Assembly: GCA_021292105.1 (NCBI GenBank) | Contig: CM037860.1 | Location: 14,464,698-14,528,697 of the forward strand | Direction of reading: 5' to 3' | DNA: 64,000 nucleotides | Source: Anadara kagoshimensis | Lineage: Eukaryota; Mollusca; Bivalvia; Arcoida; Arcidae | Shown: piece after piece, positions 1-64,000 of the stretch | Position numbering within the stretch: position 1 is the stretch's first letter | Layout of the letters: every line of letters starts with the position of its first letter | Notes under the pieces: generated by a model | The model's database searches: none | What the model was told of the DNA's origin: nothing | What the model saw: only the letters and a program-made list of their open reading frames with translations | Position numbers and translations under genes: made by a program

Positions 1-800
1 TACATTTTTTAAAAACCACCTTTTATATTATATACTGTAAATCAAGAAATTAATGCGAGCAAGAAATTAATGCGAAAAATGCGAGGCCCGTTTCATCGCA
101 TTAATTTCTTGTCGCATTAATTTTCCGATTTCCAAAAGTTCAATGTAAAATGATTTATCTCCCTTGAACCGGAAGTTGTAATCGTGGGTCATTTATTAGA
201 AACTCATGACAATAATTCTCTAGTTCTGGTATAAAGTATTATTTATTCTTCATAAATTGTCGAAAATTTAGCGACATAAGTAAGACTTTTTTTCGTCACA
301 AACTTTCACATTGCCATGTTTAAAATACAATGATTTACAGTGAAACGGGACATTCTTCTTATGCACCAAACGAATTTCTTTGTGGTGCCGAAGTGTATGC
401 TTATTACATGTTTATGGAATAATAAACAAGTCATAAGGCAATAATTCAACATTTTTTGTTATTTTTTCAAGATAAAAAATGGCGAAAGTAATTTTTGGAA
501 TTTAAAAAAAAAATCGCATTAATTTAAATACGCATTTTACAGCAAAATCGGCAATTCGCATTAATTTCATGACGCATTAAATTCCTGATTTACAGTATAT
601 TATGGTACTATCTGAAATTTTGTGGGCAAGGACAAGATTTAATTTTTCAGTGCATTGCTATTGTTTTGGAGAATTTTAATGGACAAATTGGGAAATGTTT
701 GTCATTTTTCTCTAAGGGAAACTACCTTTATTTGGTAGTAATTTTAAGCAAACAAAATCACTGATTACTGATGGTGGTGTCAGTTCTGAAATGGTGGAGA
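1..800 (+). repeat. Dispersed repeat copy, split by a TIR element
   Basis: Bases 1-32 and about 598-800 match two other places in the window (about 13508-13745 and 22254-22545) and, inverted, 41700-41790. The shared text runs from a TACATTTTTTAAAAAC-like start to a TTTTGTGGGTAAGGACAA-like middle and a GGTAGTAATTTTA-like end. No coding frame is shared between copies. The family is unknown to me; it behaves like an old interspersed element. The copy here is interrupted by the element at 33-597. Confidence 0.6.
33..597. mobile_element. Non-autonomous TIR element, 565 bp
   Basis: The ends are inverted copies: TACTGTAAATCAAGAAATTA at the left and, on the other strand, TACTGTAAATCAGGAATTTA at the right. 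A TA dinucleotide sits at both outer edges, as expected for a Tc1/mariner/pogo-type insertion, though family assignment is inference. A second internal copy of the ATTAATGCGA motif lies in each end region. There is no transposase frame. The element sits inside the dispersed repeat at 1-800. Confidence 0.7.
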
Positions 801-1146
801 AAACCAAATCTAAGTACCAATCTTTTGCCATTAAAATAACAAACTTTCTCATACTAGGATCTGCTCAACTGGAATTTGGACGCATCACAGACCTCTTGCT
901 CACCGAGTACATCTTAAAAATGTGCAGCATTTTCAAAAAGATACCTTAACATGACATACTGCAGTGGAATTTGCACAAGATTATAATTATAACAAAGAAA
1001 AAAAAAGAATAAAATTAAAACTAACCTTATGTTGGCTGTGTATATGTATAGTATTACGGTAGTTGTACAGTTTTAATTTAAAGTAAAAGTCTTAACTAGA
1101 ATGTGATACATTTACTTTCTCTAGGCAATTTAATATACAGTAGACC

Positions 1147-1201
1147 ATATATATATATATTATATATTACATATATAATATATATATATATATATACCCG
1201 G

Positions 1202-1248
<47 letters not shown>

Positions 1249-1250
1249 TT
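1147..1250. repeat. (TA)n and (GT)n microsatellite
   Basis: Long TA tracts are broken by ACATATAATA and CCCGG, then run into about 11 GT repeats. The open frame that starts in it is an artefact. Confidence 0.9.
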
Positions 1251-3420
1251 AGCATTTTAAATCATATATATTACTGTGTGTATTGTTTTCATTTTTATTT
1301 AGTTCCTGAATCAAATATAATTCTTATTTATTCATTAAATATAAGCTCAAGATTTAATTGGAAAATTGGAAGCTACTTTTACGTGTTCAATAACAAAGTC
1401 AATAAACTGACCAGAGCCTGACTGACAGATATTGACCACTAAGCCTGATTCACGTCATCTAAATATTACAAGTCATTAAGTAAGTTAAAGTTAATTAAAT
1501 TACATAGACATAAAAAAAATAGATATCAGGCAAATAGAATAAAATTTGCGTTTATCTGACAGCTCTAGGGTAACAAAATAAGATTATGTGAAATTTTATC
1601 CGGAATTTCATTTTAAAACGTGTTTAGTATTACATACATTGTGTTAATCACTCCATAATCAATCTGAGCACTTAAGTAGATTAATGTTAAAAATCAATGT
1701 ATTAATCCCCTGGAGAAAAGTCATTTAATTACTTAAATAGTTATAATCATATTAATATGTTAAAAAAATATATACATACCAAAATGACTTGAATGACCTG
1801 TGGTATTCCAAAATCCTAACACCCGAGATCTGATGTCCGAGATTCAAACTCCGAGATTCAAACTCAGATTAAGATGAGGTGCGGATCATTGAGTTATCAG
1901 GCTAAAGTTCCACCACAGCAGTCACAGAGTTAAAGATGTGTTTTAATGTTCCAGATAAACAAAAATGTATTAACTACACTTTTATACATATAAAGTACCT
2001 GTTCAGGTGAAAATTACAACTCTTATCAAGGTATAAAGCGTAATGGTCACGGTCCAGAAAGTTGATAGTAGTTGTTAATTCAATTTTTTTCTTGTTGAAA
2101 TGTTGAGTTATTTGCAAATTATTTATATGTAGAAATAAAACTCCTGAGATAAAAACCTGTTTTCCTGGTTTTACTGCAAATGATAATATGGGTAGTAAAG
2201 AAATACTTTGTCTCTAAAAACTTGTCAAGCAACTGTCCACAGAGGGGAAAAATGCTGTGCAACAAGTTCTAATACAAATTGTTTATTTTATCATACAAAA
2301 TTCTTGTGTATTTAAATCCAACACAATTCACTAATACAAAGTTAAATAGATTTCTTCAGATAATTGTTAAAATCATAAGAAATAATTAAATTGTCTTAAC
2401 TTTTTAATCCACAGAGTCGTTGTCGCAGATTTAAGCGTCGGACTACAATGACAATTAAACATGAAACATTACATCCCTCTAGACAATATCAACGAGTGTT
2501 TGTTGTTTTGAATTCTAAGTTTTATCGAGCACTTAGAACAGAGACGAGTATCTCTGTTTTCTGTGTCAGAAGTGAATGATCACATGGAGCATGATGTTGT
2601 CGTTGTAACATCGGAAAGCCGAGATAGTGGGAGATTCTCCATAATCAATAAGTGAATGTTTAACCCTACAGGAAATGGGAGAGAGTATATGTATGCAGTG
2701 CACACCAAAAACAATAAACTTGCACTAATAGTTGCATTCTACAGCTTATGTTTTTATTTTAATTTACTTAAAACGATGCAAATTTTTCTCATTAGCTGCA
2801 AGCTTCGATAGAAATTCACGCACATGTTTTACTTTCGTGATCAATTTGAGGACACTGATTCACACAGCAATCGTTTATCTAGATTATTCTGTATAATCAA
2901 CTCTTCCTAATGTTTCATTCATTTCTCGTTAAAAATGTTTTAAATTATTCAAATTCATTCAACAGAAGACATTCCAAAACTTTCATCATTTGTTTTATTC
3001 TTATTTTCAACATGTATTTTATTTAAATAAGCCAGGAAGGTGTTCCATTTCATTTATAAAAAAAATGGTTGAGTATAATAAATTTGACAAAAAATCAAGG
3101 TGACTCTTCCGACTAGCATTTTAACTGTCATCATATTGCGAAACCATGAATTATTTGTGCCTCTGAATATAAAGAACACAATCAGGGGCAGACAATTTGT
3201 GTATCTTGTCACACCTTATAAGGTTTGTTGTCATTTGTGTTCATACTTTGTGATAGGGCACACGTTGATGAAATATGTTTTACTGTTACAATTATGATGT
3301 CATGATGATGTCATCAGTCATCAGATATTGAAGTCAAAAAGTGTCATTTTGACAAGAAGTCAAATTGCATGTAATAAGAACAGTAAAACCTGCATATATC
3401 AATGTCACCATTGGGACTTA
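1251..3420. other. No gene seen
   Basis: AT-rich sequence with stops in all frames every few tens of bases. No splice-bounded coding segment, TIR pair or tandem repeat was recognised. Confidence 0.5.
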
Positions 3421-3580
3421 AAAATATGAACTATATATACAGAGTTTATTATTGTCTAATCTGAACCAGGGAAGTTGTAGGTTGGTTCCAAAAGTAAAAT
3501 TATTCAAATTTCCAAGATTAAAGTTAAGGGAAATCTTAGTTAAAGAATGGTTGTGAAATGAAATTTTAATATTGGTTAAA
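3421..3580 (-). repeat. Fragment of dispersed 'CAGTTTCACAATCATT' repeat
   Basis: Contains TTAAAGTTAAGG, TTAGTTAAAGAATGG and TTGTGAAATG, which match the arms of the TIR elements at 16228-16352 and 29405-29903. Only one end is clear, so this is a partial copy. Confidence 0.4.
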
Positions 3581-3744
3581 AGACTGAATAAATGAGCATT
3601 AAATTGCCTGGATATTGTCAGTCTGATTTTTTTTTTTTTTTTTTTTTCTGTAAAAAAAGCTAGTATAGATTTTAAGGCCTTATATGCTTCCAGCACGAAG
3701 AGGATTACTAAGTAAGTAAGTAGATTTTAATAGTTTTGTAATAG

Positions 3745-3870
3745 GAGGAATGAAACACCTGAAAAAACACTTTCTCACTCAGTGCCCAAGCTGAGGATCG
3801 AACTCTGCCCATGTGGGTAAAAAGCGAGCGTTCTACTACAAGGCTAAAAGATCTGGACCAGAAAGTCAAA
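3745..3870 (-). mobile_element. tRNA-derived SINE head
   Basis: On the minus strand there is an A-box-like TAGCCTTGTAGTAGAAC followed by a B-box-like GAGTTCGATCCTC, the internal RNA polymerase III promoter layout of a tRNA-derived SINE. A close relative lies at 14707-14845. The acceptor stem is not conserved, so it is not a functional tRNA gene. Confidence 0.6.
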
Positions 3871-6260
3871 TCGGTCTATGAAGGCCACCTAAGGAAACCA
3901 GTAAAAGTGGATTTTATGGGCAGGTGATCTTTATATACAGGTCAAAATAATATGAATATAGAACAATTGGGATACAATTCTACTGGCCTTTATAAGCAGG
4001 TGACCCTTATATAGAGGTGGCCTTTCAGACAGGTTGGACTTTATCTGCTGTATTTAACACACTAAAACACCAAGCCTACCTCAACCCCGCTGCAATTGGA
4101 AAGTAGAGTCTTACCATCAAAGTATTGAGTCTTAATTATCAACTAAAATTGAGAACAAAACCTGTAAATTTAAAGTCTCCAGTAATAAAACATTTACCAA
4201 TAGTGGTCACAAATTTTTAAACAATTAAGTCTTAAGGCAAGATTTGTCAAATAGAATCCAAATCTTAATGGTTTTCAATCTCAAGCAATAAAAGAGAGTT
4301 TTATTTTTCAATACACTTGTGTCAAGATTGATTCAGTGTTCTATTGATTCAGTATTGGTTTACATAACACAAACTGACAGCATCTCAGCAGACATTTAAG
4401 ACAAGATTAAGATCAATTATACAATCAATCCTAACTATTTATATCTACTCCAGCTACTGTCATAATTTCCTGTAAAACTGGTCAGCCGTGATCAAATTAC
4501 CAACAAACAGGTGATTGTCTTGTAACAAGTTTAAAAAGGTTTTCTGCCAGCCATTATGTTGCCAAGTGCTTCTTGGATTCATATTCTAACAAGATCTAGC
4601 TACAGCAGATATAAAAGTCTCTTCATTAGCAATAGGCATTTAGAAATGAAAGTCACAATGGTCTTTCAGAAAAGACTCTAAAAATGGATACCCATAGTCT
4701 CAGTAAGCATGGCACACCCCAAAGACCACTCTAAAGCACATTGCCTAGCGAGCACTGCAAAAGTAAAAATGTTTGTTACTTCTCCTATAGCTGGTGACAT
4801 CTCAATTTAAGTGAAATATTCTTAATTTGAACATAAAACCCCATTTCAATCAATGATATTGATTTCAACAGGCTTAATGAGATGTGTACTGTTGCTGAGT
4901 GTTTGGCCTTAAGAGTCTAACCCAAATAGCCGTTACCATAAATGTTTCTTTGACCATCAATTTACAGTATACAAATTACCAAAACCTGAAGTAACATTTG
5001 AAATGAATCCTCACAGTCTTGTAGCCTCTTTAGAATTTGAATTTGCATCTGACATAACTTGCAATCTTATATCAGTCTACCAGGTTTGAAGTACTATATC
5101 ATATGAGGGTAATCCTTATAGTCATTTATGGAATTTTTTTATGATTTTCAGTCCACAGACCTATTATTGTTTGAAACTTTATTTTTAAATTACTGCAAAG
5201 GTAAAGTAAGGGTGACAAAGGCACAATTTAGTTGATTATTAAATAACAGGTATTATTAAATGATGCACTGCATATATCCCATTTTTTAATCCACACCCAC
5301 ATACATAAAGTGAAAGTAGCTAGGAGAGCACCATATTGCATTTTAATTTCTCGTAAAAGAATTTGGTTTTCTTCTCAATTTCAGGCATCACATGTACCCT
5401 GATTTATGTTTCAAGATTTGTAATTTGGTGTTGAAGTTTTAAGTTACAGATTAGGACATGAGGACACCTGCTCTTATCAGGTGGGTTATTAATATTTAAT
5501 CAATTCCTGTCATAAAATCATTCTGAGGTTAGATAACTCATCATTTAACATGTGTCTTGGGTATATAATACAGCTAGAAACATATCAGTATCAATGTAAT
5601 ACTACAGTAATTCTTAGTTTGGGAAGGTTATATTTGGCTTACTTATATATCTAACTTTGTACAGTCTTATACATAATTGCAACTGTTATCAGATGAAAAT
5701 TCTAATTTAAAAAAAACCATATCATTTAGATGATCATTAGAGGCACAATGGACCTGATGTGCTCATCTAATAAATAAAGTGTAGTTGAAACATAAAATCT
5801 GAAATCGCCATGTCAGATGCATGTAACATCTAAAACAAGACACCTAATGGACCTGATGTGCCCACCTGAAAAATAAAGTCTGTTTGAAACATAAAATCTG
5901 TAATCCTGATGTCAAAATCTTTACATATATCAAAATATAGAAATTAAAAGTTGTCATGATCCTGACTTTTAACCCTGGCTTCATACAGAAATATCGTGCT
6001 TCAAAACATCAGAGACAGGGAAAGAGACATAGAAGAGACAGAGAAAAAGTTTTATTTACCTAAAAACAGTTTGTGTAATTCTTGAAAACTATCTTAATGA
6101 GGGACAGAGAGAGGGATAACAGAAGTGTATTTTATGTAACTTTCTTTCTTAATGAGACAGAGTCAATATGATAGAGACCAAGACAGACAAACAGAGAGAG
6201 AGGGAAGGTACGACTGTACTGATTCTAAACTTTTTATTTCAATGAGAGCATGAAGAGTTG
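3871..6260. other. No gene seen; one SINE tail
   Basis: Apart from a SINE 3' part at 4740-4862, I see only AT-rich unique-looking sequence and a few GACAGAG-rich purine stretches (6000-6200). Confidence 0.5.
4740..4862 (+). mobile_element. SINE 3' part
   Basis: GAGCACTGCAAAAG, TAGCTGGTGACATCTC and the tail AAGTGAAATATTCTT followed by ATAAAACCCCATTTCAATCA match the SINE at 49905-50036. The tRNA-like head is missing. Confidence 0.6.
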
Positions 6261-6268
6261 TAAGACTT

Positions 6269-6283
6269 CTTTCTCAAAGAGAG

Positions 6284-6318
<35 letters not shown>
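6269..6318. repeat. (GA)n microsatellite
   Basis: An AGAG-rich run ending in about 15 clean GA units. Confidence 0.9.
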
Positions 6319-6321
<3 letters not shown>

Positions 6322-6956
6322 CAGTAAAACTTTCATTTACCTTAAAACAGTGTGTGTATTCCTTGAAAACCTGCCTTCTTAATTATTTGTGATATCATCA
6401 TCATATGTTATCCTAGAGAGAAACTTAAATATATGTATAAATACATTAATTATAAATGTTCATATTTATATGAGTAATACCTGGATATACAGGAAATAAA
6501 TAAAGAATACATAGTATATATATATATATATGCTACTTATATGATTAATGTATTAATATTCAAGTAAAACCTGTATGTATTTTGATACTTTTAAAATGTT
6601 AATATTGAAAACAAGACATAATTAAAATTGTTTAAAAAGATGTGACCTTAATAACAAATAAAATGCACATTTTAGCAGTGTTTTACAAATTCTAATAGGA
6701 TTTATGCTTCAATTTTTATGCATCAGCTCAAAGCATATCCCTACCCTGTCTATGTTACATATACAGGCAAACAACATTGACCTGTCCACTTAACCTTTCA
6801 TTGAGAATTAATAGGAATTAGTCATATTGTTTACTTAAAGCAAAAATTGCCATAGGTGGTGTTATTCTAAAATAGCTTAAAAGGGGAGACAACTTGTGTG
6901 ATATTGGCAATTCGGTGATGTTCATTGAAGTCATATCTGAAAATTTTAAAAACAAA

Positions 6957-6959
<3 letters not shown>

Positions 6960-6990
<31 letters not shown>
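6960..6990. repeat. Poly(A) tract
   Basis: About 31 consecutive A residues. The open frames on the minus strand that read it as a phenylalanine run are artefacts. Confidence 0.9.
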
Positions 6991-6991
<1 letters not shown>

Positions 6992-7089
6992 CAAAAAATA
7001 GCTGGTATTTTTTCCATGTTTTGAGTTCATTGTCATCAGTCACAGATGGCATTTGTGGGGAATAATTGCTTTTACTAGATATGGAACCA

Positions 7090-7225
7090 CATCAGTTGAA
7101 GTTTTTCTCTCTCTCTTTCTCTTGGTGTTAAACAAGACATAATAGTAAGATATTTTTTATCAGTTGAAGTTATTCTCTCTCTCTTTCTCTTGGTGTTAAA
7201 CAAGACATAACAGTAAGATATTTTA
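7090..7225. repeat. Tandem duplication, about 67-bp unit
   Basis: ATCAGTTGAAG, a CT-rich run, TTGGTGTTAAACAAGACATA and AGTAAGATATTTT occur twice head to tail with few differences. Confidence 0.85.
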
Positions 7226-7229
7226 TTTT

Positions 7230-9400
7230 CAGTTCTATTTACCAATCCTACAATATAAAACAAGTCACTGTATAAAAAGATAAAGTTACAAAAAATAAAA
7301 TTTAGTATCAACATAACAGTCTACTCTGTGCAGCAATCATATGCTCAAGTTTTCATGAATCTGCCTGGTATGGGAGATGCAAGTATCAACTATCAACAAT
7401 AAGTTCTATATTTATGACCATCTTAAGGCTTCATACACACTGCAAATCTTAAGACTTGGTTATAAATTATCACTGAGCAGGTGCACTTAGTTTACCCAAA
7501 GGTAGCATAAAGCCATCTCATTTATGTTTCTTAGAAATAAACTTGGTAAGTCTATAAAATATGTTGTATGAATACAACTTGATAGATGTTATGATAAGCA
7601 CAATATAATTTTTGCTTGGTATTAACTTTTCCCGCACACAACAACGCGAAATACTGAAATAAGTGAAAATTAGTACACTGCAAAAATAAATACGTTTACA
7701 GTATAAGAATCTTGACTAGGGGTGTAAAATTCTATTACTCTATTCGATTCAATTTATATTGATATGAGTCTGTTTAAAACCTTAATTCATTATACAAAAG
7801 AATGTAGACTTGGTTAAACTCTATATTATGCTTGAACATCATAATACCCTAGTTAGCTAACTAGAATATTTTCGAGGTCAATAGAATTTTGACTGTTTTC
7901 TAAAATTCTGATATTTTTTACATCTAAAGAAATGCATGCTATTCTTTTTTTTTTTTTTTTTTTTTTTTTGCCTTCGACAAACGTCCCAGAAGAAATTGAT
8001 TTTAAAAGTGCAAGTAACCCATTGCAATGTTCCTACAGGGATAATGGTTAATAAAAGATCTCTAACTGCAGGTACGAGACTAATCCATCAGACAGGCTAA
8101 GAGCAATGTTCTAATACATCAGTGGGCTAAAATCGCAGGCTAAATCAATCCTCATCCCAGTTACGTGAGACAAACTAGTCATTAAAATGTACTAAAACTG
8201 GAAAATAAATACCGAGGTGAGCCTCATGCACAAAAATAATGGAGAAATATACTTAAAACCAATACATTAATCACAGTAGCATTCCAAGACTTGTGATATT
8301 TTATGAAATTTTAATCCACTCTCCAGAGAAAATCCGTGATATATGTATTGTACATATTTATAAAACAATCAAGTTATTTGAAGTATGATGCAGGTTTTTA
8401 CCGAGCATCTTGAAATCATGATGAACATGTCAAACACTGATCTATGTATTATTGTATTTATCTCTTGCTTACATTTCTATGTGGTTGGTTGTTGTACATT
8501 TCATCAAATATATTTCCCTCCTCTTTCAAAATATTGTCAGTGATAATTAGTATATTTTGTTTTTTTACATAACAAGTTTGTTATTTCTAGAATACTCGTT
8601 CTTATTGTTATTTCATTCTGTAAGAATCTTTTGACATTTAGTTCACAGACAAATTTATTATTGGTACTTAACAATGTTAGCGATACATTTTGATCTTCCA
8701 ATGGTTTCAACAGTTTTCAAGTCCTTATATTTTTCAAAATTCAACAGCAGAACCAAGAAGTCCATGTGACAACACAATACAATAATTCCTTACACCAGCA
8801 GCAAAGAAGAGTTTTGTTTTGGTATATTTAGTGATTTAAGTTGCTGAAATTAAAAAATGTTTTTTGTCTTTATATATGTGTAATATCTTGACTGGGGCAT
8901 AAAACTCTATTAAAAAAAATAAACAAGAAAAATGTTAACGTACGGATGGATGAAGGGACAATGCCATACTATAATATGTCCAGTTACACAGGCATACAAA
9001 TCATTCAAAAATATATAATAAAAAAATTAAACAATCAGAATTGGCTTCAAGATATGGTCAAATGTAATTTGCAGCCCATATTTTTTCCTGTATTGGTTTA
9101 ACATCACGCACAAAGACACAATGGATATGTTTACTTTGTGTTGTGGTTTGTAAATATTAAGATGTTAATTATAGAACCAACAGAACATCCATCAGAATTG
9201 ACAGTCCAACATAAACACAAATATTAGAACGATCACCGATACCTCAATCAATTCATCGTAAGACAAACAGGCTGAGTCTTTCTCTTAATCAACCAACACA
9301 AACCAGATCAAATGCTTGTTTACTGTTTTAACTTCGATTCTTTGTTAATTGATTTTGGACATGGACATTTATTTTTTGTTATTTGTGAAAGCTTTTTTCA
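7230..9400. other. No gene seen
   Basis: Unique-looking AT-rich sequence. A T-run of about 26 lies at 7944-7969. No coding exon or TIR pair recognised. Confidence 0.5.
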
Positions 9401-9409
9401 TTGGCGATT

Positions 9410-9607
9410 AACTAAGAGAAGAATCTATGATGGTGATGCCTGTGTACAATATGTTACATGGAGACACGTCTGCTTGGAGTGGTTGTACTGGGTACACTGT
9501 ATACTGTTACTAAGAGGAGAATATATGATGGTGATGCTTGTGTACAATATGTTACATGGAGACATGTCTGCTTGGATAAGTTGTACTGGGTACACTGTAT
9601 ACTGTTC
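9410..9607. repeat. Tandem duplication, 98-bp unit
   Basis: TAAGAGAAGAATCTATGATG and its neighbour TAAGAGGAGAATATATGATG start two 98-bp units that share ATGTTACATGGAGAC, GTCTGCTTGGA and TACTGGGTACACTGTATACT. The open frame across it only reflects the duplication. Confidence 0.85.
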
Positions 9608-9928
9608 AAAGCTACATTGGCAATTTTTTAATTTTCAATAAGATCTCTTATTGATGATTCTTAGTATACACACATTTATATGATGCCCCAGTATGTATCC
9701 TAATTGTATGTTTACAGTGTTTTCTCCAACTTCTTAAAATAAGGGGTCACCTCACTTGAAAGTTGGGGGTCATTTTCCAAATCAAGGGGTCACAATAATT
9801 CTGTTAAATTTTTAGATTTAATTATCATGCAAATGAGCAAGGGATTGGTAATATCTTATGTGAATATTGGATAACTGAAGCCAGAGTCAAGAATTTGTTT
9901 ATTGTTATTGCTATACAGTCTCTACTCT

Positions 9929-10384
9929 TTACATTTGAAGTAGCTGTTCTTTAGCAAGCCAGTAAACAGAATGTAATGCTCCCACTGCAGCTTCATTTTT
10001 AGAACATAACAAATCATGCACTTGCTTTTTCATGTTTAAACGAAGGGAATTTGATTCAAGAGATGCTTTGTGCTGAATGGAAGCAATATGTCTAGTGAGA
10101 GTAGAATGTCTGAAATTAATACATCCACTTGTGTAAGGATCGTCTTTCCCCTCGGATGAACACACGTTACATATCATTTTGAATCTCAGCCAGCTATTTT
10201 GTTGCAACCATTCAGGTCTAAATTCTTGTTTTGTCTTTAGTCCACTTTTATTGACTATCAGGGTATCGTCATCCTGAGCTGGTTGGTCGAGGCCTGGTGT
10301 GTCATCCGATTGTTCTTTGTCGTCGCTTTTATCACTGACAGGTTAAAAAAACGAAGTCAATCGCCGTTGCTTTGGCTTGGACAT
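9929..10384 (-). pseudogene. Broken N-terminal piece of a zinc-finger/hAT-like (ZNF862/C17orf113-type) protein
   Basis: The reading begins MSKPKQRRLTSFF, the start style of the ZNF862/KIAA1586/C17orf113-like group, which is related to hAT transposases. After one in-frame TAA (10343-10345, where this family usually has Lys) the same frame stays open to 9929. It shows an acidic linker, then a short zinc-binding module with a CNVC pair (WLRFKMICNVC), a TSGC..F motif and a TLTRHIASIQH segment giving Cys and His ligands, and lastly a VYWLAKEQLL motif typical of the region just before the transposase-like core. The product stops there, so the long C-terminal part is missing. Reaction: none expected; intact relatives are nuclear DNA-binding-like proteins of unclear role. 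It could instead be an exon of a live gene if the TAA is a sequencing error, but the lack of the core argues for a relic. Confidence 0.6.
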
Positions 10385-10845
10385 TTTTTTGTTTACAGCC
10401 CGATCGATCAAACGCTTTAAATACACCCAAACACTAACACGTGGTTTAATACAAGCATTAAATTGATCATGAATGAATCATGAGTGAACAGGGATCCTGT
10501 TATCTTAAATTGTAGCAAGGTATCTATGGATGTATCGATGTGTAATGCAACAGGAAACACGTTTAGCGCGAATTTCCGTTTTTAACTTTCGTTTTCAGTT
10601 CGAAACATTGTCCAAGTAAAACGAAGATGTTACACATTTGGATTGTTGTAAAAATCTAATTGCGTCAGGAAAAACGCACTAGGTCATTTAAGTTGCGTCA
10701 TTTATGAAATAATCGCGTCAAAAACGCAAAAACGCACTCTGGAGAAATCACTGTGTTTATCTTTAAAGTGCTAATGTACACTGGGTCAAAATGTGGAAAA
10801 TTCAATTAGAGAAGTTTTTAAGAGACAAATACCCCCTTCCAGAAC
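10385..10845. other. Flank of the zinc-finger relic
   Basis: Slightly richer in CG dinucleotides than its surroundings (ACGTGG, GTTTAGCGCG, GCGTCA). No clear promoter or further exon is visible. Confidence 0.35.
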
Positions 10846-10849
10846 ATAG

Positions 10850-11060
10850 CCTTTATGTATCAGACCAAATATTGATTTGACCTTCTGATACTTGACCATT
10901 GACCTACATACCTAAATTTCGTATGCAACATATTGTCTTGTACTGGTATCATATTTGCCTAAAGTATGATAAAAATTCATCCATAGATGTTGTAGTTATG
11001 GAGCGGACATTATATTCGGAAGGATGAATAGACAGACAGGGTAATTCCTATGTGCCTGAT
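10850..11060 (+). repeat. Dispersed 'GACAGACAGGGTGATTCCTATG' family copy
   Basis: Shares GACCTTCTGA, GTATGCAACA, a TAAGTATGAT-like motif, ATCCATAGATG, GAGCGGACA and GACAGACAGGGTAATTCCTA with 17570-17775. Such units are abundant in bivalve genomes. No coding content. Confidence 0.6.
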
Positions 11061-11479
11061 CAAGATTAAACTCACAGTGAGTACTCATGCACTATACCAG
11101 TACCTAGCCAACTACATACGCCTTTATAATACATGATAGATCCAAGGTAAACTCCGAGTTAGTAGTGGAGACACCTTAGTGGTGTCAATAATAGATCAAT
11201 ATACCAATATGTCATCCATATAAAAACCTTAGGTTTGAAGACACCCCAGCCTGATCCAGTATTTCTAGAGCCCATTGTGGGTGTATTGGCAAGCAGACAC
11301 ATAGTTGAACACATCTCTGGGTTGTTGGTGTTGTTTCAATCCCTTCCCTCCTTTGTAGGAGAACCTTACATGTTACCACACCACTACATCTAGATTATAA
11401 ATGGAAGGTAAACAGTACCATCACCCCATTTTCTTTCATATATATTGAAGCATCAGTTCTAATATACCGGTAGTAGAGA

Positions 11480-11890
11480 AAATCAGTGTTTGGAGAAAAC
11501 CACCAACATTTGACAAGCCATTACTGACAACTTTTCTCACAGGATCTGCTGGAGTGGAATAAAATACAGCTGATTCTTTTAACAATGGAAAGATTAATGA
11601 CCAATATCAATTTATATGAAGGCGGGAGGAAACCAAAGTGTCCAGAGAAAACCACCAACCTCCGACATGCCAACTGACCTTTCTTACAGGATCTGTTGGA
11701 GTGGAATAAAGTATAGCTGATTCTTTTAACAATGGAAAGATTAATGACTTATAAAGGTGGAGAAAACCAAAGTGTCCAGAGAAAACCACCAGCCTTTGAC
11801 ATTTAGCCAACTGACAACCTTTCTCACAGGATCTGCTGGAGTGGAATAAAGTACAGCTGATTCTTTTAACAATGTAAAGATTAATGACTA
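11480..11890. repeat. Three tandem units of about 145 bp
   Basis: GAGAAAACCACCA, TTTCTCACAGGATCTGCTGG, AGTGGAATAAA and GATTCTTTTAACAATG recur with starts near 11490, 11645 and 11775. The open frame on the minus strand is only the repeat. Confidence 0.8.
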
Positions 11891-11899
11891 ATGACTGCT

Positions 11900-12225
11900 T
11901 GATATATGGGAATAATCATTTGATTTACTACCATTGATAATAATAACAATTACACCTCAGAGACTGCTAGAAAGAATAGCTTAAATTGTAAGGTTTACAG
12001 CACCTCACAAGACTAACATAATAATACCGGGGTCAAAGGTCAAATCAATTCCCAGGAGGGCCAGTAAAAACCTTTAGTCAATAATTACATTTTCACCTTT
12101 ATAAGATCATTACACTATTTACAGACAGGTAATAAACAACATAAAGGTCAATACAACTAGAACATAATCATAATTCAAAGGTTCATAACTACCCCCCACC
12201 CTCCCCTCCCGGTATAAAAAATTAC
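11900..12225. other. No gene seen
   Basis: Unique-looking sequence with a short C-rich stretch near 12190-12210. Confidence 0.45.
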
Positions 12226-12234
12226 TGATGTAGT

Positions 12235-12580
12235 AGACCTGGTAGAACAGTTGGTATAACACTTGCCTATAGCAGAGCTGCCAACTGACCCGCAACCCAC
12301 ATGTCCGACCTGGATTTGGACATTGATTCCTGCTGCCCCGCCAAGAAAGGGACTGACCCGAAAATTACCATAGGGTTTGAGGATTTGAAATGTTCATTCA
12401 TTACCACTCAAATTCATCTTTAATCTTGGCGATTCAATTCTTTTGGGAGGAATGCACCCAGTCACAGTCAATATTTTGGTCAGACCCGCAATAAGGCAAA
12501 ATAGGGTTGGCAGCTCTTCTATATTGTGGGAGGTCCTGGGTTTGATCCCCAGTCCGACACCTGCATTTTTCTTCTTCCTG
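12235..12580 (+). mobile_element. tRNA-derived SINE, split by a TIR element
   Basis: An A-box-like GGTAGAACAGTTGGTATAAC lies at 12241, and a B-box-like GGGTTTGATCCCCAG lies at about 12539. In an intact SINE these are about 40 bases apart; here 247 bases of another element separate them. Confidence 0.7.
12272..12518. mobile_element. 247-bp TIR element nested in a SINE
   Basis: The ends are inverted: AGAGCTGCCAAC at 12274 and GTTGGCAGCTCT ending at 12517. The five bases CTATA flank both sides (12267-12271 and 12519-12523), a direct target duplication within the SINE. A partial relative with the right end (GGACCCGCAATTA, ATAGGGTTGGCAGCTC) lies at 20130-20180. No transposase frame; superfamily not assigned. 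Confidence 0.75.
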
Positions 12581-12949
12581 TTAAAGATCGTTGACCAATA
12601 TGGTGGACTGGCAATTGTGGACCATACAAAGGTCATACAAGAGAACTCAAGTGAGATTTTCCACTTGGGAAACTAAAAAATTACAGGAGGAATGTAGTGG
12701 TCTGGGTTGTTTAGTTAGTAGATGTTGTTGAATGTTGCTGAATGTCGCATCTGCAATTTTTCAGCTATTCACGACGAGAACTACTTAATTAATCCCTATG
12801 GATTAATCTATGAACAAGTTTGTATCTGCCTTGTACCAGCGTGCACTCACGGTGACTTTAAGGTGCTAACTCACCGAGTCAGTACACCACAGACAAGTGT
12901 ACCACTACCCCAGTCACATAATACTGACACCAGGTGAACCAGTAAAGGC

Positions 12950-13065
12950 CAACAGCATAGAAAATCGAACTCACGGTGGTGAGAGACCCTGGATTTGTAG
13001 ACTGTTGACTTATCCATTAGGCCACTGTGGTCTAGTTTAGTTGGTAGAGCACTAGCCTCTAGTTC
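12950..13065. mobile_element. SINE-like tRNA fragments, two orientations
   Basis: AATCGAACTCACGG is a reverse B-box-like element and GTCTAGTTTAGTTGGTAGAG a forward A-box. They appear to be abutting partial SINE copies. Confidence 0.45.
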
Positions 13066-13507
13066 TACTTATGTGAATATGCAATTACATGTACTAATTT
13101 CTTATAGGATTATCAGTGATTGCACAATCAAAAATACTGCAAATAAAACAAAATAGATCTCCAAATCAACTTTCATTGCAGATACTCCGATTTTATTAAT
13201 CAGATTTCTGATCATAAATGTTAAATATTATGTTATTTCTAAATGTGTGGATAAATTTTCCCTAGTGATAGAAAAATATTTCATTATACACATTTTCTAA
13301 AAATCAACCACACAAAATTTCAATTTTTAAAGATACTTTTTTCCAATTCATTCCAATTTTTTTCAGAAAATAAATACTGTGTGTGTATTTTGCAATAACA
13401 CCCTTTTCTGATACTGTTTGGCACTTCCCCCTTTTACAGGAGAACATATTATGGCTATCCATATTTTATAAACCAAGTTTTTATTCCCTGTCAGCACTGA
13501 TATTGTT

Positions 13508-13745
13508 ACATTTTTTAAAAACTACGGTAACATCTGCCTTTAAGATTGGGAAAACTGAAGTTCCAAAACCTAGAAAACTGCATTGTATCATATGCTGGTA
13601 ATAGCTAGTATTGTCATTGCAGACACCTTATTGTGTTACCATCTGGTATTTTATGGGTAAGGACAACTAGATTTAAATTTTAGTCATTTTTGGCTATTGG
13701 AAACTATCTTTACTTGGTAGTAATTTTAAGCACACGAAATCTCTG
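13508..13745 (+). repeat. Dispersed repeat copy (same family as 1-800)
   Basis: GTTACATTTTTTAAAAACTA, GGAAAACTGAAGTTC, TTTTATGGGTAAGGACAA and TTGGTAGTAATTTTAAGCA match the copies at 1-800 and 22254-22545. Confidence 0.6.
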
Positions 13746-14700
13746 CTCAGTGTAGAGGTTTATTTATGTAATACTTGTTATGTGATAAATGTGACTGCAT
13801 GTCCATTATTATCTCTGCCTCATTAACTAATACCAATGTCGTTAACAATACTTCTCTTTAGTTACAATGTACAGTAAAATAATCACCCACAGTTTCAAGG
13901 TCAATGACAATCTATTTTGCCCGGACATTGATCAATATATTTTATTCACGTAATTTGTCTGTTATTGAAAATAAATGAAAATTCCATTTTTAATTAAAAT
14001 TTGTTTCCTTACAGTAATTTATTTTGTTTGAAAGACAAAAAGAAATAAAGGTATCTTTTATGTTATATATCCTGATATGTGTTAAGGTGGTAATGTTAAT
14101 GTGAGCTTATTTGCTGATGGTCAATGGTTTTCTCTGGATACTACAGTTAAATCTTCTGCCATCCATGCAACTAACAACCTCGAAAATGAAGACTTAAATT
14201 ATCAAAAAGATACCATGTTTTGACAAACTATGTCCAAAAAGGGCAATTTAACTCTACTACTAAGAACCTGAAGCTGAATTTAACAAATATTATTGAACTG
14301 ACCGATATCTCTTATGTCAAGAAAGGCATACATACAAATGAAGAATGAAATACATTGAGTTTCAAATTGAAGAGCTTTGAAAGAAACTTCCTTTTTAGCA
14401 GACCAAGTCCAAACTCCACAGAAAGCCGATTTTAACAACTGACCTCCCTTTTATCAAGAACAGCATATATATGTAAAATATGAAAGAAATCCATTTAGTC
14501 TTTAAAGAGTAATTGAATGGAAAACAAAATGCTGGCAGACAAATGGCAATGCCTTTAAATAGTACTGTATCAGAAGAAACATTAGCGATAGAATACTCTC
14601 ACCGTTTTGACCTTCTAAACTTTTTCACTGTAACCAATTTTCACTGTTCCGACTTTAGGCAAAGTGTTCCGAGGGAAATAAGAAATGTTTGCTGAGAAAA
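13746..14700. other. No gene seen
   Basis: Unique-looking sequence. The 60-codon frame at 14513 has no splice context or recognisable motif. Confidence 0.4.
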
Positions 14701-14706
14701 ATTGTA

Positions 14707-14845
14707 ACAGGAGGGAGGAAACACCAGGAAAAAAACACGTCCTCTCCGAGTGCCCTGGCTGAAGATCGAACCCGGCCCTACCGGGTGAAAAGCGAGTGTT
14801 CTACCACAAGGCTAAAAGATCCGGACCAGAAAGTCTGGCAGTAAA
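14707..14845 (-). mobile_element. tRNA-derived SINE head
   Basis: On the minus strand, TAGCCTTGTGGTAGAAC (A box) and GGGTTCGATCTTC (B box) match the head at 3745-3870. The distal body carries GGAGGAAACACC. Confidence 0.65.
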
Positions 14846-14849
14846 TCAC

Positions 14850-15900
14850 TCTATTATATGTACTACATGTATATACAACACAACACTACCACACCTAGCT
14901 CAGTCCAGCTACAATATATTCACAGTACAAGAGTAACTGTGAAAATCAGGAATATTTTTTTCATGTGAATATTTCTTCTTAAACAGTATAACCTGCATTT
15001 ACTTGTTGAGCACATAAAAATATAATGGGTGGAATGACAGATGGAAACACATACAGACTAAAGAACATTCCAGAACAATAAGCACATTCTCTTAGGGATC
15101 ATAAAAAAGATTACCATTAAAAGGTCTTCCAACTGAGAAAAAAGTTACTTACTTAAACATAAAAACTGTGACTACCATACTGTGGACATGATTAATATGT
15201 CCCACGGATCAACTACAGATTACATAAACAGTATATTCTTAAGGTTCTGATGGCTATTTAATCCCTAAAAACTTCTACCAAACTCTTAGTTAATAAATGA
15301 AGCCAAATCTTTTTAGTCATATTACCCATAATACATATCAATTATGGTCATCAAGGGAGTTTATTTCTTGTCATTTCCTTTCTGACAAAAAGTAGATCTT
15401 AGTCTGAAGAACTCTTGGGACCAAGACAAGTTTATAAACCTATTATTGTGTTGTAACAAACATGGTTACCCTGGAGACATAGCCATTGTCAAAGCAACAC
15501 ACTTTTACCATTAGTCTCACAATAACATGTCTACAAATTTACCGATCAATCTTCATCTATATCCTCTCGAATATTGAAGAGTATTTTTCTGTCATTATTT
15601 GGAGATATAAAAACCTTGTTGATCTCGAGATAGTCCTAATATCATAGATAAAACTCCCCTCTTTTTCTTGTCAGTATAATGAATCTTATATATACAGCTA
15701 ACATATCAGATAAAAGCAAATAGAAAAATGTCTAATGTTTATCTGTCCATTTTTGGTCAATACAGGGAACAAGCAAGTTTAAAGCTTCATCAGCAATAAT
15801 GCACTAAGTATCTAAAGTCAATGTGGTATTTTTGTCCATGCCTGCTTGTACATTAAATAGGCACATTTTTCTTTTACTATAAATTCACTAAAGTAACAAG
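14850..15900. other. No gene seen
   Basis: AT-rich, no tandem structure or coding exon recognised. Confidence 0.45.
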
Positions 15901-15904
15901 TGGC

Positions 15905-16530
15905 CTACTGGCTTTACACTATCAACCTTAAAGACCAATTTGTGAAAATTGGAACTAAAATTATTTCAGCAAGATCAACCAGCTTCTCAAATTTGGTATA
16001 GCTTCAAGTGCAAAAGCTGTAGATGAATTTCCAAGCTTCTAAGTATTTTGGTTCATGACAAAATGTCTTAACAAAATTATTTTATCAGGTCACTGTGACC
16101 TTGAATGTGGGTCATGGTCAACTTACTTCCCACACTTCATAAAATTTTATGCTCTGATATGAAGTTTCAAGTTTTTGAACCTTTAATTCATGAAAAGATG
16201 TTTAAGAGTTTAGGCCTTTAAGCATAGGCCCAGTTTCAAAATGACACCTTAAATTCCTGAATATCTTAAAATATAACAATTTTTTTACAGTATCGAATTT
16301 ACCACATTTAAGTTAAGGAAAATATTAGTTAAGAAATGATTGTGAAACTGGTTCCAGATGCTATATATAAAGTTTCATGACAAGAAGATTTAGTTCAGGT
16401 CATTGTGACCTTGAATGAAGGTCAATTACAAGCAGCATTCATAGATCTTTATGCACAGATGCAATTATATTTATATTAAGTTTCATGATTCCTAGCTTTT
16501 TAATTTATGACAAAATGTTTAAAGGTTTTA
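15905..16530 (+). repeat. Three diverged repeats with 'GACCTTGAATG' motif
   Basis: GGTCACTGTGACCTTGAATG, AAGTTTCA and TTCATGACAAAATGT recur at about 16053, 16188 and 16503. The wider last interval is explained by the small TIR element at 16228-16352 lying between units two and three. Confidence 0.6.
16228..16352. mobile_element. Small TIR element, about 125 bp
   Basis: Begins CCCAGTTTCAAAATGACACC and ends AAGAAATGATTGTGAAACTGG minus its last base, so the ends are inverted copies around CAGTTTCA. Related ends occur at 29405-29903 and 3421-3580. Confidence 0.6.
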
Positions 16531-16539
16531 TTCCTTTGG

Positions 16540-16581
16540 GTTATTTATTTATTTATTTATTTGTATTTATTTATTTATTTA
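16540..16581. repeat. (TTTA)n microsatellite
   Basis: About ten ATTT units with one TTTG. Confidence 0.9.
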
Positions 16582-17077
16582 AAACTTTTTTGTGTTGACA
16601 TCAATGTGTAATGCACGAATACTGTCTTAAAAAAAGTTTCCAAAAACACACCATTATTGTAACTTTAAAGCAATACACAACCACTCAAAACATACAGTGC
16701 ACAACCAAGTCAGCTACATAGCTACTGTGTTGTGACAGCTTTTTTGGAAAATTTTCATAGGAAATTTAACAAATTTGAATGAAATTGAAGTTCCTTATCC
16801 ACTTATATATGAGCCTAAACCACATTCATTAATACTAAAACCCTGTTTTTAGAGATTGTGGCCACATTTTACAAAAAATTACAATTTTTTTCTAGTAGTA
16901 TCATTTGATTAGGAAGTGACCTACTTTTCAATTAATTTATTCAAAATTAAAATTTTTTGTAAAAACTGAAAAACAGGGTTTTAGTAATACTGAATATAGT
17001 TTAAATCATATTCATTATTACTAACACTCTATTTTTCAGATTGTGGCTACATTTTACAAAATTTTACAATTTTTTCA

Positions 17078-17532
17078 AGTTGTATCATTTTATTAGGAAT
17101 TGACCTAATGTACAATGTCAGTCTCCTCTCAAAGTCTTATTTCAAAAAGTCTGCATATTTCATAAAATTTTCAATTTCACAATTTCTATGTCCAACAACT
17201 CCACCTTTTTATCCTTATAACGAATGACTGATAGCTGGTTATGTGAATTACATCACAAATTACCTGACCAAGTTATAGTTGTCAACCTAGAGCCTGTATC
17301 AGACCAGGTATCCAATACCGCTCTCTTTTATCATAATAATTTGGTCAGGTAATTTATGGTGTAATAGCTATCAATCATACCTTTTAAGGCCAAAAAGGTG
17401 GAGTTGTTGGACATCAAATTTTTTTCAGTTTGAAGTGAAATTGAAAATTTTAGTGTGTGCAGACCTTTTTGAAATGATTTTGAGCAGAGACTGACATTGG
17501 ACATTAGTACTACCTAATAAAATGGTACAACT
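17078..17532. repeat. Foldback, arms of about 215 bp
   Basis: The left arm reads AGTTGTATCATTTTATTAGG, then CAATGTCAGTCT, CAAAAAGTCTGCA, TCCAACAACTCCACC and ATTACCTGACCAA. The right arm carries all of these reversed and in reverse order, ending CCTAATAAAATGGTACAACT. The centre is near 17305. No frame is open. Confidence 0.8.
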
Positions 17533-17569
17533 ATATAGAAACAACAACGGTCTCTTGAGAGCCAAATAT

Positions 17570-17775
17570 TGACCTTCTGACCTTAACCTTTGACTTATGC
17601 ACATACATTTGGTATGCGACACATCATCTCATGTTGTTTTAGATGTGTACTAAGTATGATCAAAATCCATACATAGACATGGAAGATATAGAGCAGATAC
17701 AATATTGGGACAGATCGACAGACAGGGTGATTCCTATGTATACCCCCCTAAACTTTGTTTTCGGGGGGTATAATA
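17570..17775 (+). repeat. Dispersed 'GACAGACAGGGTGATTCCTATG' family copy
   Basis: GACCTTCTGACCTTAACCTT, GGTATGCGACACATCATCTC, CATACATAGACATGG and GACAGACAGGGTGATTCC, ending in TATACCCCCC and GGGGGGTATA, a perfect hairpin. The unit is of a kind widely repeated in bivalves. A partial second copy is at 10850-11060. Confidence 0.65.
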
Positions 17776-17859
17776 ATAATTTTATTTTGTAAAATGAGAT
17801 GCCAATCAACAAAAAACATGGTTTTAGTAATACAATGATGTATTATGAATATACGGTAG

Positions 17860-18660
17860 TTTAGTTGTAACTGAAAGTCACTAAGGCAGTGAAACAGACA
17901 GTAGAATACAAGATCCCTCAATCAAACAATCATATTATAATGAACTATGGCAGAATACAAAAATCAAATTCTACATCTGAAGGAAAATTGTTAATATTCC
18001 TTGATCCGTAAGACAGGATACTAGATTATTGCTTAATTCAAAATTGTATGTTAAAAAACTCTCTAGGGGTGGCGATCATTGTTTCTGTCAAGATTTACTA
18101 GCGAATCGGTTTTTCTGTAATATCCTAAAGGAATAATTATTCAAAGAAACTGTAGGATATTAATTCATTTTGATTAGTGTCAACTTCTATATCCCATACA
18201 GGAATCAATATTTTTAATATGTGAACAAAATAATAAACAAGAACCTGTATTGTTTCCCAGTATCTCAAAATTTATGGATGGTAGAAAAATTACTACAACT
18301 AACCCATAGTATAAAGTTTTCTTTTTTACACCTTTTTTTTTTTTTTTTTTTTTTTCAGCAAATTTTTTTTTTCTTTTAAATCAATTTTGAAATGTATTGC
18401 TCCCAAGAGAACAACTTGACTTTTGTTATTTCCAACTTGAGACTTGTCTCGTTTATCACTCTGTGGATAGTTCTTTTACAATGATTTCATGTATTTTTAT
18501 ATTGCACCTTATCTTCCAACACAAAAACTTATGACATAATTATGATCTACCTGGAATTCTTGTATCTATTCTCTTTTAAGACTTCTGTCTACCAATAAGA
18601 AAAAAAAGATTTTGATAAAAGTTCAGTAAAGGTGTTTTATGCTTCAGTCAAGATGCTTTC
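17860..18660. other. No gene seen
   Basis: AT-rich with a T-run near 18332-18355. Confidence 0.45.
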
Positions 18661-18675
18661 ACTAATATGAAGACG

Positions 18676-18850
18676 GCAGTTCAGGAATGGTGAAAGAAAC
18701 TAGAGTGCTAGCCTGGGAAAATACAAACCTTTAGCATTAGCAAAGTGACAAAATTTCTCACACTAGTACATGTATATGTCCCGAGTGGGATTTGAACCCA
18801 GACATGAGTGGTGCTCTGATCCATAAGCCAATGCTTTAGCCCATACCCCA
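18676..18850 (-). mobile_element. tRNA-derived SINE fragment
   Basis: The minus strand shows TGGGTTCAAATCCC as B box and a weak A box in GGCTTATGGATCAGAGC. The adjacent body (GGTGAAAGAAACTAGAGTG) matches text near 28755 and 40385. Confidence 0.55.
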
Positions 18851-18869
18851 AATTTTGATGAAAGTATTT

Positions 18870-20085
18870 CATCTCAGTAGCCTTCTATCAAATATTTTAA
18901 TAAATTAAAAGATTTGTTACTTTCAAGAGACTTATTTATTTACTTATTTATTACTTTTTTTCTATTTTTGGTAAATAAATAGAAGGGCTCACTAAATGAT
19001 ATTCAAGTTTTTTATTTATCAAACATGAAAGTTATTTAGCAATGGAAGTTTAATGTTGAGAATTAAAACTACTTTGCCAATTCTAAATAGAAATGTCATT
19101 GATTAATATTGTTGCATCAAATTGCCACTTCCAAAATCTAGTTTATACCCTGTAAACTACAACAAATTGAAATTTATTTCTAAATTGCAAAACATTGAAC
19201 CTGTCGGTAAATTCATTCAAAAATTGAAGAGTTGACAGGAAATAATGCTTAGCTAAGCTCCTAACCCTTTGATTTAGTCCATTAAAATTTAAAAAAGGAT
19301 GCCAATGTCGGCACTCACATTGCCTCTTGAGTATAACTAAGGTAAGTATTTTCATACTGCCTAGAAGCTAGCTTAAAATGGATATTTACGAATCAATATG
19401 CAAAATAAATGGTCTCCAAGGACGAATGAACCAGGAAAGAACTAAGTGACATTTTAGCTTCATGCAGTAGTCAATTACATGTGTTTCAGGTCACATCCCT
19501 ATAGATATGACAAATTTATTCTTCATACAGTCATGGTGCCTTTGAAATCATTTATTTAACATTATTTCCAGTGCTAGAACACATTGCGTGATTATATCAG
19601 TCATGTCATGCATTTGAGATCACAATTAACAATTGTTAAGAAGAGTTATTGTCCATGAATTATTTAAAATGCCTTCAAAGTAAAACAGAAATAATTGTTA
19701 TCAAAAGTAAACCAAAGTTCAAAAATGATTTTTTATGTCAATCATATTTTTTCTCAAAAAGTATTTCTTTGTATAACAAGTGGAAAAGTGATGCATGAGC
19801 AAGCTTACTGGTATATATACCCCAACACTCCACATATGCTGATACATTAATATACTACACATGGTTAAAGGCATATCCTCTGATACTGTTCTTCATTTGT
19901 TCTAAGTTTCATTGAAATCTATCACGAAACGAGATAATGGAGTGGACCTGAAATAACTGACCTAGTGAACTTGACCTTCAACCAACATGATGCAACCTGT
20001 TCATGATACATGCTTTTATGCTAGTTTACCAGATGTATCAAGAAAACACACTTACTTAATATTCATTATGGTTTTTTTTTTAAAA
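18870..20085. other. No gene seen
   Basis: Nothing coding recognised. 19870-20010 has a fragment of a dispersed repeat (GACCTAGTGAACTTGACCTT). Confidence 0.4.
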
Positions 20086-20129
20086 AAAACCACTTGATTT
20101 TGGATCCATTTACTAAACCAGCAACTCAA

Positions 20130-20182
20130 ACTTTCGGTCGGACCCGCAATTAAACACAAAATAGGGTTGGCAGCTCAGCAAT
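20130..20182. mobile_element. Right-end fragment of the 247-bp TIR element family
   Basis: GGACCCGCAATTA and AAAATAGGGTTGGCAGCTC match the right end of the element at 12272-12518. Confidence 0.6.
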
Positions 20183-20669
20183 ACTGGCTCTATATGCCAT
20201 CTTGTGCACCACCATGTTAGCATTTATATATACCCAATCAGGTTTTAAAGTATACCAAAGTGAAGATATATAATCAACTGAAAAAAATGAATAAAAATAC
20301 ATAAAGTTGATGTAATTTTGTTACTGATATTTATCTAGGTATTAGGTTATATCTACAGTGGCTATAAATAACCCTACATGTACAAGCTAAAACTTAATCA
20401 ATGATCAAATCCTGTATGATTTTACGACTATTTGCACATCTGACTGACTGATTCCAAAGCCGATGAATTTTTCAAACATTTTTGTCATAAAGATCAAAGA
20501 ATTTCAAATAAATCACCCTATGTAAGATATAAATGACCGGAAAAATCAATAACAGAAGAGAAAATGGTAATGATATCTAGTTCTGATGATCACATAATAT
20601 AATTACAGCTATATTTTATGGCTACGAAGCTTTATAAGGTGTCAAAATTGCTAAAATACTACAACCTAC

Positions 20670-20767
20670 TTCATTTATTTTTTCTTTGACCTTCTGAACA
20701 GTAGTGTTTTCATCGTTTTCATCGACCAGACTGGACAACACTTGTCAGACCACATGGGATTCATAAC
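20670..20767 (-). CDS. Candidate internal exon of an unidentified minus-strand gene
   Basis: A pyrimidine-rich acceptor (TATTTTTTAG) precedes GTTATGAATCCC, and the right side ends GAA before GTAGGT. Read with two bases completing a split codon, it gives YESHVV, one TGA, then QVLSSLVDENDENTTVQKVK and EKINE. The amphipathic, charged part looks like a HEAT-type helix pair, but the family is unknown. The two-base start fits the one-base overhang of the candidate first exon at 24994-25039, so the two would join in phase. The in-frame TGA makes this either a broken gene, a wrong exon border or an assembly error. Chance is possible for a 98-base segment. Confidence 0.3.
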
Positions 20768-20789
20768 CTAAAAAATAAAATACAACCGA

Positions 20790-21755
20790 TATCTCTGATT
20801 TTCACACATTACAAAAAGTATAGATCTGTGTAAATGAAAAAAAAAAAAACCATTAGATACTGGTCATAGCTTTTGCAAGTGTGTGTACTTTTAAGATTTT
20901 TTAAGAAAAAGATGTGTTTATTTTTAACACCATGCCCCATGCAGAGTGGTTCCCTAATTCAATATAGGTCAAATGTTAAAATCAACGTCATAAGGTACAG
21001 TTTGGGTCAAGGTCATCTGGTATAAAGTCAAGGTCAAAGTAATCAGATAAAATAATGAGTTTAAGGTCAAATGTTCAAAATACTGAAAATATCATTCAAT
21101 AGGAAATTTGTGTTCCAAATACAGGAGCATCATAAAAGCCCTGGTGTAAAAGTTGCAAACAGTCAGACAACAAAACCTAGTAAAAAAACTCTAGAATTGT
21201 CCTAAAGAGACCCTACACCAGCCCTATACACAAAATTCAACACATCCTTTATAACCTTGACTTTCAAGATGTTACCTTGGTATGGTCATGGCATACGTTT
21301 GGATCCAATGTGTATTCATAGCAAAATTCATGAAATTGTAACTAGAATCAAAATGAGTTATAGTCTATGACTCTAGGCAAAAATTTATATTGATAAACAG
21401 ACAAGGTATTTCTATTCTATTTTGTATTGGAATAGAAGACAACAACCAATATGTCATCTGTTCAATCAAGATGAAATACATGTATAAAGCAAAGAAGCCA
21501 GAGCACTGTGATATGTATATCTAAAATGCTATAAATACCATTCAACCTACAAAGTTAACGCTTATGTTGCTCAGTCTGTTACAATCACTTCTAGTTTTAA
21601 GTGTTCTCTGTAGTGGCCAGAGGCAGCCTACTCTTTTTCGAACTCTACAGAGATGTCATTAGTTGGGAGAGGGGGAGGAGGTCTCCTTAATTGAAAAGAT
21701 TATTTTTAATAATAAATCAATAACAAATATACTAATCCATGTCCAACAGTTTATA
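20790..21755. other. No gene seen
   Basis: Some GGTCAAGGTCA-type repeat text at 20965-21070. Nothing else recognised. Confidence 0.4.
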
Positions 21756-21759
21756 TATA

Positions 21760-21945
21760 CAGTAAAACCTCGATTCATCGCCACCATTTGTTCAGTCAAA
21801 TTTTGACGTTATAAAGGGGTTTGGTGATAAATTGGTGAGGACAATAAAGAAAAACACAAACAAAATGGATTTTGGGGCTTCAAAATAGTGTGGCGAAAAG
21901 CGAGGTGGTAAAGTTATCGAGGGGCATTATAACAAGGTTTTACTG
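21760..21945. mobile_element. pogo/Tc1-mariner-like MITE, 186 bp
   Basis: Starts CAGTAAAACCTCGATTCATC and ends TATAACAAGGTTTTACTG, inverted ends of about 13 bases, with TA on both sides. A second copy in inverse gene context is at 59604-59782, inside an intron of the LAR-like gene; the two agree over almost their whole length. CAGT-type ends plus TA duplication point to the pogo branch (inference). Confidence 0.8.
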
Positions 21946-22253
21946 TATATATATATATATTATATATATATATAGTTTTAAAACGTATGCATATTGATAC
22001 AATTACTCAAGTTAAAAGAATATTATTTTGTTTAAGTTTCATAGCTAGGGAGTGAATTATTTTGTTATGAATATGACACATTTATTAAACAGGCTTAATC
22101 AAACAAGATTGCTTCCTGTCAACCAAATTTAATGTGCTTATGAACTTTGATTTCAGTTTCTTGCCCCAATGTTTTTTTATGATTCCTCTTCAGATTAATA
22201 TATTATTTGAACTAAAATAATATTGATTGTTTTGACTACCATAGTGATTTTGT

Positions 22254-22545
22254 TATATTTTTTAAAAACTACCCTCTGCCGATTAAATTGAGAAAAATTG
22301 AGTTCTGAAATACACATGTACTACAAAATGCTATTAATGATATGCTTGCAATAGCTTAGAATCTTCATTCCAAAGATATTATGTTGTGACAATATGTAAC
22401 ATTTTGTGGGTAAGGACAAAAACAATTAATTTGCTAGTATATCACTCTTGTTTGGGGATTTTAATGGTCAATTTGGAAATTTGGGTAATTTTTTCCCCAA
22501 GGGGAAACTACCTTTATTGGGTAGTAATTTTAGGCAAACCAAATC
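22254..22545 (+). repeat. Dispersed repeat copy (same family as 1-800)
   Basis: Shares TTTTTTAAAAACTACC, AACATTTTGTGGGTAAGGAC and GGTAGTAATTTTAGGCAAAC with the other copies. The open frame here is not conserved among copies. Confidence 0.6.
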
Positions 22546-22574
22546 ACTATAAAGGCACTGGAATCAGAGTTGTG

Positions 22575-22660
22575 TATTCATTTCGCTTGCTAAACAGGAG
22601 GTACATCGCCCTTCCAAAGAACCCTAACACTACCTCACTTTCCTGGTGGAAATTCATGTG
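22575..22660 (+). repeat. Short dispersed repeat
   Basis: GCTAAACAGGAGGTACATCG, CCCTTCCAAAG and CTGGTGGAAATTCA match GCTAAATAGGAGATGCTTAC and its sequel at 41925-41995. Confidence 0.55.
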
Positions 22661-22795
22661 TTTAACCTAATTTGTTAGTTTCAATTTTATTTTCACTTTG
22701 CTCTGAGATTGTGGTTTAGACATGGATTGATATATTTGTTTTTGATTTATACACACTGCCATCAAAATTAGTACATGCAATATTTTCATGAAAAC

Positions 22796-24609
22796 ACCAA
22801 TTTCTTGCCAACATTCAGCCAAACAACACCAATTTCTTGCCAACATTCAGCCAAACAACACCAATTTCTTGCCAACATTCAGCCAAACAACACCATTTCC
22901 TGCCAACATTCAGCTAAACAACACCAATTTCCTGCCAACATTCAGCCAAACCACACCAATTTCCTGCCAACATTCAGCTAAACAACACCAATTTCTTGCC
23001 AACATTCAGCCAAACAACACCAATTTCTTGCCAACATTCAGCCAAACAACACCAATTTCCTGCCAACATTCAGCCAAACAACACCAATTTCCTGCCAACA
23101 TTCAGCTAAACAACACCAATTTCTTGCCAACATTCAGCTAAACAACACCAATTTCTTGCCAACATTCAGCCAAACAACACCAATTTCTTGCCAACATTCA
23201 GCCAAACAACACCAATTTCCTGCCAACATTCAGCTAAACAACACCAATTTCCTGCCAACATTCAGCCAAACAACACCAATTTCTTGCCAACATTCAGCCA
23301 AACAACACCAATTTCCTGCCAACATTCAGCTAAACAACACCAATTTCCTGCCAACATTCAGCCAAACAACACCAATTTCCTGCCAACATTCAGCTAAACA
23401 ACACCAATTTCTTGCCAACATTCAGCCAAACAACACCAATTTCCTGCCAACATTCAGCTAAACAACGCCAATTTCTTGCCAACATTCAGCTAAACAACAC
23501 CAATTTCTTGCCAACATTCAGCCAAACAACACCAATTTCTTGCCAACATTCAGCCAAACAACACCAATTTCCTGCCAACATTCAGCCAAACAACACCAAT
23601 TTCCTGCCAACATTCAGCCAAACAACACCAATTTCCTGCCAACATTCAGCCAAACAACACCAATTTCTTGCCAACATTCAGCCAAACAACACCAATTTCT
23701 TGCCAACATTCAGCCAAACAACACCAATGTCTTGCCAACATTCAGCCAAACAACACCAATTTCTTGCCAACATTCAGCTAAACAACACCAATTTCTTGCC
23801 AACATTCAGCCAAACAACACCAATTTCTTGCCAACATTCAGCCAAACAACACCAATTTCCTGCCAACATTCAGCTAATCAAATTTCTTGCCAACATTCAG
23901 CTAAACAACGCCAATTTCTTGCCAACATTCAGCTAAACAACACCAATTTCTTGCCAACATTCAGCCAAACAACACCAATTTCCTGTCAACATTCAGCCAA
24001 ACAACACCAATTTCCTGCCAACATTCAGCCAAACAACACCAATTTCCTGCCAACATTCAGCCAAACAACACCAATTTCCTGCCAACATTCAGCCAAACAA
24101 CACCAATTTCCTGCCAACATTCAGCCAAACAACACCAATTTCCTGCCAACATTCAGCCAAACAACACCAATTTCTTGCCAACATTCAGCCAAACAACACC
24201 AATTTCCTGCCAACATTCAGCCAAACAACACCAATTTCCTGCCAACATTCAGCTAAACAACACCAATTTCTTGCCAACATTCAGCTAAACAACACCAATT
24301 TCTTGCCAACATTCAGCCAAACAACACCAATTTCTTGCCAACATTCAGCTAAACAACACCAATTTCTTGCCAACATTCAGCCAAACAACGCCAATTTCTT
24401 GCCAACATTCAGCCAAACAACACCAATTTCCTGCCAACATTCAGCTAAACACCAATTTCTTGCCAACATTCAGCTAAACAACACCAATTTCTAGCCAACA
24501 TTCAGTTAAACAACACCAATTTTTTGCCAACATTCAGCTAAACAACGCCAATTTCTCGCCAACATTCAGCGTAACAACACCAATTTCTTGCCAACATTCA
24601 GTTAAACAA
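22796..24609. repeat. 32-bp satellite array, about 56 units
   Basis: The unit contains CAAACAACACCAATTTC and TTGCCAACATTCAGC. Units differ mainly at three recurrent positions (TTGCC/CTGCC, AGCCAAAC/AGCTAAAC, ACACC/ACGCC); rare one- to four-base deletions occur. The last few units are more diverged, typical of an array edge. Because 32 is not a multiple of three, one open repeat reads through all plus-strand frames and gives the long Gln/Asn/Pro/Thr-rich frames seen; these have no splice or start context and I do not call them genes. Confidence 0.97.
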
Positions 24610-24624
24610 AAGTTGGGCACATTC

Positions 24625-24785
24625 TTCTATGAAGTTGAGTTGAGTAATGGTGTTTAACAGTCACTGTTCATTTTGGCCTTGGGTCAGACCCGGTGGGGGC
24701 TCGAACCCACGACCTCCCACTTATGGAGCGAGCACTCTACTTGTACCAACTGAGCTACCGCAGTGGTTCTTTCTCATGGACTCGG
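24625..24785 (-). mobile_element. tRNA-derived SINE
   Basis: On the minus strand: GCGGTAGCTCAGTTGGTACA (A box), GTGGGTTCGAGCCCC (B box), then GGGTCTGACCC and a short body ending near CACCATTACTCAACTCAAC. It abuts the satellite edge. Confidence 0.8.
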
Positions 24786-24993
24786 CTGGGGCCCGTAGAA
24801 GTTGTTTAAATTCTATTGTTAGTAATTCAAAACACGTTTATCTAAAGTGACCTAAATTTGCCGAGGTAAAAATCAGGAACAATTTACCATATTGCCGTGT
24901 GCTACTTTTGAATTTTTGTGAAATAATACGTTCAAAATTAAAGTTGCACATGACAATATTATGAAAACTTAATATAATAATACAATTAATTAC

Positions 24994-25039
24994 CATCTTT
25001 AACCTCTTCAAACCTCGTGGTATAATGCAGCGCCTCCAT
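24994..25039 (-). CDS. Candidate first coding exon of an unidentified minus-strand gene
   Basis: ATG in good context (CAATATGGAGG) opens MEALHYTTRFEEVKD plus one base, then the donor GGTAATT. Upstream lie promoter-like motifs (see 25040-25130). The next exon candidate that fits the phase is at 20670-20767. I do not recognise the product. Support is the start context, the donor and the neighbouring motifs; only 15 residues are visible. Confidence 0.35.
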
Positions 25040-25130
25040 ATTGCCCAGGTAAACCTTCCGGTGCACGTGCTCCTCGCGACTAAATCACGCCTTCTGAACA
25101 ATGCGCATTTCTTATCGTTATGGCGGGATA
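25040..25130 (-). promoter_or_regulatory. Promoter-like stretch
   Basis: The minus strand carries CACGTG (E-box), ACCGGAAGG (ETS-type site) and a YY1-like CAATATGGAGGC, and the stretch is unusually rich in CG dinucleotides for this window. These motifs cluster just before the candidate ATG at 25039. Confidence 0.35.
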
Positions 25131-25139
25131 TTATTTTGA

Positions 25140-26130
25140 TGGAAACATTTCAATTGCGTGATTTCCTAATGACTATTCATTTTTTTCATATTAAAAATGC
25201 AGAATATATAAAAAAGGAAACTCAAACCGAATTAAAAGCACTTAATCAACATAGCCTAAAGTTTATTATTGTTAAAAATTTATTGTGTTTTTAAATCCGC
25301 GATCTGGCACAGGAAGGACCATTTTTCAGAATATTTAAAATAGAAGACAACGTTTGACTGGAAACAACATGTAATTGGCACCATCCATTAAAGCAATACA
25401 AGTTAAGAAAGAAGGAAAACTCAATGTTCAGACCACTGAATGATATAACCCCCCCCCCTACTTCTGACGGGTACTGAATTTGATGAAAAATGATGTCCAA
25501 CGGTGTAGTTTTAGTGTCGTGTCGTTTTTATCTGAAACAAATATTTGAAATTACATGGCCTTTTTTTAAATATTTGAAATTTAAAAAAAAATGCACGACA
25601 TTAGCACTGTTGGAGCGCCCCATATTCAATGTATATAAAATTTATATTTTATAAAACGAACTAACAACTTCTACTTTATATATGTTATCCTTAAAAATCG
25701 TGATATAATCATACTATAATTTGTACATTTAACGTTAACGAAACAATTTTTTCCCGTTTATCCAAACCAGCGGTACATTCCAGGCAAAAACAAACGGAAA
25801 ATGACGTTAAACTGTCCTTTAATTGGCCAATCAGAATTATGCATCCGGACATTTTGCGGATCAAGAGAAACAACTCTTGTAAATTTCATTATTTAGCAAA
25901 GTAAATGTTATAGGGACTAAGAAAATGGTCTACCAAGAGCTTATTAAGAGGCTTAGAATGGCGCAAATTTAATGAAGTGATGACATACTTGATGAGTTTC
26001 TGCAGGAAAAACGTACACAGCATCCTCAAGTCATTAGCAAAAGACATGCAAAGTTTCAAAATAATTGTTTAACCTTGCATCAGTTATTTTTGGTTATTTC
26101 CTTCAAGATAATTAAGCGTAAGGATTGATC
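25140..26130. other. No gene seen; CCAAT-like motifs
   Basis: At 25820-25835 a TTGGCCAATCAG palindrome and at 25803 TGACGTTA occur about 100 bases before an ATG (25925) opening only 15 codons. A second promoter on the plus strand is possible but unproven. Confidence 0.3.
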
Positions 26131-26134
26131 AAGT

Positions 26135-26600
26135 ATATTTCACTTATATTGAGACATCACCACTTCTACTGGATAGTGACAGCCTTCAACACATTGAAGA
26201 TAACGTCACGTGGATGCGCATACAGCAAGAATTATCTAAAATTAATAAAAACTAGATCAAAGATTCAAGTTTTGTCTACATAGCGTATTTACAAAGTTAC
26301 TGTGTTTTTATTTTATTTGTTTATATACTTGTTTATATTTTAAGGTTTAAGATAAAAATGACTATTTATAAGTAAGTGAAAGGATTTTTACTGTGCAGTG
26401 CACTCAAGACTATGAGCAGAGATGGTTCTTACATTACGCGCCATGACTACCGTGACATGGGAGTTTTCTTCCCAATGAATGAACCCATGGCTTTCGTTTC
26501 CAAATGCCGACTGCTTGACGAAAGAATAGTCATATATTGGTCAGACCACAGCTGGGTTTCAAACCCACAACCTCCCACATGCGGGGTGAGCATTTAATCT
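26135..26600 (-). mobile_element. SINE, long form, partly interrupted
   Basis: Minus strand: B-box region GTGGGTTTGAAACCC near 26570, a body with CCATGTCACGGTAGTCATGG and AGAACCATCTCTGCTC, and a tail AATATAAGTGAAATA at 26139-26153. About 180 bases between body and tail do not match other copies. The body is shared with 32735-32950. Confidence 0.6.
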
Positions 26601-27240
26601 TGATGATTAATCATTAAAACAGGTTCATGCTATGCGCATGTTTTGTGCATCTTGTCTGCTTTGTACCATCATGCACTTATATGATGACGAGCCCGCCAAT
26701 AGAGCTTATGTCAAGTTCAAACCAATAGCTGTGAGAAATTTAACAGTCTCACAGTTGCTGAGAGAGGAAGTGAATTGTACCATACTATTGTTTGCCTATT
26801 ATACTTAGAGACAGTCGTTAACATTATCATTTTGTTTTTCATAAATTCATCACAAAACACAAAAACAAGACTATAAAGAGAAAACGGCAATTTTCTGCAA
26901 GCAAACTGACAAATCTTTTCACACTAAAATATGACTGTTGGATTCCTAGGCGCCGTCTTGTTCAAGTTTTTGCTTTAGATCACTTGGCCACAGAGGCTCG
27001 TTAAGTTGAAAGATTAAAATTATTTTTAATTTAAACTCCTGCATGCATATCAAAACAACTGTGTACATAGCAGGAAATATTTGATCCGCTAGGTATTGAT
27101 GAAATCGCACACCTAGTCTGATGGAAGTAACACTTAAATGTTTGTACAAAATGAGAATTGGAATGGGACTTTATTATTACTTCACTTATACTGAGACATA
27201 ATCAGTTGTAGGTGCTATTGTAGAACGGTATTCCTATGCA
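26601..27240. other. No gene seen
   Basis: Contains only a second SINE tail fragment near 27178 (minus strand). Confidence 0.4.
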
Positions 27241-27244
27241 ATGA

Positions 27245-27408
27245 ACCATGGTAGCTCAGTTGGTAGAGTGCTCACTCCATATGTGGGTTCGAACCCTAGC
27301 TGGGTGTAATATTTCTAAATTTCTGCCATTTCAGGTATGGTATCTGGTGACTCGATAAGAGTGAAATATTCTTGACTGGGATGTAAAACCCCATTCAATC
27401 AATCCTAT
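27245..27408 (+). mobile_element. Near-complete tRNA-derived SINE
   Basis: GGTAGCTCAGTTGGTAGAG (A box), GTGGGTTCGAACCC (B box), and 80 bases later the tail AGTGAAATATTCTTGACTGG followed by ATGTAAAACCCCATTCAATC. This is the best-preserved short copy and useful as the family reference. The order of parts fits the RUDI-like SINEs of molluscs (family assignment is inference). Confidence 0.85.
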
Positions 27409-27409
27409 G

Positions 27410-28530
27410 CATAAACAGTTTGGTTTAGTTACATATTTGAAGGTACCAGTATATGCAAACAACAATGACCTGTCTGTTTGACCTTTTATTAGGCATATTC
27501 AAACCAAAATATGGGTAGTGTTAGGATTCTCAGTTAATAAAAACACTATACAGGTATTTTCTCTTTGAAAATAATAATTCCCAGCATTTACTTGTGGTCT
27601 ATATACATGATTGCATAGGTCCATTATAAACATTTAATTAAAGGTCAAGCAGACAGGTCAAAGTCGTTTGCCTTTATCTCAACAAGAGCCCCATAACTTG
27701 CACAATATACAACACAGCATCAAAGGTTTAATGGGTCTTTGTCTCAATTTTGATCATTTCTAATTTCTTTCAAACAAATGCAATGTTTCATCGTTCACAA
27801 TAATAAGGACATTTAACTATCAGATCAATATTTGTGGACTTTATTTTACAAAAAATAATTTGAACAAAAACAAATATATAAATTATCATAATTACAATAC
27901 ATGTATTATAAATACATGTATATAATAAATAAATTGTACTTGGAAACAGCCAGTGTAAACAACCAATAAAAGAAACAAGCAAACAAGATAAAATAAAACA
28001 TAAAAGTTGCAATAAAAAAATATATGTATCATGGCAAGACCTGTAAAAACAGACATCTAAGGGACTTAAAATTTTGTCTTTTTTTTAAAAAAAAAGTTCC
28101 TTTAATGAATTTAAAATTTTATATAAAAAACTAGTACCAGATACAATTCACACCAAGATATATCATGTATTTTTTTATCCGAATTATTTTTCACTTGTTG
28201 TACATATGTATATATACAAGAGCTTACCACTGCCATAATTTTTAATCAATAAAAATTGATAAAATCGATTACATAAAAAATACAGGAAACAAAGAAATGA
28301 TATATATTTCAATGCAAAAAAATCTACTGCAATGAGTTAACTGTATTTGTAAAAATGATTTCTTCATAACAGAGATTTTAACATCATACCTTGGACTCTA
28401 CTTAATCATGTAAATATATTTAAAATGTTCTTGTAATGGTTAGTATTGCAAGATATCAAACCACCTGCACAATCCAACTACATTTTATTCACACTTACAA
28501 TGTGCAATATCACAAGGAGTCTATTGTGCG
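27410..28530. other. No gene seen
   Basis: Very AT-rich with ATGTATATAATAAATAAA-like stretches. No exon recognised. Confidence 0.45.
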
Positions 28531-28531
28531 G

Positions 28532-28700
28532 TAATTACATGTATTACTTAACATGTTTTAATTTTGCAGCACATGACACAACATCAAAATTATGGCAATC
28601 AAAATATTTTAAAGATTTTGATTTGAGAAAGAAAAAAGGACCAAAATGTATTTTATGAAATCCACCCAAGGCATAGCTTAGTTTTTTAAAGAATTTTAAG
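28532..28700 (-). mobile_element. Diverged, core-less relative of the retrozyme at 38161
   Basis: Reading the plus strand, AATTACAT, TTTTAATTTTGCAGCAC, CAAAATTATG, CAAAATATTTTAAAGAT, GGACCAAAATGTATTTTAT and GCTTAGTTTTTTA follow in the same order as in the insertion at 38161-38571. The ribozyme core and one inner segment are absent. It looks like an old solo copy. Confidence 0.5.
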
Positions 28701-28854
28701 AATCAGAATCATTTCTTAAATCTGGCAAATTTTCGTGATTGAGTGCTTAGTTCTAGAGATGGTGAAGGAAACTGGAGCACCTGCAGAAAACTACTACACT
28801 AATGACATTGTACCTACATATTTTCTCCAAAGTTTGTTGCTGGTGTTCCTTCAA

Positions 28855-29290
28855 AGTTGTAGCTGCTGGTTTTCTTAAATGGGGTCATCACTGCAGTTAC
28901 TTCAATACAAATTATACCACCATTGCTTCAAACACTATTCCAACCAATTCATCAGTTAAGTACTTTGTCTTCATTATTCTGTTTCTAGCATTACTATTGA
29001 GGAATTTGACTACTGTGGTAGCTCAGTTGGTAGAGTGCTGTCTCCATAATTGGGAAGTTATAGGTTCGAACCCTGACCGGGTCTGACCCAAGACTTCAAA
29101 GTGGGTAGTGACTGGTCTGTCGTAAAGCACTCTGCATTATGAAATAAAAGTCTTGGAATTTTTCGGGTGAGAACTTAATATAAACAAGGTCTTGTGTCAT
29201 GGTAGGCTTGGTACATTATTTTGTCTTTCTAACATTTTGTTTTTTAACATTACTAATGAGGAACTGGATTCAGAAACCTAGATAGGGTGT
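28855..29290. repeat. Left arm of a large foldback (with SINE inside)
   Basis: GCTTCAAACACTATTCCAAC, CAATTCATCAGTTAAGTA and AACATTACTAATGAGGAACT match, inverted, the arm at 30290-30610. A SINE at 29010-29135 interrupts it. Confidence 0.7.
29010..29135 (+). mobile_element. tRNA-derived SINE head
   Basis: TGTGGTAGCTCAGTTGGTAG (A box) and TAGGTTCGAACCCTG (B box), then GGTCTGACCC. Followed by GTCTTGG-containing text but no clear tail. Confidence 0.8.
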
Positions 29291-29404
29291 ATGTCTTTCA
29301 AATTTTCTTATATCAAAAAGCATACTTTTATCAGAATGATGAAATAATGACACATTAGTTACAGGGTAAGAAAGTATGGTGTATTACATCAGGGGAAAAA
29401 GGCC

Positions 29405-29903
29405 TCAGTTTCACAATCATTTCTCCTATAATGTACAAGAAAATTTCTGTCTTACTCTGTGTAAAGACAAGCTACACATGCTATAACATCACAATATAAT
29501 TTTGATTGTGACCCAAGTAATTTAGATGTCATTGGTTGCAAATGCAAACAATATTACTTTTTGCAAAGTTTTAGGATAATTTTTAACATAAAACCTTTAA
29601 AAACAGGAAAAACCCTGCTTTGTAGTGATGACAGAAATCCCAACCTTTGGGATAAGATTTATTTTTCAAGACCTTGGCAAGCCATGGTCTGAAAGATAAA
29701 GAATCTCATCCCTCAAGTTGAGATTTCTATGTCTCCAATACAAGGAAGGGAGAGATTCTATTATTCTTAATTAAAATTTTCCTTAACTTGCATTTAGCAA
29801 TCTTATTTTAACCTACTATAAATATTTTGACAAAGCTAAAAACAAATGTTTTAAGCTTTTAAATCTAGAAGTGAAGGAATGATTGTAAAACTAGGACTGG
29901 GTT
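29405..29903. mobile_element. TIR element, about 500 bp
   Basis: CTCAGTTTCACAATCATTTC at the left is inverted at the right (GGAATGATTGTAAAACTAGG). The interior has CTTAACT-type text near 29785 as in the smaller relative at 16228-16352. No protein frame. Confidence 0.55.
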
Positions 29904-30289
29904 AAAACTGGAAGTGTTACTGTATGCATTATTTAACAATGTATACAGCAAGATTTCTAGTTTTAATTTAAACACAATAATTAGCATTCAGACATGTTAC
30001 TGTGTGTTATGCAGTGGCATGCAGTTAGTAATGGTATTATTGCCATTATTCGATCCAAGATAACATGTACTTGTATTATACCAAACATTTTAATTTAGCT
30101 AAATAGTAAAATTTAGTTATTTTGCCCTCCATATCTTTGCCACCTCTCTTATGGCCATACTATTTCTTTGTTTAAAAATCTATTTCTTTTATAATAAATC
30201 CTTTGATTAATGCCTCCCGCCTTTATACCACCAGATTTCACTGAATTGGTTTTACTCTATACCAATTTTTAAACACAATACCCAGATTT

Positions 30290-30610
30290 TGAATCCAATC
30301 CCTCATTAGTAATATTAGGAACAAAATGTTAAAAAAGACAAAATAATGATTTATTAAATTGGAATGATGTTTTAGACACCTGCTGACTAGAACAAGTCAG
30401 AATACCATTAAAGAAATGAGTTGAGTGGGTAATGGTGTTTAAAGTCCCAGTCAAGAATATTTCACTTATATCCAGGCATTGCCAATATGTTGAAGACAAA
30501 ATACTTAACTGATGAATTGGTTGGAATAGTGTTTGAAGCAATGGTAGGATAATTTGTATGGAAGTAACTGCCGACAATCCAAAAACGCGTGTAACCAAAC
30601 TGCGATAAGT
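30290..30610. repeat. Right arm of the large foldback
   Basis: CCCTCATTAGTAATATTAGG and GATGAATTGGTTGGAATAGT pair with the left arm at 28855-29290. A reverse SINE tail (GTCAAGAATATTTCACTTAT) lies at 30450-30475. Confidence 0.7.
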
Positions 30611-30619
30611 CGGCTGGTT

Positions 30620-31305
30620 TCCAGAACATCCAAGCTGCTGTCTTCAAAGCTATCACACTTCCCCGTAATACTGCTAAGTTGCCCGCTGGTAACAATTCCT
30701 TAAAAAATCCCTAGCACATGGCTCTGGTAACAATGACCCTTAATACTAACATTAAAGGTTGTGCAGCCAGGCACCATGTAGACATATTCTCGTATTATGG
30801 CTTCCAACAGTCTACTTCAGCCGTTCTTTTACAGACAGTAATTTCAACCCAGAACTGGTGTATGAGCTGGTAATACCCTGGCAATTGAAGTCCTCTTAAG
30901 ATGAGTTTTTTCTTATAACTTCAGTTGTTGGTGGTACTTCATCCACTCCAGGTTGTTTACTCATCCTCTCCACAAACTCGTCCTTTCCCTTTGATGATTT
31001 CGACTCTGGATATTTCAAGGCGACTTACAGCTCCACTACTCCCTGACTTTCCAGGTTCTGCAGGCACTTTCCATGCAGAACATGTACTCCCTAACAATGA
31101 ACTGGATGGTTTGACAGGCACTTTCATGAAACTACAAGGTCCTCTACTCCTTGACGATGATCTAATATCACGTTGAGGTCTAGAACAATGTTGTGAAGAG
31201 GAATCCTTTTGGCTTACACTCAACAACCTGAATTAAGCTTACTGGTTTAGAGGGCTTCAGCTTCCTTGGCGATCTCCAAGGATGGCATTATCAGGAGTCA
31301 AAACT
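30620..31305 (-). other. Coding-like decayed patch, unknown origin
   Basis: Base composition rises clearly in C and G. On the minus strand, Ser/Lys/Pro-rich readings without the usual AT-driven stops appear (for example RDIRSSSRSRG, KVPVKPSSSLLG, SRLEISRVEIIKGKGR). No single frame spans the patch and no family motif is recognised, so I treat it as a relic of a coding sequence or of an unknown element. Confidence 0.35.
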
Positions 31306-31309
31306 GAGG

Positions 31310-32590
31310 TAGGTGGTAATGGCATTGATTTATTAACCCCTGTAGGCACTTACTTAGCTCACTGAAAATCAGTGAAGTGTGGGGAGGTATATATCTTGCA
31401 ATGCTAACCATTATTAAGTGGGGTCAAATATTTCATGTCTAACATTATAAAATATTAAAAAATATATACATATATCAAATAAGATAGTTGTAGTTGTATC
31501 AAATACGTCTGTACAAGTGGTATAAAAAGAAACATATTTGCTATTTTCACGGCGACTCTTGTACCGCAAACATATTTTCTCGTTGAAAATTTTTCATTTC
31601 CCTTGGTACATTTTCCATGCAATCAGAAACATGAAAATTTCTTGTCATGACTAGTTTAGAAAATTAAAACAGCAAAAGTTTCCTACCACTAATGTACATA
31701 ATGCGACCGTGCAAATGTATAAGAATAAAAAATAAACACATCACCATAATTGTCGCATCAATGAATTGAAAAATTATGTAACAAATTGGTATGCATAAAT
31801 ACTTTACTCTGTTGAAGAAAAGGGTGTAAAATTATATTACAAAACAAATTTATCATAAAACAAGGGAGACCACCATATTGGGAAAATATAGTTTCTACTT
31901 ATTAATAAGATAAATTTCAAGTTTCCGTTTACTAGTACTTGGCTATTATTTTATGAGTCTGAAACCTAAATTGCATTTATCAGAAATGAGGATAAAAAGA
32001 TGAAAAAATTATATACCAGTCTGTGTGCATTAAAACATCTTTAATAAATTTGAGTATGCATTTCTCCTAGAAATCTCATTCAAAATTTATTTACAAAATA
32101 TGCAACACATCCAAATCACAAAATTTGCTGAAATATACCTAAATTAATGCCAACAAATTTTTTAATAGTTTCAAATTTTTTTGGACCTCCCACAAAATTA
32201 CATCAATATAATCATAAGAATACCTAAATGAGAATCAACATGAGTGGGAACAAACAAATAGCTTGAATACCTACAGGTACCTAATACACCATTTTATAAA
32301 TGTTGTTCTATAAATTCAATTATAGTCACTATATTATAGACCCAAAACACAAAGGTAAAAATTATTTAGCCATGTCTTTACAGCAAGACTTTCAGCTACT
32401 TTTTAAAGGGAGACTACTCAGTATTAATATTGAAACATATTTATAAATGCTTTCATCAGAGCATTGGATTTTTATCAGTAAAATCATACAGGACTTTGGG
32501 TTTACACAGAAATCTGGGTTGTTAATTTTTCCAATTTACATTTGAATGAAATAAATTTAGTTTAAACAATCACATTGGTGTCAAAAAGAT
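31310..32590. other. No gene seen
   Basis: AT-rich, no structure recognised. Confidence 0.45.
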
Positions 32591-32599
32591 TAATTGTAT

Positions 32600-32950
32600 T
32601 GTTCTACATCCCAGTCAAAAATAATTCACTTATATAGAGAGGGCATGAGGGATGGGCAGAAAATTTCACCTTTGCAGTTTCAAGCAACCATTTTTACAGT
32701 CTCCTATGTAAAATTGATTAATTGAATCAGTTTTACATCTAAATCAAGAATATTTCACTTACATCCAGACATCACCAGCTATAGGTGGCAGAAATTTTGA
32801 ATTTTGCAGTGTGCTCAGGCAATGTGCAAAGAGGGTTCTTTCATGTGCCACACCTGCCATGACAAGGGGATCGGTTTTCAAGGTCTTTCTGAAGGACTGA
32901 CTTTCATTCATAAATGCAGTGCTTGGCAAAAGAACAGTCACTACCAATTT
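32600..32950 (-). mobile_element. SINE body and tails
   Basis: Reverse tails (CAGTCAAAAATAATTCACTT at about 32610 and ATCAAGAATATTTCACTTAC at about 32742) and a body at 32790-32945 with TGTGCAAAGAGGGTTC and CATGACAAGGGGATCGG that matches 26380-26540. The head is missing. Confidence 0.6.
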
Positions 32951-33267
32951 TAAGTCTTAGTGAGACCCATCCAACATTCAAAACTAACAGCCTCAAACAT
33001 ATATTGAGATCTTCTGGAGGATACATGATTTTCATTTTAAAATGCCAAATTCTTGCAAATCTTATACACACTGGTGATATATTGCCTGCCTTTACAACCA
33101 AATGAACAGTTTATAAGATAGTTTACTATTGCACAACTTATAATGAATTTGAAATTTGATCCAACAAGAAAATTTTAACCAAATAAACAAAAATAATTTT
33201 TGAAATCATGAAATCAAAATACTATTAGATCAGAAATCTGTTCTATTTATTCTATCATCAAAAAATA

Positions 33268-33490
33268 ATAAATGGGGCTGACTAGTGGTATGTAATCAAG
33301 GGAAACAACCTAGTAAAGTATAACAAATACTGATGGGTAAATGATGGGATTATAATGAAGTCTTTCTGTATAAGAACATATCATAGCACAAATAAAATGA
33401 ATAGTTACAAAACAGTACTGTTATAGCAGTGTATGCATATATTTTGGTGTGTGTGTGTGTGTGTGTGTGGTGTGTGTGTGTGTGTGTGTT
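33268..33490. repeat. Diverged partial unit at the edge of the 1.53-kb array
   Basis: GTAATCAAGGGAAACAACCT, AGTAAAGTATAACAAA and a GTATGCATATATTTTGGTGT run copy the middle of the array unit (for example 33715-33850), with more changes than between inner units. It ends in a GT tract, which then meets the first full unit. Confidence 0.75.
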
Positions 33491-33824
33491 AAAATAAGGC
33501 CAGATGTTGCTAAAAGTACATTGTAATGATTTTTGTTTTTCTATTATGAAAAAGCTATAACCTATTCAGAGATTATTATTAAATATCAAAATAACATAAC
33601 CTTTTGGAAAATGAAACAAGGTAACAAGTTGTTATATTGTGGACATTTGTTTATTAAAATTTTGGCATAATAAAAAGGGTTTGGCAGAAGGAAACTTTCA
33701 GTGACCACTGGCAAGTAATCAAGGGAAACAACCTAGTAAAGTATAACAAATTCTAACTTTACACAAATATGGATGGGATTAATATTTACAGAATAGTAAT
33801 GTAATCGTAGTGTGTGCATATATT

Positions 33825-33873
<49 letters not shown>

Positions 33874-33944
33874 TTAAAATCTTATACAGACCATTCATGT
33901 TTGTGTGTGCATGTGTGCATCATTAACCTAGTGACTGCAATTGT

Positions 33945-34810
33945 TAGAATTTGATTGACATGCCTCAATAGAGACAGTCAATAATGTTCCAAGACTGGAA
34001 TATCATAAAAGTTGGTCCACTGAAACCATTATATAGGTATTTTTCAATACATTTACAGAAAATATATCTATATCATTACTTTTTGAAAAATGGTTTTTCA
34101 GTAGACCTTAAATATATATGGTTAACCATGTAGGAAAAATCAATTTTGATTAACTTGCCTCAATAGAGACAGTTAAGTATATTCCAAGTCTAGATTACAA
34201 CATCCAGATCTGGAATAGCAAATAAAACACCCTACCTGGTCCCATCTGGCACACAGTTATACCAAATCTTCAACTGAATTCAGGAGCGGACCAGTTTTAC
34301 TGCGCATGATTAACCCGCGAAATTGCAATTTGCAATTTGTAAGAATTTGATAGAATTGCCTCCCCGAAAGAGACAGTTAAGTATATTCCAGTTCTAGAAC
34401 AAATTAAAGACGCTATATGGTCAGCAGAAACGGCTCAATATTACAACTTTTTTTAGTACCATTCCAACAGACCAAAGTTAGGTGTGTACAAGAATAAACC
34501 AGTACCAGAATATCACATTGAAGAAAGATGTTATATGGTCAACTGAAACAAGCTCAACATTAGTGAATACTCAGACTTCAGCAGACCAGAGGTGATCTGT
34601 GTGAGGTCAACCATAACACCTGATCACTAGAATTTGTTAAAAAAAATCAGAAAAAGGACAAATTTGATAGTGAACAAATACACCATCTTAAAATAAATTT
34701 TGAAGTAACCAGATTGATGTGTATGGTATAACCATGTGACTGCAGTTTGTCCGAATTGGATTAACTGTCTCAAATAGACAGTTATAAATATATACTAGTA
34801 CTGGAATATT
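33945..34810. repeat. Degenerate sub-repeats inside each 1.53-kb unit
   Basis: Four sub-repeats share GAATTTGATT, GCCTCAATAGAGACAGTTAA and TATATTCCAAGTCTAG followed by GGTCAGCAGAAAC-like ends. In the first unit they start near 33945, 34140, 34343 and 34745. They recur at the same offsets in the other units, so the array has two nested levels of age. Confidence 0.7.
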
Positions 34811-36892
34811 AAAATGGTCAGTAGAAGTTCCTCCTTTCAAACAGGGTCCACTTCTACTACCAGAGAAATGTATGTATGGCAAAAATACTTCAATGACCCT
34901 TCTTTATGTGGACACCCTTTCTACAAAAAATCTGAATGGGGGACCTCATAAGGGGTTCTGCTGAATAGATATGTCTGTCTATTTGGTCTGTAGTTTAAAA
35001 AAATTGACAAAAATCCTGGATAAATAAGGCCAGATGTTGCTCAAAGTACACTTTTATGATTTTTGTTTTACCATGATGAAAAAAAGCTATAACCTATTCA
35101 AAAATTATTATTAAATATCAAAATAACATAACCATTTGGAAAATGCAACAAGATAACAAGTTGTTATATTGTGGACATTTGTTTATTAAAATTTTGGCAT
35201 AATAAAAAGGGTTTGGCAGAAGGAAACTTTCAGTGACCACTGGCAAGTAATCAAGGGAAACAACCTAGTAAAGTATAACAAATTCTAACTTTACACAAAT
35301 ATGGATGGGATTAATATTTACAGAATAGTAATGTAATCGTAGTGTGTGCATATATTTTGTGTGTGTGTGTGTGTGTGTTGTGTGTGTGTGTGTGTGTGCG
35401 TTTAAAATCTTATACAGACCATTCATGTTTGTGTGTGCATGTGTGCATCATTAACCTAGTGACTGCAATTGTTAGAATTTGATTGACATGCCTCAATAGA
35501 GACAGTCAATAATGTTCCAAGACTGGAATATCATAAAAGTTGGTCCACTGAAACCATTATATAGGTATTTTTCAATACATTTACAGAAAATATATCTATA
35601 TCATTACTTTTTGAAAAATGGTTTTTCAGTAGACCTTAAATACTAGTATATATGGTTAACCATGTAGGAAAAATCAATTTTGATTAACTTGCCTCAATAG
35701 AGACAGTTAAGTATATTCCAAGTCTAGATTACAACATCCAGATCTGGAATAGCAAATAAAACACCCTACCTGGTCCCATCTGGCACACAGTTATACCAAA
35801 TCTTCAACTGAATTCAGGAGCGGACCAGTTTTACTGCGCATGATTAACCCGCGAAATTGCAATTTGCAATTTGTAAGAATTTGATAGAATTGCCTCCCCG
35901 AAAGAGACAGTTAAGTATATTCCAGTTCTAGAACAAATTAAAGACGCTATATGGTCAGCAGAAACGGCTCAATATTACAACTTTTTTTAGTACCATTCCA
36001 ACAGACCAAAGTTAGGTGTGTACAAGAATAAACCAGTACCAGAATATCACATTGAAGAAAGATGTTATATGGTCAACTGAAACAAGCTCAACATTAGTGA
36101 ATACTCAGACTTCAGCAGACCAGAGGTGATCTGTGTGAGGTCAACCATAACACCTGATCACTAGAATTTGTTAAAAAAATCAGAAAAAGGACAAATTTGA
36201 TAGTGAACAAATACACCATCTTAAAATAAATTTTGAAGTAACCAGATTGATGTGTATGGTATAACCATGTGACTGCAGTTTGTCCGAATTGGATTAACTG
36301 TCTCAAATAGACAGTTATAAATATATACTAGCACTGGAATATTAAAATGGTCAGTAGAAGTTCCTCCTTTCAAACAGGGTCCACTTCTACTACCAGAGAA
36401 ATGTATGTATGGCAAAAATACTTCAATGACCCTTCTTTATGTGGACACCCTTTCTACAAAAAATCTGAATGGGGGACCTCATAAGGGGTTCTGCTGAATA
36501 GATATGTCTGTCTATTTGGTCTGTAGTTTAAAAAAAATTGACAAAAATCCTGGATAAATAAGGCCAGATGTTGCTCAAAGTACACTTTTATGATTTTTGT
36601 TTTACCATGATGAAAAAAAGCTATAACCTATTCAAAAATTATTATTAAATATCAAAATAACATAACCATTTGGAAAATGCAACAAGATAACAAGTTGTTA
36701 TATTGTGGACATTTGTTTATTAAAATTTTGGCATAATAAAAAGGGTTTGGCAGAAGGAAACTTTCAGTGACCACTGGCAAGCAATCAAGGGAAACAACCT
36801 AGTAAAGTATAACAAATTCTAACTTTACACAAATATGGATGGGATTAATATTTACAGAATAGTAATGTAATCGTAGTGTGTGCATATATTTT

Positions 36893-36929
<37 letters not shown>

Positions 36930-38160
36930 AAAATCTTATACAGACCATTCATGTTTGTGTGTGCATGTGTGCATCATTAACCTAGTGACTGCAATTGTTA
37001 GAATTTGATTGACATGCCTCAATAGAGACAGTCAATAATGTTCCAAGACTGGAATATCATAAAAGTTGGTCCACTGAAACCATTATATAGGTATTTTTCA
37101 ATACCTTTACAGAAAATATATCTATATCATTACTTTTTGAAAAATGGTTTTTCAGTAGACCTTAAATACTAGTATATATGGTTAACCATGTAGGAAAAAT
37201 CAATTTTGATTAACTTGCCTCAATAGAGACAGTTAAGTATATTCCAAGTCTAGATTACAACGTCCAGATCTGGAATAGCAAATAAAACACCCTACCTGGT
37301 CCCATCTGACACACAGTTATACCAAATCTTCAACTGAATTCAGGAGCGGACCAGTTTTACTGCGCATGATTAACCCGCGAAATTGCAATTTGCAATTTGT
37401 AAGAATTTGATTGAATTGCCTCCCCGAAAGAGACAGTTAAGTATATTCCAGTTCTAGAACAAATTAAAGACGCTATATGGTCAGCAGAAACGGCTCAATA
37501 TTACAACTTTTTTTGAGTACCATTCCAACAGACCAAAGTTAGGTGTGTACAAGAATAAACCAGTACCAGAATATCACATTGAAGAAAGATGTTATATGGT
37601 CAACTGAAACAAGCTCAACATTAGTGAATACTCAGACTTCAGCAGACCAGAGGTGATCTGTGTGAGGTCAACCGTAACACCTGGTCACTAGAATTTGTTA
37701 AAAAAAAATTAAAAAAAAGGACAAATTTGATAGTGAACAAATACACCATCTTAAAATAAATTTTGAAGTAACCAGATTGACGTGTATGGTATAACCATGT
37801 GACTGCAGTTTGTCCGAATTGGATTAACTGCCTCAAATAGACAGTTATAAATATATACTAGTACTGGAATATTAAAATCATCGGGTCAGTAGAAGTTCCT
37901 CCTTTCAAACAGGGTCCACTTCTACTACCAGAGAAATGTCTGTATGGCAAAAATACTTCAGTGACCCTTCTTTATGTGGGCACCCTTTCTACAAAAAATC
38001 TCAATGGGGGACCTCATAAGGGGTTCTGCTGAATAGTTATGTCTGTCTATTTGGTCTGTAGTTTAAAAAACATTTGAGAAAAATCCTGGATAAATAAGGC
38101 CAGATGTTGCTCAAAGTACACTTTTATGATTTTTATTTTACCATGATGAAAAAAGCTATA

Positions 38161-38571
38161 AATTACATATTATACCAGTTTTAATTTTACAGCACCAGAC
38201 GGCTGTTTCGGAATACAATTCTTCATCAGTAGTGCTTGGACCAAAATTATGAAACCAAAATTATTTTGAAGATGTTGAAAAGCTACCAAAAGGACCAAAA
38301 TATATTTTACCAAATTAAGCTAAGGAAATACTTTGCATGAGGGAGTATACCTTAGTTTTTTATAAATTTCAAATTTCAACTTGCAGGAAATTTAGACAAT
38401 TATAATATATTTCTGACAATAATACGAAATTATTGCCTACTGAGTTGGTGATATCCTCGGGGCACCAGCCACCAGCAGAGATATCGGCTCAGGGGTTTAA
38501 ATTACATATTATATCAGTTTTAATTTTACAGCACCAGATGGCCGTTTCGGAATACAATTCCTCATCAGTAG
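38161..38571 (-). mobile_element. Retrozyme-like insertion with two hammerhead ribozymes
   Basis: The other array units supply the empty site (AAAGCTATAACCTATTC), so the insertion is exact, with TATA repeated at both sides. Its two ends are direct repeats of about 73 bases (38161-38232 and 38501-38571). On the minus strand each holds the hammerhead order: CTGATGA, a stem-II hairpin with a TGT loop, GAAAC, a tiny stem III and a TC cleavage step followed by TGGTGC. The predicted cut sites, between 38536/38537 and 38197/38198, are 339 nt apart, the length of the circular RNA such elements would give. No protein is coded; movement would need an enzyme from elsewhere. Known animal retrozymes have this build. 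Pairing in each copy is slightly imperfect, so present activity is uncertain. Confidence 0.75.
38188..38237 (-). ncRNA. Type I hammerhead ribozyme motif, copy A
   Basis: Stem I is formed by AGCACTA just before CTGATGA and TGGTGCT after the predicted cut. Stem II is GAAT/ATTC around TGT. Stem III is about three base pairs with a two-base loop, as in metazoan retrozyme ribozymes, which are thought to act best as dimers. This copy has the full stem I because both strands lie within the element. Confidence 0.7.
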
Positions 38572-38575
38572 TATA
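38526..38575 (-). ncRNA. Type I hammerhead ribozyme motif, copy B
   Basis: CTGATGA, stem II GGAAT/ATTCC around TGT, then GAAAC and ATC before TGGTGC. Its upstream stem I strand crosses the insertion border, so stem I is shorter than in copy A. That is expected for the outer copy of a tandem insertion. Confidence 0.65.
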
Positions 38576-39999
38576 ACCTATTCAAAGATTATTATTAAAT
38601 ATCAAAATAACATAACCATTTGGAAAATGCAACAAGGTAACAAGTTGTTATATTGTGGACATTTGTTTATTAAAATTTTGGCATAATAAAAAGGGTTTGG
38701 CAGAAGGAAACTTTCAGAAACCACTGGCAAGTAATCAAGGGAAACAACCTTGTAAAGTATAACAAATTCTAACTTTACACAAATATGGATGGGATTAATA
38801 TTTACAGAATAGTAATGCAATCGTAGTGTGTGCATATATTTGGTGTGTGTGTGTGTGTCTGTGTTTAAAATCTTATACAGACCATTTATGTTTGTGTGTG
38901 CATGTGTGCATCATTAACCTAGTGACTGCAATTGTTAGAATTTGATTGACATGCCTCAATAGAGACAGTCAATAATGTTCCAAGACTGGAATATCATAAA
39001 AGTTGGTCCACTGAAACCATTATATAGGTATTTTTCAATACCGTTACAGAAAATATATCTATATTATTTCTTTTAGAAAAATGGTTTTCAGTAGACCTTA
39101 AATATATATGGTTAACCATGTAGGGAAAATCAATTTTGATTAACTTGCCTCAATAGGACAGTTTAGTATATTCCAAGTCTAGATTACAACATCCAGATTT
39201 GGAATAGCAAATAAAACACCCTACCTGGTCCCATCTGACACACAGTTACACCAAATCTTCAACTGAATTCAGGAGCGGACCAGTTTTACTGCGCATGATT
39301 AACCCGCGAAATTGCAATTTGCAATTTGTAAGAATTTGATTGAATTGCCTCCCCGAAAGAGACAGTTAAGTATATTCCAGTTCTAGAACAAATTAAAGAC
39401 GCTATATGGTCAGCAGAAACGGCTCAATATTACAACTTTTTTTTAGTACCATTCCAACAGACCAAAGTTAGGTGTGTACAAGAATAAACCAGTACCAGAA
39501 TATCACATTGAAGAAAGATGTTATATGGTCAACTGAAACAAGCTCAACATTAGTGAATACTCAGACTTCAGCAGACCAGAGGTGATCTGTGTGAGGTCAA
39601 CCATAACACCTGGCCACTAGAATTTGTTAAAAAAAATCAGAAAAAAGGACAAATTTGATAGTGAACAAATACACCATCTTAAAATAAATTTTGAAGTAAC
39701 CAGATTGACGTGTATGGTATAACCATGTGACTGCAGTTTGTCCGAATTGGATTAACTGCCTCAAATAGACAGTTATAAATATATACTAGTACTGGAATAT
39801 TAAAATGGTCAGTAGAAGTTCCTCCTTTCAAACAGGGTCCACTTCTACTACCAGAGAAATGTCTGTATGGCAAAAATACTTCAGTTACCCTTCTTTATGT
39901 GGACACCCTTTCTACAAAAAATCTGAATGGGGGACCTCATAAGGGGTTCTGCTGAATAGCTAGGTCTGTAATTTAAAAACAAAACATCCTGGAAAATAA

Positions 40000-41690
40000 G
40001 GTTGAATGTTTGAATGAAATGAAAGACAAACTTTCTTCTCTACAAAGATTTTTAAATATCTTTATAAAAAATTTAATGAAAAATCTTATAAAATTAACTG
40101 ACAGATGTTTTGTCAAATTAAGATTATTTTGCACACAGAATAAGTCTAGGCATTAAGGTTGAAGCAGGCAATATTTCCCAGAATGACTATCTAGTGCCCC
40201 ATTTCAAATGATCATTTTGTGCAACTCTGGTTGCATGATGTTTTATGTTACATCAACAATCTTTCAGCTTTTTCTGACAAATCCCTATATTCAACAATTT
40301 TCCTATCTTTTACTGTAATTTTGTACTTTTACATTATCTAAATCTATTGTATTTAATGCATTAGTCAGTTGTGGGCTAGTGTGGAGGAGACCAGAGTGCC
40401 AAAGTAGATTCTTACTTGGGTGACAAGAGGTGATATGATCCATAAGCATTTGTTATACAACACTTGCCTAGTCCATCAAAAGATAAACCCTGAACATTTT
40501 AATTGGAACCCCATGAATTTTACAACTAGGTATAATGTAGCAACGTTTAAATGTTTTACGCAAGAACACATGCACCATAAATCTACAGCTTTAATGACTC
40601 GATTTAGAGGTACTGTTGCTATATAAAGAATGTTCCAGACGCCATGTGTCATTAAAACAACATTTATAAAATATTTAATTTCCCTATATTAATCCTAGAC
40701 TAATCTGCATTTTTATAATTTAAAAATTTACAGAATCACCCAAATCCTTTATCTAAACAAAAAAATCTAAATGGGATGTAAAGGATGTCCTGCAATAATT
40801 CTTTGCACATTTATTGTATTTTGAAATAGAAGAAATGGAATAACCAACAAGAAGCAAAAACACAGCACAATAATTGGAATTTTATAGCATTAAGCAAGTG
40901 TGCAAAGTTTGAAATCATTTGATCTGTTCTCAAGTTGTCATTTGGGAACAATGTATCAGGAACTGATGAAAACAACCCAACTTTAGGGTATAATCACATA
41001 ATTCCTGTCTATTATGTGTAGTGAGGTATAAAAAGGGGTTGTTACTAGGAAATGGGACCAGCTGCAAGTAAATGTATTAATGAATTAAGCCATCAATTTT
41101 AATTTTAATCAAAGTCTTATTTTACATAATGCACAAATAACAAGACAATTCTGAAAAACATTTACAAAAACTTACCCAATTTGAATTATAACCCAACTTT
41201 GCAGGTTGGAGAAGACTATTAAAAACAATTTGTCCATTTGTAAAAGAAAAGTAATTTTAAAGTGAATACAAGCCATTCTTATTCATTGGCCTTAATAATT
41301 TCATTTGTATTTAGGGATACTGATTTTCTTTGTCCAATATTTTCATCAAAATTTCTTAAAACTTACAAAATTCAGGTAGTATTTATTACACATTCTGATA
41401 TTTGTCTAAGTTTTTTAAATATACTACGGATAACATTCTGGCAAAAATTTACAAATTGATGTGCATTAATACTCAATCATTAGACATTAGATATAGTTTG
41501 AAAAATGAAAGCTCCAAATATGGTCTCCCTTATTTCCATTAAAAACCATTAAACTCTGAGAACAATATGGTAGATATGTTGTCATGACAGTCTTGATGTG
41601 CATCAATAACTAAAATAAATACTTTGCATTATAAACATATAAACATTCAAAAATTGAGGTTTAACATCGTGCAATAAAAGATCCTAAGCT
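40000..41690. other. No gene seen
   Basis: AT-rich. A small piece of SINE-body-like text (GGAGGAGACCAGAGTGCC) at about 40383. Confidence 0.45.
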
Positions 41691-41699
41691 GTTGCAAAA

Positions 41700-41790
41700 A
41701 ATCATTATAGTGTGCTATATTTCAGAACTTCAAATTTTCTCAATTCAAAAAGCAGAAGGTAGTTTTTAATAAATTGCCACAAAATCACTG
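41700..41790 (-). repeat. Inverted fragment of the 1-800 dispersed family
   Basis: On the minus strand TTTATTAAAAACTACCTTCT and AATTGAGAAAATTTGAAGTT match the copy at 22254-22320. Confidence 0.55.
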
Positions 41791-41924
41791 CATGATTTTA
41801 TCTTTTAACAGACAGCGTCGTTGTAATTCTTAATAAAAAATAATGAACATTATCTTATCTACTGTAATAATAAATGTATAATGTAATTATCAAGGATATA
41901 CATGTTTTTTAAAGTGTCATAGGC

Positions 41925-41995
41925 ATTGATCGCTAAATAGGAGATGCTTACCCTTCCAGAGCACCAAGCCTCACTTCCCTAGTGAAAGTTCACAT
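41925..41995 (+). repeat. Short dispersed repeat
   Basis: GCTAAATAGGAGATGCTTAC followed by CCTTCCAGAGCACC, related to 22575-22660. Confidence 0.55.
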
Positions 41996-42093
41996 TATTT
42001 CCTGGTACATCTGTACAGCTTTAACCAAATGTTAATATAATCTTGAATGACATAAAAGTCTATAAATCTCTGTTATGTTTTTTCACTTTGTAA

Positions 42094-42225
42094 TTCGAGA
42101 TTGAGATTGTTGAATTCTGTGAAGTTGTATAATGTCCACACAAAGTCTGTTGAATTCTGTGAAGTTTGTCCACACAAAGTCTGTTGCATTATGTGAAGTT
42201 GTATAATGTCCACACATTAGTTTCC
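42094..42225. repeat. Three tandem units of 40-50 bp
   Basis: TGTTGAATTCTGTGAAGTT and GTCCACACAAAGTC recur three times with one shortened copy. Confidence 0.8.
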
Positions 42226-42247
42226 TATCCAGTTTTCTTTCTAAATT

Positions 42248-42340
42248 TTAACTTTGTTCCTCGCTTACAACAGGTATCACATGGTTCCATGGCATTTTAG
42301 GCACATCAGGTTCTTTGAAGTCCAATACATCTATTGTTAT
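42248..42340 (-). CDS. Likely terminal coding exon, unknown gene (copy A)
   Basis: A clean acceptor (GGTTTTTCAG) is followed by 30 codons and TAA: ITIDVLDFKEPDVPKM, then PWNHVIPVVSEEQS. The composition is protein-like in a region where random frames are Phe/Ile/Lys-rich. A diverged copy with the same acceptor position and the shared DFKEPDV core is at 46484-46600, and similarity continues into both introns. I do not recognise the family. Upstream exons should lie at higher coordinates on this strand, but none could be joined with confidence. Confidence 0.4.
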   Translation of the reverse strand: MTIDVLDFKEPDVPKMPWNHVIPVVSEEQS

Positions 42341-42599
42341 CTGAAAAACCAAGAACTTGATATTAGCCAATGTCATTGACAGCAAGCCACAACAACACCC
42401 CACGTAAGAAGTAAAATAGATCACCGATTATAATATTCTCAACTTTTGACAAGCACTCGATATAATGACAAATGGTATACAGTGGTATACACATCTTACA
42501 ATAAGTGGACCATTACTATAAAATAAGCCGATTGTTCTTAACAATGCAATATCTTCCTTCCGTTATTACCCAGTAGCTTGATAAAAATGTTTTAATTAA

Positions 42600-43433
42600 C
42601 ATATGTTCTACAGGACATTAAATCAGTTTTTATCCTTATTTTCATTAATCTGCTTTGTAAATTCGGTCGAAATACAACCTCTTAAGTGCCTCAATATTTG
42701 CCTATGTAAGACATATATTCCTAAATTATTTAACTTAATGTTTGTCTTATAATTATTTCTTTAAATGCATGTTATATGCTTGCTTAATGATTGTACAGGG
42801 TAGAATTCATCAATTAGTTTAGTCTCAAGGTGTGTACTGCTGGTCTTTTCCTTGTCTCATGCTGTGGTTAATGTTCAATGTCTTCACTTCAATTATCAAT
42901 TCCATCAGATAATTTTAAAACATTGTCTTCAGTTTCTGAATTCTTTTCTCGGGGTCAAATTGTGAAAGGACAAAGCACTACTGAAATTTAAACACCAAAA
43001 AGATCAAAAATAAGCCACCAAGAATAAAATACAACATGAAAGAAGGGGTGACTAACAGCTATCTAAAACACACTTATTGAGACCATACTGATTGAATAAT
43101 ATCCTTACTGAACAGCCATTTGACCCTCTTCTATATATATTGACATGGTTACTTATCTTTTGTTACTCATCTGTTACACTTACATCATTTATAACATACT
43201 GTTGCTTCTGCTCTTGTGCAAATCTACAAATCTAACAAGCAAATTCAATGAATTAGGAACCTCCATCAGTAGTCACTTTTCATGCAATTTGCACTCATGT
43301 GTAGCTTTGCAGATATTTGTAAAAGCAGAAAGGTAAAAATTAATGCCTATGAATTTGATTTCTGGATTAAATTTGAGGTTATGTCAAGAAAATATCAACC
43401 ATGAAAACCCCATGTCATTGTCTGGTCATAGAG
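42600..43433. other. No gene seen
   Basis: Nothing coding recognised. Confidence 0.4.
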
Positions 43434-43442
43434 TTACCGTAT

Positions 43443-44893
43443 GGTGTCTTCCCACTTAGCCAACATTTTAAAATTTCCTATTCCCACTTAGCCAACATTG
43501 TTAAATAAACATTTAAGATTTCACCTGGAAAGTTTTTCCTATAGTCTTTTTCAGCAAAATTGTTTTGTGGTTCTGAGTATTTTAAGTAGAATATCATTCT
43601 ACAATTAGTTCAAAATTAAATATTTTATTATAGAGTTAATGTTAACAATGCAAATAAATAAATAATAAATATAATAAATAAATAAATAAAATAAGAAAGA
43701 AATATTTCATGTATTTGAAAAAAAAATAAAAAAAATGTTAGAAGTAAATAGAAAATAAATTTTGAAATAAATAAATAAATAAATGTTTTTGTTAACAATG
43801 CAAATAAATAAATAAAAAGTCTTTAACAATTTTACTTTACTGAAAGGAAAAATAAACTTACAAAGATATCAATTGACAAAAACATTATACAAGTATATAT
43901 GAAACCTTTAATTCATTTCTGTGTAAATATTGCAAGTTTTAAAGCAACATTTTAAATTCATTTTTTCCATTAATTGTAATATGCACATTTGCCTGTTTCA
44001 ATAAGTTAAACAATTAAAAAGTAATACAACCGAGTTTTTTCTCAAAAAACGATTGATATTATAAAACATTATTGTTATTATTATTATTTCTTCAATATCA
44101 TAAAAGCTTTGTTGTGCATATTTTTCTCTAAAAAATTGAATTCATGAACCTAAAGCGGACGCAGGACATTTGAGCAAACATTTAAAACTTCATAGTGGAC
44201 AATTGAGTGACGACTTTAGTAGACATTTGAGCGACAGATTTTAAACATTGCCTGTATTTCAAGATTGACATTTAAGCAACAGTTTAAATCTACTTTCTGC
44301 TCCAGTATGAAAGGCGGGGAGAAAAAAGCTGAATATTTGCAAGAATTTTATCAGGAATTTGCAAATAGTGAAGTCGATCGCAACAGATTTACATGTACTC
44401 TGGAACACTTTTAAAGATATCAAACATGAAACTCCATAGACATGATCAAATCCTCTAATGGACTTTTGAAATATCATACGATGCAACATAAAAATTTATG
44501 TAAGTTTTCCTTTTGTCACATTTTTTTGGGGAAATTTTAGTTTTTATGGTGGAAAAATGGTAAATTTATATCATCTCCTTATACACAAAATCAACTTTGA
44601 ATTAAAAAAACAACAACCAAAAAACCCCTTAATATGTGTGAATTTCTAACAATTAATCTTATTGATATAGTTCGCAATTCTGTAAAATAAATCCACAACT
44701 AATTTAAAAGAATATTTTATTCAGATTTTGAAATTTTGTTATTGATTTTCTGAAACAGACTTTACCCTCACCTGTAATTAATACCTTTTGTCTTTGCTAA
44801 TCCTATAATGAACACCAATTCCGACTTAGCCAACATTTAAAATCTTACCTATAGGTACAAAATTTCAAAATGTTGGCTAAGTGGGAATTAACC
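43443..44893. mobile_element. 1.45-kb TIR element with 9-bp target duplication
   Basis: TTACCGTAT flanks both sides (43434-43442 and 44894-44902). The ends are inverted: GGTGTCTTCCCACTTAGCC and, from the other side, GGTTAATTCCCACTTAGCC, extending through CAACATTTT. Each end has a second inner copy of CACTTAGCCAAC or GACTTAGCCAAC. The interior is AT-rich with AAATAAATAAATA runs and short repeats of GGACATTTGAGCGA (44155-44285). No transposase frame. A 9-bp duplication and long ends suggest a non-autonomous Mutator-like element (inference). Confidence 0.75.
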
Positions 44894-45025
44894 TTACCGT
44901 ATATACTTGCCTAAAACCCACCCTGGGGCATAATCCACACCCCTATTTCACCCTGAAAATCCCAGGAATATTTGTTTTCGCAGGATATAACCCGCACCCA
45001 GAAAATATTTTGGTTTCACTACTTG
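44894..45025. mobile_element. End of a 'TACCGTATATACTTGCC' MITE
   Basis: TTACCGTATATACTTGCCTA then AAACCCACCC; the same end text occurs at 61834-61946. The 1.45-kb element seems to have landed in its first bases, since its target duplicate is TTACCGTAT. Confidence 0.5.
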
Positions 45026-45179
45026 GAAAAAAAGAGAAAAATTAACCCAATTTAAAAATTACGTCATGTCCATTTTCATATATGCTTTGTTTCACAATAA
45101 TAAACAAAATTGCAAAAAATAAACAAGCCAACAACACAAATTTGTGAAAATACCACTTGCACAAATTAGCCACGTTTAC

Positions 45180-45440
45180 AGTATTACATTTATACCTATC
45201 CAATAAAATGGTCTTTCTTTGTCGTTCGTCTTGTTCATCTGCCTGTTTGTTGAATGAAACCTCCATATGTAAATGGTGATTATCCTTGCTGGCCTACTAA
45301 AAAACTAAAGCATATACATTAGTTGAAATCCAAAAAATGAAATGATTTATCATGATATAAGTGAATATATTCTTGACTGGGTGAGCATTTCTGCTATGCC
45401 TATAACCAACAGATTTGGGATACAAGTGAAATATTCCTCC
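45180..45440 (-). repeat. Segmental duplicate unit D
   Basis: GGCCTACTAAAAAACTAAAG, ATGATTTATCATGATATAAG and GAGCATTTCTGCT match unit C at 45975-46135. The part ATGGAGGTTTCATTCAAC with CAGGCAGATGAACAAGACG matches 47555-47645. Minus-strand frames through it are not conserved. Confidence 0.6.
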
Positions 45441-45448
45441 TGATGAAA

Positions 45449-45790
45449 CAATCTTGACTTTTAAAATTGAGATGCTGATACATCTATGGGTAACAGGATT
45501 GCAATACCAAGTAAAATAATCTTGACTTTTAAAATTGAGATGCTGATACATCTATGGGTAACAGGATTGCAACACCAAGTGAAATAATCTTGACTTTTAA
45601 AATTGAGATGCTATTACATCTATAGGTAACAGGATTGTAATACCAAGTGAAATCATCTTGGCTTTTAAAATTGAGATGCCGATTACATCAATAGGTAAAA
45701 GGATTGTAACACCAAGTGAAATAATCTTGACTTTTAAAATTGAGATGCTAGTTACTTTCACTTTTAACTTTGGCTATTATTGGAGATTTC
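45449..45790. repeat. Five 68-bp tandem units
   Basis: ATCTTGACTTTTAAAATTGA starts at 45451, 45519, 45587, 45655 and 45723, exactly 68 apart. Each unit contains CCAAGTGAAATAATCTTGACT, minus its first base the SINE tail motif, so the array probably grew from a SINE tail. Confidence 0.9.
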
Positions 45791-46135
45791 TCATCATTCA
45801 ATTTCCTCTGCTGTAAATATCAAATGACTTCCATATTTCTGCCTGCCAGGTCAATATCCGGAAAACATAATACCAACCAGACCCTCGCTGCATTATGTTT
45901 CCACTCAACGTTCACCCTAGCGTACGGTCGTTTGGGACAAGCCTGGTTCCTCGAGTTCCTGAAGAGGTGGTTATCCACGCTGGCCTACTAGAAAACAAAA
46001 GCATAGACATTAATTGCAATCGAAAAAAGAAATGATTCATTATAAGTGAATAAATTCTTGACCAGGTGAGCATTTCTGCTCTGCCTACAGTTAATAGAAT
46101 TGGGATACAAGTGAAACAGTCTTGACCAGATCTAA
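45790..46135 (-). repeat. Segmental duplicate unit C
   Basis: The stretch 45770-45990 resembles 46390-46600 (TGGCTATTATTGGAGAT, GCCAGGTCAAT, GCATTATGTTTC), and 45975-46135 resembles 45281-45440. The higher C+G content at 45890-45960 and long open minus-strand frame suggest a decayed exon copy, but no frame agrees with copy B. Confidence 0.5.
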
Positions 46136-46224
46136 AATACACCCAGCCTCCACTTCCATATAAGGGCAACACTTTAGTGTATGCCTCAAGTTAAAACAAC
46201 TACTGGCTTTAATTGGAGATCTGC

Positions 46225-46350
46225 CATCATGAATCATGAGAATTATGATTGTAATATCAAGTGAAATAATCTTGACTGTTGGTAAATTATACCATCATGA
46301 ATCATGAGAATTATGATTGTTATATCAAGTGAAATAATCTTGACTTGGTA
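46225..46350. repeat. Tandem duplication, about 66-bp unit
   Basis: CATCATGAATCATGAGAATT, ATGATTGT and ATATCAAGTGAAATAATCTT occur twice, again with the SINE tail motif inside. Confidence 0.85.
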
Positions 46351-46483
46351 AGTTACTTCCAACTTCAGATGCTAGTTCCCTGGCAAGTGCATCTATCAAT
46401 TGACTTGGCCATTATTGGAGATCTGCTATCATTTGATCTTCCCCTGCTGTGAATTTCAAATGACTGACTTTCAGCTTGCCAGG

Positions 46484-46600
46484 TCAATTACAGAAAATAT
46501 ACCACAATGAGATCCTTGATGCATCATGTTTCTTCTCGTCTCTTGGCGTCCTTAGTAGGGTCACATCTGGTTCCTTGAAGTCAAATACATCCTTTGTTAT
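46484..46600 (-). CDS. Diverged duplicate of the terminal exon (copy B)
   Basis: After the acceptor GGTTTTTTTTAG the frame reads ITKDVFDFKEPDV and then TLLRTPRDEKKHDASRI before TGA, 38 codons. The first 13 residues match copy A at 42248-42340 with two changes; the rest differs. The intron side also aligns (GAACTTGACATTAGCCAACG versus GAACTTGATATTAGCCAATG in the plus strand). It may be an alternative last exon or the end of a duplicated, decaying gene copy. Confidence 0.35.
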   Translation of the reverse strand: MTKDVFDFKEPDVTLLRTPRDEKKHDASRISLWYIFCN

Positions 46601-46974
46601 CTAAAAAAAACCATGAACTTGACATTAGCCAACGTCACATAGAAAAGAAACCCACAGAACCAAGAAAATAGGTCAATTGGTCCACTGATATATGCATCCT
46701 CAACTTGACAATTGCTGGATGTAATGACAAATGGTACAGAGTGCATGCTGTTTAAGAAATCTAAATATTTATCACCCCAATACATCTTACAATGAGTGGT
46801 CCATAATTATAAAATAGACCCATTTTTTTTTTACAGTGCAGTATCTTCTGTGTAGTCATTACCATAAGTGCAAAAAAATAAGTATGTTCTATAAGAGTAA
46901 TATGATTTATCCATTCAACCACTAATTTAACATTTCCATTTAGCTAAAACATATTGATGTTTTCTCATATGTTA

Positions 46975-47160
46975 AGTTTTACTTATTACAAGAGGCCAAT
47001 GGGCTTCATTCTAGCTCATCCGAGTTCCTAATGTAGTTCCGTCTTGGAAGAATTATTTAAAAGACTCAAAATAGTTTTCATAAATACAGGGCCAACAGCC
47101 AAGATATCCTCCACTGTTCCAGAACTGACCATCTTCATATGAATGGAGTAAAATTAACTG
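46975..47160. repeat. Dispersed 'ACAAGAGGCCAATGGGC' repeat
   Basis: TTACAAGAGGCCAATGGGCT and CTAGCTCATCCGAG resemble a family common in molluscs. The minus-strand frame MKMVSSGTVEDILAVGP within it belongs to the repeat. Confidence 0.4.
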
Positions 47161-47554
47161 AGACAAAACATTACAACAACCAATCCAGTTGTATGGTCCA
47201 AACTAAGTCGAGACCATAACGACAAAAATCAAACTGCCATAGCAAACTATTGCAAGGGTAGGTGGATTGATTTTGTTGTTTTGTTGAAAGTTTGCTGTTT
47301 AACCCAGTGATTTTCCAATAAGGAGTTTTATAGTGTTCCCTCAATTGGTTAGCAATCTTGGATCCATTGGTTTTATTGCCATTATGGTTTAAGCTAAAAA
47401 TTGTTTTCTTTTTATATCAAGTCCCAGTAAGTATTGTTTTCTCAATAACGATGCAGTCTGATCTGTAACAGTGGAGGAACCATTTAAAAATAAACAACGG
47501 GCTTATATCTAAGCAAGCAAAATCAAATCTGTAAACATTAATAGTATATTGCAT

Positions 47555-47645
47555 CTATACCTATCCAATAAAATTGTACTACATCATCGTCTTATTCATC
47601 TGCCTGGTTGCAAAATGAAACCTCCATGTGTGTGTACATCTTTTC
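47555..47645 (-). repeat. Segmental duplicate of 45185-45275
   Basis: ATACCTATCCAATAAAATTG, CATCTGCCTGGTTG and AATGAAACCTCCATGTG repeat the matching text of unit D. Confidence 0.6.
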
Positions 47646-47959
47646 TCCATTAATGACCGACAGATGTTGAATTTTACCTCTCTACATGCCCAACAGGACT
47701 TCTGATATACATCTCGGTATACCTCCAGAACTGTGTGGTATGATATTGGTCCAATTCAACCACAGGCATTTTTTTCATTCATAGAAACAAATGCCTGTGA
47801 ATTCAACACCCGTTTTATTCAATTCCTAATAAAAGAAATTGGCTACATTAGTGTATCTATATAAGTCATCTAAGCCATGTGCCTTGGATGATAAAGGCAG
47901 TTGGGGGGGGGGGGCTTTAAGTTAATGTTATTCAGCTCTTTGTTACTACTCAGGATTTC

Positions 47960-49290
47960 AACCACTCTGATACCAGCTTGCTGCTTGGCATTTCTTTTCT
48001 TATACTTGAACTGACAATTTCTGGCTCTGCGGTTGTGATATTGGTGGTGCGTTAGTTTGTTTATGTTTTGTTCCAGTTAGTTGTAAGTTGCCCTGGCTAT
48101 ATTGTTCCAAGATGAGTTTGGTAGCATTGACATCGTACACGCTTGTGTTTTGTTCCGGGATGATCTTGGTGGTTCTGGTAAAAAGCAATAGGATTTGACT
48201 TTTGTTACAATATGTTTTGGTGGCTCCGGTATCGCATAATTAACAGTGCACTTGTTTATGTTTTGCCTTGGTGACTCTGACATAGTGCAATTAGTGTTGC
48301 CTTTGTTGGTATGTTATTGGTGGTTCTTGCATCGTGCAGTTAGTGATGCTCTTGGTTATGTTTTCTTCAAGTATGTGTGTAGTGGCACTGTCATCGCACA
48401 ATAAACTGTTCGGTCTCTTGTCTATGTTTTGTTCCAGGATATTCTTGGTGGCTCTGGTATAGTGCAATTGGATGTGAATTTGTTTAATTTTTGCTACAAT
48501 ATATTTTAGTGGTTCCGGTATAACAGTGCGCTTGTTTGTGTTTTGTTCAAGTATGTTCTTGGCGACTCTGGTAGAGTGAAATAAGTGTTGTTATTGGTGG
48601 CTCTGGCTTCATGCAAAAAGCAACACCCTTGTTTTTGCTTTGTTCCAGTATGTGCTTAAAGAAAGTGTCATCATGCAATGAGTGGGTCAGTGTCTTACTA
48701 ACATGTTTTCTGGGATGTTCTTGGTGGTTTGGGCATTGTGCAATAGACAGTATACATTTTGTTCAAGTATGTTCTTGGTGACTGTCAGAGTGCAGTTACC
48801 AGTTTGCTTGTTGGTATGTTATTGGTGACTCTGACAATATGCAATTGGTGATATGTTAATGTTTAGTCCCAGTGTGATTTTTGTTGGCCCTGGCATTGTG
48901 ATACGCTGGTGAATCCCTTTGGCATTTTCCTTGTTTAAGTTTTGTTCCAAGATGTTATTGATGGCTCTGGCAGAGTGCAATTTGTGGCATGTTTTTGTTT
49001 TGTTCCAGTGTGATCTTTAATGGCCCTGGCATTTCCCTTGTTTCGGTTTTGTTCCAGAATGTTATTGATGGCTTTGACAGAGAGCAATTAGTAGAGCCCC
49101 TGTTTACATTGAAATCGCCAACCAGTATGTTCTTGTTGGCGAAAGCATTGTGGCATCGTGCAATTACTAGTAGTGATGATCTTGGTTTTGTATGCTCAGG
49201 CATTGTGTTACACTGGCCAGGCCCTTTGGTCAATTCTCTTGTTTATGATTTGTTCTGGGATGTTACCGATTGCTATGTCTATTTTGTGTA
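47960..49290. repeat. Degenerate minisatellite, units of about 60-85 bp
   Basis: TTTTGTTCCAG, TGTTCTTGGTGGCTCTGG and GTGCAATTAGTG recur about 15-18 times in imperfect form. Long frames on both strands follow from the repeat and lack consistent motifs. Confidence 0.8.
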
Positions 49291-49634
49291 CATTTTATCC
49301 AGATTCAATCTGTTAGTTTTAGGCCTTTTAATCTCCATGTGAGTAAGTATCATCATATGTCACCAGTTTGTCACCCATCTGCAACAATTTTTATACAATG
49401 ATCTTGATGACCGTTATGTTGTATTTTAGTCCTAGTGTCCCTGATGTTTATTTTATTAGAAATTTATGGTGCTAGTGCTGATTCACAATATTGCAGATTT
49501 AAATCAGAAATTCTTTTGGATAAAAAGAGATTAAACAATGTTGTCCAGCAGTTGTAAGAGACAACACACTTTAAACTGGTTTTTCTAGATTGTTACTGTG
49601 GCATGATCATGTAACCACCTGGACACTGTAGTCC

Positions 49635-50623
49635 CAGTGGCGTAGCGTAAAAGGAATGAATATGCAAGCCTAGAGCCAAAGGCAACATACGCGCCATAGT
49701 TGTTACAGTGGCATGCTCCACTCACCCGGAAAATGTGGCAAAAATGGAGCAATTTATTGCATTTTTCTGCATTCTAAATCAGAATTTACATGGGTAAACA
49801 AATTGTTGAATTTCGGGTTTTTTTGTCACGGGTCTTTCGGACAAGGAATTAAAACTGATGCACATCACACAGTGGGTGTTATATTGTTAAAGTTTAGAAC
49901 CTTAATTGCACATTGCCCTGAGAGCACTGCAAAGGAAAAAATTTCTGTCACTTCACATAGAGCTGGTGATGTCTCGATATTTATCATAAGTGAAATATTC
50001 TTGACTTCGACGTAAAATCTCTTTCAATTAATCAATCTTGCTCTCTGATGTAATGTGCGAAGCAACAACTCTATTGATCAAAGATGTAGACATTTCTACT
50101 GGGTCTATGGGTTATGGATTAACCTTTAGCTCCTTCAGAATAATGTCCCGCTTACAAGAAGTCAAGCGGCATCGAGCGTGGTCTACACCTGGATTGACAG
50201 AGATTTCCATAACTCGATCAACCAGACTACCATCTATTATTCTATTTTATTCTGTTCTGAATTCATATAGGTCTCAGGTTAAAGTTTAATTCACCTAATT
50301 GGGAAACTGAAGTTTACCCTGAAGTCTGGCCATGGTTTAAATCTTTCATCCTTCATATCTTCAGTAGTAATTTGAGTTAGATCTGGTATTTGGTCTCCAG
50401 GAAAATGTACACGGCTTATCATCCAAATTAGACGAACACATTGGATTATAACTGATAACTACTAGACAAGGAGCGAGGCGAAATTTTCTGTTTTAAGATT
50501 TCAAAATCGTTGTTTTATTTTCGCAATATTTTGTACATGTATTTGAATTAATTTCTAAATTTTTTTATCAAAAAATTATGTGCAAGCACAGGATTATTGG
50601 CTTATATGCACGCTACGCCACTG
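49635..50623. mobile_element. hAT-like non-autonomous element, 989 bp
   Basis: The ends are inverted: CAGTGGCGTAGCGT at 49635 and ACGCTACGCCACTG ending at 50623, with looser pairing inward (AAGCC/GGCTT). CAGTGGCG-type ends are typical of hAT elements. I find no 8-bp target duplication, so flank decay or a wrong border is possible. A SINE lies within at 49905-50036. No transposase frame. Confidence 0.65.
49905..50036 (+). mobile_element. SINE 3' part inside the hAT-like element
   Basis: GAGAGCACTGCAAAGG, TAGAGCTGGTGATGTCTC and the tail AAGTGAAATATTCTTGACTT ending in TTTCAATTAATCAATC. Matches 4740-4862. Confidence 0.7.
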
Positions 50624-51055
50624 AATCCAGATATAAAAAGACAAAGACAGTAATAAATGAATGTAATTTTATTGATATCAATGTTGAATACCTTGAGAGT
50701 AATAATGAATTCATGACATACAAAATAGAACCAACTATACAACATCTCATATCAGCAGCTATAAGAGACAAAGAAAATGATTGGTTTATATACTAGTTAC
50801 CATAGTAAACATGGCTGAAAGTTAATGTACTGACCAATAGAATTTTGTGTAGTATATGAAAATTGAAGAAGAGATTCCAAACGATATACACATCCAGTTA
50901 ATATAATGAATAATGTGATGAAGTTTTTATTTGTCATACTGGTATCAGACCCACAATCACCAAACTGCATCATCTTGACAATAAACTCAGATTTCAGAGC
51001 TTTTCTTGGTCTCAATAAAACTTCATTGCAGTTTTTTCTTTTTCTTTAAGACAGT

Positions 51056-51330
51056 ATTCCTTGAATAACAACTAAATTACTTTTTTCAAAATTGAGTCCG
51101 CACAATGAAAGCAGTCCTTAAATTACAAATAAATTGTTTTTTTTTTTCAAAATTGTCATAACAATACAAACATTCCTTGAATTAATAATAAATTGTTGGT
51201 TTTCTTTTTTCGAAACTGTGTCATGGCAATACATTATTCCTTGAATTACGAATAAATTGCCTTTTTTTCAAAATTGTGTAATGACAATACAAGTATTCCT
51301 TGCATTAAGAATAACTTGCTTTTTTAAAAA
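51056..51330. repeat. Four to five tandem units of about 63 bp
   Basis: ATTCCTTGAATTA, AATAAATTG and TTTTTTCAAAATTGTG recur with poly-T length changes. Confidence 0.85.
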
Positions 51331-51334
51331 TTAC

Positions 51335-53800
51335 TAAATTAAAGCAAGATGTCAAAAATAGACACATAATGAAGGTGGGTCCGTCCCCAGTATAGCCGTA
51401 CTAATGATAACTAATGTGATAACTAGTATTACTACTATGTACTTACATCGCACAGTTATATAGCGTCAATCATACATCTGCTGACTAGAATTTTACACAT
51501 TAAAACACCACTGTTATTTATTTATCACTTAACTAATGCAATAAAATATGTATTTATTCTCCTAATTGCATTGCACAATAATAACAAGACAACTTTACAA
51601 GTTCATGGTTAGAAAACACACAAGCAATTTAATAGAATTGTCAAGTCTATATCTCCTTGATATATATACTATAATGAGATTTTAAGTTACAGAACAGTAA
51701 AAAATACTTTGTATTCAATTAAATTTTAAAAAAAACAGAAAGAAGACAAAAATTAAGAAAATATCCTATCATCATTATCTCTCGGAGCATGGTATTACTA
51801 ACGATCAGTGATATTTTTGTGTCAGTTAATTTTCGCCAAGATTTGACCAATTCAAGATATTCACATTCTTGTATTTTTGCACTGTCTGATGATGTTCAAT
51901 AACAACTATAATTAATTATATTTAAATATAATTTTCACATCAGTTTCATCTTTTTGTTTCCTGTTACTCTAGCAAATTTACACGAAAATAGAACCAACAC
52001 GACAATTCCCCAATTTACAGTAAATTACAAACCATCTCTTTTAAAGGGCTTAATTCTTAAATATGCAATATCAAAATTAAAGTTTACAGTTATTAATCAT
52101 TTGTGAAATTAGTTATCTTTTTTCAAAAACCTCTTCTGCATTTGCATGCAAACCACAAAATTGTATCAAGTTTGTTGATAATGTGCATTATGCACTCGTA
52201 CACAGACTTTTAATATTTACTCTCCATTTTATTTAAAACAGTTGGTAAAACGTCTTCAATTCTCACCAAAAAAGAAATATTTTTCAGTTTCTGACTGAAA
52301 TGCATAACAATAGTGGTAAATTTAATATTTTCCAATGTCCCAAAAACAGAAAACAGAAGGTCAATAAGACAAATACATTCCTGTTACAGAAATATAAACT
52401 CTTAAAACCAAGACTGTTGTGAGACTGACACTGTTATCTTTGATAGCTCAAATATAAAGACCATTGAGAGACAAAGATGTATTTCTGATTGCTCAATAAG
52501 AAGACCATTGTCATGAACTGCTAGCAACACTGTTAACAATATGTCGTGCTACTTCAATGAGATTCATTAACATACTAAAACACTTTGAAGTATGATATAT
52601 ATGTATATAAAACAATGATTATCAAAAAATGTAAACAACTTTGTGCAGCACTTTACTGATAAATCATTTTGTCCATTTCCAAAAATTTATAAATCAGTCG
52701 AGTGACAAAAAGGCAAGAATAAATCAGTATACCTCTTGTACCGAAAGGATTTATTTTTTCAAAAGAATAAGTTTTTTAAATAAAATGAAACAGAATTTCA
52801 AATTCAAAATTAAGCTTAAAATTTGAGAAGTAGTGCATCTCGAGTATGACACATTCTTTAGTGACTATTCTGATCCGAATTCTTTAACTGTGTCTGTAAA
52901 TTCCTCCAATGTTGGAGCACCTGTCGTAGTACATCATGTTCATGCCAAAATCAGCATCAATGTCTATTTACATTTTACAATTCTGTTACATCTGTGACAA
53001 TTAATGTTGTGTATTCCTTTAATCATAATTTTTTCCGCTACTGAAAGTTGTAAACTATGCAAACATGCTGGTAGTTTGAGAATGGTGTAATAAATCTCAA
53101 CTACAGAGTTTAAGAAAAACTAACCGAATTCAATGTTATATCTTGACTATCAATTTTTCAATATTTCAAATAAATCTTCAAAAAATGGACAAAACAGTTT
53201 ATCAGACAAACCTAAATAAAATGTACAACAGTTTTGAATTAAAAAAAGTGTAAAGTAATGGACTAGTCAAGTTTTGAAAAATGAAACTTATGTTACTATG
53301 ACAACAACACAATGTTAAGTACTATGATATATGTAAAGATTTATATATATATATAATTTATGTGTTTACATATGTGTATACATAAAACACATTTTATCTG
53401 TACATATGTAGCGGCAATGTCAAGCTCTCGCATTTTGCAGAATTTTTACCACTGCGATTCTACATAATAACTAAAAAAATTCTTTCATGATTTCTTTTTA
53501 CAAAATTTTTGTACAAAAATTAAAATGTCAATTTTATTGTTTAAATAATAATAATAATAATTAATTAGCACACTTATAAAACATGTAAACCATTAAGACT
53601 GAAATTTTTAATTTCAACCATATACAGTATTTTACATCAAAGCTTTCCTTGGTCAATATTTATATATATATATATTACCGAAATATATCTAACCCATTTT
53701 TTTAACACAATTACCAATTTAACAAACCAAAGTCATAAAAACAAATGAACAATTTTATGTCTGGAGTTAGGTTAGGTTTCAAACTTGTAAGCCTCTTAAT
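51335..53800. other. No gene confirmed
   Basis: AT-rich with TA tracts at 53337-53358 and 53660-53678. A short minus-strand reading at 52870-52936 was noted and rejected (see below). Confidence 0.45.
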
Positions 53801-53804
53801 CATA

Positions 53805-53962
53805 GGGCCCTTGGTGGCAGATTAGTCTAAAGTGCACACTATGCCTATGTTCAATTCCATGTAAGTAGATCCTTACTGATTGTTGGTTATTTTCTTTATC
53901 ATTCCAAAATTGACTATCTAAATATAAGTGAAAATTCTTTTGACTAGGACATTAAACAAAAT
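53805..53962 (+). mobile_element. Old SINE copy
   Basis: A weak A box (GGCAGATTAGTCTAAAG), B-box-like TGTTCAATTCC and a tail TAAGTGAAAATTCTTTTGAC followed by ACATTAAAC. Confidence 0.5.
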
Positions 53963-56115
53963 TACTTTGCTCCAGTCTTAAGGTAAAATTGTTTATTATG
54001 GACAAAGGGGAGATAAATCCTATCATTTTAGAATTTTTCCAATCTTGGTATTTCTCCAGTATTTGATATTTGATTGGTTTTTTATTACAGAAAGTTGGCC
54101 ATATTTTGATAAGAGAATTAGGTATAAAGGTAAAGCTTTGATGTAAGTCACTGTAACTAATTAACAAAAACAAAAACAACAACATCATATTTATGTTTTA
54201 ACAGTAGAATTAATACACTAACTTTATCATCATTCACTTGCATTGTTCTTACATGGATTTCTGAAAAACACAAAAAACAATACAATCCCTTATATATACA
54301 TACACACATTTGTCAATAAAATCAGGCAGATGTTGCCATAGTAACCAAATTATTGTGGGGAGAGATCATGTCTAAGAACTTGATTTTGTACAAATTCCAA
54401 AATATGTACAGAAAAATTAAAATTATTAAAAACAATCCAATACTATGAAAAGACTGTGGTCGTCATAGTAACCTAATGTTTATCAAGACCAAATAAGAAC
54501 TGCAATTTTTGTACGTAACCCATGTATATGTACAAGAAATATCTATAATCCAAAAATGCTAGTAAGCATGGTGACAATATCTACATAAAAATAAAATTTA
54601 CCGTACAAATTTCCAAAATGTGGACCTTTTAGGTACAATTAAGTGGACTTGATAACAAAAGATCTTACAGGGTAAAGTACTTCTCAGTATGGCTGCCACA
54701 ATGCCACAATTTCAATTTCTTAGAAATTCAACAGATAGTCATTAATATAACAATGGAACTTGGGAGTTATTTTTTTAACCTTTAAAATTATATTGCTAGA
54801 AACTTTAGTACCGACAAACTGTATTAATACAATTTTATTCAACTAAATATTGCAATATTTGGTTCCATATACATTTGTATATCAGTACTTATAAACTGTG
54901 ACAGAGTACCGTTACTAAGGACAGTACTGTCATAGTGTGACCATGAGTAACAGCCAACTTGGGAGTTTTGTAATAATGCTGATCTAGAGGTAAAAAGTTG
55001 GGAACTATTGTGGTGGTTTAAGGTATATTACTATAAGTATTGCAATCATTGCCGTATCCATGGTATATTGAAATCTTGAAATGAAACAATTATGAACAAA
55101 ATGTTGGTTTATATGATTGTATTCATATGAAATGAATTCCAAAGAAATTTACATCCATATCATGTTTACTTGAAAATTATAATATACATGTATATAAAAC
55201 AAAAATAAATTAATGTCATGACGATGAAAAAATAATTTACCATTTAAGATTTTAAGATCATAAAAATCTGAATACCGGGTATATCAGTTTTTACAGACCA
55301 TAGTTTCCATGCGAAACTTCAATTTGAATGGTTGTGCTTCATGTCATCCTAATAAATAATGTTTGATCGGATCTCTTGATACTAGTAGAAAATTGCCAGA
55401 AGTTTACATGTTCGGTTTAAAAGTGCCAAAAAATGTCTGTTGTAAATTATTTTCATGATAACTTAGGTTTCTTTCAGTTACAAATTGATTTTCACCAAAA
55501 CTTTTGTTTTCTTCACAGATTATTGTAAATGCATGATCTCTAAATGAAAATATCACTCATACAAAATATAAAAATTACAAATAAGTTTTACAATCCAAAT
55601 ACAAATCTTTGGCTTCTGCTACCATCACGCACCATTAGAAACTATAAATTTGGCAGTACACAACAGTACTTAGGTATAAAGAAATCATAGAGAAACTCGC
55701 AACAAATTTTCAAAATTGTAATTTTAAAATATTTTTTCAATAAAGTTATCTCAAAAAACCAATGATGAATTTAATGCTAATTACTAAGTATCGACCTTGA
55801 CCTTCTGCAAAGTAAAATAAAATAGTAAAACGTCTTTGATTTTCAGTGTATTCAAAAATTGTTTTAAAAAAATTATTCAATTTTTTTTTGTTTTTTCATT
55901 AAGGTGGGATAACTCATGGACGAACTGAGATCACAAATAGAGAATTTTTTATATATATGCAGACAGACAAAACATTGGTACGGTACTATACAAGACAATA
56001 AGCTTTATACTCATAGGGGTATGCCTAATGTTAAACGTTGCAATTTACAAAAAGCAACAGTAAATCATCAACATTATATTTTTGTCTGAAAATACAGCCT
56101 CATATCCTTTTCAAC
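53963..56115. other. No gene seen
   Basis: AT-rich, no structure recognised. Part may be 3' untranslated sequence of the LAR-like gene if its message is very long. Confidence 0.4.
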
Positions 56116-56119
56116 ATTG

Positions 56120-56275
56120 TAATTCTTCACCGACAACAGAGAAGTACTTCGACCAATAACGTCTTAGTAGCTCGACAAATGACGGCAAAGTACCTAGACC
56201 AATGATGGCAAAGTAGCTAGACCAGTCACGTCAAAGTACCTAACCAATGACAGCAAAGTAGTTAGACCAACAGTA
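56120..56275. repeat. Five degenerate units of about 31 bp
   Basis: AGTACCTAGACCAATGA, GGCAAAGTAGCTAGACC and their variants recur; the CGTC/GGCA step differs between units. Confidence 0.75.
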
Positions 56276-56279
56276 TCAC

Positions 56280-57143
56280 ACATTAAATCTTGTACAATTC
56301 CTGGTATTTCTGATTTTATTATCATTATATTGCATCTGTCCAGTGTCTTTACTTTTCTTGTCCTGTCTCAAATATTTAACAAAGAACAGCAATATTCCAC
56401 GCAAAATATCCTATTGGTGAAATACTGTGTATAATATTTATTATTATATATTTATATATATCTATATATATTTGTTTTTTTCTTCAAATATGCCACATCA
56501 CAATGACAAAGCACCTCGACATTATAATTATTATCATCACAGTACGGTAACTCTTTATGACATGTTTAAATATCAAACACATCGTCATCATCTGTCCCAA
56601 TGAATTCCTAAATAAATATTTATAATATTCCTGTGGGCAGATTAGATTCTTCTTTGGCAACACATAAAATACACAATGAACAATAAAACACAATTAGAGA
56701 AACTACACAAGTTATATATTTATACACATATATAGATGTATTGTATTGTCGGAGGGACACTCATGATTTTTATCCTAAAGGTCAGTCTTCCCCGTACAGA
56801 CATTAAACTCCACCAAAATACCGAATATATTCAACAAATCACAATCATAATATTGCACATGTTTACACGTCACTGAAATTTCTCCCATATGAATGATCTG
56901 TCATCTATCAATCTTATACAAGATCCGTCGCCTACTGGCAAGTCAATTTTACATTGAAGTTTCATTAAATCTTTGTTCTGTATATTCTGTAGTAAATATT
57001 TGTTATTTATATAGAGCACATGACTGACACATGACACAGACCACGTGACTGACACATGACACTGTTAAATATGGTATAATGCCGTTTACATATCACTATA
57101 ATGCATATGAACATCCTAACACTGACAACAAGCTGTGCTCCTA
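56280..57143 (-). other. Probable 3' untranslated region of the LAR-like gene
   Basis: Directly downstream of the stop at 57144-57146. Several minus-strand AATAAA-type signals exist (for example near 56313 and 56436), but I cannot say which is used. A short direct repeat of GTGACTGACACATGACAC lies near 57020-57062. Confidence 0.4.
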
Positions 57144-57212
57144 TTACGTTGCATAGTGGTCGAATGAACCTAGATATTCTAATGCAGCTCTGTAACAGAA
57201 CTGGTACTGGTC
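57144..57212 (-). CDS. Lar: LAR-like gene, last exon
   Basis: Acceptor TTTTTATTGCAG, then [16 protein letters not shown] and FDHYAT before TAA. The first residues complete the QTEDQ loop of D2. The FDHYAT end is the invariant C-terminus of the family. Confidence 0.96.
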
Positions 57213-57547
57213 CTGCAATAAAAAGATAAATGTCATTTTCTTTGTTTATTCTTATGAAAAGAAAACAATTGCTTTAATTTATACAGCTTGAATACAATTT
57301 GTGAAAAAGAGAATCCAATACATGGTTTTGATTCAGAATCATCACCTTTACTGGGTAGACTCCACTGAAACCTGGTGTGAAGGGGAATTACGGAATTATC
57401 TGTATTAAAAGAGTACAGGATAAGAACAATAGTAATTCTATTTAATTTACAAGTTATAGACCAAATAAAACCTTAAAATTCATAATATTTTTGTCTTCAA
57501 AACTTAAAATAAAGTTAACTTAGCATAACCAATACTTATGGGTTAAG

Positions 57548-57600
<53 letters not shown>

Positions 57601-60600
57601 AATGTGTGTGAGAGAGAGTTACATCCCAAACAAATTTGAAGGTATTCAGTTCTGGGAGAAACAAGAAATCCCAGAGAACACCATCAACCTATGACCAATG
57701 GACTATTGACCTTTGGCAAGTTATCTGTAAAATTAAGATATGTTTATTTGCTGGTTTGGTACCCTGACTAGTGCTGAAGTAATAAGTAATTATATAAATT
57801 AATGTTGGCTGTTACCTCAGTTTGTACCATAGCTGGGCGCTGTGTTCTGAGCATTTTGACTGTTTGGAACATATCTACCACACCTTCATATCTCATTCTT
57901 TCTAGCACTATACTCAATGTAATAAACACACCAGTTCTTCCTACTCCAGCACTACAAATACAAGTTAAATAACATATAGTACTGAAACACCATAATAGCA
58001 TAAATACTACATAAGGAACACCATCATGACACAATTCTCTATATTAATGGGGAACACCATGACACATTTCTAAATACTAGTATTCACAAGTCTATATTTT
58101 CAATTTACCAGCATTTCTTCATTTTTTTTCTTCTTCTTCTTTTTTTAAAATAATTGAAGTCTGCAGATATCAGAATATGGATTAATTTAATAACTAATTT
58201 TATAAAACTGTTTTCTGTTTCTGAACACTTTTCATAATTTTTATCAGGTTTTTACAATAATAACTGAGGAGTTATATAACATATTTAACTGATGGATTCT
58301 CCACGCCAGTCAGATATTGTCAAAACATGTCATCTTGTTACTAAATAAAATAGTATTCGGCTACCTTAAGAAGGTGTCAAAGTTTCTATACAAAACATTG
58401 AAATCTTCTGTTTTAAATGAAATTGTTACTGCTCCATTAATTTGGCATGTAGTTATAAATTATGTTAAGCAACCAATCAGAATTCATATCTAACCTGCAA
58501 TGGACAGTGATTGGTCCTTCTTGGCCAAACTGTTCCTTTGTTTTGTGAACTTGACCAATGAAATCAATGAATCCCTCTCCAGATTTGGGTACACCTTGTT
58601 CAGGCCAGTCTGTAAACTGGAACTGTCTAATGGTCCTTGATTGTCCATCCTAGAAATATCAAAAATAAAATAATTTATATCTTTCCATAAGAAATTATGT
58701 ATGAAATTGTTTTTAAGAGACATTTTAAGGTCAAATCAAATACAAACTTACCAGTGCATGTTCAAATCACAATCCCAAAAAGCAAAGAAAAAACTTTGCA
58801 AACTGACGAATTAAGTTAAACAGGGAAGCGAGGCAAAAAGGACACCCTGTACCATATCCTACATGTCTTTTTTACGTTTAAATGTATTCTGCTAAAAGTA
58901 CATTGGTGATTTGTTTTAGAGGACAAAATTTATATTGACATCAAAACGAAGTGGATGTGTTCTAGATCTACTATTTCTGTTCACAAATCAGGTTTTCCAT
59001 TGTACACTATAACCCTTGTTCGGAATCATTAGACAGTATCCATCAAATAAAAGGATACCATATTTCAATTACGGTACACATTATAGGGTATGCATGAACC
59101 CCTTTTAAGTTTAGGGCCAAAATTCACTTTTTCTTGTTAATACATAAATTTGTTCTTACCCTAGCATCAGTGACTTTGAATTCTCTAAGTATGTACTGTG
59201 GCATGTTGTATTCAGCCATAGGATCTACAACAAAATACTGATACCGTGCTGATCTCTCACTCGGCCAGTACTGATGACACTTCTCCTGTAAATAAAGTAG
59301 TATAGAACTAATTTACATTTGTTCACAGTTTTGTTCACAATTATATACTATGTACCAGTATGTGGAATACAATTTGACAGCACAGACAATCTGCAAGTCT
59401 TCTTTGAAATCTTTTAATTTTGTGCTTAAATATGAAAGTATTCTAGCAATTCAATGTCAGATCATCACCTCCTTATAAGTGAAAGAATCTTGACTGGGGT
59501 ATATCACACCATTACTTCTACTTCTACTCCTAATGTTAATATAAGCATAAATTTTCTATGCAAGTAAATTTAGTGTGATTGTTGTTTAGAAATTTATTAT
59601 TTGCAGTAAAACCTTGATTCATCGCCACCACTTGTTCAGTCAAATTATAAAGGGGTTTGGCGATAAATTGAGGGAAGCGGATAAAGAAAAACATAAACAA
59701 AATGGATTTTGGGACTTTAAAATAGTGTGGTGATAAGCGAGGTGGCAAAGTTATCGAGGGGCATTATAACAAGGTTTTACTGTACTGAAATAGGGACTAA
59801 AATATAAAATGTTAAAAACGACAGAGGCTACTTTATAGAGAATTTTATAAATGTTTCAACCAAGTTCCATACTGTTGAATTTATTCATATTCTTATGTTC
59901 ATACTGTTCAAAGAGGATTCATAATTAACAGTAAGACATCATCAACTGAAACAATGTTTTCGTGATTACCTGCATGAGTATCTAAATTCAGTCATTAAGT
60001 GGTCTTAGTCTAATTTCTAGTGTAATTTTTATATTTAACTTTGTACTCACTCTTCCCATTTCTCGCAGTTTGGTCAGCATTACAATGATTGTTGAGTTAT
60101 GTTCCCACAACATTCTCCAGAAATCTTCAGTTGTCTCCCCTAGAGGACCTTGTGTAGCCACATAGGCCTTCCTATATTTGTATCCCTGAAAAAGCAATGA
60201 TAATGAGAAATGGTAAAAAAATTAAAACATCACTCAAATTTTGTATGTGAAGAAAAAAGTACTGTCAGTATAGCCAAAGTTATTATGTGATGACAGCAAA
60301 AATAGAGCTTCAATATCTCTCAGAATTACAACATTTTGTGATTTTAAATATAAAAGTATTAGAAACAGGTAGTCTGAGAGTATTAACTTGCAATATGTTA
60401 AACCCTGACTGAAAATTCAAAACTAAGCAAAACTTTAACCTGTAACTTGTAAGAGTACACATATATAGATAGTTCTCATGGACCTCTACTAGACAAATTT
60501 TTCAGTAGAGCGGTCGCCATTTTGTTAAGCAATCAATATCATTTCCTGATATATGTCTATTTATTTAACCAGATTTGTTAATTTTTAAATTATTGTTTTT

Positions 60601-63600
60601 CAAAAAGTAATCAAGATATCAATTAAGTTTTTAAATTTATGAAATCGCCAATGTTTTTACTTTGATTTGGTATATTTTATAATATTTTTGTCCCCATAAC
60701 AACGGAGTGACAATAAATTTTGTACACCCTATTTTAGAAAGAATTAATAAGAGACTCAATTTGTAATGCCTACCAAAATGGCCGCTACTTTACCTGTAAA
60801 CTTACATAACTTACATCAATATAACTGGCATTGATATAATCTGATCCATCTACACCTCTGATTGGCTGTAATGAAACTCGTGTTGATTCATCTACAAAAC
60901 AATATAATTATTGTTTATTTTAACTTGCAAAAAAAAAAAAAAAAAACCCACATGTACATGTATGTCATTAATCTGGTCTTCACTAAGATTTTACCATTGC
61001 TTTTCAACATCAAGTAACATGATTTGTGCATAGAAGCTGAACAAATATAATGTATTTGTCCTACACAGGAGTTCAACCAGTTTTCGTTCCAAAATATAGG
61101 AAAAATAGCAATATAAGGTCAACATTATATGAGTTTTATAGGAAATTATAGGCGTTTTTACTTAAATTATAGGAATATTTTTGAATAGTTTACACATAAA
61201 ATATACATCTATGGCCTTCTTTTCTCCCCTTAAGCCATTCCCGTCTTCCCTTTACTAACAAATGAAAAATATTGACAACCCTGTCATGCAGTTTTATCTC
61301 TGATTCTGTTTAAATGTTACCTTGCTTCAGATATGTACTACATGTGGGGAAAATGTCCCCATTCTGAGTTCCTGAAGCTACCAGTAACAAAAACATAGGA
61401 AAATATAGGAAATATAGGAGGTTTTTCAAATTGTATAGAGAAATATAGGAAAGGGTCAAAATTATAGGAAGTATAGGATGAATATAGGAATGGTAGGACC
61501 CCTGTCTGCATTGCAAAGAATGTGTAATTATGAGACAGGAAGAAACAAATCATCTCCCTTGCTTCATCATTGCTACATAGAATGATTCTAGAAGGGGTCA
61601 TTGACTTACATGGTAAAATGTTGACAAGTCTATTCTTAAATTTATTGACTGGAAGATTTGCACTAACAAAACGATTTGGACTGGCCTTCATGTTTGCTAA
61701 TCTCTGTAAAAAATGAATCAAATAATATGTTATTAGAAGTGCACATATAATGTAGATCCATGTTATAATCCATGTTATTTATATAGACAAATCAGAAAGC
61801 CTTGAAACAATTAAATAATACATCCACCATGTTTACCGTATATAGGACGTCCATCTTGAGAGATGGCCAAGATGAATTTTTGTTATTACCTACTAAATAA
61901 CCACTAAAAAAGTGGGTTTTAGGTGAGAAAATATGGTATATATACAAATTAAAAAGTCTTGAAAACAACTGACATATCGCCGGCCACGCCTTCTTTGTTC
62001 CGACACTGGCCGACATCACGGTACCAAAGTAGCGTCAGGGCAACTAATGACGTTTTAGTGTCAGTGATGTCATTAAATATCACAATTCAGGCCAAGTTTT
62101 CATAATTTTTGTGTGTAATTCAAACATGCTGGGTCTTTATCGCAACATTGTGGGCATGGCCGGGATCTGTCAATTCCATGTGTGTTTGGTGAATACTCTC
62201 TAGATGCTACATCATACATGTACATGTATGTGATGAATTGTGATTTTTTTTCTTCAGGTGTACTATCATTATTGTATAAATCAGAGTTATTGCAAGTGCT
62301 TTGTAATTTTTGTCATGACCAACATTATTTTTTTGAAATTTAAATGAATAGAGATTTTATATTTTTTTATATAAAACTTTAATAATAAAATAAACTAACC
62401 TTAAATTCTAATTCCATACCAGTGACCGTTTCACCAGGGTCTGGTTGCATCAATTTTTGTATATGAACAGACAGATTTCTAGCTGGGATTTCCGTATTTC
62501 CACAGGTTACTGCCTCTAACAGGGAGTCGTGAATAAAGATATACTGGTCCTCTGTTTGTACCATGTAGTTACGCTGGGCTCTCAAACAGGTCACATGACC
62601 ATATATATCTACAGTCTTTTCATGCTTAATTCGTTCAAGCATAGCATCTATAACTATGAATGCACCAGTTCTACCAACTCCAGCACTGAAATATAACATT
62701 TAACTGAACAAGAAATGTACCATAATGACATAAACAAAGTTATCTGCCCTTTGAGCATGGATGAAACTGACTTATCTAGTAGTTAGCAAACCATCATAAT
62801 ATTTTCTTCTTGTGAGTGTGGATAAATTGAATTCATAAATACCATTATATCTATTTAATAAAACGCCTCAGGGTAGATCTTAGTGTGAGACAGTTATTCA
62901 GTCAACTTGCTGTAGCTTGAGGGCTTTCTCCAGACACTTTCGTTACATCCAACCTCACAGCACTGACTGCCTTGATAAACTGGTTAGGGAAAAATTCTTG
63001 ACTAAAATATAAAACATTATTCCACTCTACTTCTTAGGCAGGTAAATATTCATTCCAACACAATACTTTACATATGACAAAAGGATGACAATGTCTACAA
63101 ATACAGTCAAATTTTATATCCAAATGGGGTGTTCTATTTCACCTCTAGCTATGTAACTTACCTGCAGTGAACAACCATTGGTCCTGCATCAGGTGGGTTA
63201 CTGGACTTGACCCGTCTCATAAACATTAGTAATGGTGTAGCATGGTCTGGTACGCCATGATCTGGCCAGGCAGTAAACTGAAATTGTCGTACTTCACGTT
63301 TTTCTGGGTAGCCATACTGAAAAACAATACATCAAAATGTACAGTGACTAAAGTTAAAACACCATCTAAATTTCCATTTTAGTTTAAAATGCCATAAATT
63401 CGTATTTGGTATTTACCACTTGCCCCACTCCATCCCCTATTCATTAAACAAGACTGTTTTCTTTTTGATCAATCATAATTATATAACTTATGATTTGATA
63501 GCAGCAATATCTTGGTAAAAAATAACAGTATATCACTAAAATACTAGAATATCAATAAAAAAAAAAAAATACTCAGGTATTGGTTAACCACATATGTATT

Positions 63601-63855
63601 GGAAAATACTACTGTAAACTATTGAATCAGTAAATATGATAAAATTCAATGAATTATATCTGTAAAATACCAGTAAAATGCAGTTTATCAGTAAAATGTT
63701 AAGTGTAATATCAAAACATATAAATTCCGACATACCCGAGTAATATGGAAGGTTCTGATTGTGTATGTTGATAATTCTGTTATATCTACTAATAAAACCT
63801 GCATCACACCATACGATTCTGATCCTCTATGGGGCCAATACTGGTCACATTTTAT
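57144..63855 (-). CDS. Lar: LAR-family receptor tyrosine phosphatase, 3' part (ten exons)
   Basis: The gene encodes a transmembrane phosphatase that removes phosphate from tyrosines on cell-adhesion and axon-guidance partners. The window holds the cytoplasmic half: most of D1 and all of D2. D1 shows KCDQYWP, the acid loop AWPDHGVP and the cysteine loop [10 protein letters not shown] followed by [21 protein letters not shown]2 shows [26 protein letters not shown], a second [10 protein letters not shown] and the terminal [12 protein letters not shown]. The match to vertebrate PTPRF/PTPRS/PTPRD is near-continuous, so the family call is firm; one invertebrate gene usually stands for all three. 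KNRL and WPE in D2 are the known family changes that leave D2 weakly active and mainly structural. All introns are GT-AG, 419-765 bases, and their phases agree. The start of D1 and the Ig/FN3 ectodomain lie beyond 64000. Confidence 0.97.
57541..57617. repeat. (GA)n microsatellite in a LAR intron
   Basis: About 23 AG units, then GTGTGTGAGAGAGAG. It lies between the last two exons. Confidence 0.9.
57816..57951 (-). CDS. Lar: LAR-like gene, D2 cysteine-loop exon
   Basis: Starts with one base that completes the Ser codon of HCS, then [19 protein letters not shown] to MVQTE and donor GGTAAC. Carries the D2 P-loop Arg. Length 136 bases. Confidence 0.96.
58495..58649 (-). CDS. Lar: LAR-like gene, D2 WPE exon
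   Basis: [20 protein letters not shown] to GPITVHC plus two bases of Ser; 155 bases, phase 0 in and phase 2 out. The long open frame that overlaps it on this strand is out of phase with the gene. WPE replaces the WPD acid loop. Confidence 0.96.
59160..59285 (-). CDS. Lar: LAR-like gene, D2 exon
   Basis: [20 protein letters not shown] to REFKVTDAR, 42 codons, both ends phase 0, donor GGTAAGA. Counterpart of the KCDQYWP exon of D1. Confidence 0.96.
59604..59782. mobile_element. pogo/Tc1-mariner-like MITE in a LAR intron
   Basis: CAGTAAAACCTTGATTCATC at the left and ATAACAAGGTTTTACTG at the right; second copy of the 186-bp element at 21760-21945. TA is kept on the right side only. Sits between the D2 exons at 59160 and 60051. 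Confidence 0.8.
60051..60185 (-). CDS. Lar: LAR-like gene, D2 exon
   Basis: [37 protein letters not shown] and TKLREMGR, 45 codons, phase 0 at both ends, donor GTGAGT. Contains the TQGPL and DFWRM motifs of tyrosine phosphatases. Confidence 0.97.
60815..60891 (-). CDS. Lar: LAR-like gene, D2 exon
   Basis: Two bases complete Tyr, then [20 protein letters not shown] and ASYID; 77 bases. The donor is the GTAAGT directly after GAT; a second GTAAG lies ten bases further and would add residues not seen in the family. Confidence 0.95.
61090..61505. repeat. Degenerate ATAGGA-rich simple repeat in a LAR intron
   Basis: ATATAGGAAA-type words recur at irregular spacing, about 15 times, in the intron between 60891 and 61610. 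Confidence 0.6.
61610..61703 (-). CDS. Lar: LAR-like gene, D1-D2 linker and D2 start
   Basis: [20 protein letters not shown] then [11 protein letters not shown] plus one base; 94 bases, donor GTAAGTCA. KNRL stands where active domains have KNRY. Confidence 0.96.
61834..61946. mobile_element. Short MITE in a LAR intron
   Basis: TTTACCGTATATAGG at the left and AAATATGGTATATA at the right are roughly inverted, with GTGGGTTTTAGGTGAG inside that mirrors CTTGCCTAAAACCCAC at 44905. Confidence 0.45.
62400..62685 (-). CDS. Lar: LAR-like gene, D1 cysteine-loop exon
   Basis: One base completes Ser of HCS, then [59 protein letters not shown] and [12 protein letters not shown] to MELEFK. 286 bases, phase 2 in, phase 0 out, donor GTTAGT. 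Carries the catalytic loop Arg and the Q loop of the active domain. Confidence 0.97.
62975..63040 (+). mobile_element. SINE tail fragment in a LAR intron
   Basis: AAAAATTCTTGACTAAAATA followed by AAACATTATTCCACTC. A similar tail is at 59475-59525. Confidence 0.45.
63162..63316 (-). CDS. Lar: LAR-like gene, D1 WPD exon
   Basis: [37 protein letters not shown], then [14 protein letters not shown] plus two bases. 155 bases, the same length and phases as the D2 counterpart at 58495-58649. WPD and the Cys of HCS mark D1 as the catalytic domain. Confidence 0.97.
63736..63855 (-). CDS. Lar: LAR-like gene, D1 exon
   Basis: [40 protein letters not shown], 40 codons, phase 0 at both ends, donor GTATGT. 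This is the furthest upstream exon in the window. The acceptor is TGTGTTTCATTACAG. No further exon is seen up to 64000. Confidence 0.95.
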
Positions 63856-64000
63856 CTGTAATGAAACACAAAAATTTATAAATAAAATTATAATCATAAC
63901 TAGTGCACCCAATGATTAGGAAAAATAAACTCATACAAAACACTAGTGTTCCATTGTTTCCGCCTTCAGACGTTTTTGTGTCGGTGATGGTTTTGTTCAT

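Follow-up and report, generated by a model that had tools for sequence, protein, structure and literature searches.

The window, as we call the whole 64,000-nucleotide stretch of DNA analysed here, holds a tandem array of 1,534-bp units (33559–39969; about 3.9 units without the insert) that is broken up by an insert of 410–411 bp at 38162–38571/2. Three sibling units of the array carry the empty site, at 33546–33570, 35077–35102 and 36611–36636 on the plus strand, which bears out the 411-bp insertion and its three empty relatives described in the initial annotation. TATAA is found on both flanks (38157–38161 on the left, 38572–38576 on the right), so that one T makes the right end of the insert ambiguous; the first T of the right copy is common to the inserted unit, and the target duplication is hence 4–5 bp. 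Elsewhere in the window, a 32-bp tandem repeat with 57 copies occupies 22793–24609, and old, diverged retrozyme pieces, 75–84% alike, lie at 28533–28661 and, on the other strand, at 28964–29006 and 29248–29277.

Read on the minus strand, the insert (38162–38572; a 98% match to the family unit described below) is made up of a 339-nt unit and a further 72 nt, and contains two hammerhead sites. The end repeats and the 339-nt spacing claimed earlier were both recovered, as a 72-bp direct repeat and as the distance from cut to cut (38198–38536). From the letters and the comparison of arrays, the stretch between the two predicted cuts is a putative circle. The 36 nt from the ribozyme cut to a fixed insertion end (38162–38197) form the RNA 3′ tail, as delimited by array and tail searches. 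The terminal repeat is the overlap of the unit with itself, and there is no LTR. The unit has a G+C content of 34.5%.

Both hammerheads were recognized on the minus strand by inspection, and each fails a strict descriptor. The RNA-3′ copy (38192–38235), with its predicted cut between 38198 and 38197, has a complete stem I and an A·C mismatch closing stem II. The RNA-5′ copy (38531–38572), predicted to cut between 38537 and 38536, has a C·A mismatch in stem III and a truncated outer stem I strand; four stem I pairs are left after truncation at the insert end, and the target letters give a fifth. The letters and minus-strand layout reported for two hammerheads around a 339-nt unit are as described, but two working ribozymes in this insert are not supported, both being damaged. 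The strict descriptor found no site anywhere in the window and, when the window was shuffled 60 times under a first-order Markov model, gave 0 matches. A looser descriptor (stem I of at least 5 pairs; the shuffle control covers the strict form only) gave 132 matches in loci L009–L088 (404 kb, both strands summed, duplicate loci counted) and detects the family unit solely on the minus strand.

The Rfam hammerhead model, which the initial annotation had proposed as a check, gave no match in the window, either for the whole window at the gathering threshold or at E ≤ 10 on a 541-bp piece around the insert. This miss, which the annotation had named among its refuting conditions, is not decisive, because the five family loci scanned, four of them with descriptor-intact copies (L062, L079, L085 and L014), gave only one weak match. 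That sole match, to Hammerhead_1 (RF00163), scored 19.2 bits where the gathering threshold is 34, and these loci therefore fall below the threshold of this model.

Judged by its sequence, the window insert belongs to a large retrozyme family, of a kind known in animals, with copies in the thousands. An exact 32-nt ribozyme core occurs at 3,061 places in the genome and a 31-nt RNA 3′ tail (≤2 mismatches) at 12,472, each with 0 places for the reversed control. The commonest ribozyme in L009–L088, with 78 copies, is GCACUA-CUGAUGA-GGAAU-UGU-AUUCC-GAAA-CGGCCG-UC-UAGUGC. This form has a 6-bp stem I, a 5-bp stem II, a stem III of ACGGCCGU (2 bp) and the core CUGAUGA/GAAA/UC; the window's subfamily, with UGGUGC, numbers 29 copies in the same loci. 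All six stem I pairs are kept in both the UAGUGC form and the UGGUGC subfamily, and at one of them 127 of 168 copies have U-A and 37 have U-G, the copies being interdependent. The intact consensus and the 3,061 exact cores uphold the claim of a retrozyme with type I hammerheads, and the tandem copies that the annotation had suggested looking for in the genome are present, as arrays of 1.2 to 11.5 units (411 to 3,893 bp). The element is probably a maker of self-cutting circular RNA. Its 339-nt unit is far too short for a reverse transcriptase plus a GIY-YIG endonuclease, and we infer that it relies on another element's enzymes.

Several further comparisons gave null results. When folded, the unit shows no greater stability than its shuffles (z = −0.7; 46 of 200 shuffles were as stable), and no exact ribozyme core was found in viral contigs. 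Departure from the consensus is 3.7% in the ribozyme region versus 5.0% in the body (68 loci), a contrast too small for a claim of selection. Low divergence of the tail was discarded as evidence, as it follows from picking loci by an exact tail.

Diverged relatives were also observed. Hammerheads with other stem II lengths gave 580 matches versus 90 in the reversed control. One locus (L090) is an array of 126–127-nt units that resemble the retrozyme over ribozyme and tail only; at 313–781 of this locus, three of four units have an extra TGA beside CTGATGA, so the ribozyme looks broken. Another array (L091) has units 531 nt apart. Diverged ribozyme-tail modules form a pair 918 bp apart at L072:2592–3616, where the surrounding repeat is also duplicated. 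At L081:1190–1260 and 1371–1444 there are tRNA-like matches below threshold (25.8 and 25.4 bits versus 29), possibly a SINE.

The insertion ends of the family were read in two sets of loci. The first comprised 40 array clusters from the first genome search (40 of 7,139 candidates scored), all of which were fetched; leaving out the same-flank duplicates L029, L030 and L042 gave 37 arrays. These were selected by a full match to 411 nt, which biases the set to long, young copies and leaves the start of the array free. The RNA 3′ end lies at unit base 1 in 36 of the 37 arrays and at base 2 in the other (L024), whereas the RNA 5′ ends range from phase 34 to phase 338. The fixed insertion end is 36 nt 3′ of the predicted ribozyme cut.

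The second set comprised 40 loci on C1, namely the first 39 exact-tail clusters listed and one pair chosen for its spacing (L088), and it contains duplicates such as L055/L056, L057/L059, L080/L083 and L081/L082. Because the tail served as search bait, the start at base 1 is partly by construction in this set. No perfect unit end precedes 41 of the 44 exact tails, and the L079 tail follows a slightly changed one. One clean 5′-truncated copy of 58–347 bp is present in 27 of the 40 loci. An exception to the fixed end is L064, a young array (97% alike) outside the set of 37 whose RNA 3′ end falls at unit base 51; this two-piece array (L064:1374–1890) has its RNA 3′ end inside the ribozyme, and either another start or a later loss would account for it.

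Among the 37 arrays and the 27 truncated C1 copies taken together, 52 of 64 have an A immediately before the insert (P = 6e-15; background 0.335), and A+T at flank positions −2 to −7 is little above the 67% background. The TATA duplication that had been put forward as fitting a retrozyme does flank the window insert, as TATAA, but it is not a hallmark of the family: across the 64 copies, target duplications are not in excess over mismatched flanks (at least 5 nt, 3 seen versus 1.3 expected). Sibling-defined empty sites show TATAA in the window, TGTA(A) in L020, a deletion of 3–7 bp in L031 and an ambiguous outcome in L009, the last three read by eye. We considered run-off at the ribozyme cut and dropped it, since the 64 copies are not significantly enriched in ends near the cut (3 right ends at q33–40 versus 1.5 expected). 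A piece in L087 that aligns over q1–39 only is no run-off end either, because the match resumes at q124.

This footprint suggests target-primed reverse transcription with a single internal start base. We think it probable that the family is a non-LTR retrozyme copied from a circle, starting at one fixed base, by a reverse transcriptase that is most likely Penelope-like. In the text of PMC11167929 available to us, AT-rich DNA is cut by a purified Penelope-like protein, which begins copying within its RNA instead of at the RNA end.

Penelope-like elements are present in this genome. One locus (L089) has an open frame of 762 aa with reverse transcriptase and GIY-YIG domains, and GIY-YIG matches number at least 50 in the genome (150 of 248 candidates scored). 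Hammerhead motifs accompany Penelope-like elements at three of five long loci. Of 40 pieces that lie downstream of the endonuclease, a few sharing a locus, 29 contain such a motif. The nearest ends of the Penelope-like families here, read by eye, lie about 30–46, 63–81 or 64 nt past the cut, and others run further; the 36 nt of the retrozyme fall inside this range.

No Penelope family could, from the sequences compared, be matched to the retrozyme as its specific partner. A tail in common with one family was suggested by two copies in L105, since both elements, retrozyme and Penelope-like, seemed to end 10 nt after GGTAT. We dropped this idea because the letters are not significantly alike (shuffled-letter P of 0.06 and 0.16 for the retrozyme tail against two Penelope-like families) and the ends of that family are mostly at 63–81 nt. 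Among 25 of its copies (20 plus 5, from 49 genome places of its tail), the 8 with an end have it at 40, 63, 72 (three), 75 (two) or 81 nt beyond the cut. The other 17 were counted as running on, including L154 (79 nt by script, continuing after a small insert). Separately, 37 of the 49 tails are letter-identical over 32 nt and several form inverted pairs with a spacing below 120 bp, so this Penelope-like family looks recently active.

A LINE-type reverse transcriptase is an alternative mobilizer, which we regard as possible though unlikely. Truncation at the 5′ end and target priming are both common in LINEs, and the failure to match a specific Penelope partner leaves room for such an enzyme. 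However, the published behaviour of Penelope-like elements accords better with copying that begins at one fixed position within a circular or longer RNA, and hammerhead-bearing elements of that type are present in the genome. Moreover, in the 40 exact-tail C1 loci the match continues into the retrozyme, and no LINE with that tail was found there.

The position of the fixed end also constrains the template. On a linear monomer opened by the cut, copying from the fixed base would yield an insert of 36 bp at most, and all 64 measured copies are longer. The self-cleaved linear monomer is therefore excluded as template, which leaves a circle or an uncut multimer. Since these copies also show no excess of ends near the cut, the template must run through a ligated or an uncut ribozyme site.

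Comparison of units bears on which of these was copied. Divergence is 0.26% within arrays versus 2.1% between them (167 and 4,019 pairs, 92 units). In 22 arrays, 66 variants occur in every unit of their array, whereas 200 reshuffles gave 6 on average and 17 at most. A further 128 sites show a departure from the consensus in part of an array's units, and the arrays L031, L033 and L044 diverge by 1.8–2.7% within; we read both as later mutation. The homogeneity of arrays fits repeated copying of one circle, followed by mutation. An important caveat is that a homogeneous source array, transcribed as an uncut linear multimer, would leave the same picture, which makes the circle the favoured template and not a proven one. 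In a separate observation, L023 and L030 (C2) have identical flanks and differ in the number of retrozyme units, so copy number changed after insertion.

The corresponding alternative is that the element is a hammerhead-bearing SINE copied from uncut linear multimers, with ribozyme and circle irrelevant to insertion. In the in vitro assay of PMC11167929, as far as its available text describes it, the main substrate was unprocessed RNA and insertion was normal with ribozyme mutants, both of which favour this explanation, and units that are homogeneous within an array could reflect homogeneous multimers. Against it, the thousands of exact cores suggest that the ribozyme is kept, although young age could do likewise. 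Single truncated copies, as found in 27 of the 40 C1 loci, are unable to make a multimer, and yet the arrays have private variants in all their units. We consider this explanation distinctly improbable. Spread as satellite DNA, through extrachromosomal circles, Helitron-like rolling circles or recombination with the hammerhead as a bystander, is very improbable: tandem arrays, the lack of a general target duplication, the A at −1 (Helitrons have an A/T insertion point) and the different start of L064 would suit it, but one fixed and one variable end in 37 of 37 arrays are the mark of reverse transcription with early stops, and the window insert has duplicated TATAA at a clean empty site.

For copying of a circle from a fixed base, we propose the following cycle. 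A transcript of tandem copies would be cut at each hammerhead into 339-nt pieces, as the motif suggests, and a host RNA ligase may then close the pieces into circles, as in published animal retrozymes. A reverse transcriptase, most likely Penelope-like, would open the target DNA, usually just after A; here the preference for A is observed and the enzyme presumed. Copying would begin 36 nt 3′ of the ribozyme cut, at the one fixed RNA base seen in the arrays. The enzyme would then travel from less than one to more than 11 turns to a variable stop, a range taken from the ends and arrays, on a template that we suppose to be circular. The second end would be joined with a 4–5-bp duplication, a small deletion or nothing clear, each seen at single sites.

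A more ambitious reading takes the family as a record, at base resolution, of rolling-circle target-primed reverse transcription, in which a Penelope-like enzyme primes on a closed hammerhead circle at one fixed base 36 nt past the ligation point and makes up to a dozen turns, copying directly into the target DNA; to us the chances of this are about even. If it is true, circle formation is the step that enables multi-unit insertion. The family makes the question of how retrozymes return to DNA testable, since start base, target base and turn number are all legible in its DNA, and a defined RNA can be offered to a purified Penelope-like protein. In the available text of PMC7761336, the return to DNA and the enzyme that moves retrozymes are called undeduced, and a conserved motif from which to deduce the mobilizing element is said to be absent.

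Three known systems invite comparison. Plant LTR retrozymes, according to the parts of PMC7229834 accessible to us, have type III hammerheads, LTRs, a primer-binding site and 4-bp duplications. The family described here resembles them as a presumably non-coding parasite with a hammerhead-bounded circle, putative in our case, but differs in that it has no LTR, its terminal repeat being unit overlap.

Metazoan non-LTR retrozymes are closer. The same accessible parts (Cervera and de la Pena 2020, PMC7229834) give units of 170–400 nt and a mussel family of 350–390 bp with about 5,000 hammerheads, expressed as circles. The likeness lies in a type I hammerhead per unit, tandem units, low G+C and thousands of copies, and it rests on these described features, not on unit sequence. 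Published retrozyme circles are ‘highly self-paired’, whereas the unit here folds no better than shuffles. A fixed insertion end, found here in 37 of 37 arrays, is not given for metazoan retrozymes in those parts of PMC7229834. The family is of this known kind, and its base-resolved footprint goes beyond what that source offers, although such a footprint may be in print elsewhere.

Penelope-like elements with minimal hammerheads, as portrayed in the available text of PMC11167929, share with the family tandem copies, a hammerhead near the insertion end and an internal start of reverse transcription. In those of this genome, stem III is palindromic in most copies (AGCU, AGUACU, AGCGCU, ACAUGU), as ACGGCCGU is in the retrozyme; L128 is an exception. 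A Penelope-like element encodes its enzyme, whereas the retrozyme unit is only 339 nt. Several Penelope-like copies adjoin (TA)n, whereas the listed retrozyme flanks mostly do not, save L028/L029 beside TA repeats. By eye, several hammerhead Penelope-like families among L119–L145 end beside (TA)n, as if targeting that microsatellite.
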